A DNA stretch of 64,000 bases, taken from the NCBI GenBank assembly GCA_002281755.1, contig NCHB01000006.1, positions 1 to 64,000 on the forward strand. Direction: 5' to 3'. Positions 1-64,000 of this stretch are shown piece after piece. A model generated the notes under the pieces. The model ran no database searches, was not told the DNA's origin, and was given only the letters and a program-made list of their open reading frames with translations. Positions within the stretch are counted from its first letter, which is position 1, and every line of letters begins with the position of its first letter. The translations under genes and the position numbers were made by a program. The DNA is from Sulfurovum sp. 16-42-52. GTDB lineage: Bacteria; Campylobacterota; Campylobacteria; Campylobacterales; Sulfurovaceae.

Positions 1-44
1 TTTAGTTCGTAACTTTGATGCGAGAGTCACTTTTTTAATGAGTG

Positions 45-71
45 AGCAGCAGTCATAGGAAATGTGCTGCT
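45..71. other. 7-bp stem-loop near left edge
   Basis: AGCAGCA at 45-51 pairs with TGCTGCT at 65-71, leaving a 13-nt loop. Read on the minus strand it lies about 40-65 nt downstream of a TATAAT box, so it would sit in the 5' leader of a transcript leaving the window. It could equally be a small RNA or part of a terminator. No gene was seen in 1-150. Confidence 0.3.
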
Positions 72-108
72 ACTTTGGGTTGAATTTGCAAGTGGCTCGT
101 TTTTTTAA

Positions 109-114
109 ATTATA
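109..114 (-). promoter_or_regulatory. -10 box of an outward minus-strand promoter
   Basis: A perfect TATAAT on the minus strand sits in A/T-rich DNA between the era stop and the window edge. It probably drives a gene to the left, outside the window. Confidence 0.45.
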
Positions 115-150
115 ACTTTTTTTTAACTTCATTTAAAAGATGAACCGCCT

Positions 151-1056
151 TTAGATGATATATCCAAACTCTTCTAAGCCGTCTTTATTTTTACTCCATC
201 CTTTTTTGACCGCGACGTGTAAATCTAAAAATATCTTTTTACCTGAAAAAATTTCCATTTGTTCACGTGCAAATTTTCCTACGCGCTTGATGCCTTCACC
301 TTTTTGACCCACTATCATCCCTTTTTGGGTATCTTTCTCTACAACTATCGTCGCATATACTTTATCCAAATCATCACTCTCTTCAATACGCTCAATCGTC
401 ACATCACTCTCATAAGGGATTTCATCACTGAGATTTTCAAAAATCGATTCGCGTATCAGTTCCTTGTAAATGGTACGTATATGTTCTGTAGTAAGTATCT
501 CGGTATCATAAAGAAAAGGTGATGTAGGCAACTGTTTAGAGATTGCATCCAAAAGTTGTTTTTTACCGACTTTTTTATTTACAGAAAATGGGATGATGGC
601 TTCAAAAGAAGCTTGATATTTCTGATATTCACCCAGTTTTGCCAATATATCACTCTGTTTGACATGGTCTATCTTGGTTAGCACCACGATATGCTTCACG
701 CCTTTTGCTTGAGCAAGGGTTAGAAACTTTTCGTATTCTGCCAATTTATCTGTTACAGGTGCTAAAAAGACAATCAAATCACTGTCACCCATTGCTTTAA
801 GGGCTTCTTCCATCATAAATTGATTCAGCAACCTCTCTTTTTCATGGATACCCGGTGTGTCCACAAAAATTATCTGTGAGTCCTCATGCATAACAATTAT
901 ATTCATCCGTTTTCGTGTTGCTTGTGCTTTTTTTGAAACCATTGCAAGTTTTTCTCCCACTACGTGGTTGAGCAATGTACTCTTGCCCGCATTGGGTCTG
1001 CCGACTACTGCGACAAATCCTGCTTTCGTGTCTATCTCTTCTGCGTGATCAAACAT
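151..1056 (-). CDS. era: GTPase Era
   Basis: Ras-like GTPase that binds 16S rRNA and helps mature the 30S subunit, at the membrane and in the cytoplasm. The 301-residue protein is the usual length. The P-loop GRPNAGKS is at residues 19-26, DTPG at 66-69 and TKID near 128-131. A C-terminal KH RNA-binding domain (GQKGEGIKRVG near 250) follows. It is the last gene of rplI-hslV-hslU-era. Its ATG lies 10 nt after the hslU stop, so it is probably cotranscribed. Nothing unusual was seen; the assignment is secure. Confidence 0.97.
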   Translation of the reverse strand: MFDHAEEIDTKAGFVAVVGRPNAGKSTLLNHVVGEKLAMVSKKAQATRKRMNIIVMHEDSQIIFVDTPGIHEKERLLNQFMMEEALKAMGDSDLIVFLAPVTDKLAEYEKFLTLAQAKGVKHIVVLTKIDHVKQSDILAKLGEYQKYQASFEAIIPFSVNKKVGKKQLLDAISKQLPTSPFLYDTEILTTEHIRTIYKELIRESIFENLSDEIPYESDVTIERIEESDDLDKVYATIVVEKDTQKGMIVGQKGEGIKRVGKFAREQMEIFSGKKIFLDLHVAVKKGWSKNKDGLEEFGYII

Positions 1057-1066
1057 GTACTATTCC

Positions 1067-2395
1067 TTACAATATATATCGGGTTGTGTCTTCATCTTCT
1101 ACCACTTTACTTATCTTCTCTTCTACCAATGCTTTATCTATCTGTATGGTTTCGCCTTGATGCTCATCTGCACAAAAGCTGATCTCTTCCACTATTTTTT
1201 CCATCACGGTATGCAAACGTCTGGCTCCGATATCTTCCGTTTTTTCGTTGGCAAGCAGTGCATAATGAGCGATGGCTCTGAGTGCTTCTTCTTCAAACAC
1301 CAGTTCAACACCCTCCACCTTCATCAACGCTTTATACTGATTGATAAGTGAATTGTTCGGTTCGGTTAAAATACGGTAGAGCGTATCCTCATCCAAACTT
1401 TCCAACTCAACACGAAGTGGAAAACGCCCTTGAAGTTCAGGCATCAAGTCGCTGGGTTTGCTCACATGAAAGGCACCTGCTGCAATAAACAAAATATGAT
1501 CGGTATGCACCATACCCAGTTTGGTATGAACACTTGAGCCCTCCACAATAGGAAGCAAATCTCTTTGGACACCTTCTTTGCTCGGGTCTTGTCTGCTTTG
1601 TGAACCGGATGAAACCGCAATTTTATCTATCTCGTCAAGAAAAACGATACCGCCCTTCTGTACTCTTTCAAGCGCTAAGGCTTTAAGCTGTTCTTCATCG
1701 AGTAAGGCTTCGCTGGCTTCGGCTTCAAGTATTTTTTTGGCATCTTTGACACTTACTTCTTTTTCTTGTCCTTTCTTGCCCATCCCACCTAACACTTTGA
1801 TGATAGACTCTTGTACCTGAATCATCTGTGGCGGAAGACCTTCTTCTGGCATTGTTAGAGTATTAGGGATATCTACTTTTATCTTAAGATGGTCAAGTTC
1901 ACCTTTTGCAAACTTCTCTTGCATGCGCACAAAAGAAGCATCATACTCAGCTTGTTTGACTTCACTTGCACCTGAGGGTAAAGGGGGGAGAAGTTTTTCT
2001 ATGATCTTGTTTTCGATGTAGTTTGCTATCTTCTCTTTGTTTTTTTCATTTTCGGCTTCACGCACAAGCCCCAAAGAAACGGCTGCCAAATCACGTATCA
2101 TCGACTCAACATCACGACCCACAAAACCTACTTCTGTGTATTTGCTCGCTTCCACTTTGATAAAGGGAAGATTCATCATCTTAGCCAAACGTCTGGCTAT
2201 CTCAGTTTTTCCCACACCCGTGCTGCCTATCATCAATATGTTTTTAGGTGTCACATCTTGCTGCATTTCTGGGCTAAGTTGCATACGCCTGTAACGGTTT
2301 CTCAAAGCAACCGCTATGGTTTTTTTAGCTGCGTCTTGTCCTATGACGTAGTTATCTAAATAGGCTACTATCTCTTTGGGGGTTAAATTATCCAT
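1067..2395 (-). CDS. hslU: HslU, ATPase subunit of the HslUV protease
   Basis: AAA+ unfoldase that feeds proteins into the HslV peptidase. At 442 residues it is full length. Walker A GSTGVGKT is at residues 57-64, Walker B reads IVFLDEIDK, and the charged I domain lies in between. The C-terminal tail ends RYIL, the conserved segment that docks into HslV. The gene starts 6 nt after the hslV stop and precedes era, in the conserved Campylobacterota order. Confidence 0.97.
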   Translation of the reverse strand: MDNLTPKEIVAYLDNYVIGQDAAKKTIAVALRNRYRRMQLSPEMQQDVTPKNILMIGSTGVGKTEIARRLAKMMNLPFIKVEASKYTEVGFVGRDVESMIRDLAAVSLGLVREAENEKNKEKIANYIENKIIEKLLPPLPSGASEVKQAEYDASFVRMQEKFAKGELDHLKIKVDIPNTLTMPEEGLPPQMIQVQESIIKVLGGMGKKGQEKEVSVKDAKKILEAEASEALLDEEQLKALALERVQKGGIVFLDEIDKIAVSSGSQSRQDPSKEGVQRDLLPIVEGSSVHTKLGMVHTDHILFIAAGAFHVSKPSDLMPELQGRFPLRVELESLDEDTLYRILTEPNNSLINQYKALMKVEGVELVFEEEALRAIAHYALLANEKTEDIGARRLHTVMEKIVEEISFCADEHQGETIQIDKALVEEKISKVVEDEDTTRYIL

Positions 2396-2401
2396 CGTTC
2401 T

Positions 2402-2932
2402 TTATAGTTCCAATATCTTAATGTTTTTATTTGTATAGATACAAAGGTCACCTGCTACTTCAAGTGATTCCTGGACCAGTTCTCTAGGCTCAAGACTACT
2501 GTGTTTGTCTAAAGCACGCGCAGCTGAGAGTGCATAGTTTCCGCCTGATCCGATAGCGGCTATCTTGCCGTCTTGGGGTTCAACCACATCGCCGTTTCCA
2601 GAGAGTATAAAGATATGTTCGGTGTTCAGTACAATCATCATGGCTTCAAGCTGTCTTAAATGTTTGTCTTGTCTCCACATCTTTGAAAACCCGATCACAG
2701 ACTTAAAAAGATCCCCTCTTTTTTCAGCCAGTATCCCCTCAAACATATCAAAAAGCGTAAAAGCATCTGCGGTGCTTCCTGCAAAACCTGCCAAAATTTT
2801 ACCTTCATGCAGGGTACGAATTTTGGTCGCATTTCCTTTAAGCACCGTATCACCAAACGTTACCTGACCATCGCCTCCGATGACTGCTCTGCCTTCACCT
2901 TTGTAGCCCAGTATCGTGGTTGCTTCAAACAT
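2402..2932 (-). CDS. hslV: HslV, peptidase subunit of the HslUV protease
   Basis: Proteasome-like Ntn hydrolase. The 176-residue sequence begins [12 protein letters not shown]. By family precedent the first four residues are a propeptide, and Thr5 becomes the N-terminal nucleophile after self-cleavage. [11 protein letters not shown], the conserved segment following it, is intact. The gene lies between rplI and hslU with gaps of 2 and 6 nt, so translation is likely coupled. Confidence 0.97.
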
Positions 2933-2934
2933 GC

Positions 2935-3378
2935 CTATATACCTACGACTTCTACTTTGATGGTTGCATGGATGGCATGACCCAGTTTTGCATCCACTTC
3001 GTGCACACCGGTACTCTTAATTGCTTTTTTAAGATTGATATGTTTTTTATCAAGTTCAATGCCCAGCTGTTCCTGTATAGCTTCAGAGATATCTGCATTA
3101 CCGACTGAGCCTTTTATGCCCACAGGCGCAGAAGTTTTTACTATTTTAATGATACTGGCTTCAAGTGTGATTTTCTCTGCTTCAAGTCTGGCTAACTCAT
3201 CTTTAAGATTGCGTGCCATTTCCGCCTGTTCTGCTTTCCAGTTTTCTATTACATCGGGTGTAGCCAATTTTGCCAACCCTTTGCCTATGAGGAAATTTTG
3301 ACCGTAACCGTCTTTAACCTCTTTGATTTCACCTACTTTCCCCAGTGTTTTTACTTCTTTGATTAAGAGTACTTTCAT
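2935..3378 (-). CDS. rplI: 50S ribosomal protein L9
   Basis: Binds 23S rRNA. At 147 residues it has the typical two-domain form: N-terminal [24 protein letters not shown], a long charged helix in the middle and a C-terminal domain. The ATG is preceded by AAGAAGGA. It is the first gene of the rplI-hslV-hslU-era unit; the shared intergenic region with mlaA (3379-3511) must hold its promoter. Confidence 0.96.
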
Positions 3379-3408
3379 CCTATAATTCCTTCTTATGCTA
3401 TATATGGC

Positions 3409-3414
3409 TATAAT
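3409..3414 (+). promoter_or_regulatory. -10 box upstream of mlaA
   Basis: TATAAT preceded by GGC, in the 133-bp gap between divergent rplI and mlaA. It implies an mlaA leader of about 90 nt. That leader carries two copies of TACGTAC (3448-3454 and 3481-3487), which could pair. A second TATAAT at 3381-3386 is also on the plus strand. Confidence 0.5.
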
Positions 3415-3511
3415 TCTAACCTATTTTAACTAGACATCGGTTAAAGCTACGTACATACTTCACGCAAAGTGCACAATATCTACGTACTGTTAAACAAAAG
3501 GAGAATACATC

Positions 3512-4333
3512 ATGAGAAATTTTTACCCCATTCTATCCCTTCTTCTTTTTCTCTTTCAAGGGTGCAGTAGCACAAAAATCACACCTCAGCCAACAGCCTC
3601 AGTAAATGCAACAGCTCCTACCCAATCGAATTTTTCCTCAAACGTTCCTGACAACAGTATGGCTGACAGCTTTGAAGATGAGTTTACACAAGATGAAGCA
3701 ACCCAAAGTACCGATGACTTCAATGCTTATAACAGAGTTATGACCTCTTTTAATGATGTGTTTTACAGCTCTGTTTTAGACCCTGTTTCAAAAGTGTATG
3801 GCGATGTACTCCCTCAACCCTTTCGCTTAGGGATTTCAAATTTTATTCAGAATTTGCAATTCCCCGTTCGTTTAGCCAACAATCTGTTACAATTCAAGCT
3901 GCAAAACAGTGCAGAAGAATTTGAAAGTTTTCTTACCAATTCTACTATTGGTCTGGGTGGATTGATGAACCCTGCTCAGGATCTGTTGCATATTCCTGTG
4001 CATGATGAAGATTTTGGTCAAACCCTTGGGTACTATAACATTGTTCCGGGTCCTCACATCGTTTTACCGTTTTTAGGCCCTTCCAATGCAAGAGATTTAC
4101 TCGGTGTTACAGTCGATGCATACGCTTCTCCATGGGTTAATGTTCGCGGTCTCGAGCAGTACAAAATACCCAATAACTTAGCGCAATCTGTTGGTGTGAT
4201 TGCTGTACAAATGACAAACAAAAATTCTCTCAATCCAGGTGTTTACGAGAGTCTCAAAAAAGATGCTTTAGACCTGTATCCGTTTTTCAAAGATGCATAC
4301 GAGCAAAAACGTGCTGCTCAAATAGACAAATAA
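3512..4333 (+). CDS. mlaA: MlaA (VacJ) outer-membrane phospholipid-removal lipoprotein
   Basis: The outer-membrane component of the Mla lipid-asymmetry pathway, which takes misplaced phospholipids from the outer leaflet. A lipoprotein signal peptide ends at the lipobox FQGC, giving lipidated Cys18. A low-complexity Ser/Thr/Asn linker of about 50 residues precedes the MlaA domain, recognised by YNRVMTSFNDVFY, VANNLLQFK-like and GQTLGYYNIVPGP segments. AAAGGAGAA precedes the ATG. It is followed 18 nt later by mlaC; the MlaBDEF components are not in this window. Confidence 0.93.
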   Translation: MRNFYPILSLLLFLFQGCSSTKITPQPTASVNATAPTQSNFSSNVPDNSMADSFEDEFTQDEATQSTDDFNAYNRVMTSFNDVFYSSVLDPVSKVYGDVLPQPFRLGISNFIQNLQFPVRLANNLLQFKLQNSAEEFESFLTNSTIGLGGLMNPAQDLLHIPVHDEDFGQTLGYYNIVPGPHIVLPFLGPSNARDLLGVTVDAYASPWVNVRGLEQYKIPNNLAQSVGVIAVQMTNKNSLNPGVYESLKKDALDLYPFFKDAYEQKRAAQIDK

Positions 4334-4351
4334 ACCACATAAGGAAAGAAA

Positions 4352-4915
4352 ATGATCAAAAAACTGCTGACACTTTTACTTCTATCCGGGATTTTCGCCC
4401 ATGCCATAGAAGAACAAAATATCAAAACAGTGATGGACACCAGAGTAAGCAAAATACTCTCTATACTCAAAAACAGCTCTCTCTCTCAAACACAAAAAGA
4501 ACAACAGTCCATTGTGTTGATTGATGATGTGTTTGACTACAACACCATGTCACAAATCAGTCTAGGCAGACAGTGGACAACACTCTCAGCGGGTGAAAAA
4601 GCACAATTTATCAAAGCATTTGAGCGAAAAATAAAATACTCCTATTTGGATAAATTAAGACTCTATAACAATCAAAAAGTTATTTTAGGCAATTCCAAAA
4701 AGATCAAACCCAACCGCATTGTATTTGATGCACAGGTTATAGGAACTGATGATACCTATAAAGTAGAGTATCTTTTTTATAAAAATACAACCAATAACCA
4801 ATGGTATATTTACGATGTCGTACTTGTAGGTGTCAGCATCATCCAAACCTACAGAAATCAATTTGCTGAATTTTTAAAAACAAAGTCTATCACAGAGCTT
4901 ACAAAGTCGCTCTAA
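4352..4915 (+). CDS. mlaC: MlaC (Ttg2D-type) periplasmic phospholipid shuttle
   Basis: Soluble carrier that moves phospholipid between MlaA and the inner-membrane Mla complex. The 187 residues begin with a signal peptide of about 18 residues ending AHA. The family core follows: VDDVFDYNTMSQISLGRQW-type segment, then the YKVEYLF and WYIYDVVLVGVS strands. Adjacency to mlaA supports the call. A stem-loop follows the stop codon. Confidence 0.9.
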   Translation: MIKKLLTLLLLSGIFAHAIEEQNIKTVMDTRVSKILSILKNSSLSQTQKEQQSIVLIDDVFDYNTMSQISLGRQWTTLSAGEKAQFIKAFERKIKYSYLDKLRLYNNQKVILGNSKKIKPNRIVFDAQVIGTDDTYKVEYLFYKNTTNNQWYIYDVVLVGVSIIQTYRNQFAEFLKTKSITELTKSL

Positions 4916-4926
4916 ATTCTCTTATT

Positions 4927-4953
4927 GAAACGGGCAGTTGCTATACCCGTTTC
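4927..4953 (+). terminator. Stem-loop after mlaC
   Basis: GAAACGGG at 4927-4934 pairs with CCCGTTTC at 4946-4953, and the stem can be extended by a wobble and an A-T pair. It sits 12 nt past the mlaC stop. No clear T-run follows, so it may be a terminator or an mRNA-end stabiliser. Confidence 0.5.
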
Positions 4954-5014
4954 GAAAAATATATCATCTCACCTCTATCTGGCAAGAATCAATCGCTCCT
5001 TTTATAAAATATGC

Positions 5015-5020
5015 TACAAT
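5015..5020 (+). promoter_or_regulatory. Extended -10 box for the M3 peptidase gene
   Basis: TGC-TACAAT is an extended -10 element. It overlaps the upstream ATG at 5011, which argues that translation starts at the later ATG (5053). Confidence 0.4.
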
Positions 5021-5052
5021 CAAAAAAAATTAAAATACGGATACCCTCACCT

Positions 5053-7002
5053 ATGTTTCAAGAATTTAAACTAGACAATTTAGAACAGTTTCCCCAAGAA
5101 TTAGATGCCCTGCTAAACCAGCAAAGAGCAACCATTAATGCTATCACAAGCTCACAAGAGAGCAGTTATGAAAAAGTCCTCAAGCCCCTTCAGGATTTAG
5201 ATGAAGAGTTGGGACTTTTTTTTACCCCTCTGTCACATCTTAACGCTGTGATGAACTCTGAAGAGACCAAAAAAGCCTATGAAGCTTCTATCCCGCTACT
5301 CTCCAAATTTAGCTCAGAGATAGCACAAAATGAAGCACTTTTTAAAAAGATATCTCAGATAAAAACCACACATCCTGAAGCAAAAAAAGTAGTCGAAAAC
5401 GAGATAAGAGATTTTGTACTCTCAGGTGTCAATTTATCCCAAGAACAGAAAAAAAGAATGGAAGAAATTTCACTGGCACTCTCAGAACTCAGCAACCAGT
5501 TTTCACAAAATCTTCTTGATGCAACCAATGCCTATGAATTGCTCATGAGTGATGAAAAAGATATTCAAGGCATGCCACAGTCCGATATTGATGCAGCCAA
5601 AGTAGAGAGAGATGGTACAACACTCTACCGGTTTACCCTACAACTTCCAAGTTACTTAGCCTATATGACATATGGACCAAACCGAACCTACAGACAAGAA
5701 CTTTCCAAAGCCTATGCAACACGGGCACCTCAAAATGCAACAATCATAGACCAGATTCTTGCACTCAAAAATGAAAAAGCAAAACTGCTCAACTTTGAAA
5801 GCTACGCCCACTATGCACTTGAGACTAGAGATGCCAGCAAAGAAGAAGATGTCATACAGTTTTTAAATGATTTGGCAGATGCGGCGCTTCAGCCGGCAAA
5901 AAAAGAGATGGAAGAACTCAAAGCCTTTGCAAAAAAAACAGACGGGATTGAAGAGTTGGCAGGCTATGATGTTGCCTACTACAGTGAGAAGCTCAAAAAA
6001 GAAAAATTTGACTTTGATGATACCATGACCAAACCCTATTTTGAGCAAAACAAGGTGCTTGCAGGTCTTTTAGATATCGTCTCTGAACTGTTTGCCGTGA
6101 CCTTTAGCCCTGCTGATGTTCCAACATGGCATGCGTGTGTCAAAGCGTTTGACATCTTTGATCATGGCAAACTTTCAGGGCGTATCTATTTTGACCTTGA
6201 AGCACGCAAAGACAAAAGTGGCGGCGCGTGGATGAACGACTGGGAAACACATTATGTTGACAGTAAAGGTAAGCAGCATTTTGCTTCTGCTTTCATCGTA
6301 TGCAACTTTTCGGCTGCAAGCAAAGAGACACCTTCACTGTTAAGGCATGATGACGTGGTCACACTCTTTCATGAGATGGGACATGCCGTGCATCATCTCT
6401 TTGGTACGTGTACAGAGCGTTCTGTCTCAGGTATCAACGGTGTCGCATGGGATGTGGTCGAGTTTCCCTCTCAGTTTTTAGAAAATTTTGCCTATGAGGC
6501 TGCCATACTCAAACGCTTCGGCTTTCACTACCAAAGTGGCGAGCCTATCTCAGATGTACTGATGGCAAAAATCAAAGAAACCAAAAACTTTCAGGCAGCA
6601 CTCGGTATCTTGCGTCAGGTTGAGTTTTCTCTCTTTGACTTTATGCTGCATCAAAACCTCTATCAGGGTGATGAGGTGCAAAACCTCATCGATACGATCA
6701 GAAAAAAAACTTCTTTGCTTCAAGTACCGCAGTACAATAAATTTCAACACGGTTTTGCACATATTTTTGCAGGAGGCTACGCCGCAGGGTACTACAGCTA
6801 CAAGTGGGCAGAAGTGCTCTCAGCTGATGCCTTTTTCTCTTGCCTGGATGATGAGGACGGATTTAACAAAGCCCATGCACAAGGCTACAAAGCATTCATC
6901 CTTGCCAATGGCGGTTCAAAAGAGATGAGCGAACTGTATGAAGCATGGCTTGGACGCAAACCCGATGTCAAAAGTCTTACAAGGCTTTATGAGATAGTCT
7001 AA
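5053..7002 (+). CDS. prlC: Oligopeptidase A-type M3 zinc metallopeptidase
   Basis: Cytoplasmic peptidase that degrades oligopeptides, including cleaved signal peptides. With the ATG at 5053 it has 649 residues. The HEMGH zinc motif is at about residue 440, followed by the usual downstream Glu region (FENFAYE). I prefer 5053 over the ATG at 5011 because a -10-like box overlaps 5011 and family proteins begin near this point. The gene stands alone after the mla pair and is followed 14 nt later by a membrane protein. The symbol follows the OpdA/PrlC subfamily and is less certain than the fold. Confidence 0.9.
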   Translation: MFQEFKLDNLEQFPQELDALLNQQRATINAITSSQESSYEKVLKPLQDLDEELGLFFTPLSHLNAVMNSEETKKAYEASIPLLSKFSSEIAQNEALFKKISQIKTTHPEAKKVVENEIRDFVLSGVNLSQEQKKRMEEISLALSELSNQFSQNLLDATNAYELLMSDEKDIQGMPQSDIDAAKVERDGTTLYRFTLQLPSYLAYMTYGPNRTYRQELSKAYATRAPQNATIIDQILALKNEKAKLLNFESYAHYALETRDASKEEDVIQFLNDLADAALQPAKKEMEELKAFAKKTDGIEELAGYDVAYYSEKLKKEKFDFDDTMTKPYFEQNKVLAGLLDIVSELFAVTFSPADVPTWHACVKAFDIFDHGKLSGRIYFDLEARKDKSGGAWMNDWETHYVDSKGKQHFASAFIVCNFSAASKETPSLLRHDDVVTLFHEMGHAVHHLFGTCTERSVSGINGVAWDVVEFPSQFLENFAYEAAILKRFGFHYQSGEPISDVLMAKIKETKNFQAALGILRQVEFSLFDFMLHQNLYQGDEVQNLIDTIRKKTSLLQVPQYNKFQHGFAHIFAGGYAAGYYSYKWAEVLSADAFFSCLDDEDGFNKAHAQGYKAFILANGGSKEMSELYEAWLGRKPDVKSLTRLYEIV

Positions 7003-7016
7003 GCAAAGGAGAGTAC

Positions 7017-7532
7017 ATGAGCGAATATCGTACCCTTGCATTAACCATAATTGCTATTTTTATCATTACACTGCTGGGTGCCTATTTCTCTCCGACATTC
7101 TCGGAGCAAAAATCATTTTTGGAACTGTTTTTCTTTTTTGGCGCTTTGCTGTTTATCTTTTCTGTCGTAGCCATTTTTGCTACGCTGGGCTTTGAGTCTT
7201 TTGCACTCTATTTTGCCCTTTTTCTTGCTATTACAACCTCTTTGTTTGGCACAGAAGGTGCCTTGATTGTCACAAGTCTGAGTTATTTTCTCTGGGGCTC
7301 TATTTTTGCGATGGAGGTGCTTTTATGTTTTAACGGCATCCATAGTGCAAAAGAGTGGTTTATGACTCGTTACACTTTTAAAACATTTAAGATGGAATAC
7401 AGAGCCTTTTATCCGCTGATGGGACTGCTCTATGTGATGCTCGAAGTTTTGCCTCATCTTTTGAGTAAAGAGAGAGTTGCAAGGTTTACCCCTTCAGAAG
7501 TTCTGAAGGAGATGGAAAGCCTTTTAAAGTAG
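7017..7532 (+). CDS. Predicted multi-pass membrane protein
   Basis: Not recognised as a named family. The 171 residues hold about four hydrophobic segments (roughly 7-27, 35-58, 60-78 and 80-105), then a basic soluble part with aromatic residues and a further weak hydrophobic stretch. AAAGGAGAG precedes the ATG, and the gap from the peptidase gene is 14 nt, so the two are probably cotranscribed. It ends 2 nt before the convergent argG stop. Confidence 0.75.
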   Translation: MSEYRTLALTIIAIFIITLLGAYFSPTFSEQKSFLELFFFFGALLFIFSVVAIFATLGFESFALYFALFLAITTSLFGTEGALIVTSLSYFLWGSIFAMEVLLCFNGIHSAKEWFMTRYTFKTFKMEYRAFYPLMGLLYVMLEVLPHLLSKERVARFTPSEVLKEMESLLK

Positions 7533-7534
7533 GT

Positions 7535-8788
7535 TTATTTTTTATCTGTCTTATTGACTAAATTAGCGATACGCTCAGGCTGTTTTTTACCTTCAATAAT
7601 AAAACGAAGTGCATTAAGACGGATGAATCCTTCTGCATCTTTTTGGTTATAGACTTCATCCGCTTCAAACGTAGAGTGTGCTTCAGAGTACAGAGAAACT
7701 GCTGATTTTCTGCCTACAACCGTTACATTGCCTTTATAGAGTTTGAGTCTTACATCACCATGCACATGTTCCTGTGTAGCATCGATGGCAGCTTGAAGCA
7801 TCTTGCGCTCAGGTGACCACCAAAATCCTTGATAAATCAGTTTTGCATAACGTGGCATCATCTCATCTTTAAGATGTGCCTCTTCACGGTCAAGTGTAAT
7901 CGACTCAATGGCTCTGTGTGCTTTAAGCATAATCGTTCCACCTGGTGTCTCGTAACATCCACGTGCTTTCATGCCCACATAACGGTTTTCCACGATATCG
8001 AGTCTTCCGATGCCGTGTTTTTTTCCATAGTCATTGAGCTTTGTAAGCAGTGTCGCAGGACTCATCTCTACACCATCGATCGCCACAGGGTCACCTTGTC
8101 TGTAGCTAAGCGTGATATATTCTGCCTCATCGGGAGCATTTTCAGGACTCACTGACCAGAGCCACATATCTTCTTCAGGCTCTGCAAACGGGTCTTCCAA
8201 ATGCTCACCTTCATAAGAGATATGTAAAAGGTTTGCATCCATAGAATATGGTTTTGCTTTGCCTTTTCCATCGATGTTGATGCCATGTTGCTCAGCATAG
8301 GCAAGCAGTTTGGATCGTGAGTTTAGATCCCACTCTCTCCAGGGTGCGATGACCGCGATGTCCGGATCAAGTGCAAGATAGCCAAGTTCAAAACGCACCT
8401 GATCATTTCCTTTGCCTGTAGCACCATGACTGACTGCATCTGCACCCGTTTGATGTGCTATCTCTATCTGTTTTTTGGCGATGAGCGGTCTTGCAACCGA
8501 TGTACCCAAAAGGTACTCACCCTCATAAATCGCATTGGCTCTAAACATCGGGAATACAAAATCTTTTACAAACTCTTCTCTTAGATCCAAGATAAAAATA
8601 TTTTCCGGTTTGATACCCATATCAAGCGCTTTTTGTCGTGCCGGTTCTACCTCTTCACCCTGTCCGAGATCTGCAGTAAAAGTGACCACCTCACACTGAT
8701 ACTCATCCTGAAGCCATTTAAGTATGATACTCGTATCCAGTCCCCCCGAATACGCCAATACCGCTTTTTTGATTGTTCTTTTTGCCAT
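7535..8788 (-). CDS. argG: Argininosuccinate synthase
   Basis: Joins citrulline and aspartate with ATP to form argininosuccinate in arginine synthesis. The 417 residues are slightly over the common 400. The ATP pyrophosphatase loop AYSGGLDTS is at residues 12-20. The citrulline-binding region ([17 protein letters not shown]) and the [15 protein letters not shown] segment are intact. It is monocistronic, with AAAGG before the ATG. It faces the upstream plus-strand gene, leaving only 2 nt between the stops. Confidence 0.97.
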
Positions 8789-8872
8789 GTCATAAGCCTT
8801 TAGTTGATATGTCGTGATTTTAGCGTAAAGTTGGTTATGATTTGGCTTTAATGTTTGTTTCCAGAGTACATC

Positions 8873-9439
8873 CTATTCAGACAGATACGCCCCCCTTGCA
8901 CCGCTTACTCCGACACTGGCACCCGATTTTGCCTTTTCTGTTTTAGCTTTTTCTACATTTTGTCTATGCTCTTGAGCCGATAAATAATTGCCGAATATTT
9001 CAAATTCATCTTCACCTTTGGCATTGAGCTGTTTCTCAAAAAGTCTCAGTGCATTTTTCAGTTTATCGCTTAACATGATTATTTCATGATAGTGAACCGT
9101 GGATATTTTAATTGCCGCATCACTCAGAGGCTTTTTTATTCCAAAGAAACTGTTTTTTTGTTTTTGTGCACATACTTCATAAATATCCATAAAATGGCTA
9201 TGTATCTCTGTCCATAATGCTTCCATTTCACTGACAGTACTTGTGCAGGTACCCTCTGAAAACAGCATGGCTTCTTGATGAAACCATTTTCCAAACTCTA
9301 TTTCCAATGCATTCAATTCGATGGTTTGCTTAGAAGTATCATAGAGTCCTGCAGATAACAATTTGATCATCCCGACCCATCTGGTATACGCTACTCTTGC
9401 CTGATGCAGATGATGCAGATACATTTCTTTGTTTGTCAT
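8873..9439 (-). CDS. CZB-like (chemoreceptor zinc-binding) helical protein
   Basis: A helical protein of 188 residues. The pattern HQARVAYTRWV, then EFGKWFH, then IHSHF resembles the CZB four-helix bundle, which binds zinc through three His and one Cys. The position of the usual Cys (CxFGKW) reads Ile (IEFGKW), so zinc binding may differ. No receptor or GGDEF domain is attached. The ATG at 9439 is preferred over 9448 because AAAAGG lies 8 nt before it. Family membership is by motif only. Confidence 0.6.
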   Translation of the reverse strand: MTNKEMYLHHLHQARVAYTRWVGMIKLLSAGLYDTSKQTIELNALEIEFGKWFHQEAMLFSEGTCTSTVSEMEALWTEIHSHFMDIYEVCAQKQKNSFFGIKKPLSDAAIKISTVHYHEIIMLSDKLKNALRLFEKQLNAKGEDEFEIFGNYLSAQEHRQNVEKAKTEKAKSGASVGVSGARGAYLSE

Positions 9440-9621
9440 TGAAGTCATCCTTTTCTATGTTTACTCGGCTATTAGGAGATATTCTATCTTAAAATATGTT
9501 CTTATATTTTTTATAAGATGCTTAATTTTTAATCAAAAATGAAAAGGCTGATTTTAAACATTTTGAACCAACATAGAAGCCTCAAAGCACGCCTGCAAAC
9601 ACTATCTTAAAAAAGTTTGCG

Positions 9622-9627
9622 TATAAT
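9622..9627 (+). promoter_or_regulatory. -10 box of the pdxJ promoter
   Basis: TATAAT within TGCGTATAATC. It falls inside an in-frame TTG extension of pdxJ, showing that the extension is promoter and not coding. The rest of 9440-9655 is A/T-rich and shows no convincing gene. Confidence 0.65.
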
Positions 9628-9655
9628 CTCTATTATTCAGATACAAGGAGAATCT

Positions 9656-10441
9656 ATGCTGTTGGGTGTCAATATCGATCATATCGCGGTGTTAAGAGAA
9701 GCACGAAAAATCGCAGACCCCGATCCGCTTGATGCACTGAGTATCTGCAAGCGCGCAGGAGCGGATCAGATCACCATCCACCTTCGTGAAGACAGACGGC
9801 ACATACAAGATGCTGATGCCAAAAACATCATCACCCTCTCCAGTCTGCCTGTCAATCTTGAGTGCGCCATAGAACCCTCTATGATTGACATCGCCTGCTC
9901 ACTCAAACCCCATCGTGTCACCCTCGTACCTGAAAAGCGTGAAGAAGTCACTACCGAAGGCGGTCTTGCAGTCGATACAGAAAATCCCAAACTTAAAGTT
10001 GCTATCCAAAGACTGCAACACGAAGAGATAGAAGTCTCACTCTTTATCGACCCTGTTTTAGAAGCAGTACAGGCTTCTTATGATCTTGGCGTAGAGTGGA
10101 TAGAGTTTCATACAGGCAAATATGCCAATATCTACGCCATGCTCTATACCCAACTCTCTAAAACACATCACAGTATCCCTGAGCTTGAACTCCCTCGCAA
10201 TACACTTAAACAGATGCTTAACGATGAGTTGAGCTGTTTGCGCCTGCTCTCTGGCGATGCAGTGGAACTGGGTCTGCGTGTAGCTGCAGGTCATGGACTT
10301 ACGATGCACAATGTAAAAGAGATCGTTGAGATAGAAACCATCGAAGAACTCAATATCGGTCAAAGTATCATCGCACGTTCTGTATTTACAGGACTCGAAC
10401 AGGCCATCAAAGAGATGAAAGCGATAATGCAACGTAAATGA
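9656..10441 (+). CDS. pdxJ: Pyridoxine 5'-phosphate synthase
   Basis: Condenses 1-deoxyxylulose 5-phosphate with the aminoacetone phosphate made by PdxA, forming vitamin B6. The 261-residue TIM barrel begins LLGVNIDHIAVLREAR, the conserved family start. ACAAGGAG lies 8 nt before the ATG. The phosphate-binding end (INELNIGQSIIARSVF-like) is present. pdxA follows 86 nt downstream, so both dedicated enzymes of this B6 route are together. Confidence 0.96.
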   Translation: MLLGVNIDHIAVLREARKIADPDPLDALSICKRAGADQITIHLREDRRHIQDADAKNIITLSSLPVNLECAIEPSMIDIACSLKPHRVTLVPEKREEVTTEGGLAVDTENPKLKVAIQRLQHEEIEVSLFIDPVLEAVQASYDLGVEWIEFHTGKYANIYAMLYTQLSKTHHSIPELELPRNTLKQMLNDELSCLRLLSGDAVELGLRVAAGHGLTMHNVKEIVEIETIEELNIGQSIIARSVFTGLEQAIKEMKAIMQRK

Positions 10442-10458
10442 AGCAAAGCTGCATTTAC
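10434..10458 (+). other. Stem-loop at the pdxJ stop codon
   Basis: GTAAATG (10434-10440) overlaps the pdxJ stop and pairs with CATTTAC (10452-10458). A second small hairpin, AAGCAA/TTGCTT, lies at 10494-10509, just before pdxA. They may tune pdxA expression relative to pdxJ; neither has a terminator T-run. Confidence 0.35.
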
Positions 10459-10527
10459 TGCGTTAACACTGGGTTCTCTTCAGCAGAGGGCTCAAGCAAC
10501 TTGTTGCTTTAATTAGGATAAGGTAAT

Positions 10528-11445
10528 ATGAAAAAAAAAGTAGCCATCTCAGTTGGTGATCTTAACGGTATCGGTATACAGCTTGCCCTTGAAAACCATC
10601 ACACCATCGCCAAAGTCGTTGAACCGCTTTACTGCATCGACAGAGCCATGCTTGAACAAGCAGCCCAAAAACTCAGCCTGCCCATACCTGCTGATTTCCA
10701 AACTTTAGAAAACATAGCACCCTACTTTGAGATAAAAGCAGGCACAGTCAGTGCAAGCAGCGGTGCGTACGCCTATGCCTCGTTTGCCAAAGCTGTTGAA
10801 CTGGCACGCCAAAACAAAGTAGCTGCCATCAGCACCCTTCCTATACACAAAAAAGCGTGGGAACTTGCAGGTGTTACTTACAAAGGTCATACCGATGCAC
10901 TAAGAGCAATGTTTGATGCCAAAGCCATCATGATGCTGGGCTCGCCTAAGATGTATGTGGCTCTTTTTACGGAACATATACCGCTCAAAGATGTCGCAGC
11001 CAGTATCGATGAAAAAAAGCTCACACAGTTTTTTATAGACTTTTACCATACAGCCAAACCTGCCAAACAGGTCGCTGTACTAGGACTTAATCCGCATGCC
11101 GGAGATGATGGGGTTTTAGGGGATGAGGAAACAATCATACAAAAAGCGATAGACAATGCTCACGTCATACTGGGTAAAGAAATCTTTACTTCTCCCCTTG
11201 TACCTGATGTGGCTTTTACCCCCAGAGTAAGGGCACACTACACCCATTACATCGCGATGTACCATGACCAGGGTTTGGCACCGCTTAAAGCACTCTATTT
11301 TGATGAAGGGATCAATGTCTCTTTAAATCTGCCCATACTCAGAACCTCTGTTGATCACGGTACAGCCTTTGATATCGCATACTCAGGGACAATATTGAGT
11401 GCTTTGAGTTACATCAATGCACTCAAATACATCGCCGAACACTAG
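10528..11445 (+). CDS. pdxA: 4-hydroxythreonine-4-phosphate dehydrogenase
   Basis: NAD-dependent, metal-dependent oxidation of 4-phosphohydroxythreonine; the product is used by PdxJ. The 305 residues begin with SVGDLNGIG and contain KGHTDAL, LGLNPHAGDDG, YHDQGLAPLK and TSVDHGTAFD, the metal- and substrate-binding motifs. It lies downstream of pdxJ. Its last 4 nt overlap the convergent stop of the small CxxC protein gene. Confidence 0.96.
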   Translation: MKKKVAISVGDLNGIGIQLALENHHTIAKVVEPLYCIDRAMLEQAAQKLSLPIPADFQTLENIAPYFEIKAGTVSASSGAYAYASFAKAVELARQNKVAAISTLPIHKKAWELAGVTYKGHTDALRAMFDAKAIMMLGSPKMYVALFTEHIPLKDVAASIDEKKLTQFFIDFYHTAKPAKQVAVLGLNPHAGDDGVLGDEETIIQKAIDNAHVILGKEIFTSPLVPDVAFTPRVRAHYTHYIAMYHDQGLAPLKALYFDEGINVSLNLPILRTSVDHGTAFDIAYSGTILSALSYINALKYIAEH

Positions 11446-11666
11446 CAAAAGAGACTTGGATTTTCCTCTTCCACCATTTCACAGTTTTCATTCATACGTG
11501 CGCAAAGACTCTCCTGGCATTTCTTGCACACATAACGGAAATTTTGCACATCATAATGAATAATATCGCCTTCAAGCATATCATCATAACACTCTGCGCA
11601 CACATTCGTGACTCTTAGCAGTATCGCCTGCGTTGCTTCTTGGGAGATGAAACACGTACTACTCAC
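11442..11666 (-). CDS. Small CxxC zinc-ribbon-like protein
   Basis: Not recognised as a named family. About 74 residues with CAECYDD and CKKC pairs spaced like a zinc ribbon, plus further Cys near both ends. The GTG at 11666 is favoured because GGAGG, inside the end of the upstream TPR gene, lies 6-7 nt before it; another GTG lies at 11672. The start overlaps the TPR gene by 8 nt, which suggests translational coupling. The 3' end overlaps pdxA by 4 nt. Confidence 0.65.
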   Translation of the reverse strand: MSSTCFISQEATQAILLRVTNVCAECYDDMLEGDIIHYDVQNFRYVCKKCQESLCARMNENCEMVEEENPSLFC

Positions 11667-12303
11667 CCTCACCCTCCAGTTCTTCTATCATTTTTTTAGC
11701 CACTTCAAGTGTGTTATCGAGCGCATACGCTTTTTTGTATTCTTCAAGTGCTTCTTTTTTACGTCCCAGATCATAAAGCGTATTGGCATAATTAAAATGG
11801 TGCGGTGCATACTCAGGATCAAGGCTGATGGCACGTTCATGGTGCATCTGTGCACCCTCTTCATCACCAAGTTTATGTAAGACATTTGCCAGCGATGCAT
11901 GCGCCATGTCATCACTCTCATCGATACTCAATAGTTTTTCGTAACTCTCTTTAGCCTCGGTATACTCTGCGCGTTGTACCTGTACATACCCCATGCGTCC
12001 CAACACTTCTGTGTTATCTGCACCCAGTATCAATGCTGAACCCAATGCTTTCTTGGCTTCTTCAAAATCTTCTTTTGCCACCGCATCATCCGCCATCGCA
12101 AGAAGCTGTTCTAAACGTGAGGGCTGTAATGCAGGCGAAGAAAATATTTTGTCAGGACGATTGATACCGCCTATCTGCTCATCTGGAATCTTGGCTTCAA
12201 AATCAACCCCGCGTTTAGGATGATTTCCCGAAAAAATCTGTTTAAAAAATAGATAAAATACTCCTCCTGCAACCACAAGAAGAAAGAATTGAAATGTTGT
12301 CAT
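11659..12303 (-). CDS. Membrane-anchored TPR protein
   Basis: An N-terminal hydrophobic helix (residues 3-22) is followed by a linker and about three to four tetratricopeptide repeats (ALGADNTEVLGRMGYVQ, SYEKLLSIDESDDMAHAS and ISLDPEYAPHHFNYA regions). It is probably a periplasm-facing or cytosolic scaffold; no enzymatic motif was seen. The ATG at 12303 with GGGAGAG before it is chosen over an upstream TTG. It heads a two-gene unit with the CxxC protein. Confidence 0.75.
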   Translation of the reverse strand: MTTFQFFLLVVAGGVFYLFFKQIFSGNHPKRGVDFEAKIPDEQIGGINRPDKIFSSPALQPSRLEQLLAMADDAVAKEDFEEAKKALGSALILGADNTEVLGRMGYVQVQRAEYTEAKESYEKLLSIDESDDMAHASLANVLHKLGDEEGAQMHHERAISLDPEYAPHHFNYANTLYDLGRKKEALEEYKKAYALDNTLEVAKKMIEELEGEGE

Positions 12304-12396
12304 AGTCTCTCCCAAATTAATGCCTTATCATAGAATAATCTAACTTAAATCCAAAGAAAACCTGCTATGATTGAAAAAATACAATAAGGAATACGC

Positions 12397-12792
12397 ATGT
12401 CTTATAAAATCAAACTCGACACCGAAAAACTCAAAAAAGAACTCACACCCCTAGAGTACAATGTCTGCCTCAACCACGGAACAGAAGCCCCTTTTCAAAA
12501 CGCTTTTTACAACTCCAAAACGCATGGAATGTATAGCTGCAAATGCTGTGCGACACCACTGTTTACTTCAGAAAGCAAATTTGACTCAGGAACTGGATGG
12601 CCTAGTTATTTTGAACCTATCAGTACAGATGTGATAGAGGAAGTAGTAGATAGCACGCTGGGTATGAGGCGCGTAGAAGTCCGTTGTGCTGCATGTGGTT
12701 CACATTTGGGTCATGTTTTTCCCGATGGCCCAGCACCCACTTATCAGCGTTATTGCATCAACTCTGCTTCTTTGTCATTCAAAGAAGATTAA
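12397..12792 (+). CDS. msrB: Peptide methionine (R)-S-oxide reductase
   Basis: Repairs oxidised methionine in proteins. The 131-residue single-domain protein has zinc pairs CKCC and CAAC, the GTGWPSY motif, and the catalytic Cys in RYCINSASL near residue 122. AAGGAA lies before the ATG. No MsrA fusion is present. It converges with the 88-residue gene downstream with a 2-nt gap. Confidence 0.95.
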   Translation: MSYKIKLDTEKLKKELTPLEYNVCLNHGTEAPFQNAFYNSKTHGMYSCKCCATPLFTSESKFDSGTGWPSYFEPISTDVIEEVVDSTLGMRRVEVRCAACGSHLGHVFPDGPAPTYQRYCINSASLSFKED

Positions 12793-12794
12793 GA

Positions 12795-13061
12795 TTATTT
12801 TTGAAGCTGTGCGGCGATGCGCCCCACAGCTTCATCCATCTCTTCTCTGGTCTGAAAAACAAAACTGTGTTTTTCTTCTTCACCTAGATGTACAAAAACA
12901 CCATAGCCTACTATCTCTACTCTGCCTTTAGACTCACTGTCTATCCACTCAAGGCTTACCTGCGTGGTTTCCTCTTTGTGTCCTGTTTTTACTACCGCTG
13001 CAGGGTAAAGCTGGGTGATGGTTGCTGTGTCAAATTGTTTGTTTTCAATGGTAAGTATCAT
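12795..13061 (-). CDS. Small conserved-looking protein, candidate leaderless gene
   Basis: Not recognised. The 88 residues alternate beta-like strands (LTIENKQFDTATITQLYPAA) with an acidic, charged C-terminal helix; there is no signal peptide or Cys. No ribosome binding site precedes the ATG. Instead a TATAAT lies 6 nt upstream, putting the expected transcription start at the ATG itself. The downstream NifU-like gene runs towards it on the same strand with a 36-nt gap, so it is not in that operon under this promoter. Confidence 0.6.
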   Translation of the reverse strand: MILTIENKQFDTATITQLYPAAVVKTGHKEETTQVSLEWIDSESKGRVEIVGYGVFVHLGEEEKHSFVFQTREEMDEAVGRIAAQLQK

Positions 13062-13067
13062 AAAGGG

Positions 13068-13073
13068 ATTATA
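13068..13073 (-). promoter_or_regulatory. -10 box, 6 nt before an ATG
   Basis: TATAAT on the minus strand, then CCCTTT, then the ATG at 13061. This is the spacing of a -10 box to its transcription start, pointing to a leaderless mRNA. Confidence 0.5.
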
Positions 13074-13097
13074 GTCAAATCCCTTTAAAGCGTCGCA

Positions 13098-14018
13098 TCA
13101 GATAGGGATAACGCGGATATTGGGGTGGAGTTTGTGTTTGAGTGCATTTTCAATGGCAATCAGTGTACCGCTACCTGAACTTGAACAACTGCTGCATGCT
13201 CCAAGGTAGCTGATATAGACTTCAAACTCATCACCTTTTTCTTTCACACTGAGCACATCGATATCTCCGCCATCCATGATGAGAAACTGTCGAACCGTGT
13301 TGTCTATGGCAGTATCGATGGCGATGATACGCCCTTCTTCACACAACTCTGCAAACGGTGTAGCAGAAAGGATGTTCTCAGCTTCTTCTTGCTCTTTGAG
13401 TGCAACTTGGTGTGCTTCAAGCAAGCCATTGAGCGTTTCACTGCATGATAGATCTACAGAGCCGGCTTTGGTGTATGCTACCAATGCCTCATGGTTTTGA
13501 ATGTTGTGTGTCTTGATGGCATCTTTAAGTGCAGCCAGACTGAGCGGTGTATCTTTGCAGGGGAAAGTTTTTTCATCATGACTGAGTGCTTGATTGGTAA
13601 AAACTTTTACCGCGCGTTTGGCTGCATCGATACCAAAAACAATAGAATAGTTTTCAGATGCAGGAAGTGCTTCAATCGTAGGATTGTCACGCAGCAAACG
13701 CTCGATGACCTGATAATTGACGGTGTCTATCTGTGCGATGGTTTTGTTGGTAAACATCAGTGCCAGCATATAATTGACCGCTACACCGGAAGGAACACCC
13801 TCATAAGTATAACGCGCTAATACAACTGTATCTTCAACGGTATTGACCGCCCAGTAAAATGTGAGTGTGTAGCCCACTGATTCGTCACCATAGCTATAGG
13901 TAAACAAAGAAGCACCCAACCCTTTGGCTTCTTCTTCGGTGATGACACCGCGATATTTGGAGTCATTGATGAGCATCGCAACTTTGACGCCGTATTCGTT
14001 ATTTGTTTGCATATCCAT
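13098..14018 (-). CDS. NifU-family protein with degenerate N-terminal domains
   Basis: The 306 residues keep the three-part NifU layout: an IscU-like part (about 1-130), a BFD-like part (about 150-200, with EALVAYTKAGS) and a C-terminal Nfu domain with the cluster-binding GACSSCSS. The Cys ligands expected in the IscU part are gone: LGASL, ESVGY and GVPSGVA stand where LGC, SCGD and GCG occur in NifU. Only scattered Cys remain in the BFD part. It is probably a paralogue acting through the Nfu CxxC. The ATG at 14018 follows AAAGGAC; the open frame upstream is the divergent YqeY region and was discarded. Confidence 0.8.
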   Translation of the reverse strand: MDMQTNNEYGVKVAMLINDSKYRGVITEEEAKGLGASLFTYSYGDESVGYTLTFYWAVNTVEDTVVLARYTYEGVPSGVAVNYMLALMFTNKTIAQIDTVNYQVIERLLRDNPTIEALPASENYSIVFGIDAAKRAVKVFTNQALSHDEKTFPCKDTPLSLAALKDAIKTHNIQNHEALVAYTKAGSVDLSCSETLNGLLEAHQVALKEQEEAENILSATPFAELCEEGRIIAIDTAIDNTVRQFLIMDGGDIDVLSVKEKGDEFEVYISYLGACSSCSSSGSGTLIAIENALKHKLHPNIRVIPI

Positions 14019-14113
14019 ATTATTTAGTCCTTTGGAATAATGATGCCTACAATAGCATGCTAAACTAAATCTAAGATAAAATATCGTCAATGCTATTCTA
14101 ATCTTCTGCCTGC

Positions 14114-14119
14114 TATACT
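14114..14119 (+). promoter_or_regulatory. -10 box upstream of the YqeY gene
   Basis: TGC-TATACT in the 127-bp divergent gap, about 27 nt before the ATG at 14146 and followed by CAGGAGAG. Confidence 0.45.
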
Positions 14120-14145
14120 TTGCTAAACCCCACAGGAGAGTCACC

Positions 14146-14589
14146 ATGACCTTAAATGAACAAATCAAATTTGACATCAAAGAAGCGATGCGCGCAAAAG
14201 ATAATACCAAAAGAGATACACTCAGAAACATACAAGCTGCTATCAAACAGATAGAAGTGGATGAACGAAGAGAACTAAGTGACAGTGACGTGGAAGCCAT
14301 CTTGATGAAATATATCAAACAACGTGAAGATGCCAAAGCACAGTTCTCTGGGGCCGGCAGAGAAGATCTTGTTGCCAAAGAAGAAGCAGAGATAGCCATC
14401 GTCAAGGCTTATCTACCCGAACCCATGGATGATGTCGAACTAGAAGCCACACTCAAAGCCATCATCGCTTCCATAGCAGCTGAAGGCATGAAAGATATGG
14501 GTAAAGTGATGGGTGAAGCAAAAATAACCATCGGCAGTCGCGCTGATGGGGGTCGTATCAATGGGATGGTGAAAAAACTGTTGAGTTAA
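14146..14589 (+). CDS. yqeY: GatB/YqeY domain protein
   Basis: Stand-alone version of the tail domain of GatB/GatE amidotransferases, thought to contact tRNA. The 147 residues are the typical length, with AMRAKDNTKRDTLRNIQAAIKQ at the start and GKVMGEAK...GRADGGRINGMVK-type sequence at the end. AGGAGAG lies before the ATG. The precise role is unknown in the family. Confidence 0.85.
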   Translation: MTLNEQIKFDIKEAMRAKDNTKRDTLRNIQAAIKQIEVDERRELSDSDVEAILMKYIKQREDAKAQFSGAGREDLVAKEEAEIAIVKAYLPEPMDDVELEATLKAIIASIAAEGMKDMGKVMGEAKITIGSRADGGRINGMVKKLLS

Positions 14590-14652
14590 CCTCCATACTT
14601 CATAGCCTCAGAATTGCTCTCTTCAATTCAGGTTTGATTCACATGCGAGCAT

Positions 14653-14658
14653 TATAAT
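14653..14658 (+). promoter_or_regulatory. -10 box of the export operon
   Basis: TATAAT placed so that transcription would start near 14665, directly at the first in-frame ATG (14666). This favours the second ATG (14687), which has AAAAGG upstream. Confidence 0.55.
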
Positions 14659-14686
14659 CTTACAAATGTTAACACAAAAGGCTATC

Positions 14687-15943
14687 ATGAAAAAACTCCT
14701 GTTTTTTTCTTTACTGTCGCTCTCTTTAACCGCACAAACCCTTAGTATGCAAGCGTGTGTGGATCAAACATTAGCACAGCATCCTGATATCAAAATCTTT
14801 ATACTCAAAATAGCCCAAAGTGAAGAGAACTATGCTATTTCACGTTCAGACTATCTTCCCCAAATTGCGCTGCTAGCAGAATACTCTCCACAGCGTACGT
14901 ATGTCATGCCACAATTGGGACAATTTAACACCATTGAAGATGATGGCTGGTCTATTGGTACGATACTCAAACAGAAAATTTGGGACTTTTCAAAAACAAC
15001 ATCCCTCATAGAAGCTTCCCAAATAGATAAACACATCGCAGCACTTTCTTTAGAGGATGCAAAAGCAGTCATGACATACAAAATAAAGTCTCTCTATGCA
15101 CTCATGGCAGTGCAGCACGAAGCCATTGACGTTCGCCAAAAAGATACGCAATCCAAAGAAGAACTCTACAAGCAAACACTGGGGTTTTATACACAAGGTC
15201 TTAGAACAAAAGCGGATGTCTCTCGTTTTGAGGCTGCTTACCAACTTGCCAAAGAAGAACTCATACTCTCACAAGTTGCTTTTGATAAATCGCGCAATAC
15301 CATGTCGCTTTATACAAAGATACCCATCAAAAAAGATGTCAGACTCGATACTACTCTCATCAAGTCGGGTACTTTGACGATTAAAAACACTTCTGCCATA
15401 AAAGACCGGGCTTTCAAAGACAATCACCAAATCAAAATCGCATCAAAGCAAATCGATAAAAACCAAAAGCTCCACCAAGCTGCCAAGGCAAACCATTTTG
15501 GTTCTATTGATGCGATAGGTTCCTATACGCAAGCAAACATGATCAACAGATATGATACAAATATAATCGGAGTATCGCTAAACATCCCGCTCTACAGCGG
15601 CGGACGGCTCAGCGCGGAAGAGCAACGTATGCAAATCGAAACCACTGTGGCAAAAGAACAGTTAGAGTCTCAATCGATTGCCTTAGAAGAAGAACTTGAA
15701 AATCTTTTTCTTGATCTTGAAAGCTACCAAGAGAGTACTAAAGCTAAAAAGGCGCAGCTGACTTCTGCCAAGGAAGCCCAAGAGGTCGTAAATGCACGAT
15801 ACAAAGAAGGATTATCGACCTATATTGAAGTGTTGGATGCTGCATTTTTTTTACTGAATGCACAATTGGGACTACTGGAAGTCGGATATAAAAAACGCGT
15901 CACACTTAATCGGATAGAGTATCTTACAGGAAACATACAATGA
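14687..15943 (+). CDS. TolC-family outer-membrane efflux protein
   Basis: Outer-membrane channel of a tripartite exporter. A signal peptide (about residues 1-20) precedes two OEP repeats with long helices. The family motif NIPLYSGGRLSAEEQR lies in the second half, and YKEGLSTYIEVLDA is near the end. It is the first gene of a four-gene unit; its stop overlaps the next start as ATGA. Confidence 0.9.
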   Translation: MKKLLFFSLLSLSLTAQTLSMQACVDQTLAQHPDIKIFILKIAQSEENYAISRSDYLPQIALLAEYSPQRTYVMPQLGQFNTIEDDGWSIGTILKQKIWDFSKTTSLIEASQIDKHIAALSLEDAKAVMTYKIKSLYALMAVQHEAIDVRQKDTQSKEELYKQTLGFYTQGLRTKADVSRFEAAYQLAKEELILSQVAFDKSRNTMSLYTKIPIKKDVRLDTTLIKSGTLTIKNTSAIKDRAFKDNHQIKIASKQIDKNQKLHQAAKANHFGSIDAIGSYTQANMINRYDTNIIGVSLNIPLYSGGRLSAEEQRMQIETTVAKEQLESQSIALEEELENLFLDLESYQESTKAKKAQLTSAKEAQEVVNARYKEGLSTYIEVLDAAFFLLNAQLGLLEVGYKKRVTLNRIEYLTGNIQ

Positions 15944-17085
15944 AAAAATGGATGAAATACACTATAGCTATTTTACTAATCTTAACAGCAGGAATACTCT
16001 TCTACGTCAAGGTTTATACACCAAAAACTACTTTCAAAACGACGACTCCGAAACAAGGAAACATTGAAGCAAATGTCTTTGGTATTGGCGAAGTCGGTGC
16101 TAGAGATGTGTATTCGGTCGGCTCACAAATGGGTGGGAAGATATTAACCCTTCTAAGCGATCAGGGACAATGGGTGAAAAAAGGACAACTATTGGCTACC
16201 ATCGATCCTGTAGATCTTCCCCCGTTGCACGAAGAGGCAAAAATGGCACGCTTAAAAACAATCCAAGAATCTACCGTACTACAAAAAGAGCTTGAAAATC
16301 TGCGCGCGCAGAAAACACTCGCCCTGCTCACCTACGGACGCTATCAAAAACTCAAACGCCAAGGGTATGTCTCCCAATCTGAATATGACAAAGCCAAAAC
16401 TGAGTTTGAAAGCATTCAAGCACAAATTGCAGCAACAATGGCACGTATTGATTCCAGTAAAAGTGAAACGGTTCGCATGGAAAAAAATATCGAAGGTATA
16501 CAGGAAAAACTGAAACGATATGAAGTGTATTCCCCTATAAACGGGTATGTGATTTCCAAAGATGCTGAAGTTGCACAAACCTTGACACCATCACAAACTA
16601 TATTTCGTATCGTTGATCCAAAAACAGTCTGGATAAAAGCCTATATTGACGAACGTATCAGCGCACAAGTAAAAACGGGAAACCCTGCAAAAATTTTCTT
16701 ACGCTCACACCCCGACAAACCGCTTGCTGGTTACGTAGCTCGCATCAGTGCGATGAGCGATGCGGTGACGCAAGAACGGGAAGTGAATGTGGCGTTTGAT
16801 ACACTACCCATTCCCTTTTACATGAACGAACAAGCCGAAGTATCCATTAGCACAAAAACTGTTAAAGATACCATCAAAATACCGCTGTCTTTACTGAGAC
16901 AGAATAATGGACAGTATGGTGTCTGGACAGTCGAAGACGATAAAGCGCATTTTCAACCACTCAAAATCACGCTTCGCGGTGAAGATGAAGTCGGCATAGC
17001 ACAAGGGCTAACCAAAGAAAGCATACTCCTCATCCCCGATGCGCGCAAAAAATCTCTTTTTGAGGGGATGAGGGTACATTTTTGA
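15940..17085 (+). CDS. HlyD-family periplasmic adaptor
   Basis: Links the inner-membrane transporter to the TolC channel. One N-terminal membrane helix (about residues 5-25), a biotinyl-lipoyl-like half (GGKILTLLSDQGQWVKKGQLLATID), a coiled-coil hairpin (about 85-190) and the second half with YSPINGYVISKDAEVAQTL. At 381 residues it has normal length. It resembles DevB-type adaptors that work with FtsX-like permeases. It overlaps both neighbours by 4 nt. Confidence 0.9.
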   Translation: MKKWMKYTIAILLILTAGILFYVKVYTPKTTFKTTTPKQGNIEANVFGIGEVGARDVYSVGSQMGGKILTLLSDQGQWVKKGQLLATIDPVDLPPLHEEAKMARLKTIQESTVLQKELENLRAQKTLALLTYGRYQKLKRQGYVSQSEYDKAKTEFESIQAQIAATMARIDSSKSETVRMEKNIEGIQEKLKRYEVYSPINGYVISKDAEVAQTLTPSQTIFRIVDPKTVWIKAYIDERISAQVKTGNPAKIFLRSHPDKPLAGYVARISAMSDAVTQEREVNVAFDTLPIPFYMNEQAEVSISTKTVKDTIKIPLSLLRQNNGQYGVWTVEDDKAHFQPLKITLRGEDEVGIAQGLTKESILLIPDARKKSLFEGMRVHF

Positions 17086-18230
17086 TCAACCTCGCACAAA
17101 AAGATATCGCTCACACACTTGGAAAATTTCTGGTTACAGCGATGGGTGTAGGTATGCTGCTGGGTATCGTGCTGATCATGATCGGTGTCTATAGAGGCAT
17201 GATGGTAGATGCAGAAATTTTGCTTAATGACATCAATGCCGATCTTTGGATCGTGCAGGAAGATACACTGGGTCCTTTTGCAGAAGCATCACGGATACAT
17301 GAAGACTTCAAAGACACATTAAGAGCACTCGAGGGCATAGACAAAAGTGAAGCATTAACCTTTCAAAATTTACAGCTGCCTGGGGAAACAAAACCTATAC
17401 GGGTTACAGCGGTGGGTTTTAATGTTTTTGGAAAAATCAACCCTATCAATGTTGAGCGCCTCATAGCGGGAAAGCCCCTCACAAAAGAGCATTATCAAAT
17501 AGTAGTATCGGAAAAAACAGGATACAAAGTAAATGACAGCTTTAAGCTCGGGCGTGATCTCTATAAGGTTGTAGGCGTAACCAGAGATACCGTTTCTTCT
17601 GGCGGAGACCTGCTGGTGTATATCAGCCTCAAGGATGCGCAAACTTTACAGTTTCTTTACTCCAACGCACGGATTCGAAGCGATCGTGCGCGGGGTATTT
17701 TGGAAAACAAAGAAATGAAGATGGCAAATGCCATTGTCGCCACCGTCAAGCCCGGATATGCTATTGATGATATAGCAAGCAAAATCAAACGATGGAAACA
17801 TGTTGGTGTTTATACGCGAAGTGAGCAAAAAATGATCTTGACCAAAAATCTTGTCGAACGTTCCTCTAAGCAAATCGGACTTTTTACTATAATTCTAGTG
17901 GTGGTTTCTACGATTATCATTGCCCTCATCATCTACACCATGACACTTGAGAAAATGAAAGAGATTTCCATTATGAAGCTCATTGGCATACCCAATCGTA
18001 TGATTATCAAAATGATTGTGCAGGAGACACTGGTACTTGGCGTACTTGCTTTTATCTTTGGGAATATCTTTTCACATCTTATTTATGATCGTTTTCCCAA
18101 AAGAATCGTATTGGAAATTCCTGACGCTTGGATACTTTTTGGTGTTGTGATTGTAGCGTCTATACTCTCTTCTTTTGTCGGAGTTGCCAAAGTGATCCAT
18201 GCCGATCCTGCCGCAGCAATTGGAGGTTAA
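17082..18230 (+). CDS. FtsX/MacB-type ABC exporter permease (DevC-like)
   Basis: Inner-membrane permease with one N-terminal helix (about residues 14-38), a large periplasmic domain and three C-terminal helices. The last segment carries MKEISIMKLIGIPN, typical of the FtsX-like fold. The 382 residues fit DevC-type permeases. Translation starts at TTG overlapping the adaptor stop as TTGA, so it depends on coupling. Substrate unknown. Confidence 0.87.
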   Translation: MINLAQKDIAHTLGKFLVTAMGVGMLLGIVLIMIGVYRGMMVDAEILLNDINADLWIVQEDTLGPFAEASRIHEDFKDTLRALEGIDKSEALTFQNLQLPGETKPIRVTAVGFNVFGKINPINVERLIAGKPLTKEHYQIVVSEKTGYKVNDSFKLGRDLYKVVGVTRDTVSSGGDLLVYISLKDAQTLQFLYSNARIRSDRARGILENKEMKMANAIVATVKPGYAIDDIASKIKRWKHVGVYTRSEQKMILTKNLVERSSKQIGLFTIILVVVSTIIIALIIYTMTLEKMKEISIMKLIGIPNRMIIKMIVQETLVLGVLAFIFGNIFSHLIYDRFPKRIVLEIPDAWILFGVVIVASILSSFVGVAKVIHADPAAAIGG

Positions 18231-18231
18231 G

Positions 18232-18945
18232 ATGGCTATACAAGGCATTCGTATTGAAAATTTGGTTAAAAAGTTTGGTCAAGGAGAGAGCCTTGTCAAT
18301 GTCATAGACGGCGCTTCTTTTGTCGTCAATAAAGGTGAACTGGTAGCACTCATTGCACCAAGCGGAGCGGGGAAAACCACCTTGTTGATGATGATAGGCT
18401 GTGTGCTTGAGCCTACTTCCGGGAAGATATGGCTGGGAGAAGAAGCCGTTTACGATGATCGTTGGCTGGGGAATGATACCCGCCGTATTCGTCGCGAAAA
18501 AATAGGCTTTATTTTTCAATCACACTATCTTATCCCGTTTATCAATGTGATAGAAAATGTGACACTTTTGCCACAAACCAACGGTTTAAGCAAAGAAAAG
18601 GCAGAAGCCAAGGCTATGGAGTTGCTTCACTATTTAGAGATTGCAGAAAAAGCAAAATCGATGCCTTCGCAGCTTTCAGGAGGACAAAACCAACGGGTTG
18701 CGATTGCTAGAGCACTTGCCAATGAACCAGAAATTATTCTCGCTGACGAACCAACAGCGGCACTTGATGTGGAGCGCTCAGTCAATGTTGTCAAAATGCT
18801 GAAAAAAATAGCGCAGGAACAAAATGTTGCCATTATCATGGTAACCCATGATGAGAGGATGCTTGCATACTGCGACAAAATTCTGAAGATTGAGGATAAA
18901 AAAATCGTTATTTCAACACTGCATACCAATGAGCATATAGTTTAA
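18232..18945 (+). CDS. ABC transporter ATP-binding protein (LolD/DevA-like)
   Basis: ATPase of the exporter. The 237 residues have Walker A (APSGAGKTT; the usual first Gly is Ala), the signature LSGGQNQRVAIARAL and Walker B IILADEPTAALD. GGAGG, formed by the last codons of the permease gene, lies just before the ATG at 18232, one base after the permease stop. An upstream in-frame ATG inside the permease gene was rejected. Confidence 0.92.
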   Translation: MAIQGIRIENLVKKFGQGESLVNVIDGASFVVNKGELVALIAPSGAGKTTLLMMIGCVLEPTSGKIWLGEEAVYDDRWLGNDTRRIRREKIGFIFQSHYLIPFINVIENVTLLPQTNGLSKEKAEAKAMELLHYLEIAEKAKSMPSQLSGGQNQRVAIARALANEPEIILADEPTAALDVERSVNVVKMLKKIAQEQNVAIIMVTHDERMLAYCDKILKIEDKKIVISTLHTNEHIV

Positions 18946-19004
18946 AGTTCTTTTAGCAGCGTATTGATTGTGTTTTGCAAAAAATCATGATGTACCACGA
19001 TGAA

Positions 19005-19799
19005 TTAAACACCGTATTTCAAGGCTCTAACCGCCTCAGTAACATCTGCTTGGCGCATAAAATGCTCGCCTACCAAAAAGGCATCTGCACCTATCTTGGA
19101 GAGTTCCACCACTGTTTCATACGTCGTGATACCGGACTCAGCTACGATAATCTTGCCGTTGGGGATGAGCGGTATGAGTTTGGCGCTCAGGCTCATATCC
19201 ATCTCAAATGTCTCAAGATTACGGTGGTTGATACCGATGATGTCCGCACCTGCAAAGGTCGCTTTGATGAGATCGGATTTATCGTGCACTTCTACGAGTA
19301 CATCGAGCCCCAAATGTAGCGCATAGTCATACAACTCTTTGAGCTCTTTACGCCCAAGTGCCGCTGCGATAAGGAGTACATAGTCTGCACCAAAAGCCAA
19401 GGCTTCTACGAGCTGGTATTTGTCGACGATAAAATCTTTTCTAAGTAAAGGTAAATTGACATAACGGCGCACCATACCCAAATACTCTTTGTCACCTTGA
19501 AAAAAATGGGGTTCAGTCAGAATGGAGAGCGAATCTGCTCCGCCTTTTTCATACTGTTGGGCAATGAGCATCGGGTCAAAATCTTCACGTATTACCCCTT
19601 TACTGGGACTGGCTTTTTTAACTTCAGCGATGATACGATAGGGATTTTCCGGGGTGGATCTGAGGGCACTTTTGACATCTTTTGGCATAAAAGGATTGAA
19701 TGCAAGAGAGCGGCCCAGCCATTCAAGCGGATAATCCACTTTTCTTTTTTCCAAATCTGCTCTTGTTTTTTTAAGGATTTCATCCAGTATCTGTGCCAT
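19005..19799 (-). CDS. trpC: Indole-3-glycerol-phosphate synthase
   Basis: Ring-closing step of tryptophan synthesis. A 264-residue TIM barrel with [29 protein letters not shown] and VAESGI motifs intact. It is not fused to TrpF. It sits away from other trp genes and has its own -10 box at 19829-19834. It converges with the exporter operon across a 59-bp gap with no clear terminator. Confidence 0.96.
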
Positions 19800-19828
19800 G
19801 CTTCTGCCTTACATAAAAGTTTTGGCGT

Positions 19829-19834
19829 ATTATA
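19829..19834 (-). promoter_or_regulatory. -10 box of trpC
   Basis: TATAAT on the minus strand, between the upstream TPR gene stop (19837) and trpC (start 19799). Confidence 0.55.
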
Positions 19835-19836
19835 TC

Positions 19837-21090
19837 TTACTTACACTTTTTGATGGCATCCCAGTGCTCTACAATCTCTTGCTCTTGGAGTCCTTCTTCA
19901 TCCACCACACGCTTCATCAGCTCGTAAGCTTTGGTACATTCATGTTTTTTATAGTATCCCCATGCTAAAGAGTCCAGATAGTAGGTATTGTCAGGCTGTT
20001 GCACCAGTGCATCTTGTATGATTTTCATCCCTTTTGCAACATCGACCTCTTTATCGATGAGTGTGTAACCATAATAGTTCAGATAGATACTGTCATCCAC
20101 ACCCAAAGCAATAGCTTCTTCAAGCGTAGCAATGACTTGGGCTATCATCTTTTTATCGTTTTTGTCTGGTGCATTTTCAAAAAGAAGTACACCTTTTTCA
20201 GCGATCCATTTGGCGTCTTTATTCTCTTCGTAGAGTTTATCGGCAAGTATGAGGGCTTTAGAAAAATCTTTTTTTGTTTTATAGAGTTCATACAAAATAT
20301 CGTCTCGTTTGGCATCTTTTTCCAAAAATGCTATCGCACCGTCAATATCTCTTTTATACACATACGCATCGATGATTTTGCTCAGATACTCTTCACTGTC
20401 ATCTTGCGCATACATGGCTTTATACGTCTCCAAGATACCATCGATATCTTTCTCTTTTTGATAGAGCAGCAACAAGCGAATATACAACTCTTCACTCACG
20501 ATATTCATACGTCGATGTGTTTCAAGGAGTTGTATCGCTTCTTTGCGCTGATTGGTAAACTCATCCATGATTTCAGTGATGCGAAGCAGTATCTCTTCCT
20601 GCGGCAGGGTTGCATAGATTTTATTGAGCAACTGTAATGCCCGTTCAAATTCACCTGCATACAAAAATGAATTGGAAGCCAAATCCAAATCGATAGGCAA
20701 AGTCGATTGCTCCAACAGAAATTCTGCTTCTTTTTTTGCATTGTCAATCTGCTTGGCTGTCAGATAAAGCGGTATGAGCAATCGTCTTACTTCAATGCTC
20801 TGCGGGTGTGCTTTATCCCATGTTTTAAGACGCGCGATACTCTCAAGGATATGGCGTTTACCCATCAATGCAGCCGTTGCCTCTCTAAAGAGATAGACCT
20901 CTGCACCCGTGTCATCAAAAAGTTTTTTATAGACTTGATAACTGTTTTCATAGGCTCTGTATTCATCATACAATAGTGCTCTGATGATAAGCTCATCTTC
21001 GCTGATTTTCATGATCTCTTTGGCAGAACTTGTAACAGTATGCAGCCCAAAAACCACACAGAGTGTTAAGGCTATACGATTCCAGGACAT
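19837..21090 (-). CDS. Secreted TPR-repeat protein
   Basis: A 417-residue protein with a signal peptide (about residues 1-23) and many helical repeats of TPR type. A C-terminal segment (QPDNTYYLDSLAWGYYKKHECTKAYELM) has the shape common in periplasmic TPR proteins. The function is not evident. Its start overlaps the end of the YkgJ-like gene by 19 nt, so the trmN6-like, ykgJ-like and TPR genes form one unit. Confidence 0.78.
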   Translation of the reverse strand: MSWNRIALTLCVVFGLHTVTSSAKEIMKISEDELIIRALLYDEYRAYENSYQVYKKLFDDTGAEVYLFREATAALMGKRHILESIARLKTWDKAHPQSIEVRRLLIPLYLTAKQIDNAKKEAEFLLEQSTLPIDLDLASNSFLYAGEFERALQLLNKIYATLPQEEILLRITEIMDEFTNQRKEAIQLLETHRRMNIVSEELYIRLLLLYQKEKDIDGILETYKAMYAQDDSEEYLSKIIDAYVYKRDIDGAIAFLEKDAKRDDILYELYKTKKDFSKALILADKLYEENKDAKWIAEKGVLLFENAPDKNDKKMIAQVIATLEEAIALGVDDSIYLNYYGYTLIDKEVDVAKGMKIIQDALVQQPDNTYYLDSLAWGYYKKHECTKAYELMKRVVDEEGLQEQEIVEHWDAIKKCK

Positions 21091-21446
21091 TCTTTGCGTA
21101 CCTCTTCTTCATTGTTTTTAAATTGTTCCCAAAACGGGAATGTACGACACTGCAAAGGTCGCACAGGATAAATAGAACAGCGTTTTTTACTTTCATCAAA
21201 AAAAATACAGGCAAAATTATCAGGTGCGAGTTGTTTTTCGATGAGCGAATAACGGTGTTTGACCTTACGCAAATAACGTGTGGCAAACTCTTCTATGCTT
21301 AAGGTTAAAAAAGAAGCCATTGCATCTATCTCTTCATACTTCGCCCAAATATACCCCGTCTCACCCGTGCAACAGTGCCCGCCACAGGCTTCACAGGCAC
21401 TGGGTGTAAACATATAGGTGTATCCTTCTTCAGATAACAGTTCCAC
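21072..21446 (-). CDS. YkgJ-family Cys-cluster protein
   Basis: About 124 residues with CEACGGHCC near the start and the later cysteines of CIFF, CSIYPVRPLQC. This is the pattern of the putative zinc/iron-chelating YkgJ family. The GTG start overlaps the stop of the upstream methyltransferase by 1 nt. An internal ATG 11 codons later is possible, but family proteins have a few residues before the first Cys. The biological role is unknown. Confidence 0.8.
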   Translation of the reverse strand: MELLSEEGYTYMFTPSACEACGGHCCTGETGYIWAKYEEIDAMASFLTLSIEEFATRYLRKVKHRYSLIEKQLAPDNFACIFFDESKKRCSIYPVRPLQCRTFPFWEQFKNNEEEVRKECPGIV

Positions 21447-22141
21447 TAAAAATCACCTTTTATGCTATGGGTATTTGCTTTGAGGAATGCTTGTGTAGCC
21501 CCAGGCGTATAAAGCCCTGCTTCATCAAACACCACAAAAGGAGGCAGTATCTGCACCATAGACTTCGAGCCCATCCGCGCTGCAACCATTACCAGCTTGG
21601 ACTCTCTGTCTATCTTGGCATGTACAAACTGCATCACTTCAACGTTTATACCATACATTGTTAAATAATACAATACCCTATCCACCTGCTTTGCATCGTA
21701 GCAAAAAATGAAATACCCTCTGGGCTTTAAGCATTTTTTGACCTTGCTTACAAAAGCTTCTATGGGCAGGTGATGCGCATATCTGGCGATATTGAGATGG
21801 GTGTTTTCACTCTGCACCACACTCGCGTCATAAAAAGGCGGATTGGAAATGATAAAATCATACTTTTGGGGACTTTCAAAGTCTGTAAAATCTTCAAGAT
21901 AACCTTCAACCCTCAAGCCATTGAGCAAAAAATTGTGCTCTGCATACCTTAACATCACTTCTTGTTTATCTATGATGCTGGTTGTCGTGTCAAAATCTCT
22001 TGTCAGCAGAAGTGACAATATGCCCACCCCACACCCCACATCAAGCAAATTTCCTTTAGGCTTAAATCTGGCAATAAACTGATACAAAAAGAGTGAGTCA
22101 CTGTTGTAGCAGTAGCCTGAGGTCGGTTGATAAAGAAACAT
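21446..22141 (-). CDS. TrmN6/YfiC-like tRNA adenine-N6 methyltransferase
   Basis: SAM-dependent methyltransferase, 231 residues. The SAM loop LLDVGCGVGIL is followed by the catalytic SNPPFYDAS motif, typical of N6-adenine methyltransferases such as TrmN6, which modifies A37 of tRNA1(Val). The tRNA specificity is inferred from family and size. It is divergent from bpt, with 53 bp between the starts. Confidence 0.82.
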   Translation of the reverse strand: MFLYQPTSGYCYNSDSLFLYQFIARFKPKGNLLDVGCGVGILSLLLTRDFDTTTSIIDKQEVMLRYAEHNFLLNGLRVEGYLEDFTDFESPQKYDFIISNPPFYDASVVQSENTHLNIARYAHHLPIEAFVSKVKKCLKPRGYFIFCYDAKQVDRVLYYLTMYGINVEVMQFVHAKIDRESKLVMVAARMGSKSMVQILPPFVVFDEAGLYTPGATQAFLKANTHSIKGDF

Positions 22142-22181
22142 ACTGCCCTGTCATTTTTGAATAATTTTACTATACTTTGAG

Positions 22182-22187
22182 TATAAT
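22182..22187 (+). promoter_or_regulatory. -10 box, 7 nt before the bpt ATG
   Basis: TATAAT, then seven nt, then the ATG at 22195. Transcription would start at or beside the A of ATG. There is no room for a ribosome binding site. Confidence 0.55.
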
Positions 22188-22194
22188 CGCGTTT

Positions 22195-22989
22195 ATGAAC
22201 GAAGAACTAGACCTACTCAATCCTTGCTCTACTGATTTTTCCATGCTTGATTATGACTGCGCTTACTTGCCCGGTAACAAAGTACGCATGAACTATAAGT
22301 ATGTCTCACATGCAAGCAAAGCGTTTGCCACAGCGGTGATAGACAGAGGCTGGAGACGCTTTGGCAAGTACTTCTTTCATCCTATCTGCAATGGCTGCAA
22401 CGAGTGTAAAAGCATCCGCATTGATGCCACAAACTACCGCTATACCAAATCACAGAAAAAAGCCATCAAACGCAACGCTGACACTACCATCATCGTGCAA
22501 AAACCAAGCCTCACGCAGGCACACATCAACCTCTATAACAAATACCACCACCACAAACACCACAAAGACGGCTGGCAACACAAAAACATCTCACAGCGCG
22601 AATACCATGAAAACTTTGTCGATGGGGCGCATGATTTTGGTAAAGAGATACTCTACATCAAAGATGAAAAACTCATTGGGGTAGACCTCATCGATGTGTT
22701 GGATGACGGCATTAGCTCCATCTACTTCTACTACGACCCTGACTATGCCAACCTCTCACTGGGTACCTACTCCTTACTCTACCAGATAAAACTTGCCAAC
22801 ATCTTAGAGCTGCCGTGGATTTACTTGGGCTACTGGGTCGAGGGATGTAAAGCTTTTGCATACAAACCAAAGTTTCAACCCCAAGAGATACTGGGTGACT
22901 TTCCTGCTATCACACAAGAGCCAGAGTGGCAAGTATGGGATGCTCCTAACGCAGCGCAAGAAGCTCTGGACTCTTGCGACACCATTTAA
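22195..22989 (+). CDS. bpt: Aspartate/glutamate leucyltransferase (Bpt)
   Basis: Transfers leucine from Leu-tRNA to N-terminal Asp or Glu of proteins, marking them for ClpS/ClpAP. The 264 residues have CAYLPGNKVRM near the start, GWRRFGKYFFHPIC with the CNGCNECKSIRI Cys pair, and the C-terminal YLGYWVEGCKAFAYKPKF motif. The ATG is placed by the promoter at 22182; an upstream in-frame TTG overlaps that box. The end overlaps the convergent mnmC-like gene by 44 nt. Confidence 0.93.
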   Translation: MNEELDLLNPCSTDFSMLDYDCAYLPGNKVRMNYKYVSHASKAFATAVIDRGWRRFGKYFFHPICNGCNECKSIRIDATNYRYTKSQKKAIKRNADTTIIVQKPSLTQAHINLYNKYHHHKHHKDGWQHKNISQREYHENFVDGAHDFGKEILYIKDEKLIGVDLIDVLDDGISSIYFYYDPDYANLSLGTYSLLYQIKLANILELPWIYLGYWVEGCKAFAYKPKFQPQEILGDFPAITQEPEWQVWDAPNAAQEALDSCDTI

Positions 22990-24073
22990 AAAAAAGCCTA
23001 TCTGCACACACTCTAGTATCTACTTTTTTGCCCTCCACAATGTGCTCGGCTAACCATTTTGCCATCAATGGCGCAAAAACAAAACCTCTGCCCCCTAAAC
23101 CATTACAGACATACAAATTTTCCCTGTAATACAGTGGCGCAGTTGCCCCTCTCACAATTGCAGGTGCGCTCTCCAGCATCCTAGAGACATCTATCACCTT
23201 GCCTACTAAAGGAAAATAGTCCTTAGAACCTGCCCTCATACCACAAAAAACTTCCTTGAGTTCCAAGTCAGCAACATCTATGAGCATAGAAGCTTTTTCT
23301 TTGAGACCCAAAGCCTGTTTTTCTTGACAGGGCACGCTCTCTTTTACTTCTTTTTCATGAGTAGCACCCAGCTTGATGATGCCCCCCACATTGGCACCCA
23401 CAGACATACTTTGATGCATACTCACTCCCAGCGCCAAGTCTGAGACAAAATCTCCCCTTGTACCCCATGTACCCTTGATGCCCATATAACGCAACTCTGC
23501 CAAGTTGCTCTCAAACCCTGTTGCCAGCACCACATTTTTAGCTCTATAGTCACCCACACGCCAATATCCGTCTTCTTCCTGTTTTAACCCAGCGACTTCA
23601 ACCTGTATCACTTCTATGCCTTCAAGTAAAAATGCACACACCGCCTTCGCATCACAATCTCCTGCTTCAGGAAAATAAAACCCATCAAACGCTGTATGTA
23701 TACCCAACGATTGAAGCATCTCTTTCGTGTACTTTTCATAGGCATTCTCGTTGTACTTTTCATACTGGTCAAACTGCTGTACATCCGTCTCGTCTTTAGG
23801 CAAACGCAGCACACCTGTTTGGTGAAAATACTGCGGACACACCGACAGATAAAAATCTTGCGCATAAACAAAGGCCTCATTAGTCAAACTCTGAAGCATA
23901 CCACCTTTACCTATCTTAGGTGAAACAAAAGCCCCCGCCGCCCCCGAACCACCCGAAGCGATACCGTTTTTATCTAATACCAATACTTTTTTATTTTTTT
24001 GTGTGAGCGCATACGCCACCGATGCCCCAGCGATACCTGCTCCTATGATGAGGGTGTCGTAGGTTTTAGGCAT
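22946..24073 (-). CDS. mnmC: FAD-dependent oxidoreductase, MnmC oxidase-domain type
   Basis: Probably removes the carboxymethyl group from cmnm5(s2)U34 in tRNA. The Rossmann motif IIGAGIAGASVAYAL is at residues 8-22, and GSGAAGAF and a C-terminal VCNGLGGRGFVFAPLMA match DAO/MnmC2 proteins. At 375 residues it lacks the methyltransferase half of bifunctional MnmC. Other DAO-family functions remain possible. Its 3' end overlaps bpt by 44 nt and its start overlaps the hydrolase remnant by 8 nt. Confidence 0.8.
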   Translation of the reverse strand: MPKTYDTLIIGAGIAGASVAYALTQKNKKVLVLDKNGIASGGSGAAGAFVSPKIGKGGMLQSLTNEAFVYAQDFYLSVCPQYFHQTGVLRLPKDETDVQQFDQYEKYNENAYEKYTKEMLQSLGIHTAFDGFYFPEAGDCDAKAVCAFLLEGIEVIQVEVAGLKQEEDGYWRVGDYRAKNVVLATGFESNLAELRYMGIKGTWGTRGDFVSDLALGVSMHQSMSVGANVGGIIKLGATHEKEVKESVPCQEKQALGLKEKASMLIDVADLELKEVFCGMRAGSKDYFPLVGKVIDVSRMLESAPAIVRGATAPLYYRENLYVCNGLGGRGFVFAPLMAKWLAEHIVEGKKVDTRVCADRLFFKWCRKSPELLALR

Positions 24074-24299
24074 TCAAATTTCCCTGCGAGTGAGCCACCA
24101 CTAACACTCTATGACCGTCCATAATGCTTTTTTTGTATTTTGTTTCTTGCTTATTCTGTTTTACTTTATTTTTTCGTTTTTCTTCATTAGTTAATATTCC
24201 ATTTCCGAAATAAACATCGGTTTTGCATTCATCAATGGCGGAGTAAGCCATAGTCGAGAACAGTAAAATAAGTAAAATAAGTAAAATAATCTTTTTCAT
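24066..24299 (-). pseudogene. Remnant of a secreted alpha/beta-hydrolase gene
   Basis: The 77-codon frame begins with a signal peptide (about residues 1-20), then CKTDVYFGNGI, the mature N-terminus seen in a family of secreted hydrolases. After a Lys-rich stretch it jumps to GHRVLVVAHSQGN, the beta-strand and nucleophile elbow that normally lie about 100 residues further on. It then stops three codons later. An internal deletion and a 3' deletion are both implied, so it cannot be catalytic. The cut falls at the mnmC-like start. Confidence 0.6.
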
Positions 24300-24302
24300 A
24301 GC

Positions 24303-25193
24303 TTACTTCTCATATTTTATTGTGTCAAAATCACAAGCTACTTTTTGTTCTTTTCCTTCTATCAGCATATAGCTATCTCCACTCAACAAGGTAGAATATT
24401 GCACATAAGCATCATATCGTTCTTTGGTGCTATAATATATTTTACTTCTAAAATACTCACCTACTCCACTATCGTCTTTAATCAGAATAGGTTCACCATA
24501 ATACTTTGCTTCATATTTATAATATGACAAACAGTCAAGGTATGCTGTGGCATATCCATGAATCTCCTTAGCCCTCTCAGGAGTCTCTAAAACTTTCTTG
24601 TATCCTCTTGCCGCTTGCATCGCAATATCAATATAAATCGGATGTTTATCCTTATACTCTTCATAGATCCACCGCTCCACATCATCCCTCACCCCATTAT
24701 TGTTAACATCTATGCCCAAGAGCGTACCGTCATTGAGTGCTTTGTCAGGTTCAGGTGGCAAAGTGTGTCCGTTTACTGTCCATGTCACAGTGAGCGTGAG
24801 TGTGTTGGAGAGTGTATTGCCTGCTTTGCCTTGAATAGTAAGCGTGCCATCTTGCTTGGCTGTGAGCGTGCTGTTGTTTACCTCTGCACTCCCGTTGGGT
24901 GTGATGGTGTACTCGATGTTTGTGTTTAGTTCTTTGCTTGTGCCATCGGGAAGTGTGGCTAGGAGCTTAAGCGTTGTGTTGTCATCTTTGTTAAGAGTGG
25001 TTTGTTCTGCCGAAAGTGTGAGAGACTTATAGGTTGAGAGGGTATTTGGGTCTATGGTTGGAGGTATGGGGGTTTGAGTGGGTGTAGTAGTGTTTGTAGC
25101 ACTGCCATGATTATTTGAATTGTCATTTTTATCTGAACAGGCGGTAAAGCCTAGGGTGAGTGCTATGAGTAGGAGGATTTTGAGGTGCTTCAT
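24303..25193 (-). CDS. Ig-like domain surface lipoprotein
   Basis: A lipoprotein signal ends at LTLGFTAC (Cys19 from the ATG at 25193), followed by an Asn/Thr/Pro-rich linker. A bacterial Ig-like domain (SLTLSAEQTTLNKDDNTTLK to the NTLTLTVTW strand) is next. Then comes a DVNNNGVRDDVERWI motif that resembles an EF-hand/thrombospondin-3 calcium loop, and a Tyr-rich C-terminal domain. An upstream ATG at 25229 overlaps the toxin stop and would add 12 residues. It ends 3 nt before the hydrolase remnant; the pair may once have worked together. Confidence 0.72.
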   Translation of the reverse strand: MKHLKILLLIALTLGFTACSDKNDNSNNHGSATNTTTPTQTPIPPTIDPNTLSTYKSLTLSAEQTTLNKDDNTTLKLLATLPDGTSKELNTNIEYTITPNGSAEVNNSTLTAKQDGTLTIQGKAGNTLSNTLTLTVTWTVNGHTLPPEPDKALNDGTLLGIDVNNNGVRDDVERWIYEEYKDKHPIYIDIAMQAARGYKKVLETPERAKEIHGYATAYLDCLSYYKYEAKYYGEPILIKDDSGVGEYFRSKIYYSTKERYDAYVQYSTLLSGDSYMLIEGKEQKVACDFDTIKYEK

Positions 25194-25225
25194 GAGTGAG
25201 CCTTGGGGTTTTATGATTTTATTTT

Positions 25226-25510
25226 TCATTGTGTAGGTTTATTTTTATTAAATATTCTCAAGATTTCTATTTCTTTTTTGATTGGTCTTATTCTGTAAAC
25301 GACAGTATATCCCCTATGTACCATGTCTCTCATATTTTTATCTTGAAAATATATTGATTCTCTGTGCATGGTTGGATTGTTTAGTAGTAAGTTTAGACTT
25401 TCTTTCAAATCATTTTTAAATTTCATGCTTGCACTGGGTTTATCTTGTGCTATGTATTCAAGAATTTGTTTTAATTCACTCGAAAATGTAGGCTTAAATA
25501 TGAGCAACAT
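25226..25510 (-). CDS. RelE/ParE-family toxin
   Basis: 94 residues with the ParE/RelE layout: an N-terminal helical pair (TFSSELKQILEYIAQDKPSASMKF), then a beta sheet with RDMVHRGYTVVYRIRP and EILRIFNKN. Family members are ribosome-dependent RNases or gyrase inhibitors; which one applies is not visible. It follows the antitoxin with a 1-nt overlap. Confidence 0.85.
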   Translation of the reverse strand: MLLIFKPTFSSELKQILEYIAQDKPSASMKFKNDLKESLNLLLNNPTMHRESIYFQDKNMRDMVHRGYTVVYRIRPIKKEIEILRIFNKNKPTQ

Positions 25511-25755
25511 TACTTTTGCAATGATTCTGTGAAAGTATCTATTTCACCCCAAAAGTCTTCGTTGCTTATCATTTGAACATTGCCAGCATCAATCTCTTTT
25601 ATATCTTGTTGAAGTTGTTTTTGTCTTTCGTAAAAATAGGGGTCTTGCTCTAAATTTTTATCTTTTTGGAGTTGAACTTTATCTTTATAGTGTTCAATGA
25701 TGGTTAAAAAATCTTGTACAAAATTATCTTGAACATTTACAGTCAATGTTTGCAT
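25510..25755 (-). CDS. Antitoxin of the RelE/ParE-type module
   Basis: 81 residues, acidic and helical, with an N-terminal short strand (QTLTVNVQDNFV) and a KDKVQLQKDKNLEQDPYFYERQKQL segment seen in many Campylobacterota antitoxins. Pairing with the toxin is by position and a 1-nt overlap. It probably represses its own promoter in 25756-25818 together with the toxin. Confidence 0.8.
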   Translation of the reverse strand: MQTLTVNVQDNFVQDFLTIIEHYKDKVQLQKDKNLEQDPYFYERQKQLQQDIKEIDAGNVQMISNEDFWGEIDTFTESLQK

Positions 25756-25818
25756 GATAAAATCCTTACTGTTAAATTTTTATACATTATAACAAAACCT
25801 AAGCGAGTTTTGCCAAGC

Positions 25819-27867
25819 CTAAACCGTAATCTCTTTAATATCCGCAATACTCTTAAAGGTCTTATAAATCGAAGCGATAGTGTTGAGTCTGTTAGCTCTT
25901 GTGTCTAGCTCTTCGGCATTGACCATTACATCATCAAAATAGGTATCGAGTTCTCTTTTGAGTCCAAAGAGTGCTTCAAGTTCTTCTTTGTAGCTGTGGT
26001 AAGAAGCATTGATGACTTTTTCGTAAGCGGTGTAGAGTACCACTTCAGCTTCTTCTTTGAAGAGTGTCACATCGATACTCAAGTCGCTATCCAAATCCAC
26101 CTCTTTGGAGATGTTTGCCACGCGTTTAAAGGTGGAGAATTGCTCTTTGAAGGTATCGGCACAGACGATGGTGTTCAGCGCGGTGACTTTTTTGGCTATC
26201 TCATTGATGTCTCTTTCACCTGAAGCGAGTACTGCAGCGATAACAGAAGGGTTCGCAGGCAGTGATTTGTTGATACGCTCTACGATAAACTCGCTCAAAA
26301 GCATTGTATCAAAAGCTTCATAACTACCTTTAAGTAAAGTAATCACATCATCGATGTTAAACGGCAAATCATACGCCGTCACGATGCGTACCACACCATT
26401 TACCGCGCGACGAAGCGCAAAAGGGTCTTTTGAACCTGTCGGGATTTTGCCTACAGAGAAAAGTCCAAAGAGCGTATCAAGCTTGATGCTCATCGCCACG
26501 ATGGCACTAAAGACTGAGTGCGGCAGTTCTGCACCCTCACCTACAGGCATATACTGCTCTTTTATGGCATTAAAGACCAGCTCTTCTTCACCCAGTGCTT
26601 TGGCGTAGTAGTATCCCATAAGCCCCTGAAGCTCGGTGAACTCATACACCATTTCACTCATGAGGTCTGCTTTGGCAAGACCTACGGCTCTATCCATTGC
26701 TTTTTCAAGCGTGACTGAACTTTTTCCTGTTTCTTGCTCAACCTTATCCATGTAGAGTGCCAGCAGTCTAATGGCGATATTTTTCTCTCTTTTGATCTTG
26801 TCGGAGAGCGTTCCCAGTCCATCAATGAACTGTACTTTTTCAAGCCCATCCGTGCGCAGTCCATTTTTAAGATCATTGGTATAAAAGAAAAGTGCATCAG
26901 CCAAACGCGGTTTGAGTACGCGTTCATTTCCTGCGATGACTTTAGTGTAGTCATCCGTATAGGCGTTACTTACCACCACAAACTTATTGGTTATCTTGCC
27001 GTGTTCAAATACAGGGAAATAACGCTGATGCTCTTTCATCGAGGTGATGATGACTTCAGGAGGCAGTGCCAAAAATCCTTCATCAAACGAACCTAAAAGT
27101 GCTTTGGGGTTTTCTGTGATAGCGACCACTTCAGCCAGTAACTCCTCATCTCTTTCTATGATGATGCCGTGTTGTGCTTCCAAAGCATCAAACTCCACCA
27201 AGATTTTTGCTTCTCTGTCTTTGGGGTAGAGCATCACCGCACCTTCAGATAAAATCTCCTCAAAGCTCTGTAAAGTGGGAACGGCGATGGCTTCATAACT
27301 GAGCATTCTGTGTACATAAGTTTTGCTGTCTGATTTCACACCAAAAAGCTCCATAGGCACTACTGCCTCACCCAGTCTAACCTGAAGCCATCTAAGAGGT
27401 CTAATGAACTCATCTGCTCTGCTTCCCCAGCGCATCATCTTGCCAAATGCCATCGAAGCGAGCCAGTTTTCAAGCATCGCTTGTAACAGTGAAGCCGTAG
27501 GAGCGCCTTTTTCTTCTTGCTTGAAGTAGAGTACCTCTTTACCGCCTTTTTCTCCTCTGCCCAGTAGCTCAAAGGCTACACCACACTTTTTGGCAAACCC
27601 CAGTGCTGCCTGCGTAGGCTCACCTTCTTTAAGTGCTGCTTCCACCGGTGGGCCAAAGTGTTCGATGGTGCTATCGGCTTGATACAACGGCATGGCAGCG
27701 TGTTTGAGCACCAAGCGTCTAGGCGTATAGATAAACTCAAAATCACAAGAGAGGCTATATTCGCCGAGTATATTTCTCCATGATTCTTCTATGTTTGTTA
27801 CGATTTTAAGTAAGGGCACTGCGGGTAGTTCTTCTACACCGATTTCGATGAGTAAAGCGTCTGTCAT
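25819..27867 (-). CDS. glyS: Glycyl-tRNA synthetase beta subunit
   Basis: 682 residues, full length. It begins LLIEIGVEELPA, the conserved start of the beta subunit. EHQRYFPV, KADLMSEMVYEFTELQGLMG and GSKDPFALRRAVNGVVRI are intact. The alpha subunit (glyQ) is not in the window. The toxin-antitoxin pair lies 63 bp downstream on the same strand. Confidence 0.97.
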   Translation of the reverse strand: MTDALLIEIGVEELPAVPLLKIVTNIEESWRNILGEYSLSCDFEFIYTPRRLVLKHAAMPLYQADSTIEHFGPPVEAALKEGEPTQAALGFAKKCGVAFELLGRGEKGGKEVLYFKQEEKGAPTASLLQAMLENWLASMAFGKMMRWGSRADEFIRPLRWLQVRLGEAVVPMELFGVKSDSKTYVHRMLSYEAIAVPTLQSFEEILSEGAVMLYPKDREAKILVEFDALEAQHGIIIERDEELLAEVVAITENPKALLGSFDEGFLALPPEVIITSMKEHQRYFPVFEHGKITNKFVVVSNAYTDDYTKVIAGNERVLKPRLADALFFYTNDLKNGLRTDGLEKVQFIDGLGTLSDKIKREKNIAIRLLALYMDKVEQETGKSSVTLEKAMDRAVGLAKADLMSEMVYEFTELQGLMGYYYAKALGEEELVFNAIKEQYMPVGEGAELPHSVFSAIVAMSIKLDTLFGLFSVGKIPTGSKDPFALRRAVNGVVRIVTAYDLPFNIDDVITLLKGSYEAFDTMLLSEFIVERINKSLPANPSVIAAVLASGERDINEIAKKVTALNTIVCADTFKEQFSTFKRVANISKEVDLDSDLSIDVTLFKEEAEVVLYTAYEKVINASYHSYKEELEALFGLKRELDTYFDDVMVNAEELDTRANRLNTIASIYKTFKSIADIKEITV

Positions 27868-27929
27868 AGTAGGATTTCCTAGTGGGTAATAATGGCTAAT
27901 ATTTTACCCAAGAGTTAGTAAAGCGGTGG

Positions 27930-28064
27930 TTAGTCTTTTTCTTTATCGTCTATGCGCCTGCCTGCATCGTCAAACTTATTTTTATAATAATTTCTCACAA
28001 TACCAAAAGTGATATAAGCAAACAAAACCATCGCAACCACATAAAGTACATCACCTACAGACAT
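27930..28064 (-). CDS. 44-residue single-pass membrane peptide
   Basis: A small gene. It begins MSVGDVLYVVAMVLFAYITF, one membrane helix over residues 5-23. An aromatic/basic boundary (NYYKNK) and a charged tail (RRIDDKEKD) follow. The ATG overlaps the trmL stop (TGATG), typical of translational coupling. No name is known to me; it may be a small membrane regulator or assembly factor. Codon use and the membrane-peptide shape make a chance frame unlikely. Confidence 0.65.
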   Translation of the reverse strand: MSVGDVLYVVAMVLFAYITFGIVRNYYKNKFDDAGRRIDDKEKD

Positions 28065-28555
28065 CAAGACTCCAGTGTATTGGGGATGATGATTTTCTCA
28101 AAACCATCATAGTTTTGTCGCAGTGCCTCATACAGCACGATGCCCACACTGATGCCAAGATTAAGGCTTCTGCCTTTTGCACCCATGGGGATGGTAATAC
28201 ACTGTTTGGGATGCGCCAAAAGTACTGCCTCATCGATACCTTTGGTCTCAGAGCCAAATAAAATATAATCACCCTTTTCAAAACCAACATCAAAATAAAG
28301 CTTGTCTGTTTTGGTCGTAGCCATGTAAGTATGCGCACCGATGGGATGTGTCTCCAAAAAAGCCTCAAAACTCTCCCACACCACCAGATCTAACTCTTTC
28401 CAGTAGTCAAGCCCTGCACGCTTCACCGCCTTATCATCGATGTCAAAACCCAGTGGCTTCACTAGATGCAGTGTCGCACCCAGATTGACACAAAGCCGTC
28501 CGATGGTACCTGTATTGGGTGGGATTTGGGGTTCTACCAGTACGATATTGAACAT
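28064..28555 (-). CDS. trmL: tRNA (cytidine/uridine(34)-2'-O)-methyltransferase TrmL
   Basis: SPOUT-class methyltransferase for the wobble base of tRNA(Leu) isoacceptors. The 163 residues have the family start NIVLVEPQIPPNTGTIGRLC, the LFGSETKGI loop and C-terminal RSLNLGISVGIVLYEALRQ, which form the knot. AAAAAGGA lies before the ATG. It heads a two-gene unit with the 44-residue peptide. Confidence 0.94.
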   Translation of the reverse strand: MFNIVLVEPQIPPNTGTIGRLCVNLGATLHLVKPLGFDIDDKAVKRAGLDYWKELDLVVWESFEAFLETHPIGAHTYMATTKTDKLYFDVGFEKGDYILFGSETKGIDEAVLLAHPKQCITIPMGAKGRSLNLGISVGIVLYEALRQNYDGFEKIIIPNTLES

Positions 28556-28607
28556 ATTTTTCCTTTTTTTATGGGTAAATTTTGCTAGTTTTTTAACACA
28601 AGTTTTA

Positions 28608-28613
28608 ATTATA
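28608..28613 (-). promoter_or_regulatory. -10 box of trmL
   Basis: TATAAT on the minus strand, about 55 nt before the trmL ATG, in the 115-bp gap after the DUF1016 gene. Confidence 0.45.
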
Positions 28614-28670
28614 TTCTAGCATCAATTTTTCGGATTATCACCCCATATATTTTTGTATTGCTTGATAAAA

Positions 28671-29702
28671 TTATTCATCATTACCCCTCATCAACCCCAA
28701 CCCAAAAACATCCCTCTCTATCTCCGCCCTCAACTCTTCTTCTGTTGGTAAATAAAGCTGATACTTCGACACAAACAGATTTTCATTGTCATTTAGAACG
28801 GAGTATTTTACGACGGTGTTGTCTTTATCGGTACAGAGGATGATGCCGATGGTTGGGTTGTCATTTTGGGCGATTTCGAGATCATTGTACATGCGCACAT
28901 ACATATCCATCTGCCCGACATCTTGATGGGTCAGTTTTCCACTTTTTAGGTCTATGATGACGAAACATTTGAGGATGTAGTTGTAAAAAACCAAGTCGAT
29001 ATAAAAATCGCTGGTCTCTGTTTTGATCCTCTTTTGTCGTGCCACAAAGGCAAAACCACGCCCTAGTTCAAGTAAAAAATCTTGTATTTTTTCGATGAGG
29101 GCAGATTCTAAATCGCTTTCATAAAAAGCATTGTTTTGCTTGAGGTCTAAAAATTCTAAAACATAAGGGTCTTTGATGATATCTTTTGGTGTGAGTTGTA
29201 AATCTTTGGTGTTATTTGTCGCTTCTGCTATCACAGGTTGTTTTTCTTTACTAGAGATGATTCGCTCATAGTACAATGTTCCGATTTGTCTTTCTAGTGC
29301 GCGCACACTCCAGTTGGAAGCGATAGATTCTTTAGCATACCACTCTCTGGCATTTGAATTTTCTAGCCGCAAAAGTAATGTGTAATGACTCCAACTTAAT
29401 TGGGCAGACACTGTCTGCCATATTGGGAAATAAACATAAAACTGTCTCATATTCCTAAGATTTCTTTGACTAAATCCTTTGCCAAAGTCTTTTGTAAGTC
29501 TCGATGAAAGCTCTTTTATCAGGTATGCACCGTACTCGGCTCTGTCTTTGCCGCGCTGTTCATCCTCTACGATTTGCTTGCCGATATGCCAATACGCCTC
29601 CACCATAACAAAATTGATATGACGATAGACATTATCCCTTGCGCTTTGAAGTATGTTTTTGATTTTTAGATATATATCATCGTTTGGTATGAGGTCTTTC
29701 AT
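28671..29702 (-). CDS. DUF1016 (YhcG-type) PDDEXK nuclease-fold protein
   Basis: 343 residues. The N-terminal helical domain has AYWHIGKQIVEDEQRGKDRAEYG and SWSHYTLLLRLEN, hallmarks of DUF1016. The C-terminal PDDEXK domain has FYIDLVFYN...VIIDLKSGKL with Asp and a Lys in order. Such proteins occur near restriction or toxin-antitoxin loci and are a scattered accessory family. Here it stands alone between housekeeping genes trmL and purU, suggesting acquisition. The role in this host is unknown. Confidence 0.85.
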   Translation of the reverse strand: MKDLIPNDDIYLKIKNILQSARDNVYRHINFVMVEAYWHIGKQIVEDEQRGKDRAEYGAYLIKELSSRLTKDFGKGFSQRNLRNMRQFYVYFPIWQTVSAQLSWSHYTLLLRLENSNAREWYAKESIASNWSVRALERQIGTLYYERIISSKEKQPVIAEATNNTKDLQLTPKDIIKDPYVLEFLDLKQNNAFYESDLESALIEKIQDFLLELGRGFAFVARQKRIKTETSDFYIDLVFYNYILKCFVIIDLKSGKLTHQDVGQMDMYVRMYNDLEIAQNDNPTIGIILCTDKDNTVVKYSVLNDNENLFVSKYQLYLPTEEELRAEIERDVFGLGLMRGNDE

Positions 29703-29734
29703 CTACAAATCTCCCTTTGTAATCCAAAATATCC

Positions 29735-30571
29735 TTAAAATATCACCGTTTTATTGCCATTGACAAAGACTCTGTCGTCTAGCACAAGAGTAAGTGCGCG
29801 GGAGAGGACGATTTTTTCGCCGTCTCGTCCTGCGCGTTGCATATCTTTCCAGGTGAGACGGTGGTTGACGGGGATGACATCTTGTGCGATGATTGGGCCT
29901 TCATCAAGGTCATCTGTGACAAAGTGTGCTGTCGCTCCGATGATCTTCACACCTCTATCGAAAGCTTGTTTGTAAGGATTTGCCCCTATAAATGCAGGCA
30001 AAAAAGAGTGATGGATGTTGATAATCTGCTCAGGATACGCCTTGACAAATGTTGGGGTCAAGATGCGCATATATTTCGCCAGCACGATATAGTCAAACTC
30101 AAACTCACCGATGAGTCTCATCACCAGCTCTTCATGCTCTTCACGGCTCATACCCTCAGCAGGGATATGAAAGAATGGGATGTCAAATCTGCGTACGAAG
30201 GTCTGGAGCGTATCGTGGTTGGCGATGACACACTGTATTTGCGCGTCAAGTTCACCGTCTGCATGACGCACCAAGATATCACCCAGCGCGTGAGACTCTT
30301 TGGTGGCTAAGAGGATGATTTTTTTATCTTCAGGTTCTATGACTCTGATGTGGGCATCTCCAGGTATGTCGGCTTTGAGTGCGTCCAAAAGTTCTTTGAC
30401 ATCAAACGCACCAGAAACAACCGTGCGCATAAAAAATCGTTCATTTTCTTTGTCTACAAATTCACGGTTATTGTCGATGTTTAACCCTCTGTCATAAAAG
30501 ACTTTTGAGATTTTGTATACCAATCCTTTGGCATCTTTACAGTCGATGAGTACTCTTGCTGTTTTTTCCAT
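29735..30571 (-). CDS. purU: Formyltetrahydrofolate deformylase
   Basis: Hydrolyses 10-formyl-THF to formate and THF. The 278 residues hold an N-terminal ACT domain (about 5-80, VLIDCKDAKGLVYKISKVF) and a formyltransferase-like domain. The catalytic region NIHHSFLPAF and the Asp of VTDDLDEGPII are present. No neighbour shares a clear pathway. Confidence 0.94.
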   Translation of the reverse strand: MEKTARVLIDCKDAKGLVYKISKVFYDRGLNIDNNREFVDKENERFFMRTVVSGAFDVKELLDALKADIPGDAHIRVIEPEDKKIILLATKESHALGDILVRHADGELDAQIQCVIANHDTLQTFVRRFDIPFFHIPAEGMSREEHEELVMRLIGEFEFDYIVLAKYMRILTPTFVKAYPEQIINIHHSFLPAFIGANPYKQAFDRGVKIIGATAHFVTDDLDEGPIIAQDVIPVNHRLTWKDMQRAGRDGEKIVLSRALTLVLDDRVFVNGNKTVIF

Positions 30572-30606
30572 ATTTACCCCAACACTTTTTAGTCAATTTT
30601 GTGAAA

Positions 30607-31767
30607 TTATACCTCTTTTTCCTGCAGAGCATTTATTTTTATCTGAGTAAGTCGCTCTAATTCACGCCCCAATGCCTCACCTTTGTACCCTTTCGCCATG
30701 AGGTCTGATGCGCTTACTCCGCTATCAAAAGGCTTACCCCATACATCCAACTTTTCTGCCAACTCTCTTACTTTTGCGTCATAATTGCCCACATACTCTA
30801 CAATGCCTGCTTTAAGAGACGCCCTAGCCACAAAAGCAGCTGTTATTTTTTCGGGTAACGGGGTGGTTATGATGTGCTTATAGTACCGATTGGGTGCGGC
30901 TAGCAAGTCGAGTATCGTAACACTGTCTACACCCCAATAGTCTCTAGCAATAAAAAGAAAATAATAAGGTCTAAGATTCTCAATAAAAAAGGGCTGTGCG
31001 CGTTGCAGCTTTTTAGAAAGCGCGATAAACGCTTGTTTCTTCAGCCCCTCTTTGTCACCAAAAAGCTTTTCATAAATACCGAGTGAAAAAAGATAGTAGA
31101 GTCCATAATATAACCGTTTAGCCGTAAACATCTTTTCAAACTCCATAAACAACCGCTCTTTTGGCAAATCATCCAAATCTATATTTTGACACAGTCTGCA
31201 AGTCTCTTTTTCTATCTTAAAACCTAGTCGTGCCGCAAAGCGCATCGCACGCAACACACGCAAACTGTCTTCAATGAAAGCACGACCATCTACCATACGC
31301 AACACTTTATGCTTCACATCTTCAAGACCACGCCAATAATCAACTATTTGCTTTTTGTCGATGTCGTACATCAAGGCATTGACCGTAAAATCGCGTCTTC
31401 TTGAGGCTTCTTTTTCCTCGTGTGCCAATTCTACGCTAAAACCTTGGTGTCCTTTAGCGATTTTTTGCTCTATTCTTGGCAAAGAGATATCAAGCTGATG
31501 GTACTTGTAAACAAAAAAGCTTTTCCCCACCCCTTGCGCGCCCAGATGTGCCATGGCATTTTCAAAATCTTCTACCCCGATGCCAAAACACTCAATGTCA
31601 TAATCTTTGCACACTTCATCCAAAAGATAATCACGCACAGCGCCACCCACCACATAACACTTGGCACCATAAGTGTGTGACAAATAGCTTGTAATGGTTT
31701 GGATGTCTTTAAGTGTAGAACTGTCTGTTTTGGAGAAAAAATGGGGACACGGTTGAAGTGTGGGCAT
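30607..31767 (-). CDS. tRNA nucleotidyltransferase / poly(A) polymerase family protein
   Basis: Class II nucleotidyltransferase that adds CCA (or A) to tRNA 3' ends. VVGGAVRDYLLD, then DYDIECFG, gives the GGxxRD and DxD catalytic motifs, and RRDFTVNALMYD and LRVLRAMRFAARLGF follow. It is 386 residues; the C-terminal part is less conserved. Campylobacterota can split CCA activity between paralogues, so the exact base specificity is not decided here. Confidence 0.88.
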   Translation of the reverse strand: MPTLQPCPHFFSKTDSSTLKDIQTITSYLSHTYGAKCYVVGGAVRDYLLDEVCKDYDIECFGIGVEDFENAMAHLGAQGVGKSFFVYKYHQLDISLPRIEQKIAKGHQGFSVELAHEEKEASRRRDFTVNALMYDIDKKQIVDYWRGLEDVKHKVLRMVDGRAFIEDSLRVLRAMRFAARLGFKIEKETCRLCQNIDLDDLPKERLFMEFEKMFTAKRLYYGLYYLFSLGIYEKLFGDKEGLKKQAFIALSKKLQRAQPFFIENLRPYYFLFIARDYWGVDSVTILDLLAAPNRYYKHIITTPLPEKITAAFVARASLKAGIVEYVGNYDAKVRELAEKLDVWGKPFDSGVSASDLMAKGYKGEALGRELERLTQIKINALQEKEV

Positions 31768-31783
31768 CTTAGCCCTTAGAGTA

Positions 31784-31807
31784 AAACATCCCCAAGAAGA
31801 GATGTTT
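31784..31807 (-). terminator. Stem-loop after leuB
   Basis: AAACATC (31784-31790) pairs with GATGTTT (31801-31807). It lies 11-34 nt after the leuB stop and on the minus strand is followed by a short T-rich run. It would end the leuD-leuB transcript before the CCA gene. Confidence 0.5.
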
Positions 31808-31817
31808 CTTTGGTGTT

Positions 31818-32888
31818 TTATCTGCTGGCATAATCAGCAATAATGTCACCCATTTCACTGCAAGTACAAATCTCTTTGGCATCATAGTCACCGATGTCAC
31901 CTGTACGATAGCCTTCACTGAGTGCTTTTTTGATGGCAGCATCGATCTTGTCTGCTGCTTCAAACTCTCCAAGCGCATACCGAAGCATCATGCTGGCACT
32001 AGAGATGGTAGCCAGTGGATTGGCTATGCCTTGCCCTGCGATGTCTGGTGCAGAACCATGGATAGGCTCAAACAATCCTACACCTTTACCCGTACTAGCA
32101 CTTGGCAAAAGACCAATAGAACCACTGAGCATACTCGCCGCATCTGAGAGGATGTCACCAAAAATATTTCCTGTTAGTATCACATCAAACTGTCTAGGGT
32201 CACGGATGAGTTGCATCGCGGCATTGTCTACATACATATGCGAAAGCGCTACCTCTGGGTAGTCTTTAGCCACTTCTTCTACGATTTCTCTCCAAAACTG
32301 GCTGACTTCAAGTACATTGGCCTTGTCAACTGAACAGATGCGTTTTTTGCGTTTCATGGCTATCTCAAATGCCACCACCGCGATACGAACGACTTCTTCA
32401 CGCGTATAAATCATCGTGTTATACGCTTTGTCCTGCAACAACTCTCTTGGCTGTCCAAAATAAATCCCGCCTGTAAGCTCACGAACGACCATGATGTCCA
32501 CACCTGAAACGACGGAAGCCTTGAGGCTTGAAGCGTTGACCAACTCATCATACACCATCGCCGGACGCAAGTTCGCAAAAGTACCCATCTCTTTACGAAG
32601 CCCTAAAAGCCCCGTCTCTGGACGCAAATGTCTCTCCAGATTGTCCCATTTTGGGCCACCGATAGCGCCAAAAAGCACTGCATCACATTTCTTGACACCC
32701 TGAATTGTCTCTTCAGGTAAAGGCACGCCCGTCTCATCTATGGCTGCACCACCCAAGAGCATCTCTTCATATCTAAGGTTGAATCCCTGTCTTACAGAGA
32801 CAGCATCAAGTACCTTAATGGCTTCATCGATAATCTCAGGACCGATCCCGTCACCTTTAATCACACCGATTTTATAGTTTTTATTCAT
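31818..32888 (-). CDS. leuB: 3-isopropylmalate dehydrogenase
   Basis: NAD-dependent oxidation and decarboxylation in leucine synthesis. At 356 residues, with GDGIGPEI at the start, [10 protein letters not shown] and [14 protein letters not shown] intact. Its ATG overlaps the leuD stop by 4 nt. A stem-loop follows. Confidence 0.97.
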
Positions 32889-33379
32889 GCCTGATTCCTT
32901 GCGATCTCTTTTTTGGCATAGGCTATGAGCCCACCTGCATCTACCAACTCCTGCATAAAAGCAGGGATGGGTGTAAATTTGTAGGTTTTTGCTTGAGAGA
33001 CATTGATGACTTCACCTGCTGCCATATCGATGCGTACTACATCACCTTCACAAATCTGGGCAGCTTCGGGGAGTTCAAAGATCGGCAATCCCATATTGAA
33101 AGCATTTCTGTAGAAAATCCGCGCAAATGTAGGAGCGATAACAGCTGAAATACCAGCAGCCTTGAGTGCTATTGGGGCATGTTCACGACTCGAGCCACAC
33201 CCGAAGTTTTCACCTGCTACGATAATGTCGCCGCTTTGCATTTTGGCTACAAACTCAGGGTCTGCATCTTCCATCACATGCTTGGCAAGCTCTGAGGGCT
33301 CACTCGTGTTCAGATATCTTGCTGCGATGATAAGATCGGTATCGACATTATCACCAAATTTCCACACTTTACCTTGCAA
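32885..33379 (-). CDS. leuD: 3-isopropylmalate dehydratase small subunit
   Basis: Small subunit that works with LeuC (not in the window) to isomerise isopropylmalate. The 164 residues have [15 protein letters not shown] and [14 protein letters not shown], the substrate-binding motifs. The start codon is TTG with GAAGGAT upstream. A small hairpin (33401-33406/33414-33419) in the leader lies just before that site and might modulate initiation. Confidence 0.96.
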
Positions 33380-33445
33380 AATAGTATCCTTCTTTGTCTG
33401 TCTAAGGTTTTATCTTAGAGTTTTGATGCGACTAAAATTTTCGCG

Positions 33446-33451
33446 ATTATA
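33446..33451 (-). promoter_or_regulatory. -10 box of leuD-leuB
   Basis: GGC-TATAAT followed by CGCG, preceded by a run of T on the minus strand, as in Campylobacterota promoters. The leader is about 60 nt. Confidence 0.6.
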
Positions 33452-33504
33452 GCCAAAAAAAAATATTTTGACAAATTTGTTAGCCATAAAGCAGAAAATT
33501 TCGG

Positions 33505-33510
33505 TATAAT
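33505..33510 (+). promoter_or_regulatory. -10 box of rpoD
   Basis: GG-TATAATCC about 50 nt before the rpoD ATG. A weak 5-bp stem TGAGG/CCTCA (33527-33543) lies in the leader. Confidence 0.55.
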
Positions 33511-33560
33511 CCACCTTAATTCACTCTGAGGGTTTTCACCTCACACATCAAAGGTTTTTC

Positions 33561-35423
33561 ATGGCAGTAAAAGATAGTATGAAGAGTATCGAAGCGATAT
33601 TTAAGTCCAAAAAAAAGGGTGATGCAATCACACTTGAAAATATGGCAAAAGAGTTCACAAAACTCCCCACAGCTGCACAAGCAAAGAAAATTCACTCTCT
33701 TGCTGCAGAAGCAAAAGTAGAAATCGTTTCTGCTTCAGAATACTCAGAACTACTCGTAGGCAAAGAAAACAAGAAAAAAGAAGATGCCAAAAAGAAACTC
33801 TTAGAGCAAGACGATGAAGATCATTTTGACCTTCATAAAGAAAAAGAACTCCTTGAGTGGAGTCGTTCTGACAGTCCTGTAAGGATGTACCTGCGTGAGA
33901 TGGGGAAAATTCCGCTACTCACCAAAGAAGAAGAGATCGATCTTTCTATCAGTATTGAAGAGGGTGAAGATATCATCATCGATGCGATTTGTTCTGTTCC
34001 TTACCTTATAGGCTATATCATCAACTACAAAGAACCCTTGCTCAATCGTGAAAGACGGGTAAAAGAGCTTTTTAAAAGTTTTGAAGATGAAAAAGGCGAA
34101 AAAGAAGAGGAAGATGACAGCGATGAAGAGGACAGCGATGAACTCCAAGATGAGGCTACACCACCCAAAGATGACAAAAGGGTTAAGCAAGTCATAGACA
34201 GCTTTAAACAACTGGAAAAAGCCAAAAAAGAGTGGATGAAAGCACGGGATGATCTCGATACTTTTATGCAAAATGAAAATGATCCTGCGGTTATCCTCCA
34301 CGAGCGACTGAAAATTGCCTTCAAAAAAGAGCAGCTTAAAGATGCTCTGCTCAATCTTGGGCCTACATCCAAACTCATCAATGAATTGGTAAAAGCGATG
34401 GAAACAGCACTCACCAGTGATGACAGTTTCGAGCGTGAACTTAAACGCCTTGAGTACAAACTGCCACTTTTCAATGAAGCACTTCAGGAAAACCATGCCA
34501 AACTGTTAGCCAATATCATCAATATGGACAAAGATGACATCATCGATGCAGTACCTGAGACAACAATGGTGAGCACCTATGTGGAGATCAAAAAACTGTT
34601 TGAGACTAGAGAAGCCAGTAAAGGCGGTTTTGATCTCTCAGAGGAAAAACTTCACGAAGTTCTCGGACAGATTCGCCGCGGTAAAGCCAAAAGTGAAGTG
34701 GCCAAAACACGTATGGCAAAGTCCAACCTTAGATTGGTCGTCTCCATCGCTAAACGCTACACTAACAGAGGACTGCCGTTTCTTGACCTCATCCAAGAAG
34801 GTAACATCGGTCTGATGAAAGCCGTTGATAAATTTGAATATGAAAAAGGGTACAAGTTTTCAACCTACGCCACATGGTGGATACGTCAGGCTATCTCCAG
34901 AGCCATTGCCGATCAGGCTAGAACCATCCGTATCCCTATTCACATGATAGAGACCATTAACCGTATCAATAAGATCATCAGAAAGCACCTTCAGGAAACC
35001 GGCAAAGAACCTGATCTTGACACCATCGCAGAAGAAGTTGGACTCTCTGTGGATAAAGTCAAAAATGTTATCAAAATCACTAAAGAGCCTGTGAGCCTTG
35101 AGACACCGGTGGGTGATGAAGACGATGGTAGATTTGGTGACTTCATCGAAGATAAAACAACGCTCAGCCCAACCGATGTCGTACTCAAAGATGACCTCAA
35201 CAACCAGATAGATGACGTACTTGATCAACTCAATGAAAGAGAAAAAGCGGTGATTCGTATGCGTTTTGGTCTGCTTGAAGATGAAAGCGACAGAACACTC
35301 GAAGAGATAGGCAAAGAGCTCAATGTCACGCGTGAAAGAGTACGACAGATAGAATCTTCTGCCATCAAAAAACTCAAACACCCTAAAGTAGGACGTAAAC
35401 TTAAAAATTACATTGAAGAGTAA
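33561..35423 (+). CDS. rpoD: RNA polymerase sigma-70 factor
   Basis: Main vegetative sigma factor. Region 1.2 contains [16 protein letters not shown]. Region 2 has [13 protein letters not shown] and the promoter-melting [15 protein letters not shown]. Region 4.2 ends [17 protein letters not shown]. The 620 residues include a strongly acidic stretch (about residues 175-207) in the non-conserved region. Matching -10 boxes occur all over the window. The CinA-like gene begins 14 nt after its stop. Confidence 0.97.
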
Positions 35424-35437
35424 GGCAAAGGAAAGTG

Positions 35438-36193
35438 ATGTCTGAGCCTCGATTTTTTGCCCTTATCATAGGCACAGAGATACTCAACCGTCGAAGAGTC
35501 GATAAACACTTTGACTTTGTCACTCAAGCACTTGAAGCCAAAGGTCATACGCTGAGAGGCTCTTTTATCATCGAAGATGACCCTGAGCTTATCGTTCGTA
35601 CGATAGCCTTTATCGCTTTAGACCCCCATGCTGTACTCTTTTGTTTTGGAGGCATCGGCTCGACACCCGATGACCATACACGCAAATGTGCTTCCTTAGC
35701 GCTCAGAGACGGTACACTCCCCGTACATGAAGAGGCAAAACAAATCATCGTGGACAAATTAGGTGACAATGCCTACCCCTACTCTGTGCGTATGGCAGAA
35801 CTGCCCCAAGGTGCAAAACTCCTTCATAACCCTATCAACAACATGCCTGCGTTCTCTTTGGATGAGCGCTTTTATTTTATGCCGGGATTTCCGCAAATGA
35901 GCCATCCGATGGTAGACGCTATACTGGACAAACTGATACCCACCAAAACACACTACTATCGCCATACCCTTACCGCTGCATGCAAAGAAAATCTGTTTAT
36001 TGAAATCATGGAACAGACGCCTGAGGGTGTAGATGCTTCTTCCTTGCCAAAACTCTACCCTGATGGCTGGCGTGTATCGATCTCGGTGGGCTCAAGAGAC
36101 GAACATGCTGCAGAAAAATCATTTCAGCACTACCTAGACTTCCTTGAAGCCAGACAGATCCCCTACGTTCTTGAAGATGAAAGCAACCAGTAG
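35438..36193 (+). CDS. CinA/MoaB-like molybdopterin-binding-fold protein
   Basis: 252 residues with the MoCF-type fold: IIGTEILNRRRVDKH, LFCFGGIGSTPDDHTRK and FYFMPGFPQMSHPM. This is the N-terminal domain of CinA-type proteins; the C-terminal nicotinamide-nucleotide amidase domain is absent. The ATG at 35438 is chosen over GTG at 35435 by spacing to AAAGGAAAG. The role is probably not molybdopterin synthesis; uncertain. Confidence 0.8.
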   Translation: MSEPRFFALIIGTEILNRRRVDKHFDFVTQALEAKGHTLRGSFIIEDDPELIVRTIAFIALDPHAVLFCFGGIGSTPDDHTRKCASLALRDGTLPVHEEAKQIIVDKLGDNAYPYSVRMAELPQGAKLLHNPINNMPAFSLDERFYFMPGFPQMSHPMVDAILDKLIPTKTHYYRHTLTAACKENLFIEIMEQTPEGVDASSLPKLYPDGWRVSISVGSRDEHAAEKSFQHYLDFLEARQIPYVLEDESNQ

Positions 36194-36198
36194 ACAGT

Positions 36199-37398
36199 AT
36201 GACGTATCTAGAAACACTCAAACACCCCATCATCAGAAGACTCTCGCTGATACAGTTCATCTCCTACTTTGGAACATGGTTTTCACAAGTGGCTATCTTC
36301 TCCATGATTGTAGCCTATGGTGCAGATGAGATCACTATTGCCTTAACTGCTGCCATGGCGATGTTTCCAGCTGTGGTTCTTGCTCCCCTGATTGGCATTA
36401 TTATTGACCGCATAGAATTTAAAAAACTGATGCTTACCTTGCTACTCACGGAAATTACGATGACGATAGGATTTATCTTTATTGACTCTTTGGAGTCTGT
36501 CTGGGTATTGATGCTACTGATATTTTTGCGCTCTTCGGCTGCTTCTATGCTCTTCTCGGCTGAGATGACCCTCTTTCCAAAGCTCGTACAAGGTGAGATG
36601 CTTAAAAATACCAACGAGATTCACTCCATCATCTGGTCTGTATGTTACGCTTTGGGCATGGCTGTAGGAGGGCTTGCAACACATAGCATGGGGTTTGATA
36701 CAGCTTTTATGGTGGATGCCCTGCTATATAGCATTGCTGTACTGCTGTTGCTTGGACTACAGCTTAGACTTGAGAGAATAGTTCATGTCGATTCTGGTTG
36801 GCAGATGTTTAAAGACGGTTTTGCCTATCTTGTCTCCCAAAAAAAGATTCTTCATCTTCTTTTGCTTCATGCGAGTATCGGGCTTACCTCTTTTGATGCA
36901 CTCATTACCCTGCTTGCTGATGTACACTACAAAGAACTCTTGGCTGTACCACTTTCAATTGGCTGGATGAATGCTACTAGAGCCCTCGGTCTCATGATAG
37001 GCCCGTTTATCATCAGTAAAATCATCTCAAAACACAATCTGCATTATTTTTTCATCATCCAGGGGCTTGCCATCATGTTGTGGGCAGGGCTTGAATACAA
37101 TTTTTATCTCGCACTCGTGGGTTTATTTGTGACAGGGTTTTTCATCACGACGCTTTGGTCTTATACCTACTTGCTGATACAAGAAGAGACTGACCCTGCA
37201 TTTATGGGACGGGTGATTTCTTACAATGATATGTTTTTCATGCTTTCCAATGTGGCGACTGCCTTGTTCATCGGCTATGCTGCAGAGTGGGGATTTTCAT
37301 TGGAAGGTATCACGTTTACTCTAGGGCTTGGATTTATCATGACGGCGATGTATTATCTGTGGTTTAAAAAGCAGTACCTTGATGAAGAAATACAGTAG
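36199..37398 (+). CDS. Major facilitator superfamily transporter
   Basis: A 399-residue protein with about 12 membrane helices. The N-terminal half shows FGTWFSQVAIFSMIVAYGA and the loop IIDRIEFKKLML, resembling the enterobactin exporter (EntS)-like or drug-efflux type MFS. The substrate cannot be read. It lies 5 nt after the CinA-like gene and overlaps the DTW gene by 17 nt, so the three are cotranscribed, possibly from the rpoD promoter. Confidence 0.85.
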   Translation: MTYLETLKHPIIRRLSLIQFISYFGTWFSQVAIFSMIVAYGADEITIALTAAMAMFPAVVLAPLIGIIIDRIEFKKLMLTLLLTEITMTIGFIFIDSLESVWVLMLLIFLRSSAASMLFSAEMTLFPKLVQGEMLKNTNEIHSIIWSVCYALGMAVGGLATHSMGFDTAFMVDALLYSIAVLLLLGLQLRLERIVHVDSGWQMFKDGFAYLVSQKKILHLLLLHASIGLTSFDALITLLADVHYKELLAVPLSIGWMNATRALGLMIGPFIISKIISKHNLHYFFIIQGLAIMLWAGLEYNFYLALVGLFVTGFFITTLWSYTYLLIQEETDPAFMGRVISYNDMFFMLSNVATALFIGYAAEWGFSLEGITFTLGLGFIMTAMYYLWFKKQYLDEEIQ

Positions 37399-37990
37399 AA
37401 GTATCTGCTATCACTGTTACCGTCCACAAACGTCATGCATGTGCAGATATATTACGCCCATAGCAACCCATACACGCTTTGTCATTCTGATGCATCCCAA
37501 AGAGTTCAGAAAAACCAAGAACGGTACAGGCCACTTTACAAATCTCTCTTTGGAAAACTGTGAGATTCATGTAGGTATTGATTTCACGAAAAACAAAGAC
37601 ATCAACGATATCATAAACGACCCATCCAATATCTGTTACACGCTTTATCCGCATCAAAGCAGTATCAATCTCAATGAAACATCTATAGGTGAAGAACAAA
37701 GAAATACGGTCATTTTTCTTATAGATTCTACCTGGCCCTGTTCAAGGGCCATACTTGCAGCGAGCCCCCATATCGATGCTTTGCAAAAAGTCAGTTTTAC
37801 CCATACGGAAGTCTCAAAATTCATTTTTAAAGAACAACCGAAAGAGTACTGCTTGAGTACCATGGAATCTACGTTATGTGTCTTGAAACTTTTGGACCAC
37901 CACCAGATCGAAACGATAGAAGAGACAAAACTGGAACGCTTTTTGCTGCCCTTTGAGAAAATGGTAGAGTACCAACTTTCCTGGGGCTGA
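37382..37990 (+). CDS. DTW-domain tRNA-uridine aminocarboxypropyltransferase-like protein
   Basis: DTW proteins (TapT type) put an acp group on tRNA uridine using SAM. The 202 residues carry the N-terminal CYHCYRPQTSCMC zinc-like cluster, ILMHPKEFRKTKNGTG, and the signature IFLIDSTWPCSR (DSTW). The ATG at 37382 is used; the preceding TTG at 37379 is in frame. It ends the rpoD-strand gene train. Confidence 0.88.
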   Translation: MKKYSRSICYHCYRPQTSCMCRYITPIATHTRFVILMHPKEFRKTKNGTGHFTNLSLENCEIHVGIDFTKNKDINDIINDPSNICYTLYPHQSSINLNETSIGEEQRNTVIFLIDSTWPCSRAILAASPHIDALQKVSFTHTEVSKFIFKEQPKEYCLSTMESTLCVLKLLDHHQIETIEETKLERFLLPFEKMVEYQLSWG

Positions 37991-38005
37991 AACGACCCGT
38001 ACCCA

Positions 38006-38905
38006 CTATATCAATTTAAACAACACTGCGGTGGTAAGAAAAGAGAGGAGTATGCCATAGCCGACGATGGCAGAAGTAAGCCTTGGGGCAAGTCCGTACA
38101 AAGAAGCCATCGCTCCTGCAGTGACCATCGGTGCCATTCCCGCCTCCATGACCGACACACTGGCTGCCAGACTGGTCCACCCTGCCATGGAAACTACCGC
38201 CAGCGCCACCAGGGGTGAAATGATCAATTTGATAAAGAGCGCCATACCAAAAGGCTGTATTTCATGACGAGGCAGCCTGAACTGTAACTGCAATCCCACT
38301 GCAACCAGAGCGACAGGTACAATGGTATCGGCTAAAGCAGACAATACATTGGAGATGGTATCAGGGAATGGGGTATTGATAAAAAACAGCGCGATGAGCA
38401 ATGAGATGAACGGCGGAAAGGTGAGCGCTTTTACTGCCATGACCTGAAAGCTGATCTCACTTTTATTTGCATAATAAGATGCAACAAAAATGCCATACGT
38501 TGAGAGTGCCAAAAACGTGCCCATTTGATCATACACCAAAATAAAAGGGAGAGCCTCTGCTCCCAAATAAGCATTGATGAGAGGGATACCCAAAAAAGAA
38601 GAATTGGTCAATACTGCAACAAGCATCAGTGCGCCCGTTATCTCTTTTGTAAAATGAAGCAGGTTGGACACCGCCAGTGTGATCATAGCCGTAAGGATCA
38701 TTACACTCCATGCGATGATGATGGGGATGACAAACTCCATCGAGAATGAAAGTTTGGGTATCTGCAGCAGTATCATCGCAGGAAGAGAAATGAATATAAC
38801 GAATTTATTTAAGATAGCTGCTGACTCTTCCGGAAAAATGCGTAATCTGTTGAATAGATATCCAATGGAAATAGCCAATACTATTAAAATAAAATTTTCC
38901 ATCAC
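38006..38905 (-). CDS. AEC-family (auxin efflux carrier-like) transporter
   Basis: 299 residues, about 10 membrane helices. IGYLFNRLRIFPEES, then NSSFLGIPLINAYLG, matches the AEC/malonate-transporter family, which exports or exchanges organic acids. It follows acs on the same strand with a 73-nt gap, so it may be the last gene of the acetate cluster. A carboxylate substrate would fit that context but is inference. Confidence 0.82.
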   Translation of the reverse strand: MMENFILIVLAISIGYLFNRLRIFPEESAAILNKFVIFISLPAMILLQIPKLSFSMEFVIPIIIAWSVMILTAMITLAVSNLLHFTKEITGALMLVAVLTNSSFLGIPLINAYLGAEALPFILVYDQMGTFLALSTYGIFVASYYANKSEISFQVMAVKALTFPPFISLLIALFFINTPFPDTISNVLSALADTIVPVALVAVGLQLQFRLPRHEIQPFGMALFIKLIISPLVALAVVSMAGWTSLAASVSVMEAGMAPMVTAGAMASLYGLAPRLTSAIVGYGILLSFLTTAVLFKLI

Positions 38906-38978
38906 TACTTATACCTCATCTATCTACTGCACTTGCATTATGATGCCCTCTTTGCAAAGAAAGAAGGCAGACTATTTT

Positions 38979-40949
38979 TTACTTTGTTGCATGGACAAGA
39001 CGCTCGATCTGTCCAACAATGCTAGGATCTTCAAGTGTAGAAGTATCTTGAGTGATCTTTTCACCTTTTGCAATCGCTCTAAGAAGACGACGCATAATCT
39101 TGCCTGAACGGGTCTTTGGAAGATCCGGGACAAATACCATGTCATCACACAAGGCAATATTACCGATCTCTGTTTGAATGATTTTATTAATTTCTTTGAT
39201 GGTCTCAAGCTCATTGGCTACGTCATCTTTATGTTCTACAGGAACAGACTTGAGTACGATGTAGGCAAAGATGCCTTCTCCTTTGAGTTCATGCGGTTTG
39301 CCTACCACTGCCACCGCAGCGACATTGCTGTGCTTTTTGATCGCTGCTTCTACCTCAGCTGTACCCATTCGATGTCCCGACACATTGATGACATCATCGG
39401 TTCTTCCCGTGATGGTAATGTAACCATTTTCACCGTAGATTGCACCATCTCCTGTAAAATAAACAGGTTTTCCCTTATGGATTACATCACCGAAGTAAGA
39501 TTTTCTGAAACGTTCGTCATCGCCCCATACCCCACGTATCTGTGAGGGCCATGGGCGCGTAACACACATATAGCCGCTTTCGCCCACACCTACCTTTTCT
39601 CCTGTAGCAGGATCGAGAATCTCAGCCATAATACCCGGCAAAGGAAGGGTCGCACAGGCTGGTTTGATGGGTGTAGCACCCGGAAGCGGAGAGACGATGT
39701 GCCCGCCTGTCTCTGTCTGCCAATAGGTATCTACGATAGCACACTTGCTTTGCCCTACTTGCTCATAGTACCATTTCCATGCAGGTGGATCGATAGGCTC
39801 GCCTACGGTTCCAAGTACTTTTAGGCTGCTAAGATCATATTTTGCCGGTTCATCCTCTCCCATTTTGTGCAGTACACGGATGGCTGTTGGTGCTGTGTAA
39901 AATTGGTTTATCTGATGTTCTTCTACCATTTTCCACGGTCGTCCTGCATCAGGGAAGGTAATCACACCCTCAAACATCACCGTCGTAGCCCCCATCGCAA
40001 GCGGCCCATACACGATATACGTATGCCCTGTTATCCAGCCCACATCCGCTGTGCACCAGTAGGTATCATTTTCTTTCACATCAAATACCCACTCCATGGT
40101 CATCTGTGCCCAGAGAATGTACCCTGCGGTGTTATGCTGTACGCCTTTTGGTTTACCTGTACTACCCGAGGTATAGAGCAGAAAGAGAGGATCTTCACTC
40201 TCCATAGGTTCAGCTTCGCAGACGCTTGATTTATCTTTAATGAGTTCATTGTAGGAGTAGTCGCGTCCTGCTACCCATGTGACCTCTTCATTGTTTCTCT
40301 CTACAACCAAGACTTTTTGAACCGGTGTCTCACCTGTCAATGCTGCATCAACCACAGGTTTGAGCATGTATGGTTTTGTTTTTCTGTACGCACCATCAGC
40401 GGTGATGACCACTTTTGCCTGCGCATCTTCTATCCTGTCACGGAGTGCTTCAGATGAAAATCCGCCAAAGACGATGGAATGTATCGCACCGATACGTGCA
40501 CAGGCAAGCATCGCATACGCCGCCTCATGGATCATCGGCATATAGATAACAACTCTGTCCCCTTTTTTGACCTCAAAATCTTCTTTAAGAAGGTTGGCAA
40601 ACTTGTTGACCTGCTCAAAAAGCTCAAGATAGGTAATCACTTGTTTATCGCCACGGTCACCTTCAAAAATGATCGCTGCTTTATTTTTTCGAGTTCCTAG
40701 ATGACGGTCGATACATTGGTGCGCAACATTGAGTTTACCGCCATCGAACCATTTCACAAAAGGTGCATTAGACTCATCCAGTACTGTATCATACGGTTCA
40801 AACCAATCGATCTTCTCATCTGCATACGCTTTCCAGAAACCTTCATAATCTTCAGTAGCCTTTTTGACCAAAGCATTGTATTCATCCATACTTTTGATTC
40901 TTGCATCTTTTGCAAATTCAGGGTTTGGCTGATAGATTTCTTGTAACAT
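38979..40949 (-). CDS. acs: Acetyl-CoA synthetase
   Basis: Converts acetate, ATP and CoA to acetyl-CoA, AMP and pyrophosphate. At 656 residues it is full length, with [11 protein letters not shown] (P-loop), [11 protein letters not shown], and the C-terminal [11 protein letters not shown] containing the Lys that acetylation controls. ATGAGGATG-type sequence precedes the start. It lies downstream of actP, and the window also has ppa, which would remove the pyrophosphate. Confidence 0.97.
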
Positions 40950-40975
40950 AGTTCATCCTCATGTAAATTTATGTA

Positions 40976-40995
40976 AAAATTACCGCTGTAATTTT
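40976..40995 (-). terminator. Stem-loop between exonuclease gene and acs
   Basis: AAAATTAC (40976-40983) pairs perfectly with GTAATTTT (40988-40995) around a 4-nt loop. On the minus strand a T-run overlaps the 3' side of the stem. It sits in the 55-nt gap ahead of acs and may attenuate read-through or protect the mRNA. Confidence 0.4.
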
Positions 40996-41004
40996 AAAAT
41001 AAAT

Positions 41005-41637
41005 TTAAACTCTACGCAATGCGCCTTTATTTCTGGACATATTTTTTAACTTGATATACATCATGGCTGTCATCACCGCATCATTGAGGGCATCATGCCC
41101 CGGCAGGTTCGGCAAAGCCAGATCTTTAACCATGGAATCAAATCTCAAATCGATATGCCCCTGAGGTATTCTTGCAATTTTCTGATCATAATAAAGTGCA
41201 GAGACCTCTTCTTTTCTGTTTGGTAGTGTTATACCAAACATGGGCTTAAGAGTTTTGTTTATCATCGCCACATCAAACTCAAGATAGTAGCCCACCAGTG
41301 TTCGGCTGCCTATATAATACAGAAATTTCTCTATCGCTTCATCCAAAGGAATCGCTCCGTCCAAATCACAGTTTCTTATTTGATGAATGGTGATACTGTG
41401 ATGGGTTATTTCTTCTTTTTGCTGAACCAAGAGATGTAACGCTTCATTGGTTAAAATTTTGTTTCCTTTTATTTTCACTGCCCCTATAGAGATGATCTCA
41501 TCAACTTTTGGGTTAAGTCCTGTTGTCTCACAATCAAACACGACATATTCATCTGCCTTAGCCTCTTCAAACAAAAAAGAAAAACGCTCCTCTTTTAAAC
41601 GATTAAGATTGCGTTTTTGTTTCCATCTTTCAAACAT
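41005..41637 (-). CDS. DnaQ-like DEDDh 3'-5' exonuclease
   Basis: 210 residues. VVFDCETTG gives the first D and E, GYYLEFDVAM the second Asp, and PGHDALNDAVMTA the His and last Asp. It is similar to the exonucleases that sit next to CBS/DUF294 genes in acetate loci of other proteobacteria, and is distinct from the replicative epsilon subunit. It starts 3 nt after the DUF294 gene stop. Substrate unknown. Confidence 0.88.
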   Translation of the reverse strand: MFERWKQKRNLNRLKEERFSFLFEEAKADEYVVFDCETTGLNPKVDEIISIGAVKIKGNKILTNEALHLLVQQKEEITHHSITIHQIRNCDLDGAIPLDEAIEKFLYYIGSRTLVGYYLEFDVAMINKTLKPMFGITLPNRKEEVSALYYDQKIARIPQGHIDLRFDSMVKDLALPNLPGHDALNDAVMTAMMYIKLKNMSRNKGALRRV

Positions 41638-41640
41638 ATC

Positions 41641-43467
41641 TTAGCCTACGACTGACAGATGAAAATGATGACCCAAACGTTTTTTAAACGCATTGACTGT
41701 CTTTAACACCTCTTTGAGTGCATCTCTTTCGATTTTACTCAGAGTATTTAACGAAATGTAGTTATCCATAGGCTCGCCTTTTGACTGTTTGATAAGCTGT
41801 GCATCCAATCTAAGAGTATTGATCACTTCCAAAGCTTCTATGAGATTCTTCGCATCTTCTTTACTCAAGTAGCCGATCGTGTTCAGTTCTTTAATGCGCA
41901 AAGTGGTATTTGTCAGCGTTATCCGGTGTTCTAAAGCCAGCCCTCTCACCCCGTGAACCAAGGCGAAGAGTGCACCTTTTTTGATATCAATCTGATTTTT
42001 ATGTTCTTTATCGGTGCTGATGAACTGCGAAAATAGTCCCAAAGGAGAGTCAAAATGCTCAATAGCACGCATAAAATGCGGTAATATGGTCTTTGTCTCC
42101 TGCACTTTTTGTATCATATAGGCTATGAGCCTTTGATGCAGGCTGACCTCTCCTGCCACACTCATGGAATCAAAAAGTATTGCCATATCCATAAACCCCT
42201 CATAGGTTGGAGCATCCACCCATGTGTCGATATCATTTTTATATGCCCTAAGTGACTTTGCCCATTTGGGGTTGATGATCATCACATTGCCTGCGCAGCG
42301 AGGAAACCCGATCTCATCCAGTACGGCTATAAAGCGGTGTGTGATTTCTTCCAACATCTTGGGCTCAAAACTATCTTCAAATATCAATGCATTGTCCTGA
42401 TCCGTACGCAAGAGCTGCTCCCCTCTACCTTCGCTTCCCAGTACAATAAAGTTTGACTTTTCGTGCCACTCCTTTGGCATGATGAAAGTAAAAATTTTCC
42501 TATACATCTTACGGTTGATCTCTGAGACAAGTTTAGCGATATACCGTGTTTTAATGCCTTTGGTATGTAAGGCTTCTATGATAACATTGACCCTTTTAAC
42601 AGCAGCGATCACCGCATCAAGCGTCTGTGCTTTTTCCACTTGAACACTTACTAGATGTGTTTGATTGGAAAAATAGCTCAACAGGTCAATTAACTCTAAA
42701 ATACCTATGGCTTTACCCTGTTCATCCAAGACAGGAAGATGTTTGATCGACTGCCCTGTCATCAGTAGAAGAATGTTAAAAAGCAGCTCTCCCTCGTGTA
42801 TGGTAGAGAGGGGATAGGTTTGTATATCTGCTGCCACCCTGAGGTTTTTTGTCTCTTTGTTGAGTATATAGTGACGCAGATCTTTATCGGTGATGATCCC
42901 ATACCCTTGAGCATTTTCAACTAAGATACAAGTCGCATTTGCTCTGTCCATCTGATCCAGTGCTTCTAAAATCGGTGTCTTGGCTTGCACCATAAACACT
43001 TCATGAAGGATTGACGTATCGACTCTTGATACCATTAAATCACCAATAGCTGAAAACTCTTTTTTGTCTTTTAGCAATGCCATCCTCTCTACCATCGTAG
43101 AAAAAAAGTATGCCCTAAATGCCTGATTTTCTTGTGTCAATGTTAAAAATACCTTTGCCGGTATCTCATAACAGATCAGCTCCTCTTCAACACGATAGTC
43201 ATAATCCGAAGTTTTATTCTCAATCAGTTCGATACCACCAAAGGTATCATGATTTTGGTACACGTCAATCATCTCTTCATCTTTTTGACACACTACCCTG
43301 CCTTTGATAATGTAATAGAGTGATTCCAATGCTGTATGTCGCTGTATAAGAACCGTTGATTTGGGGTAATAGGCAATGTGGGCAGAAGTTTCTATTTCCC
43401 CAAAAGACCCCTTGTCGAGGTATGAAAAGGGGATGTCTATTTTCAAATTTTCCAATAATGCAATCAT
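41641..43467 (-). CDS. cNMP-binding/CBS/DUF294 nucleotidyltransferase-like regulator
   Basis: About 608 residues. Order: an N-terminal cyclic-nucleotide-binding-like domain (20-130), a CBS pair (about 150-270), then the DUF294 nucleotidyltransferase domain with LGSEGRGEQLLRTDQDN and a C-terminal DUF294_C helical domain. GS-x-x-R plus DQD suggests an active fold. Such proteins accompany actP and acs in other genomes. The ATG at 43467 is preferred; the TTG at 43500 overlaps a stem-loop. Confidence 0.85.
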   Translation of the reverse strand: MIALLENLKIDIPFSYLDKGSFGEIETSAHIAYYPKSTVLIQRHTALESLYYIIKGRVVCQKDEEMIDVYQNHDTFGGIELIENKTSDYDYRVEEELICYEIPAKVFLTLTQENQAFRAYFFSTMVERMALLKDKKEFSAIGDLMVSRVDTSILHEVFMVQAKTPILEALDQMDRANATCILVENAQGYGIITDKDLRHYILNKETKNLRVAADIQTYPLSTIHEGELLFNILLLMTGQSIKHLPVLDEQGKAIGILELIDLLSYFSNQTHLVSVQVEKAQTLDAVIAAVKRVNVIIEALHTKGIKTRYIAKLVSEINRKMYRKIFTFIMPKEWHEKSNFIVLGSEGRGEQLLRTDQDNALIFEDSFEPKMLEEITHRFIAVLDEIGFPRCAGNVMIINPKWAKSLRAYKNDIDTWVDAPTYEGFMDMAILFDSMSVAGEVSLHQRLIAYMIQKVQETKTILPHFMRAIEHFDSPLGLFSQFISTDKEHKNQIDIKKGALFALVHGVRGLALEHRITLTNTTLRIKELNTIGYLSKEDAKNLIEALEVINTLRLDAQLIKQSKGEPMDNYISLNTLSKIERDALKEVLKTVNAFKKRLGHHFHLSVVG

Positions 43468-43498
43468 GACGTAGTTTTCTGCTCTCTGGTATGGTTCC

Positions 43499-43516
43499 AA
43501 AGCCCTAAAGGACTTT
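43499..43516 (-). other. Intercistronic stem-loop after actP
   Basis: AAAGTCC/GGGCTTT (one G-T pair) closes a TTTA loop in the minus-strand RNA, 11 nt after the actP stop. It could set actP mRNA levels apart from the downstream genes. Confidence 0.4.
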
Positions 43517-43526
43517 AGAACTGTTT

Positions 43527-45197
43527 TTAGTGACTCGTGTTGGCATCATCTGCCCCGATACCTGTTTGACATCTGATATCCTGCGCATCAAACGCATCGA
43601 TACATCGTTGTGCATCATCTGATTTGTCTGTAACAGAAAAGAGCCAAATAGCAACAAATGCAAAAGGCATCGAGAACACAGCCGGGAAGCTATAAGGTAC
43701 AATAGGTGAAGCATTACCTAAGATATCTACCCACACACCAGGCCCGAGGATGACAAGAACGAGTGCAGTGATCAAACCGATATATCCGCCCACTACTGCC
43801 CCTCTTGTTGTCAGCTTTTTCCAGAAGATAGACATAAACAATACCGGGAAGTTGGCTGATGCAGCGATAGTAAATGCCAAAGCAACCACAAATGCGATAT
43901 TTTGTTTTTCAAACGCGATACCAAAGAAAATTCCCGCAATACCGATAGCGACAGTCGCCATTTTTGAAACATTCATCTCTTTTTTCTCATCTACTTTAGA
44001 TGTTGCAAAGGCATTGGCATACAGGTCATGTGATATGGCTGAAGCACCTGCCAATGTAAGACCCGAAACAACGGCAAGAATCGTAGCAAAGGCAACGGCG
44101 GATATAAATCCTAAGAAGTAGTCACCGCCTACTGCATGAGCAAGCCAGACTGCTGCCATGTTGTTCATCCCTTTGAGCGTAACGCCATCTGCTGCCAGAT
44201 AAGAACCTGCAGGATCACCCAGTACAAGCACGATAGCACCAAAACCCATAATAAATGTCAGTACATAGAAATAACCGATAAGCCCTGTTGCAACAAAGAC
44301 TGATTTTCTTGCCTCTTTTGCATCCGCAACCGTAAAGAATCGCATCAGAATATGAGGCAGACCTGCCGTACCGAACATCAGAGCGATACCTAAAGAAATC
44401 GCTGAAATAGGATCGCTTACCAGTCCGCCGGGGCTCATGATGGCTACACCCTGAGTGTGAATCTCTGTAGCTCTGGTAAAAAGTGCATCAAAGCTAAAGC
44501 CAAACTTCGCCATCACCATAATGGACATAAACGTTGTACCGGCAAGAAGCAACACCGCTTTAATGATCTGTACCCAAGTGGTTGCGAGCATGCCACCGAA
44601 CACCACGTATAAGATCATCAATATCCCCACCAGAACAACGGCAAACTCATAATCCAAACCAAATAAAATCTTGATCAATTGACCGGCACCGACCATTTGG
44701 GCAATCAAATAAAGAAGAACAACAGACAAAGAGCCCAGGGCGGCTAAAATTCTGACCTGTTTTTGTTTGAGTCTATAGGCAGTCACATCGGCGAAGGTAT
44801 ATTTACCAAGATTTCGAAGCTGCTCGGAGATCATAAAAAGTATGATAGGCCAGCCCACCAGAAAACCGATTGAAAAGATGAGACCATCGTACCCTTTAAG
44901 GTATACCATACCGGTAATGCCCAGAAAAGAGGCTGCCGACATATAGTCTCCTGCAATCGCCGTACCGTTTTGCGTACCTGTGATACCGCCGCCTGCAGTA
45001 TAAAAGTCTTTAGCCGATTTTGTTCTTTTTGAAGCCCAGTAGGTCACACCCAGTGTTGCAGCCACAAAAATAAAGAACATCACAATCGCAGGAATATTCA
45101 TAGATTCCGCTTTTGCCGTCTGACCGATATCTGTACCCACAGCCAAAGCAGCGGTAAGCCCCACTGTCATCAATAGAGATAAAATTCTACCCACCAT
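43527..45197 (-). CDS. actP: Acetate/cation symporter ActP
   Basis: Sodium:solute symporter (SSS) family, inner membrane. 556 residues with about 13-14 helices. The N-terminal leader (about 1-24) is followed by [30 protein letters not shown]-type sequence, diagnostic of ActP. Preceded by a DUF485 gene with a 1-nt overlap, exactly as yjcH-actP in E. coli. This strongly supports acetate (or glycolate/pyruvate-like) uptake. Confidence 0.94.
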
Positions 45198-45517
45198 TAA
45201 TTCATCTCCTTTTTCAAATCATTTTTTAACGCATTTAAGATGCCGTCAAATTCACCATTGGCTCTTCTGACATACACACCTGTCATGACAAACGCAAAAA
45301 CGATAATGGCTAGACCGATAGGAATACCCCATGTTGCCATACCATCAGGGCTTATTTTGGTTCCCAATGTCTCTGGGCTGAATGCAATAAATAAAATAAA
45401 TGCATAATAGACCACCAGCATGATCACAGTCAGTGTCCATGCAAATTTACTTCTTGTACGAACCAGTTTTTGATACTTCGGATTGTTTTTGATCGTTTCT
45501 ACCTGTTCTTTGGTCAT
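45197..45517 (-). CDS. yjcH: DUF485 (YjcH-type) membrane protein
   Basis: 106 residues with two membrane helices (about 25-48 and 62-84). [19 protein letters not shown] is the family N-terminus. It is the standard partner of ActP; its role is not defined. Its stop overlaps the actP start by 1 nt. Confidence 0.92.
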
Positions 45518-45532
45518 TGTTTCTCCTTTTCA

Positions 45533-46891
45533 TTAAAAATTGTAGTTTGCTATGAGGCGATATTCATCCCAATCCAAACCCGGTGCAAAATCTCTAGGAT
45601 AATTGGCTCTGAGTTTTACATTCAGACCTTTGAGGGCTTTAACATCATATGCTACCTCAAATCCTGCCTCTGTTGCAATCCACGCTGTACCGTTTACATA
45701 ACTATTTGCGGCTCCGACATCAAAATGTGTGTAGTAAGCAGCAGTGCTTACACCATACTCAGAAATGGTATAGGCTCCAGCCATTTTCCATGAATCGGTC
45801 TCTGCAAAAAACTGATGTCTTGTTACCATACCTTGGGTATATGCCGGCATACCGCCCCAAGGCGTGATAATACCGCCATGGGTTGCACCGTCACTCTTTC
45901 CGGTTGAAGAGTAAGCCGCATATCCGCTAAGCGAACCATATGATACACCTATTTTACCTCCAAAGTAGTCACTGTTTACGAAACCGGCAAAAGTATCTCC
46001 ACTATCACGTTCATTGATGTATTGTGCAGCAACGTTTAGCTTAACCGTATCTGTGAGGGCCCAAACATAGTCTGCATCCAAATAGACTGCATTAAGAATA
46101 TTCCATGCGATGTAGTCCCATGCCTGAAGTTTTAGATTTTCTATTCCCGTATACACTGCAGCCAACGCCGTAACACCTGCCGTACTGTTATCGGTACTGC
46201 CATCAGCATTCAAGTCCGTATCGCCAAGTGCAACGGTTCCCATATTGACAAAATCACCGCTGAGCGCCTGATTCATACCCAAACCGTAACCGCTGGTTAC
46301 CCCAAGCATGCCTCCAGCATAGATATTGCCAAAGGTACCTACGGTTTCTCTGGTCACATGTGCTGCAATTAGTGTCGTATTTTCTATATCTGTATTGCTC
46401 AGTACGGCTGCTTCAAAAAGGTTTGGCAGCATTCTTGCATCATCTATGCCTACCATAGGGGTATTGAGTTCCTGACGGCCTATTTTAATGGTGGTATTAC
46501 CATAGGCGTAGTTTATATATGCCTGTCCGATAAAAGCATAATTGTCAAAGTCTCTTCCGTAAAGGGATGGCTCATAATTTGCAGCACCCAAAATATCTGC
46601 ATCTTCATGATGTATATCAAAACCATACGTTCCATAGGCTGCCGCAGCAAAAGTAAATCCGCTGAAATTAGGTGATTGATAGCCTATGTATCCGCCAGTA
46701 GTGAGTGCATTACGGTTATTGTTTGTTGTACCGCTATAGGTTCTGTCTATATAAAAAGTTCTGGCCTGTCCAAAAATCTCACCATAATCCGGCTCTGCCT
46801 CTGTCTGTACTACCGGCTCAACAGGCTTGATCTCACCTCCTGCCATAAGCACCGCAGACACCATGACCGATAACCCCAGGTACTTTCTCAT
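45533..46891 (-). CDS. OprD/Opr-family outer-membrane porin
   Basis: 452 residues with a signal peptide (about 1-17), a mature start GGEIKPVEPVV and a 16-18 strand barrel pattern. GNTTIKIGRQELNTPMVG and the C-terminal YRLIANYNF (terminal Phe) are typical of Campylobacterota Opr porins. It leads the DUF485-actP-acs gene train with a 15-nt gap, so it probably lets the small carboxylate through the outer membrane. A tandem repeat operator candidate lies about 43-63 nt before its ATG. Confidence 0.88.
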   Translation of the reverse strand: MRKYLGLSVMVSAVLMAGGEIKPVEPVVQTEAEPDYGEIFGQARTFYIDRTYSGTTNNNRNALTTGGYIGYQSPNFSGFTFAAAAYGTYGFDIHHEDADILGAANYEPSLYGRDFDNYAFIGQAYINYAYGNTTIKIGRQELNTPMVGIDDARMLPNLFEAAVLSNTDIENTTLIAAHVTRETVGTFGNIYAGGMLGVTSGYGLGMNQALSGDFVNMGTVALGDTDLNADGSTDNSTAGVTALAAVYTGIENLKLQAWDYIAWNILNAVYLDADYVWALTDTVKLNVAAQYINERDSGDTFAGFVNSDYFGGKIGVSYGSLSGYAAYSSTGKSDGATHGGIITPWGGMPAYTQGMVTRHQFFAETDSWKMAGAYTISEYGVSTAAYYTHFDVGAANSYVNGTAWIATEAGFEVAYDVKALKGLNVKLRANYPRDFAPGLDWDEYRLIANYNF

Positions 46892-46933
46892 CTCTTCTCT
46901 TTTGTATCTATTGGACTATGAGTATGAACCAGC

Positions 46934-46954
46934 AACATAGCATTAACATAGCAT
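46934..46954 (-). promoter_or_regulatory. Tandem direct repeat, candidate response-regulator operator
   Basis: Two exact copies of AACATAGCAT (plus strand) lie at 46934-46943 and 46945-46954, an 11-bp period. That is one helical turn, the arrangement of OmpR/PhoB-type binding sites. It lies upstream of the porin gene, which lacks a good -35 box, and next to a gene for an OmpR-type regulator. The rest of the 147-bp gap shows nothing clear. Confidence 0.55.
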
Positions 46955-47038
46955 CCGCAAAAAGAAACAGCAAAGATGTATTAAAAAAAGTTATCTGTGT
47001 ATATTGGTTACAGAAGAAAATACTTTTAGCGTCAAAAT

Positions 47039-47701
47039 CTATTGTTGTTTTAGAAGCCTGTATCCGACTCCCTTGAGTGTTGAGATCAGATCTTCTTTGA
47101 GTACTTGACGCACTCTGTGTATCTCTGCTCTGATGATGGCATTATCCACAGGGCTGTCATCCCATGCGTAGTGCCTAAGCATTTCAAAATCAACCACTTT
47201 ATTGATATTGAGAGCAAAAAGCTCCATGATCTGCGATTGTTTATGGGTCAACAGTTGTGCTTCACCGTCAAATAACAGACAGTTGCTCTCAACGTCATAA
47301 GCATACATTTTTGATATCTTGATAAAACCCTTTGCCCTGATATCTGCGATTTTCAACAATCTCTCAATATGCAGGCTTAATTCTTTCAGATGAAAAGGTT
47401 TTTTCAAATAGTCATAACATCCCAAAGCATAGGCTTGGGAAATCTGCTCTATTTCGGTGATGGCAGAGATGAAGATAGTCGGTACATGTATCTTCTCTTT
47501 TTGCACTCTGTCCAGCAAAGAGAGTCCATCTATCGTAGGTATATTGATATCAAAGATAAAAAGGTCATAGTTGTTCACCACGATGCTTTCGTATGCTTCC
47601 TGTCCATCTTCAAATGCGCTTACCTTATACCCCGTATCTGTGAGATACTCTTTGATAGCACTTTGCAACATCAGTTCATCTTCAAGCAATAGAACTTTCA
47701 T
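47039..47701 (-). CDS. OmpR/PhoB-type response regulator
   Basis: 220 residues. The receiver domain has DINIPTIDGLSLL with the phosphorylated Asp near residue 51 and the KKPF Lys near 102. The C-terminal winged helix (about 125-220) has LTHKQSQIMELF and NAIIRAEIHRVRQVL. The ATG directly follows the kinase stop, so the two are coupled. It is transcribed towards the porin and acetate genes. Confidence 0.93.
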   Translation of the reverse strand: MKVLLLEDELMLQSAIKEYLTDTGYKVSAFEDGQEAYESIVVNNYDLFIFDINIPTIDGLSLLDRVQKEKIHVPTIFISAITEIEQISQAYALGCYDYLKKPFHLKELSLHIERLLKIADIRAKGFIKISKMYAYDVESNCLLFDGEAQLLTHKQSQIMELFALNINKVVDFEMLRHYAWDDSPVDNAIIRAEIHRVRQVLKEDLISTLKGVGYRLLKQQ

Positions 47702-49279
47702 TTACGTTTCCTTCCTGAACCTATAGGAAAACAGGGTCATTGCATCGCTGGAGCTTACAGAGATTTTTACATTTTCCTTTTGACAGATAGTATAGACGAT
47801 CTCAAGTCCCAAACCAAAACCGCCGCGTACATCATTTTCACGCTGATAGGCTTTAAATATACGTTGCGTATCTTCTATTTTAGGCGAAAGCGTTAAAAAT
47901 TCCAAAACAATCTCTTCATTTTCTTCAGCAAGTCTGACCTTGACATCCGTACCTTTATTGGCATATTTAATCGCATTGGACAAATTGTTATCCACAATTC
48001 TCTGCAGCTCTTCAGGACTAAAATAAAGCCAAAGCCCTTTTTGTATGTCGGAGATGATCGTGTGTTGGTTTCCTTTTGCTATCTCATAGAAAAAGTCAAT
48101 CCTTTCTTCAAGAAATGCAGAAACATCAAGCCGCTTTTTCACATAGTCAAAACGGTTTTTTTTGACCATATAGCTCAAATCTTCATAAATTGTACTGATG
48201 ATCTTGCTGGCTGCTTCTATTTTGCTCAGATATCTGTTTTCACCTTCTTTCATTTTAAACAGATCAATATGTGTCATAATCACTGCCAAAGGTGTATTGA
48301 TTTCATGAATAGAATGTTTAATAAAACTGTCTTGGGCTTTCACAAGCGAGGCATTAAAATCTTTTTCCCGCACAAGCAGTCTATTTTGCTCACTGAGGTC
48401 TTTAGTTTTTTGCTCCACCTTTGATTCAAGTACACGATTTAACGCTTGCAGTCTCTCTTTGCGTTTGTGAATGACACGGATCATTGTATTGATGTAAGGC
48501 ACCATTTTTTTAAACTCAGACAGCCGTATCTTGGCTTCATCTATTATGACATAACCGGATGAAGCCTCTTTAAAATAGTTGCTAAAAGAAGCTATCTCTT
48601 TGTGCAGGATACGATTTGTGATGAAAATACCCATAACCCCCACTACACATAAAACACCCAACAAAAAAAGCATTTTTATGACATATTGATTGAGTCTGCT
48701 TTTGAGTATGGCTCGCTCTTCTTGTATCTGTTTGTTCACTTCATCAAGATAAACACCCGTACCCACCATCCAACCCCAAGGTTCAAATGATTTTGCATAA
48801 GAGATCTTAGGGCTTAATGAACCCGTGGTCGGTTTTATCCATTGGTATTCAACAAATCCGCCCTCTTTTTGACGTGACATATCGATAAGATCCCTAATGA
48901 CCATCACCCCGTTGATATCTTTGGTCTCATAAAGATTTTTGCCTACATTTGGTTTTTGTACCGGATCAGAAAGCACTTTACCCTGAAAATCATAGATAAA
49001 TATATATCCTGTACCGTCCTGCCTGCCATACAAATGCTCTATGGCATCGAGTATCTGTTTTTTAAGTAGTGTTTCATCTGTGTCACTCTGTCTACCCTCA
49101 TACGCATGGCTGATGAAATGCAGTACACGCGTCGTATCAAAAATGAGCGTATCTTTTTGTTTTTGTATAAATGTTGTTTGAATGTTTTTCGCTTCATTTT
49201 CAAAATTTTGATATTCGTTATAGGCGACAAGGGCAGAAAACACAATAATGACAATGAGCATTACCAGCATACCGATCAA
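47702..49279 (-). CDS. Cache-domain sensor histidine kinase
   Basis: At least 525 residues. A first membrane helix, a periplasmic single Cache domain (about 35-195, with LYGRQDGTGYIFIYDFQGKVL and AKSFEPWGWMVGTGVY), a second helix, a coiled coil, then the kinase: H-box SIHEINTPLAV, N-box DNNLSNAIKYAN and G-box RGGFGLGLEIV. Cache domains of this type often bind small carboxylates. No ATG or GTG fits AAAGGA at 49323-49328; ATT at 49315 is 7 nt from it and adds 12 residues. The TTG at 49279 has no ribosome site. Confidence 0.9.
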   Translation of the reverse strand: MIGMLVMLIVIIVFSALVAYNEYQNFENEAKNIQTTFIQKQKDTLIFDTTRVLHFISHAYEGRQSDTDETLLKKQILDAIEHLYGRQDGTGYIFIYDFQGKVLSDPVQKPNVGKNLYETKDINGVMVIRDLIDMSRQKEGGFVEYQWIKPTTGSLSPKISYAKSFEPWGWMVGTGVYLDEVNKQIQEERAILKSRLNQYVIKMLFLLGVLCVVGVMGIFITNRILHKEIASFSNYFKEASSGYVIIDEAKIRLSEFKKMVPYINTMIRVIHKRKERLQALNRVLESKVEQKTKDLSEQNRLLVREKDFNASLVKAQDSFIKHSIHEINTPLAVIMTHIDLFKMKEGENRYLSKIEAASKIISTIYEDLSYMVKKNRFDYVKKRLDVSAFLEERIDFFYEIAKGNQHTIISDIQKGLWLYFSPEELQRIVDNNLSNAIKYANKGTDVKVRLAEENEEIVLEFLTLSPKIEDTQRIFKAYQRENDVRGGFGLGLEIVYTICQKENVKISVSSSDAMTLFSYRFRKET

Positions 49280-49347
49280 ATGGATACTAGCTATAGTTTT
49301 ATGTTTAAAAAAAATAATATTATCCTTTCTGATGAAACAGTTTTGTC

Positions 49348-49353
49348 TTTATA
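49348..49353 (-). promoter_or_regulatory. -10-like box of the two-component operon
   Basis: TATAAA within GGTACTATAAAG on the minus strand, about 20 nt before AAAGGA. Confidence 0.4.
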
Positions 49354-49424
49354 GTACCATGATTTGACGAAGGATTTATAAAGATTATGCTAGTATTTGC
49401 AAAATTTTTCAAGGAGTATCACAT

Positions 49425-49943
49425 ATGGATATTACAAAAATAGGACATGGTGAAAACCCGGATGCAGTCAAAGCTATCATCGAAGTACCGCTTAACTCAA
49501 CTATCAAATACGAAATAGACAAAGAATCAGGCGCGGTTCAAGTGGACAGAGTACTCTACTCTGCGATGCACTACCCGGCAAACTACGGTTTTGTTGCCAA
49601 CACACTCTCAGATGACGGTGACCCTGCAGATATTCTTGTACTCTGCGACTACCCGCTTCAAGCAGGCTCATTCATCAAATGCCGCCTTGTTGGTGTACTG
49701 ATGACTGAAGATGAAAGCGGTGGAGACGAAAAACTTCTTGCAGTCCCTACCACCAAAATAGACCCGACCTATGCCAATATCAACGACCTGTATGACATAC
49801 CAGAACACACACTCAACCGCATCAAAAACTTCTTTGAAACGTACAAAATGCTTGAGCCTAACAAATGGGTAAAAGTAGCAGGATTCAAAGACAAAGAAGC
49901 TGCAACAGCCATCTTAGAAAAAGCAATCAAAAACTATAAATAA
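49425..49943 (+). CDS. ppa: Inorganic pyrophosphatase
   Basis: Soluble family I enzyme that hydrolyses PPi. The 172 residues have the acidic DGDPADILVL loop and the PTTKIDPTY segment, which bind metal and PPi. AAGGAGT precedes the ATG. It diverges from the histidine kinase and may support acs by removing its product, though it is needed generally. Confidence 0.96.
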   Translation: MDITKIGHGENPDAVKAIIEVPLNSTIKYEIDKESGAVQVDRVLYSAMHYPANYGFVANTLSDDGDPADILVLCDYPLQAGSFIKCRLVGVLMTEDESGGDEKLLAVPTTKIDPTYANINDLYDIPEHTLNRIKNFFETYKMLEPNKWVKVAGFKDKEAATAILEKAIKNYK

Positions 49944-49949
49944 TCCCTA

Positions 49950-49979
49950 CTTTATCTGCCAGACTTTTGGCAGATAAAG
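49950..49979. terminator. Perfect 12-bp stem-loop between ppa and amidase gene
   Basis: CTTTATCTGCCA (49950-49961) pairs with TGGCAGATAAAG (49968-49979) around a 6-nt loop. It sits between convergent stop codons, so it can serve both strands. Neither side has a long T-run beyond the stem's own CTTT. Confidence 0.65.
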
Positions 49980-49985
49980 CTTCTC

Positions 49986-50786
49986 TTAAAACCCAACTTC
50001 TTTTTTGCGGTTATCAATATATCTTCCCACTCCGGTAACTATCCCTTTTGCTAACTGTTCCTGATAGTCAGGTGTAAAAAGTCTTTTTCTCTCTTTAGGA
50101 TTGGTGATATACCCGACCTCAACGAGTATCGAAGGTCTGCTAGCTCCGACCAAAACGTAAAACGGTGCCGGTCTCACACCGCCATTTTTTACGCTTCTAT
50201 AGTTTTTATTGAGCTGTCCATACATATTATTTTGCACATCGATAGCAAGCTTATGGGATTCTATCACTTTAGGTCCGCTCAACACCGAATCCAAGATTAC
50301 ATTTTGGCTCAGGGCATCGGTTCCCATCAACACCGAAGCATTTTCCCTCGCGGCTATACTTTGGGATCTTGCATCTCGTGTTTTTTGCAAATAATAGGTT
50401 TCAACCCCTTCAACCACATTAAAACGCTTCATATCAGCAATGGCATTGGCATGCACAGAGATAAACACGTCAGCATTTTTACGATCGGCAATTTTTGTAC
50501 GCTGATCCAATCTCAAAAATCTGTCGTTAGACCTTGTCAAGTATATCTTGTAACCCTGTTTTTTAAACTCTTTGTAGAGTTTTTGAGTGATCTGCAATAC
50601 TGCATCTTTCTCTTTTTTACCACTGTTGACCGCTCCGCTGTCCTGTCCGCCATGCCCCGCATCGATGACAACAACATTGGAAGATCTATCGATATGTAAA
50701 GCACTGCCGCCGCCACATCCTGCGAGCATAAAAAGGACGGCAATGCCCATCATAAGTGAGTTCTTGTTTCTTAATATTTGTTTCAT
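49986..50786 (-). CDS. N-acetylmuramoyl-L-alanine amidase, lipoprotein form
   Basis: Amidase_3 family, cuts the bond between MurNAc and the stem peptide. About 266 residues: a lipobox MLAGC (Cys24) then the catalytic domain directly, with VVIDAGHGGQDSGAV, ISVHANA and VEVGYI carrying the zinc His and Glu. There is no AMIN domain. The ATG at 50786 with GGATTGGGA is preferred; ATG at 50801 overlaps the upstream stop. It is a close tandem paralogue of the upstream gene. Confidence 0.88.
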   Translation of the reverse strand: MKQILRNKNSLMMGIAVLFMLAGCGGGSALHIDRSSNVVVIDAGHGGQDSGAVNSGKKEKDAVLQITQKLYKEFKKQGYKIYLTRSNDRFLRLDQRTKIADRKNADVFISVHANAIADMKRFNVVEGVETYYLQKTRDARSQSIAARENASVLMGTDALSQNVILDSVLSGPKVIESHKLAIDVQNNMYGQLNKNYRSVKNGGVRPAPFYVLVGASRPSILVEVGYITNPKERKRLFTPDYQEQLAKGIVTGVGRYIDNRKKEVGF

Positions 50787-50800
50787 TCCCAATCCTGTCA

Positions 50801-51994
50801 TTAAAAATCTATCTCTTTTTTTCTATTGAGCAAATAGGTATCTACGCCTTCTGCGATCCCTTTTGCGACAAGACTCTGGTACTGGGGGTTACACAATCTC
50901 TGACGCTCCGTAGGATGGGAGATATACCCCACTTCAACCAACACAGAGGGTCTGCTTGCACCGACTAACACCCAAAACGGTGCATGTCTTACCCCACCAT
51001 CTTTGACACTGCTGTATCTGCTGCGCACATTGGCTAAAATACGTCGCTGCACATCAATGGCAAGCTTGTTGGACTGAACGATCTTTGGCCCAGAGAGAAC
51101 CGAATCCAAGATAATATTGCGACTCAGCAAACTTGCTCCCTGAAGCACCGATTTATTTTCTCTCTCAGCGATACGCTTGGATCTGGCATCTCTTGTTTTT
51201 TGCAAAAAGAAAGTCTCGATGCCCTGCACTTTATTTTGTTTGTTTTTAGGAACCGAGTTGGCATGTATCGATATAAAAGCAGCCGAGTCTTTCTGATCGG
51301 CTATCTTGGTACGCTGCGGCAGTGTCAAAAATCGATCGGTTGAGCGTGTCATATAAACAGGATGCCCTCTTTTTCTAAGCTCTTGTTCGAGTTTTTTGGC
51401 GATTTGCAAGACAACATCTTTCTCTTTTTTTCCTCCCGCAACCGCACCGGCATCCTGTCCGCCGTGTCCTGCATCAATGACGATGAGTTTGGAACGGCTG
51501 GATCGACTGGGTAGCGGTATTGCGCTTTCTCTAGGAAAAATTTTAGGCTCTGTTACACCTTTACTGGGTAAAGTTCTAGGATTTTTTTTCGGTGCAATGT
51601 TTACCTGTTTAGCAAACACTTTTTTAGGGGGTTTGGGCAAGGCAATATAGTACTGGTTATCAGGGAAGAACGGCTGGTAGCCAGCAAATTTTAAACGTGT
51701 GTCTGCCTCAATCACAATCCGTACAATCCCAGGTTTATACTGTGAGATGCGTACATTATCAGGGAGTCCTGATGCAACACGGTTGTGTGCCAAACGTGTG
51801 TTTTTAAAATCATAAATCATGCGATAAGGTGCATTCAGCCCAGAATGAGCCAAATCATTTTTACCCAAGGGTTTGGAAAAATAAAGCTGCAGTTCACCCT
51901 TTTGTACGAGCGCTTTCTGCAAAGTATTGATACCTGAGACCAGCAGGGTATTCAAAACAAAAAGTAAAATGAAAATCCTACCGAGTTTTGCCAT
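50801..51994 (-). CDS. amiC: AmiC-like N-acetylmuramoyl-L-alanine amidase with AMIN domain
   Basis: Periplasmic cell-separation amidase. The 397 residues have a signal peptide, an AMIN domain (about 40-125, with GLPDNVRISQYKPGIVRIV) that localises to the septum, a basic linker, and amidase_3 with VIDAGHGGQDAGAV, HANS and VEVGYI. EnvC/FtsEX, its usual activators, are encoded at 58.5-61.3 kb. It starts 3 nt after the upstream stop and overlaps the second amidase gene by 1 nt. Confidence 0.92.
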   Translation of the reverse strand: MAKLGRIFILLFVLNTLLVSGINTLQKALVQKGELQLYFSKPLGKNDLAHSGLNAPYRMIYDFKNTRLAHNRVASGLPDNVRISQYKPGIVRIVIEADTRLKFAGYQPFFPDNQYYIALPKPPKKVFAKQVNIAPKKNPRTLPSKGVTEPKIFPRESAIPLPSRSSRSKLIVIDAGHGGQDAGAVAGGKKEKDVVLQIAKKLEQELRKRGHPVYMTRSTDRFLTLPQRTKIADQKDSAAFISIHANSVPKNKQNKVQGIETFFLQKTRDARSKRIAERENKSVLQGASLLSRNIILDSVLSGPKIVQSNKLAIDVQRRILANVRSRYSSVKDGGVRHAPFWVLVGASRPSVLVEVGYISHPTERQRLCNPQYQSLVAKGIAEGVDTYLLNRKKEIDF

Positions 51995-51997
51995 ATC

Positions 51998-53101
51998 TTA
52001 GCTATTTTCACCATTCATCAGTTTATCCATCAGCTCTTTTACGGTGATGATCTCTTTAAGACGGTATCCGTTTGCCCCCGTAAAGAAAAGCCCAGTTTCA
52101 GCCAGCCCATCATACGCATCAGTCAATCTGTCTGCAATACAGTAGCCGACAATCTTGGCTTCTTCACCACGGTGGCACGGTGCAACACAGTTTGAGATAC
52201 ACGCTACTTTAGGTGCTGTGCCTTTTTCGATATCTTCATGTAACTGTGTTCGTACACCCCGTGCAGGGTATCCCACGGGAGATTTAAAGAGTTGGATATC
52301 CTCTTTATCTGCAGCGATGATAATCTCTTTCATCACTTGACTTGCATCACACTCCACTGTACCGATAAATCGTGTTCCCATCTGCACAGCATCTGCACCG
52401 AGTTCCATCATTCTGACGATATCATCATGATCCCATACACCACCTGCAGCAATGATGGGCATAGAACCCCAATTCTTGGCTTCTTCTACCACAGGTGGTA
52501 AAATCATTTCCAGTTGGTTTTCAGGCATAAAACACTCTTCGTACTTAAAGCCCTGATGTCCTCCGCTGAGTGGACCTTCCACGATGACTGCATCAGGAAG
52601 TCTGTTGTGTGTTTTTTCCCAACGGCGGCATAAAATCCTTAACGCTTTTGCCGTAGAAACAATGGGCACCAACGCGACATCAGGGTAATTTTTGGTTGCC
52701 TCAGGCATCGTTAGCGGTAAACCTGCACCCGTAATGATGATGTTGGCTCCGGCTCTGCACGCATCTTCTACCACACGGTTATATTCGCTTTGCGCATAAA
52801 GTACATTGGCGGCCAAGGGTTTATCACCACAAATTTCTCTTGCATTGTCGAATATTTTTTTGAGCGCTGGATACGAATAAAAGTTGATGGCTTCTAGTGG
52901 TCTATGTTCTTTCCCGACTGTCTTTTCAGCATAGGCTCTGTTTTTATAGACCCCTGTACCTACAGCTGAGATAACACCCAATCCACCCTCTTTTGAAACA
53001 TTTCCCGCTAACTGATCCCATGATATGCCAACACCCATACCACCTTGAATAATCGGCTTTTCAATCGTATATTTTCCGATTTTAAAAGATTTAAATGGCA
53101 T
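51998..53101 (-). CDS. Nitronate monooxygenase / enoyl-reductase-like flavoprotein
   Basis: FMN TIM-barrel of the 2-nitropropane dioxygenase family, 367 residues. PIIQGGMGVGISWDQLA is the family start; IITGAGLPLTMP, GGHQGF and GADAVQMGTRFIGT bind FMN and phosphate. It overlaps tyrS by 1 nt. In this phylum it sits with tyrS, but the real substrate is unknown; FabK-like activity is possible. Confidence 0.85.
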   Translation of the reverse strand: MPFKSFKIGKYTIEKPIIQGGMGVGISWDQLAGNVSKEGGLGVISAVGTGVYKNRAYAEKTVGKEHRPLEAINFYSYPALKKIFDNAREICGDKPLAANVLYAQSEYNRVVEDACRAGANIIITGAGLPLTMPEATKNYPDVALVPIVSTAKALRILCRRWEKTHNRLPDAVIVEGPLSGGHQGFKYEECFMPENQLEMILPPVVEEAKNWGSMPIIAAGGVWDHDDIVRMMELGADAVQMGTRFIGTVECDASQVMKEIIIAADKEDIQLFKSPVGYPARGVRTQLHEDIEKGTAPKVACISNCVAPCHRGEEAKIVGYCIADRLTDAYDGLAETGLFFTGANGYRLKEIITVKELMDKLMNGENS

Positions 53102-54300
53102 TACCTAACCTTTACTTTTGCAAATTTTCGCTTGCCTACTTGCAGAATATACTCTCCTGCACTAAGGTTTAAGGCATCATCAGAAACTTTTTCCTGATTG
53201 AGGCTCACAGCGTTTTGCTTGATGTCTCTTCTTGCCTGAGAGGTAGATGGCTCTAAGCCTGCATCTACCAAGGCTTTACAGATCCAGATACCCTCTTCTA
53301 CCTCTATTTCATTCATATCAGCAGGCAGAAGATTTTCTTTAAAGACATTATCAAACTCTTCTTTGGCTAGTGTAGCCAACTCTACATTATAAAACCTTGT
53401 AACCAGTTCAAGTGCAAGATTTTCCTTGACTGTTTTAGGATGAAGTGTACCCATTTGCACACCCTGTTTCATTTGCGCTATCTCTTCAAGCGTATTTTCG
53501 CTCAAAAGCTCATAATACCGCCACATCAATTCATCAGAAATAGAAAGCGTTTTGGCATAAATATCTTTAGGCTCTTCCGTGATACCGATGTAGTTCTGCA
53601 ACGATTTACTCATCTTTTGAACCCCATCAAGACCTTCCAAAATAGGCATCATCAAGACAGCTTGTTCTTTGCCGACATTGTACGCACGCTGAAGATGTCT
53701 TCCCATCAGAAGGTTAAATTTCTGGTCTGTTCCGCCTATCTCGATATCAGATTGAAGCTCAACCGAATCATAGCCTTGCAACAAAGGATATAAAAACTCA
53801 GAAATCGAAATACTCTGACCCGCTCTGTAGCGTTTTTCAAAATCATCACGCTCGAGCATTCTAGCTACATTAAAAAGCGTGGTGAGTGCCACCATACCCG
53901 CTGCACCCAATTTATTCAACCACGTAGAGTTAAACACCACCTCTGTTTTACTTTCATCCAAAATGTTAAATACCTGCTCCTGATAGGTTTTTGCATTTGC
54001 CAGTATGGTGTCAGTATCGAGTATCTTTCGTGTTTCACTTTTGCCCGTAGGGTCACCGATGGTTGCGGTAAAATCACCGATAAGAAGCTGTACCCTTCCT
54101 CCATGTTTTTGAAATACACGAAGTTTTTGAAGCAGCACCGTATGACCCAGGTGCAAATCCGCACCTGTGGGATCAAACCCTGCTTTGACCGTATAGGTTG
54201 TGCCATCATCATAATATCGTGTTACGAGTTTTTCCACACGCTCTTTGTCTATGATTTCTGCTGTACCTCTACTAATCTCTTCTAATGCTTGTTGCACCAT
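53101..54300 (-). CDS. tyrS: Tyrosyl-tRNA synthetase
   Basis: Class I synthetase, 399 residues. The HIGH motif reads HLGHT and the KMSKS motif is exact. A C-terminal S4 RNA-binding domain (LVDAGLEPSTSQARRDIKQ) is present. It follows spoT by 14 nt in the conserved pyrH-rpoZ-spoT-tyrS order. Confidence 0.96.
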   Translation of the reverse strand: MVQQALEEISRGTAEIIDKERVEKLVTRYYDDGTTYTVKAGFDPTGADLHLGHTVLLQKLRVFQKHGGRVQLLIGDFTATIGDPTGKSETRKILDTDTILANAKTYQEQVFNILDESKTEVVFNSTWLNKLGAAGMVALTTLFNVARMLERDDFEKRYRAGQSISISEFLYPLLQGYDSVELQSDIEIGGTDQKFNLLMGRHLQRAYNVGKEQAVLMMPILEGLDGVQKMSKSLQNYIGITEEPKDIYAKTLSISDELMWRYYELLSENTLEEIAQMKQGVQMGTLHPKTVKENLALELVTRFYNVELATLAKEEFDNVFKENLLPADMNEIEVEEGIWICKALVDAGLEPSTSQARRDIKQNAVSLNQEKVSDDALNLSAGEYILQVGKRKFAKVKVR

Positions 54301-54314
54301 GGTTACTTCCCTTG

Positions 54315-56468
54315 TTATTTATTGTATGCATCATCCAAACTGATAATTTCGATGAGTTTAAATTTTTGTGAAATTTTTTCAGCCAAAAGCTGTTTTTTTG
54401 ATTCGCTGCTCTCAGCTTCTATCTGACAAAACTCCGCTTCTTCAGAATTTTTAATGCCAAATTCGATACTCAAAAGATTGAGATTAAGCTCGGAAAGTTT
54501 TGCCAACAGATCTGCCAATATACCTTTTTTATTTTGAAGGCTGATGGTGAGTCGGTATTTGGTCAGTTTCGTACCGCTCCATCTTACATAAAGCATCTCC
54601 TCACCTTCAAGCATTTTACCGTACGCCTTTTTGCACAGTTTATGGTGTACAACCGCTTTTCCTGCTTGATAAAATGCAACGATCTGATCCCCAACTTTAG
54701 GATGACAGCAATAATCAAATTCTGCACCATCAAGCGGTTTATTGGTAAAAAAACTAAAATGTTCAAGCTCTTTTAGATTGGGTTTTTTGTACCCTTTTTT
54801 GAGCAATTCCCAAAATCGCAACTCTTTAGTCCCCAGATAATCCGCCACTTGATGAATCACTTCTTTGTAATAATCAAGCGTCGTAGGCAATTTATGGATG
54901 GTATCATGCAATTCAATATGCTTGATAAGATCCATCATTTCCGTACTTTTTTGAGAAAACAGTGCGCCTAAAATGTTATAGGCGCTCAGTGTATCTGCTT
55001 CTTTTATTCTCGCTCTACACGCAGCGCGTATGCCCTCTTGTGCTTTAGATGTCTTGACCGTATCTGACCATGAACAGTACAGATGAGGCTCTTTGTCTTT
55101 GAGGATTTTTACAATGTCACCATTTTTCAAGACGCTTAAAAGTGACGCTTTTTGTTTATTGATCAGCGCTTCTGTGGCTGTTGCACCCACTTCAGAGTGA
55201 ATCGCATAGGCAAAATCAAGTGCAACCGAACCTTTAGGCAGTGTATAATAATCGCCTTTGGGTGAAAATACCGTAATGTCTTCTGAAAAGAGATCTGACT
55301 TGGCAAGTTCGTAAAACTCTTCCACCGACTCATTCTGATAATGCAAACTCTGTAGCCATCCCAGATTGACAGCGTTATCCCCGCCTTTATATTTCCAGTG
55401 CGCTGCCACACCATACTCTGCAAGCCTGTGCATCTCAATAGTACGTATCTGGGCCTCGACGATACCCTCTTCATCAAATAAAGTCGTGTGAATCGTTTTA
55501 TATCCATTCTCCTTGGGAACAGCGATATAGTCTTTAAATCTCGAGATAAGCGGCGTAAAATGTAAATGTATCAACCCTAAAACCCTGTAGCATTCTATGG
55601 GCTCAGCGACGATGATACGAATTGCAAGTAGATCAAGTACCTCTTCGATACTCACACCTTTACGGTGCATCTTAAGATAGATAGAGTAGTGGTGTTTTAC
55701 CCTGCCTAAAATCTCGAAATCATCCTCGCTAAACCCGTCTTTTTGCAGTATGTCATGAATTTTTTGGATAAAAGCATTGAGTTTAAACTGCAAATTTTGA
55801 TTATTTGAACGTAGATAGGTATCTATCTGTTTGTAGTCTTCAGGGTAGATGTAACGAAAACTTAAATCTTCCAGATGCTTTTTCACTTGGGAGATACCCA
55901 GTCTGTGTGCAATAGGTGCATAGACCACCATCGTTTCTTCTGAAATACGTTTTTGTTTTTCCGTGCTCAGCGCCTCAAGCGTGAGCATATTGTGCAGTCT
56001 GTCACAGAGCTTGATGACCAGCACCCGTACGTCTTTGATGGAGGCAATAAGCATTTTTCTAAAGGAGAGTGCGGAATTTATAAGTCTTTCATCTGAGCCT
56101 GATGGGATGAGTTCTTCATCACGAATCTCGATGATCTTCGTAAGTCCTTCAACCATATGTGCCACATCTTCCCCAAAAAGAGGAATCAACTCTTCAATAC
56201 TGTAATGTGTATCTTCTACCACATCATGCAGTAAAGCAGCCTGTACCATCATTTCATCATTGGAGATACGTGCGGTAATGGCTGCTACCAGTATGGGATG
56301 TACCACATACGGTTCACCGCTTTTACGTGTTTGACCTTCATGGGCTTTATATGAAAGTTCTAATGCAGCATCTGTTGCAGGAAGCGGAGCTGGAATCACA
56401 CTATACAGAAGCGCCTTTGCTTCCTCTATGGTGTGTATGTTTTTAGCTTTATCCAGAAAAGCATCCAA
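54315..56468 (-). CDS. spoT: Bifunctional (p)ppGpp synthetase/hydrolase
   Basis: Makes and breaks the alarmone (p)ppGpp. 717 residues: N-terminal HD hydrolase (HDVVEDTHYS and LCDRLHNM), synthetase domain (FKDYIAVPKENGYKTIHTTLF), TGS (ITVFSPKGDYYTLPKGSVALDFAY), a helical part and a C-terminal ACT domain. Having both domains intact fits a single RSH enzyme. It starts 6 nt after rpoZ, the omega subunit that mediates ppGpp action. Confidence 0.96.
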   Translation of the reverse strand: MDAFLDKAKNIHTIEEAKALLYSVIPAPLPATDAALELSYKAHEGQTRKSGEPYVVHPILVAAITARISNDEMMVQAALLHDVVEDTHYSIEELIPLFGEDVAHMVEGLTKIIEIRDEELIPSGSDERLINSALSFRKMLIASIKDVRVLVIKLCDRLHNMLTLEALSTEKQKRISEETMVVYAPIAHRLGISQVKKHLEDLSFRYIYPEDYKQIDTYLRSNNQNLQFKLNAFIQKIHDILQKDGFSEDDFEILGRVKHHYSIYLKMHRKGVSIEEVLDLLAIRIIVAEPIECYRVLGLIHLHFTPLISRFKDYIAVPKENGYKTIHTTLFDEEGIVEAQIRTIEMHRLAEYGVAAHWKYKGGDNAVNLGWLQSLHYQNESVEEFYELAKSDLFSEDITVFSPKGDYYTLPKGSVALDFAYAIHSEVGATATEALINKQKASLLSVLKNGDIVKILKDKEPHLYCSWSDTVKTSKAQEGIRAACRARIKEADTLSAYNILGALFSQKSTEMMDLIKHIELHDTIHKLPTTLDYYKEVIHQVADYLGTKELRFWELLKKGYKKPNLKELEHFSFFTNKPLDGAEFDYCCHPKVGDQIVAFYQAGKAVVHHKLCKKAYGKMLEGEEMLYVRWSGTKLTKYRLTISLQNKKGILADLLAKLSELNLNLLSIEFGIKNSEEAEFCQIEAESSESKKQLLAEKISQKFKLIEIISLDDAYNK

Positions 56469-56474
56469 GGTTTT

Positions 56475-56681
56475 TTAACCTTCAATACTTACGATAATTT
56501 TTCCTTCAGCTATCTCTCTGAGTGCAATTTCAGCATATTTCATACCTGAAGTATCTCTATCCAAACACGGTTTAGCCCCATTGGCTATTGCTTCGGCTCT
56601 TTTTCCTACCGCATTGGCAAGAAGATATTTGTCAAAATCGACTTTTTCTAGTGCTTTGGCGGTTAATTGTTCTGTTCTCAT
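56475..56681 (-). CDS. rpoZ: RNA polymerase omega subunit
   Basis: Small subunit that helps assemble RNA polymerase and forms part of a ppGpp site in proteobacteria. 68 residues with NAVGKRAEAIANGAKP and YAEIALREIAEGK. It lies between pyrH and spoT, the usual position in this phylum. Confidence 0.94.
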   Translation of the reverse strand: MRTEQLTAKALEKVDFDKYLLANAVGKRAEAIANGAKPCLDRDTSGMKYAEIALREIAEGKIIVSIEG

Positions 56682-56720
56682 ATTTATCCTTTAATTGATT
56701 TCGCGTAATTGCGTTTTACA

Positions 56721-57482
<762 letters not shown>

Positions 57483-57491
57483 TTAAAACTG

Positions 57492-58475
57492 TTATTTTTG
57501 ATAGCCTCGGAACGGTCTTGAATAAGGTGCCACATAACTCTGGGAATCATAGTCATACCCAAAAGGAACATACGTGTAAGGAAGCTGATAGTAATGCAAA
57601 ACCTCACTGGTTTTATCCCATCCCAAAGCCTTAAGTACTTCAGCCCCATTGAGACCCACACCTGCATACACTACGCGTTCTTTCACCTCATAAGATTCAT
57701 GATCCTGATACCCTCTTGTGTAATACCCCACCTGCAATTCAAAATACTTCATAAAAGAATCTTTCATGGGCTCAAAACCGCTGAACTTCAGTGCCATGAG
57801 GTATTTCATCGAGTTATATTGAGTAAAGATATCGACACTTGAGCCAAAATCAGGTACATATTCCAGACGAAAATCCAACGTTTCTTTTACCGCCGGATAT
57901 TTCTCTCTGACGTAATAAAATCCCGCACCAAGAGTATTCATCACCAAATCTTCATAGGAGAAACCCTGTGAGTTACTAAAAGAGTCCCCTACTTCCATCA
58001 TGCCTTGAAAAACCCATGAAGTAAGCGGACCATAAAGCAGTGACTCTTCTTCGCTCATCCCCCAATATTCATACAAAGAAGAAAATCCCAAAGACCAAAG
58101 ATAGGTAGAGTAGGTATGCCCCAGTTTATCCGCGCCTCCATATTTTGTATCGGCACCGAACCATCCTTCATCACCTGCAACCGGCGTGATGGTAAAATAA
58201 TCCCAAAATACTGAACCCCATATCGCAACAATGCCCGTACCCACAATATTGGTGTAAAGCACCCTATTCATCAGTTCGTCATGACTCAAAGGTTGTTGCG
58301 GTTTTCCCATCATGATTTGAAGATAGGTACGCTCATCTGTGCTATTCTGCTCCATGGTAGGAACGTCTATTGTCCTAGCAGGCTCTTTTGTGAACATCGG
58401 TTCAGCGGGAACGATGTTTCCTCCGGCAAAACCGAAACTTGCCGCAGACATGATTGTCAATACTGTTTTTTTCAT
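57492..58475 (-). CDS. DUF2279 secreted protein
   Basis: 327 residues. A signal peptide (about 1-17) is followed by the mature start GGNIVPAEPM. The core DKLGHTYSTYLWSLGFSSLY and GVFQGMMEVGDSFSNSQGFS-like region fit DUF2279 (YfiM-like), a probable periplasmic or outer-membrane-linked protein of unknown role. It is the last gene of the envC-ftsX-ftsE-trmB-rluD unit, 14 nt after envC. Confidence 0.8.
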   Translation of the reverse strand: MKKTVLTIMSAASFGFAGGNIVPAEPMFTKEPARTIDVPTMEQNSTDERTYLQIMMGKPQQPLSHDELMNRVLYTNIVGTGIVAIWGSVFWDYFTITPVAGDEGWFGADTKYGGADKLGHTYSTYLWSLGFSSLYEYWGMSEEESLLYGPLTSWVFQGMMEVGDSFSNSQGFSYEDLVMNTLGAGFYYVREKYPAVKETLDFRLEYVPDFGSSVDIFTQYNSMKYLMALKFSGFEPMKDSFMKYFELQVGYYTRGYQDHESYEVKERVVYAGVGLNGAEVLKALGWDKTSEVLHYYQLPYTYVPFGYDYDSQSYVAPYSRPFRGYQK

Positions 58476-58489
58476 AGTTCCTCTTAATA

Positions 58490-59854
58490 TTAGATTTGAA
58501 TGAGTTTCAAGGGGTCGATATGTTTAGAGTCTTTGGTTGCCTGAAAAATCAGTTTTTCATTCACTTTTCCTACTACATACCCTTTTTGTATCTTTGCGCC
58601 GACATGTATCGTTGGGGCTATCTTGGAGAGTCCTGCATAGACGGTGTGGATGCGGTCACTGTGCGATACAACCACCACCTTGCCCAACATACTGCTCTTA
58701 CCTGCAAATACCACTTTACCGTTTAAAATATTTTGTACCTTTGTATTGGATGCACGCTGCATCGTAATCGATTCATTAAAAATCTTGATTTTATAAATCG
58801 GATCCACATACGTACCGAATTTCTTGATAACACGCGCACCCGAAAGAGGTGATATAGTCTTTCCACCCTGATACGCGTAGGTTGCAGAGGCTTTATAAGA
58901 GGAGTTGACTTGTTTGACTTTTTCACTCTCCTGATAGACTTTTGTGTTCTCTTTCTCTGCCTCTTTTACAGCGACATGTGCTTTTTCTTTATCTTCTTTC
59001 GTTTTTGCTTTACGCAAAGCCTCTTGCGCTTTCTTTGCATTGGTACGCGCCAAGGCTTTGGCTTCACGAATCTCTCTTTGTCTTATCTTCTCAAGGCGCA
59101 TGGCTTCTTTTTCTGCTGCAGCTCTTTTTTTTGCCTCTTCCACTTCTTGCGCTTGCAAAATATTGAGTTGTGCCAACGTCGAACGTAAAGAGTTTTGCTT
59201 GTCTACTATCTTTTCAAGCTTTGCATTGTAAGTCTCTTCATCTTTACTGAGTTTTTTACGCAATTTCTCTTTTGCTGCCTTCTTTTGCGCATACTCTTCT
59301 CTCTTTTTGTCAATGGTTTGAATCTCTACTTTTGTTTTATTACGTAAAACGGTTTTGTCTTCTTTTGCTTTTTTAAGCGTACCGATGTCTGATTTAAGGG
59401 TTTCAAGCATTTTGGTATTGTGCTCTTTATAGGCCGTATAAATCTCTTGCATCATCATAGACATTCTGGTTGGCTCATGCGACTGTTCCAGCGCATAGAC
59501 AATAGAGAACTGCTCAGAGAGCAAGGAGATAAAAGCCTGACGTTTTTCTTCCAATGCGCCGCTGGTCTGAGCCAATTCTTCTTCGGATTTTTCGAGTTCG
59601 CTTTTGAGAAGATCGTACTCTTTCTGAGTCGCTTCATGGTCCGCTTCAAGTTCATCCATCTTTTTTTCGATATATTCAATCTCTTTTTCAGTCTTCTTGA
59701 TATCTCTTGCAACCCTGCCCAAATAGGTACTGGCTTGCTTTTTCTCCGTCTCCACGGCTGACAAGGTCTGTTCGGATTTTTTGATTTTTGCAGTGGTGGA
59801 AGCGGCATACACCAAGCCCACACTCATCACACAAAGGAAAATGAAGGATTTCAC
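58490..59854 (-). CDS. EnvC-like murein-hydrolase activator
   Basis: 454 residues. A signal peptide (about 1-17), a very long coiled coil (about 20-330, rich in Glu, Lys and Ala) and a C-terminal LytM (M23-like) domain. The metal-binding His and Asp of active M23 enzymes are not seen at their normal places (IKIFNESITM region), as in EnvC. The activator works with FtsEX to switch on amidases such as AmiC. It overlaps ftsX by 4 nt. Confidence 0.88.
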   Translation of the reverse strand: MKSFIFLCVMSVGLVYAASTTAKIKKSEQTLSAVETEKKQASTYLGRVARDIKKTEKEIEYIEKKMDELEADHEATQKEYDLLKSELEKSEEELAQTSGALEEKRQAFISLLSEQFSIVYALEQSHEPTRMSMMMQEIYTAYKEHNTKMLETLKSDIGTLKKAKEDKTVLRNKTKVEIQTIDKKREEYAQKKAAKEKLRKKLSKDEETYNAKLEKIVDKQNSLRSTLAQLNILQAQEVEEAKKRAAAEKEAMRLEKIRQREIREAKALARTNAKKAQEALRKAKTKEDKEKAHVAVKEAEKENTKVYQESEKVKQVNSSYKASATYAYQGGKTISPLSGARVIKKFGTYVDPIYKIKIFNESITMQRASNTKVQNILNGKVVFAGKSSMLGKVVVVSHSDRIHTVYAGLSKIAPTIHVGAKIQKGYVVGKVNEKLIFQATKDSKHIDPLKLIQI

Positions 59855-60666
59855 TCCTGCACTCCCTTGCTGCTAAAGACGACAGAGTAAACGGCAAAAA
59901 TAACGATAAAAAATGCAGATGCCAACAAAAGTCCAATATCACTGAGCTTAAAGAGTACCTCTTGGTTCTGAACCATAATGTCGATACCGCTCTGAGTTGC
60001 CCAATAAAACTTGATATAGAGAAAAAGCGCTGAAACCAGTATCGTTGCGACTATGGCATCCATCAGTGCAACCTTAAAAAGCACACCTGATCTCAGCATC
60101 AAAGGTGCACCAAATATCTCCATGACCTGCATACGTTCTTTGTGGGCATATTTCCATATTTCCATCTGTTTAATGATGAGAAATAAACTCACAACCGCCA
60201 TAAACACAATAAAAATCTTCAGTGTAAATTTAATAAAAGAGAAAAGTTTATAGTTTGAATTATGGCTGCTCCCAAAGGTCTCAACTTTTTTTACATTCTC
60301 GTTTGAGAGTAAATCTTTTTTGATTTTTTCAAGCTCCGAAGTACGAAGATACGAGTCCAAACCAAGGTTATAAAAATAAGGTAAGGCAGCCAAAATCTCT
60401 TCGCTCGTGCTTTGGCTCACACCTTTTGTCACCTCTGCTACAATATTTTCGCGCTTAATGAGTTTCGTCCCGCTAATATGGTCGTTTAATGCCTGAAAAG
60501 CCGAAAGCTCCATAGGCTCTTTGGTAACCACGAACATCGAATATCCGTCTTTGAGTCCTTGTTCATAGGTATCAGTCGTACGCTCAAATACCAAAAAAAA
60601 CTCAATACCCAACAATATTGCCATCAATGGCAAAATAAACATCAGATGATTTTTAATGAACTTCAT
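59851..60666 (-). CDS. ftsX: Cell division protein FtsX
   Basis: Inner-membrane partner of FtsE. 271 residues: one N-terminal helix (about 5-25), a periplasmic domain that would contact the activator, and three further helices, with MQVMEIFGAP after the second. The ATG at 60666 lies inside the end of ftsE (14-nt overlap). The upstream in-frame start was dropped. Confidence 0.9.
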   Translation of the reverse strand: MKFIKNHLMFILPLMAILLGIEFFLVFERTTDTYEQGLKDGYSMFVVTKEPMELSAFQALNDHISGTKLIKRENIVAEVTKGVSQSTSEEILAALPYFYNLGLDSYLRTSELEKIKKDLLSNENVKKVETFGSSHNSNYKLFSFIKFTLKIFIVFMAVVSLFLIIKQMEIWKYAHKERMQVMEIFGAPLMLRSGVLFKVALMDAIVATILVSALFLYIKFYWATQSGIDIMVQNQEVLFKLSDIGLLLASAFFIVIFAVYSVVFSSKGVQE

Positions 60667-61327
60667 ACACACCCTTGCTCTCAATGATAAAATGTCTATA
60701 CGGCAGCGAAAAAATAGTCGGAATTTTATGTGTCACTACCAGCACCGTTGTTTCAAGCTGCTGACACGCATTTTCCATCAAGTCCCAAATCACATTGGAA
60801 GAGTAGTCATCAAGGTTTCCGGTGGGCTCATCTGCCAAAATCACAACAGGGTTTTTTGCCAATGCCCTCGCAACTCCCACGCGCTGCTGTTCCCCACCAC
60901 TGAGTTCCAAAGGATACTTATCGGCATGTTCTGAGAGCTTGACATGCTTGAGCAGTCTTCGTGCCTGTGTGTCCTGAATCTCCGTAGAATACCCTGCAAT
61001 CATCAAAGGAAGCACCACATTTTTGGCAACCGTCCATTCATTGATGAGTTTATAATCTTGAAATATGATACCCATATGCGCCCGCAGCTCTTGCAGTTTG
61101 CCTTTGCGTATGGTAGCAAGATCATGCCCACCTACGACCAAACTTCCCTCTGTCGCTTGGATTTGGCCGTAAAGAGATTTAAGCAGTGTAGATTTACCCG
61201 AACCGCTAGGCCCTGTGATGAAAACAAATTCACCTTTTTTGATGCTGAAACTCGCATCTTTGATGATTTCTTTATCACCGTTGCCATAACTCAGTGTAAG
61301 ATGCGAAGCGTGAATCACATTGGACAT
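60653..61327 (-). CDS. ftsE: Cell division ATP-binding protein FtsE
   Basis: ABC ATPase of the FtsEX complex. 224 residues with Walker [12 protein letters not shown], signature [15 protein letters not shown] and Walker [13 protein letters not shown]. It starts 3 nt after trmB and overlaps ftsX. It probably opens the amidase-activating path through FtsX and the EnvC-like protein. Confidence 0.94.
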
Positions 61328-61330
61328 ACT

Positions 61331-62515
61331 CTACTCTCCTTTAGCTAACATGATTTGCGCCACCATTGCTTGATGTGCTTGAAAATTGACCGAAGTTTTA
61401 ATAGGAGAAGAGACAAAATACCTGCATCCCTCTTGATTGAGAATCAAATATTTGTGCTCAGGTCTATCAAAACTCCCAAAAGCACATTTGATGACTACAC
61501 TGTGCCCAGATATTTGATAGATACGCTCAAAATGTACAAAATATCCCTCAAAAACCAAGGCTTTTAAAGGCAAACGCTCTTCCAATCCTTGAATATATTT
61601 TACCCCATTAAAATTAAAATCTATCGTCTCTTCTTTGCAGGGAGAGTCTTGCAAAGAAGTGGTATGCACCTCATAGATATCTTTTTCCTGCCTGAGCCAT
61701 CGTGCCTCATATTTACTGGTCACTTCAAGTGCCTCGTTTTTGTGCACATTCACTTCTGCTTTTGGCAACGCAAAAAAGGTCTCAAGTGCATACCAAAAGT
61801 AGCTGTCGCTATCGGTGCGCAACTCCAAACGACCGCCTTTTTTGAGTACCCGCATAGACTCTTCAAGGAAACTCGGGCTGATGACTCTTCTGTGGGGTTT
61901 TTTATCCCAAGGTACAGGAAAATGCACAAAGATCTGTTCACACCTGTTTGAGGGAAGCATTTCCAAAAAAAGCCGTGCATCGTAATTGACCACCCAGATA
62001 TTTTCAAGTTGCTGCAGTTCTATCTGTTTGAGCACCTGTTGTGCTGAGGGGGTATGGATCTCTATACCTATATAGAGCGTGTCAGGATTCTTTTTTGCCT
62101 GAAACAACAAATGCCGACCGCTCCCAAATCCCACTTCGACACACAACTTCTCCTTGGGGTACACCATCCCTTCAAAAGATTCAATTTTTTTAAAATATTC
62201 TGAAGAAAGCGGTGTTTTGGTATTGGTTGTTGCGATATTGGATGAGAGTATCTGTAAATCCAACTCTTGTGCCACAAGAGCAATAGCCTCTTTAAGAAGC
62301 GCTACTTTTAGCGGTCTTGTCACCTTGTCATACTTGAGCAGCATCGCATCGGTATCCGGCTTGAGTTGCAACAAAAACTCTTCACCTCCGTGTTCAACGC
62401 CGATGAGCATCTCTTTCCCGGTAGATGAGGTTGCCACAAAAGTCATCGTCTGGCTCGATGCCACTTTTTGCTCTAACAATGTCGTATCAAAAGGGATAAC
62501 TTTTAGGTGTGGCAT
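61331..62515 (-). CDS. trmB: tRNA (guanine-N7)-methyltransferase, long form
   Basis: Makes m7G46 in tRNA using SAM. At 394 residues it is much longer than the usual 220-240. Extra segments of about 110 residues lie at the N-terminus and a similar length at the C-terminus, around the core with VEVGFGSGRHLLFQA and HFPVPWDKKPHRRV. This long form is typical of Campylobacterota. The gene leads into ftsE. Confidence 0.93.
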   Translation of the reverse strand: MPHLKVIPFDTTLLEQKVASSQTMTFVATSSTGKEMLIGVEHGGEEFLLQLKPDTDAMLLKYDKVTRPLKVALLKEAIALVAQELDLQILSSNIATTNTKTPLSSEYFKKIESFEGMVYPKEKLCVEVGFGSGRHLLFQAKKNPDTLYIGIEIHTPSAQQVLKQIELQQLENIWVVNYDARLFLEMLPSNRCEQIFVHFPVPWDKKPHRRVISPSFLEESMRVLKKGGRLELRTDSDSYFWYALETFFALPKAEVNVHKNEALEVTSKYEARWLRQEKDIYEVHTTSLQDSPCKEETIDFNFNGVKYIQGLEERLPLKALVFEGYFVHFERIYQISGHSVVIKCAFGSFDRPEHKYLILNQEGCRYFVSSPIKTSVNFQAHQAMVAQIMLAKGE

Positions 62516-62574
62516 TTTTCCTGCTTTTATCGGTATAGCATCTTGATGCGTTGTATTAGGCTACTGTAACTGTG

Positions 62575-63528
62575 CTACTCTTGGATAAAAAGTGAACCCA
62601 AAGTCTTGGGATTGATCTTTTCATTCACCTCATCCATCGCAAAATATTTGGATAAAAATTGTTTCATATCCTCAAACACTGGGGCAACAAATTCCATCTT
62701 TTTGCCCGTGATTGGGTGTGTCAGATACAGAAGATACGCATGCAAATAAACTCGTGGTATTTTATCTCTTTTGCTCTTAAACCCATATAAGTCATCCCCC
62801 AGAATATGCCGACCCAAGCTCTTGAGGTGTACACGAATCTGATGGGTTCTCCCTGTATAGAGTTTAGCAGCGATCAGTTCGGTGTCCCACATTCCCAAAG
62901 CCAGTTTAACAAAAGCCGTTTTTGCTGTTCTGCCATCTTGAACCACATCCATCATCAGCCTGTTTTTAGGATTGCGTCCGATGGGTTTATCTACCTGCGT
63001 ATCTTCTCTCATAGGATGGTCAATCAATGCCAGATAATAACGCCCCATACTCTTGTCCTGAAGCTGGGCGCTTAGTGCTTCATGCGTTTCATTGTCTTTG
63101 GCGATGACAAGAGCACCGGTGGTCTCTTTGTCTATGCGGTGTACGATACCATGACGCTCTTCCCCGCTTAGCGTCGAGAGTGAGATGCCTTTATGCACAA
63201 GCCAATCAACCAATGTAGGCTCTTTAACTGAAGGCGCTGGATGCACCACAAGCCCTGAAGGTTTGTTGATTACCAAAAGATGGTCATCTTCGTACAAAAT
63301 CTCAATATCAAAATCGATTTTAGGCGCAACCTTTTTCTCCGCCTCTTTAAAGACATAAGAAACCGTATCACCCTCCTGTACTCTAAAACTACTCTTGATG
63401 ACAACTTGCGCATTGACAGATACCAACCCTTCTTTTACAAGCTTTTCAAGCTGATTGCGACTTGCATCAAGGTGCATCGCAAGTATTTTATCAAGGCGTC
63501 CTTCTACCGTTGCAACAAAGTGATTCAT
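62575..63528 (-). CDS. RluD-family 23S rRNA pseudouridine synthase
   Basis: 317 residues with an N-terminal S4 domain (about 5-70) and the catalytic HRIDKETTGALVIAK near residue 135, holding the essential Asp. It is a RluA/C/D-type enzyme; the exact target is not settled. ATG 63528 is used; an upstream ATG at 63552 lies inside the preceding gene. It is followed by trmB with a 59-nt gap. Confidence 0.92.
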   Translation of the reverse strand: MNHFVATVEGRLDKILAMHLDASRNQLEKLVKEGLVSVNAQVVIKSSFRVQEGDTVSYVFKEAEKKVAPKIDFDIEILYEDDHLLVINKPSGLVVHPAPSVKEPTLVDWLVHKGISLSTLSGEERHGIVHRIDKETTGALVIAKDNETHEALSAQLQDKSMGRYYLALIDHPMREDTQVDKPIGRNPKNRLMMDVVQDGRTAKTAFVKLALGMWDTELIAAKLYTGRTHQIRVHLKSLGRHILGDDLYGFKSKRDKIPRVYLHAYLLYLTHPITGKKMEFVAPVFEDMKQFLSKYFAMDEVNEKINPKTLGSLFIQE

Positions 63529-63532
63529 GGTG

Positions 63533-63913
63533 TTAGTTCTTACAAGGTTCATCAGACAAAAACTGTTTACGCACCCATCCTATTTTGCCTTTTGCATCCA
63601 CCTTGCACCAAGTGGGATATTTCCATGCCATATAGTTTCTTTTGACCTCATCCATCCCATCAAGTTCTTTTTGGGTTATCTCCCTCATGCAGCCATAATT
63701 TTGTACACACTCTTCTGTCCAGACACGCGTATATATCTTCTTTGCTTTGCGGTTAGGCTCTTCATTTAATACAAGCACTTCACATCGTTTGATGAGCTTT
63801 ACTTTAAATGCAGAAGGATAGATATTTTCATCCGAGACGCCATCATTTCTTTTTAAAATATCTCTAGCAAAGAGCATCACGCCAAACAGAGTCAAAAACA
63901 GAAAAAACCTCAC
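63533..63913 (-). CDS. Secreted SH3-like small protein
   Basis: 126 residues. A signal peptide (about 1-16) is followed by a compact domain with four Cys (CEVLVLNEEP, ECVQNYGC, WCKVDAKGKIGWVRKQFL). The last segment matches bacterial SH3-type folds that often bind cell wall. The start is GTG, overlapping the previous stop, with AGGTG nearby. Function unknown. It ends 4 nt before the rluD-family start. Confidence 0.7.
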   Translation of the reverse strand: MRFFLFLTLFGVMLFARDILKRNDGVSDENIYPSAFKVKLIKRCEVLVLNEEPNRKAKKIYTRVWTEECVQNYGCMREITQKELDGMDEVKRNYMAWKYPTWCKVDAKGKIGWVRKQFLSDEPCKN

Positions 63914-64000
63914 ACCATCACCTCGTTATCATCTCTTCTCCAACGCTTTGGATCTAAAAATGTATCATCGTGTATCGTGCTTAGTGATGATTGCAGCATT
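63910..64000 (-). CDS. C-terminal part of a gene entering from the right edge
   Basis: The last 29 codons of a reading frame end DPKRWRRDDNEVMV and a TGA that overlaps the GTG of the SH3-like gene. The frame is open to the window edge, so most of the gene is outside. The family cannot be told from this piece. Confidence 0.5.
   Translation of the reverse strand, partial: MLQSSLSTIHDDTFLDPKRWRRDDNEVMV

Follow-up and report, generated by a model that had tools for sequence, protein, structure and literature searches.

P0001, a 306-aa protein encoded on the minus strand of the window (the whole stretch of DNA analysed here, 64,000 nucleotides of contig NCHB01000006.1 of Sulfurovum sp. 16-42-52), is a NifU paralogue in which the IscU building site is wholly gone, the BFD site is half gone, and the Nfu site is untouched. 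It has probably been turned into an Nfu-type Fe-S carrier. The best reading of the data is that, where SUF builds the clusters, NifU survives as no more than an Nfu-type carrier, which would work like NfuA.

The related copies suggest a stepwise dismantling of a cluster builder: the residues for building are lost first, the BFD site follows later or survives, and the Nfu site is retained in every copy read. This graded series, together with a contrast at a single locus in genus g18 described below, is a natural experiment on the roles of the NifU domains apart from building, and the same series bears on how one Fe-S assembly system yields to another. Literature searches, for which subscription papers were mostly outside reach, turned up no description of a cysteine-less NifU or of pseudo-enzyme pairs of NifS and NifU, which is no proof of absence.

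Domain organization and ligand positions of P0001

P0001 is a single open frame at 13098-14018 on the minus strand, as initially annotated, and the domain order that the initial annotation had read in it (IscU-like, BFD-like, Nfu) is retained. The IscU-like domain (Pfam NifU_N, E 4.7e-10) covers residues 9-143 (13590..13994, minus strand). The weak BFD-like stretch, about residues 148-205 (13404..13577, minus strand), is placed by alignment and by a sub-threshold Pfam match (residues 161-201, E 0.03). The Nfu domain (E 3.3e-17) covers residues 234-304 (13107..13319, minus strand). The NCBIfam model NifU_proper (TIGR02000) spans the protein end to end (8-305), at 84.3 bits versus a cut-off of 273.3. 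No A-type domain, as in NfuA, is among the Pfam matches, the N terminus being NifU_N.

The genome of the window (G000; 66 contigs, 99% complete) also encodes, on a different contig (G000:C24) and with a NifS upstream, a canonical NifU that is 34% identical to P0001 and carries all the ligands. When the two are aligned, all six IscU ligand positions of P0001 are seen to be altered: Cys to V48 (13875-13877), Asp to Y50, Cys to V75 (13794-13796), Lys to E122, His to Y124, and Cys to S125 (13644-13646). The BFD site reads Cys-x-Asp ... Asp-x-x-Cys instead of CxC ... CxxC, with C154 (13557-13559) and C192 (13443-13445) at ligand positions 1 and 4, and D156 and D189 at positions 2 and 3. The Nfu CxxC, C275 (13194-13196) and C278 (13185-13187), is intact. 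The initial description of a NifU stripped of its IscU and BFD cysteines with an intact C-terminal motif is therefore accurate for the IscU and Nfu parts and too strong for the BFD part, where two cysteines remain. That description would have been undermined if the genome had no other NifU and the alignment placed intact ligands elsewhere in the protein; a second NifU exists, and in the alignment with it no ligand of P0001 is displaced. Relocation of the ligands was rejected, as the ligand positions align without gaps.

Compared with the sequence features of known families, P0001 falls below the curated score of a NIF-scaffold NifU (TIGR02000) and lacks its IscU cysteines, SCGD aspartate, and CxC...CxxC, retaining the Nfu CxxC. 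As a BFD ferredoxin (PF04324) it reaches 15 bits versus a cut-off of 26, with two of the four cysteines. As an Nfu-type carrier (PF01106) it scores 62.8 bits versus a gathering score of 27, with the CxxC present.

An AlphaFold model of P0001 alone has a mean pLDDT of 43.8 and is usable for the Nfu domain only; because it is poor elsewhere, the degenerate domains have their fold assigned from sequence. Searched against solved structures, P0001 itself matched Nfu domains alone, and weakly, whereas a profile of 28 NifU* sequences (the divergent relatives defined below) matched structures of IscU/NifU (best E 2.5e-6) and of Nfu, and none of a BFD protein.

An 88-aa ORF downstream (12795..13061, minus strand), which has no Pfam match, is kept in the two closest genomes and is possibly co-transcribed with P0001. 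The region is flanked by SelR (methionine sulfoxide reductase) and YqeY-like genes on the plus strand, at 12397-12792 and 14146-14589 of the window, respectively.

NifU* in the family

The 175 genomes of the family to which the window belongs were searched, and the divergent NifU matches were fetched and read, giving 62 rows in 57 genomes (hereafter NifU*). Six canonical rows, two of them the same G000 protein, were used for comparison; an intein-bearing NifU (L123) and a fragment (L136) were omitted from the tally. None of the three IscU cysteines is present in 59 of the 60 NifU* rows that include the region, the exception (G035) having one, and the Nfu CxxC is found in all 60 rows that include the Nfu region. 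Within the clade of P0001 (19 rows), the Asp and Lys positions are invariably Tyr and Glu, respectively (19/19 each), and the three cysteines are replaced by Leu/Val/Phe, Ile/Val, and Thr/Ala/Ser.

Some genomes of genus g1 carry two NifU* copies; those of G106 lie on one contig about 370 bases apart. In G012 and G013, frames of 262-275 aa contain IscU* and Nfu without BFD (L134, G012:C3; L135, G013:C265), and G012 also has a canonical NifU elsewhere.

A tree of 76 rows was built, for which five near-neighbour rows were dropped and 16 were added, 14 of them from other families of the order. The NifU* rows of the family, 55 in number, all fall on one side of a branch with 100/100 support, apart from canonical NifU. 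Loss of the IscU ligands is common to the whole NifU* clade. The shared loss may itself add to the support of this branch, because the ligand columns stayed in the alignment.

P0001 is under purifying selection. Two relatives from Sulfurovum MAGs are 94% and 90% identical to it. Among P0001 and its two closest orthologues the pairwise dN/dS is 0.074, 0.120, and 0.092 for the whole protein, 0.063, 0.107, and 0.102 for the IscU* part, and 0.000, 0.025, and 0.014 for Nfu. Eight other NifU* pairs gave overall values of 0.045 to 0.093. A pseudogene or decaying copy is ruled out by values so far below 1 in P0001 and its closest orthologues.

The NifS paralogue adjoining NifU*

A NifS paralogue (NifS*) stands immediately upstream of NifU* in genera g4, g5, g6, g7, and g8, and the two frames often overlap. 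The positions aligned were those that we take to be the PLP lysine, the catalytic cysteine, and the histidine stacking on PLP. Lysine and cysteine, by which an active cysteine desulfurase was recognized, are absent from all 30 NifS* that include the region, and the histidine is also gone; the NifS* of G021, cut by a contig end, is excluded from the 30. These proteins are nevertheless constrained, since dN/dS of six NifS* pairs is 0.05-0.17. In G012 and G013 a NifS with the lysine changed and its C-terminal part missing stands beside the IscU*-Nfu frame. A further NifS of G106, 60% identical to the canonical one, has both lysine and cysteine replaced and one in-frame stop within the match.

NifU* occurs without canonical NifS-NifU throughout g7 and g8 and in the greater part of g4 and g5; family searches found no other NifS or NifU in g7. 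G000 and most g1 carriers of NifU* also have the canonical pair. The latter distribution, together with selection on the IscU fold, would suit a regulatory or decoy subunit whose IscU* fold docks canonical NifS or NifU in mixed dimers and tunes the NIF pathway. Such a role is nonetheless unlikely, as NifU* persists where there is nothing canonical to regulate, and as it leaves the invariant Nfu CxxC unexplained. Of the two outcomes suggested initially for the scaffold, carrier or regulator, the carrier fits the lost building site, the invariant CxxC, and the purifying selection, and no positive evidence has come to light for the regulator.

Variation at the BFD-like site

Most NifU* copies retain at least two BFD cysteines. 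All four positions are cysteine in g7 and in G035. Genera g1, g5, and g8 have Cys-Asp-Asp-Cys or something close to it, and g4 has Asp at position 1, usually Phe at 2, usually Asp at 3, and usually Cys at 4; cysteine is absent from all four in G029, G032, one copy of G135, and four g4 copies. The pair equivalent to C154 and C192 is complete in 47 of the 61 scorable rows and wholly absent in 7, and the second cysteine occurs alone in the remaining 7. In P0001 the two cysteines may be linked as a disulfide or may coordinate a metal.

As a disulfide, C154-C192 might replace the BFD cluster as a redox sensor that gates the carrier. The near-invariance of the two cysteines in alignment A2, their tendency to be kept or lost together (47/61 and 7/61), and the SelR gene close by are in keeping with a sensor, but seven rows have the second cysteine alone, the copies of G029, G032, and G135 have neither cysteine there and are otherwise typical, and no structure puts C154 and C192 near each other. 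We consider the sensor quite improbable. No more credence than that can be given to an electron-transfer or metal protein, in which two Cys and two Asp of the BFD-like site would still hold a [2Fe-2S] cluster or other metal: although g1, g5, and g8 share Cys-x-Asp ... Asp-x-x-Cys or something near it, and all four cysteines are kept in g7 and G035, positions 2 and 3 are sometimes Glu, Asn, or Thr, and g4 has its own set of residues, given above.

It is hardly credible that NifU* is the leftover of a duplicated nifU heading for loss, for although true NifU and NifS pseudogenes with in-frame stops exist elsewhere in the order (G212), dN/dS is far below 1 in all three regions, every full-length copy has an open frame, and the replacement residues are fixed.

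Association with SUF and sulfur supply

SufB (E ≤ 1e-20) was matched in 46 of the 57 NifU* genomes versus 53 of the 118 others in the family, the latter being classed from search match lists that were not all read. Among genomes at least 90% complete the counts are 28/30 versus 33/64 (Fisher p 5e-5, relatedness ignored). The match in G035 is a SufD-like protein only, and those in G081 and G139 are weak; a strict count without these three is 45/57 versus 51/118. In the other 11 NifU* genomes SufB was not counted as present: G037 and G047 contain fragments of it, G025 and G077 have weak 24% matches, and seven, including the 99%-complete G045, have no match. As a SUF neighbour of g1 NifU*, G086 alone was counted, with SufB on the same contig. 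A neighbour cluster of SufC was dropped as SUF evidence, since it also holds other ABC ATPases, including the window's own ABC gene.

G000 itself has a SufB-SufC-SufD-SufE-SufT run (L117), in which SufB was identified by search, SufE and SufT by domains, and SufC and SufD by eye. Because the intact NifS-NifU is still there, NifU* in G000 need not be tied to SUF. G000 also encodes a separate small Nfu-domain protein (G000:C55; 92-aa ORF), so that a carrier is already available, which counts against the carrier reading.

A SufS-family search covered 31 chosen genomes. G036 and ten other g4 and g7 genomes have one match each, at the position of NifS*. G036, which is complete, has three matches to Aminotran_5, namely NifS*, an O-acetylhomoserine sulfhydrylase, and a protein recognized by eye as a DegT-type aminotransferase. 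The dead NifS* is thus the sole desulfurase-family protein found there, beside SufBCD, SufE, and SufT, and the SufE retains its Cys motif. In G191, G208, and G222 (g28; 99-100% complete, two contigs each), which have SufB, no SufS-family match was obtained at 1e-10.

By family search, then, no active NifS- or SufS-type cysteine desulfurase is seen in the SUF-bearing genomes G036, G044, G024, G028, and their relatives, nor in G191, G208, and G222. The SMS system of Methanocaldococcus (PMC12192291) is likewise a SufB/SufC-type assembly without cysteine desulfurase and can use sulfide. The desulfurase-poor relatives differ from it in having SufBCD, SufE, and SufT and in keeping a dead NifS beside NifU*, and the use of sulfide by them is putative. 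It is possible, though we hold it only tentatively, that NifS* and NifU* form a conserved pseudo-enzyme pair for trafficking only, with SUF building clusters on environmental sulfide without a cysteine desulfurase. Sulfur supply of this kind in these relatives is a lead, not a result; with a dead NifS beside a dead NifU and no active desulfurase found, the source of sulfur for their Fe-S clusters is directly testable.

Proposed mechanism and comparison with known systems

Because the three cysteines and the surrounding Asp, Lys, and His are replaced, P0001 should no longer be able to accept sulfur from NifS for assembly of a [2Fe-2S] cluster in its IscU domain. By analogy with known Nfu proteins, its CxxC would bind a [4Fe-4S] cluster between two copies, and the IscU fold that remains would serve for docking or dimerisation, much as the degenerate A-type domain of E. 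coli NfuA brings that protein to its targets. The donor of the cluster would be SUF or the canonical NifU of G000. In evolutionary terms, the presence of SUF would have made the building site of NifU and its partner NifS dispensable, and delivery by the Nfu end would have stayed under selection.

E. coli NfuA has an intact C-terminal Nfu domain and a degenerate A-type domain without ligand cysteines, which serves for targeting (PMC8593673). P0001 resembles it in joining a degenerate N-terminal cluster-protein domain to an intact C-terminal Nfu; in contrast to the A-type part of NfuA, the N-terminal part of P0001 is IscU-like plus BFD-like and derived from NifU. With the NifU of Azotobacter and Helicobacter, P0001 shares the three-domain order, the end-to-end NifU_proper match, and the intact Nfu CxxC, but all its IscU ligands and two of the four BFD cysteines are replaced, and it scores far below the family cut-off. 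Nfu-only carriers of the H. pylori HP1492 type also have an Nfu domain with CxxC, but they are single-domain proteins of about 90 aa, whereas P0001 has a conserved degenerate scaffold in front. The Nfu of H. pylori binds [2Fe-2S] or [4Fe-4S] (PMC8144621).

Comparable losses elsewhere in the order

A NifU-like match was found in 366 of the 398 genomes of the order. At a SufB-linked locus of genus g18 (family f8), 17 genomes were read. Seven have NifS and a NifU holding all ligands. In contrast, the other ten have no NifS at the locus, and their NifU lacks every IscU cysteine and keeps all the BFD and Nfu cysteines. G436 and G411, from sister genera of g18, have the intact arrangement. SufD and a SufS-type desulfurase are visible at three of the ten loss loci (G181, G199, and G426), those that extend far enough. 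The best tree places the g18 NifU among canonical NifU, but a tree constrained to unite the cysteine-less forms is not rejected (p-AU 0.18), so that the claim of an independent loss in g18 rests on synteny.

In genus g28 (family f18), all that is left of NifU is a lone Nfu frame, accompanied at two of the loci read by a separate BFD frame (L182 and L184; identified by Pfam at L184). SufB is present in 9 of the 10 g28 genomes tested. In G180 a lone Nfu frame immediately precedes SufB.

Remains of NifU and NifS with in-frame stops occur in the single-contig genome G212 (L180, G212:C1:51438-55259), where SufB has no match. In G148, by alignment, a frame (2356-4308 of L123, G148:C35:3500-9500) encodes a canonical NifU that is interrupted immediately ahead of its third IscU cysteine by an in-frame insert of about 300 aa. 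With Cys at one boundary and Asn-Cys at the other, this insert looks like an intein at the building site. Split or partial NifU matches in long frames point to the same in G152, G061, G194, and G211.

Follow-up and report, generated by a model that had tools for sequence, protein, structure and literature searches.

What does a short tandem repeat do between the gene of a response regulator (RR) and a porin gene that seems to open an acetate operon? The sequence-only reading of the window, by which we mean the whole 64 kb stretch of DNA that was analyzed, took it for an operator bound by the OmpR/PhoB-type RR encoded nearby, and the comparative genomics reported here supports this proposal. 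Judging from sequence comparisons, the repeat is very probably an activator operator through which the adjacent Cache-kinase/OmpR-type two-component system controls the acetate operon.

The repeat and its locus

The 10-bp unit AACATAGCAT is indeed present twice on the forward strand, at 46934-46943 and 46945-46954, with a single T between the copies and hence a period of 11 bp. In the direction of transcription (minus strand), the 21 bases read ATGCTATGTTA-ATGCTATGTT. They lie in the 147-bp gap between the OmpR-type RR gene and the OprD-type porin gene, around 85 bp from the stop codon of the former (47039) and 43 bp from the start codon of the latter (46891). All genes of the locus from the kinase to acs are on the minus strand (Table 1). 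The RR gene starts 747 bp from the repeat, in agreement with the earlier estimate of less than 1 kb on the same strand.

Table 1. Features of the locus in the window, with the role proposed for some of them
Feature	Coordinates	Strand	Remarks
Sensor histidine kinase, Cache domain (sCache_2/dCache_2), HisKA, HATPase_c	47702..49279	-	Proposed signal input
OmpR/PhoB-type response regulator (RR), 220 aa	47039..47701	-	Response_reg + Trans_reg_C; proposed binder
Second conserved element TGTAACCAATATACACA	46996..47012	-	Matches TGTWAC-N5-TACACA
Proposed RR operator, 11-bp-period direct repeat	46934..46954	-	ATGCTATGTT (46954-46945), A (46944), ATGCTATGTT (46943-46934)
Predicted -10 hexamer CATACT	46921..46926	-	Starts 8 bases past the box, 7 bases between
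OprD-family porin	45533..46891	-	First gene after the proposed operator
DUF485 membrane protein (YjcH type)	45197..45517	-	Putative operon member
Cation/acetate symporter ActP	43527..45197	-	
cNMP-binding/CBS/DUF294 nucleotidyltransferase-like protein	41641..43500	-	
3'-5' exonuclease (PRK09145 equivalog)	41005..41637	-	
Acetyl-CoA synthetase (AcsA equivalog)	38979..40949	-	

This is the sole exact lag-11 repeat of at least 10 bp in the window, where about 0.1 are expected from Markov-1 sequences. The search of the rest of the genome that had been suggested at the outset shows that it is the only strong site in 1.99 Mb, no other site being found even when 3 mismatches to the exact repeat are allowed. 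A degenerate family consensus (see below) has one exact match in this genome, which is the repeat itself, and the next best match has 2 mismatches. At 3 mismatches or fewer, there are 90 matches for 89 in the reversed control. Since the degenerate matches equal those of the control, we rejected the idea of a wider regulon built on further copies of the box in this genome.

Of the 80 named loci with RR orthologues, many have the gene order of the window (Sulfurovum, Sulfurimonas, Hydrogenimonas, and others). Among named RRs, the closest to that of the window, with 89% identity, belongs to a Sulfurovum MAG. Some loci, including that of Nitratifractor, have a distant relative of the symporter family (~30% identity) in place of ActP and DUF485. 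Elsewhere in the window, two adjacent ORFs at 49986-51994 (271 and 397 aa) contain near-identical stretches (IDAGHGGQDSGAV and IDAGHGGQDAGAV) and are probably duplicated amidase genes.

Conservation of the box and geometry of the promoter

To score the relatives, we used a self-similarity test that assumes no motif. A lag-11 repeat with at least 9 of 10 identical positions was found in 36 of the 76 regions near RR orthologues. The other lags from 6 to 25 were found in 1-5 of these regions each, and shuffled sequences gave 1.35. The family consensus is TGCTAYDTT-N2-TGCTAYDTT, hereafter the box, which we searched allowing at most 3 mismatches. It is present, in a single orientation, in 60 of the 61 porin/symporter promoters of RR-bearing relatives (window counted in), and in the remaining one (L075) the sequence is a run of Ns. 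Its carriers include Sulfurovum, Nitratifractor, Sulfurimonas, Hydrogenimonas, and other genera. All first half-sites share TGCTA, and all second half-sites share GCTA. Across the order, 115 of 397 genomes have an exact box, compared with around 5 matches in the reversed control. This conservation puts the repeat far above chance, and the objection foreseen by the sequence-only reading, that relatives with the same gene order might lack the repeat, does not hold.

Where the porin and the RR gene are apart, the box tracks the porin and not the RR gene. It is found with the porin in the 8 loci where 0.8-6.8 kb separate the two (L107, L109, L120, L123, L125, L130, L135, L140), and only 1 of the 16 RR genes on contigs lacking a porin/symporter has a clear box downstream, at a contig end (L101). 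The number of units is also changeable, since genome G051 (L046/L160) has three tandem 11-bp units before its porin and the closely similar locus of G024 has two.

The hexamer that starts 8 bases past the box has an A at position 2 and a T at position 6 in all 60 box promoters (e.g., CATAAT, TACTAT, CATACT, TATGAT). At other offsets, a -10-like hexamer is found in at most 40% of them. In the window, transcription would start near 46914, some 7 bp past the -10, giving a leader of ~23 nt with a purine-rich ribosome-binding site. Given the fixed position of the -10, the box would span approximately -40 to -20, where a -35 element would lie. To judge by sequence alone, this is the position of an OmpR/PhoB-type operator: upstream of the -10, in place of the -35, at a fixed spacing. 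Such constancy of spacing and orientation relative to the -10 is expected of activation beside RNA polymerase. We found no consensus -35 in the window promoter, no canonical -35/-10 promoter or intrinsic terminator at the locus, and no Rfam family at gathering score within 46800-47100. Sigma-70 promoters of the phylum Campylobacterota often have no -35 element, and its lack here is therefore weak evidence for activation.

A second conserved element is found further upstream (Table 1). In 51 of the 60 promoters, GTWAC precedes the start of the box by 56 or 57 bases, with ACA 9-10 bases further on, which results in a palindromic outline, TGT-N11-ACA. The element is conserved at the equivalent place in L061-L140 and is also found beside the boxes of other genera. 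Its left half is present in 3 of 5 TRAP promoters, and it was not found in the promoters of ActP genes from RR-less loci. The genome of the window has one exact match, and the few near-matches (9 with 1 mismatch vs 5 in the control) leave the idea of a global-regulator site unsupported. As its left half resembles the half-site of the box (TGTTAC vs TGCTAC), its binder may be the RR itself, or just as well another regulator. A simple operator model leaves this element unexplained.

The probable regulator behind the box and the alternatives

The presence of the box follows that of the RR. Among Sulfurovum genomes with ActP, it is found in 24 of the 24 that have an RR orthologue and in none of the 5 that do not (Fisher P = 8e-6, a value that ignores relatedness among genomes that are not phylogenetically independent). 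The RR-less ActP loci have a different gene organization. When only Sulfurovum genomes at least 90% complete are considered, 11 of the 14 that have the RR carry an exact box, as against none of the 11 that lack it. One RR-less genome (G042; L166, just before 1230) has a C-terminal scrap of the porin (..DWDEYRLIVNYNF) directly before DUF485-ActP, which suggests a joint loss of kinase, RR, box, and porin.

The locus thus combines two direct half-sites ~11 bp apart with a gene for a regulator made of a receiver and a winged helix (Trans_reg_C). The AlphaFold model of the RR has these two domains (mean pLDDT of 86), and the structures that it matches best include DNA-bound PmrA, KdpE, PhoP, and CosR. 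Residues 187-200 (NAIIRAEIHRVRQV) form the modelled recognition helix, in which A188, I190, R191, E193, and R196 are invariant across 34 sequences. The signature IRAE-x-x-R is found in this helix in nearly all box-linked RRs, one TRAP paralogue having IIAE, and is absent from four other RRs taken from three box-carrying genomes.

Paralogous RRs, ~48% identical to that of the window, adjoin TAXI-TRAP/porin operons, and the same box is in the divergent gap of all 5 such loci examined, which were chosen via the box search. In L147, L148, L149, L150, and L151, a shorter kinase and the paralogous RR are divergent from the TAXI-TRAP transporter/porin operon, with the box between them. The association of the box with a near-identical helix signature in these paralogues would fit recognition of the box by this lineage of RRs. 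Since several boxes and many RRs occur together in some Campylobacterota genomes, paralogous RRs could also bind the box.

The switch we propose would work as follows. The Cache-domain kinase would sense acetate, or another small carboxylate, and phosphorylate the RR; acetate as the signal is suggested by the gene content and by the Cache domain. Two RR molecules would then bind head-to-tail on the two 11-bp-spaced half-sites TGCTAYDTT. Placed at approximately -40 to -20, 7 bp before the -10, they would recruit RNA polymerase and activate, rather than repress, a predicted single transcript of all six genes, porin-DUF485-ActP-DUF294-exonuclease-Acs.

The same RR, or its unphosphorylated form, might instead act as a repressor that blocks RNA polymerase at the -35/-10 spacer until the signal relieves it. 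The box does cover the spacer just upstream of the -10, a common place for repressors. Yet repression needs neither the exact spacing nor the single orientation relative to the -10 seen in 60 of 60 promoters, there is no consensus -35, and genomes that keep the symporter without the RR also lack the box. Furthermore, the authors of the PceP study regarded that RR, whose geometry is similar, as an activator (PMC7755780). We thus find repression unlikely. We also think it quite improbable that the repeat is a mere accessory to the upstream element, with a second dimeric regulator exerting the main control at about -90. The regular placement of GTWAC and the palindromic outline speak for such a regulator, but the box is better conserved than the element, which several box-bearing promoters lack or have only in reduced form. 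Nor does the genome contain another exact copy of the element, as it would for a global regulator.

Assigning the box to the adjacent RR also requires considering that it may be merely a neighbor, the chief binder being one or more other RRs of the OmpR family. Matches to the RR number as many as 30 or more per genome, some genomes have 3-6 boxes, and the TRAP-linked paralogues share the box. Still, it is the presence or absence of the orthologue of the window RR that predicts the box, the helix signature common to box-linked RRs is absent from the other RRs compared, and the genome of the window has one box only, while its next RR among the matches listed is just 35% identical. This makes another chief binder very unlikely. 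A chance or neutral tandem duplication without function deserves hardly any credence: with about 0.1 such repeats expected in the window, the repeat is not extreme when taken alone, but conservation across the order with a fixed geometry refutes a chance origin.

Other putative targets of the box and comparison with known systems

In the family f8, exact boxes precede genes for Pta, DUF485-ActP, lactate permease, and TRAP DctP, as well as those for a hydrogenase small subunit and a molybdopterin oxidoreductase. In six f8 loci (L205, L208, L210, L216, L217, L220), the exact box is before the phosphate acetyltransferase gene, with acetate kinase-like genes flanking. In L226, L227, L229, and L230, it lies between another OmpR-type RR (214 aa) and a DctP-type TRAP solute-binding gene, and some of these genomes have further boxes on the opposite strand. 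Four loci of the Sulfurovum group (L156, L157, L158, L159) have a variant, ATGCTATCTTAATGCTATTTT, with a -10-like AATAAT downstream, before an adenylate kinase-like gene. In a Sulfurospirillum-like genome encoding a PCE dehalogenase, the box separates ActP from the RR orthologue. Many of the putative targets belong to carboxylate uptake or C2 metabolism, though not all.

One may speculate, with clear reservations, on an order-wide "carboxylate box" serving a family of paralogous RRs at acetate, TRAP/TAXI, and lactate-permease operons, together with a bipartite acetate promoter. The acetate operons would comprise both porin-ActP-Acs and Pta, and the tandem box at about -30 would act together with the palindrome at about -90. 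The latter would be occupied either by the same RR, arranged differently, or by a partner dedicated to it and as yet undescribed.

The proposed switch is of a standard kind, while the site appears to be undescribed in Sulfurovum and its relatives. RRs of the OmpR/PhoB family bind direct repeats ~11 bp apart as tandem winged-helix dimers, PhoB doing so over the -35, and the direct repeats of M. tuberculosis PhoP are spaced as 7 bp + 4 bp (PMC4832192, PMC3348028). The one-turn spacing that the sequence-only reading had associated with this binding mode thus matches published operators. The pho box and the PhoP sites share with the box of the window direct repeats about one helical turn apart, and differ from it in half-site sequence, regulon, and signal.

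The closest system with experimental validation is PceP (RR2) of Sulfurospirillum, an OmpR-type RR that binds, in gel shifts, CTATA repeats with an 11-bp period over the -35 (PMC7755780). Its cis-element, CTATW-N17-CTATW, resembles our site in phylum, family of RR, CTAT core, 6-nt gaps, location over the -35, and proposed activation. The window has CTATG-N6-CTATG, which matches the core and the period but not the W, in two copies (three in G051). The PceP site has three copies, of which the outer two are the proposed site, and lacks the TGCTAYDTT extension; it controls organohalide respiration, whereas our box precedes a putative acetate operon. We rejected PceP as an orthologue of the window RR: in a genome matching the PceP locus, the RRs next to the dehalogenase share 23-24% identity with it and have different recognition helices (e.g., SSAAIRSLVRDIRK). 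The dehalogenase genomes encode a separate orthologue of the window RR, 52% identical.

Among carboxylate systems, MctS is the best named model for the window kinase, with a Cache domain, at 122.7 bits, a score far short of the 700 bits required for the equivalog. MctS/R of Rhizobium regulates the monocarboxylate symporter MctP, and the description consulted mentions no porin/acs operon (PMC9100948). The literature searched describes no acetate two-component system or regulator in Campylobacterota. The scavenging of acetate by otherwise autotrophic members of this phylum is thought to be important in sulfidic habitats (PMC4674564), and our analysis provides a precise proposal for an operator, its regulator, and its gene set, common to many genera.

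The task of such a switch is shared with CrbS/R (MxtR/ErdR) of Vibrio and Pseudomonas, which acts through the ACTU motif on acs, actP with its membrane partner, and a cNMP/CBS/nucleotidyltransferase gene (PMC5715377). The proposed switch would likewise govern this set of genes through a single promoter motif. CrbR is a LuxR-family RR, ACTU is an inverted repeat, and the kinase CrbS is fused to an SLC5 domain, whereas in the window the RR is of the OmpR type, the repeat is direct, and the kinase has a Cache domain. By analogy, the system of the window seems to meet the same need by a parallel route, matching the acetate switch of Gammaproteobacteria with different parts.
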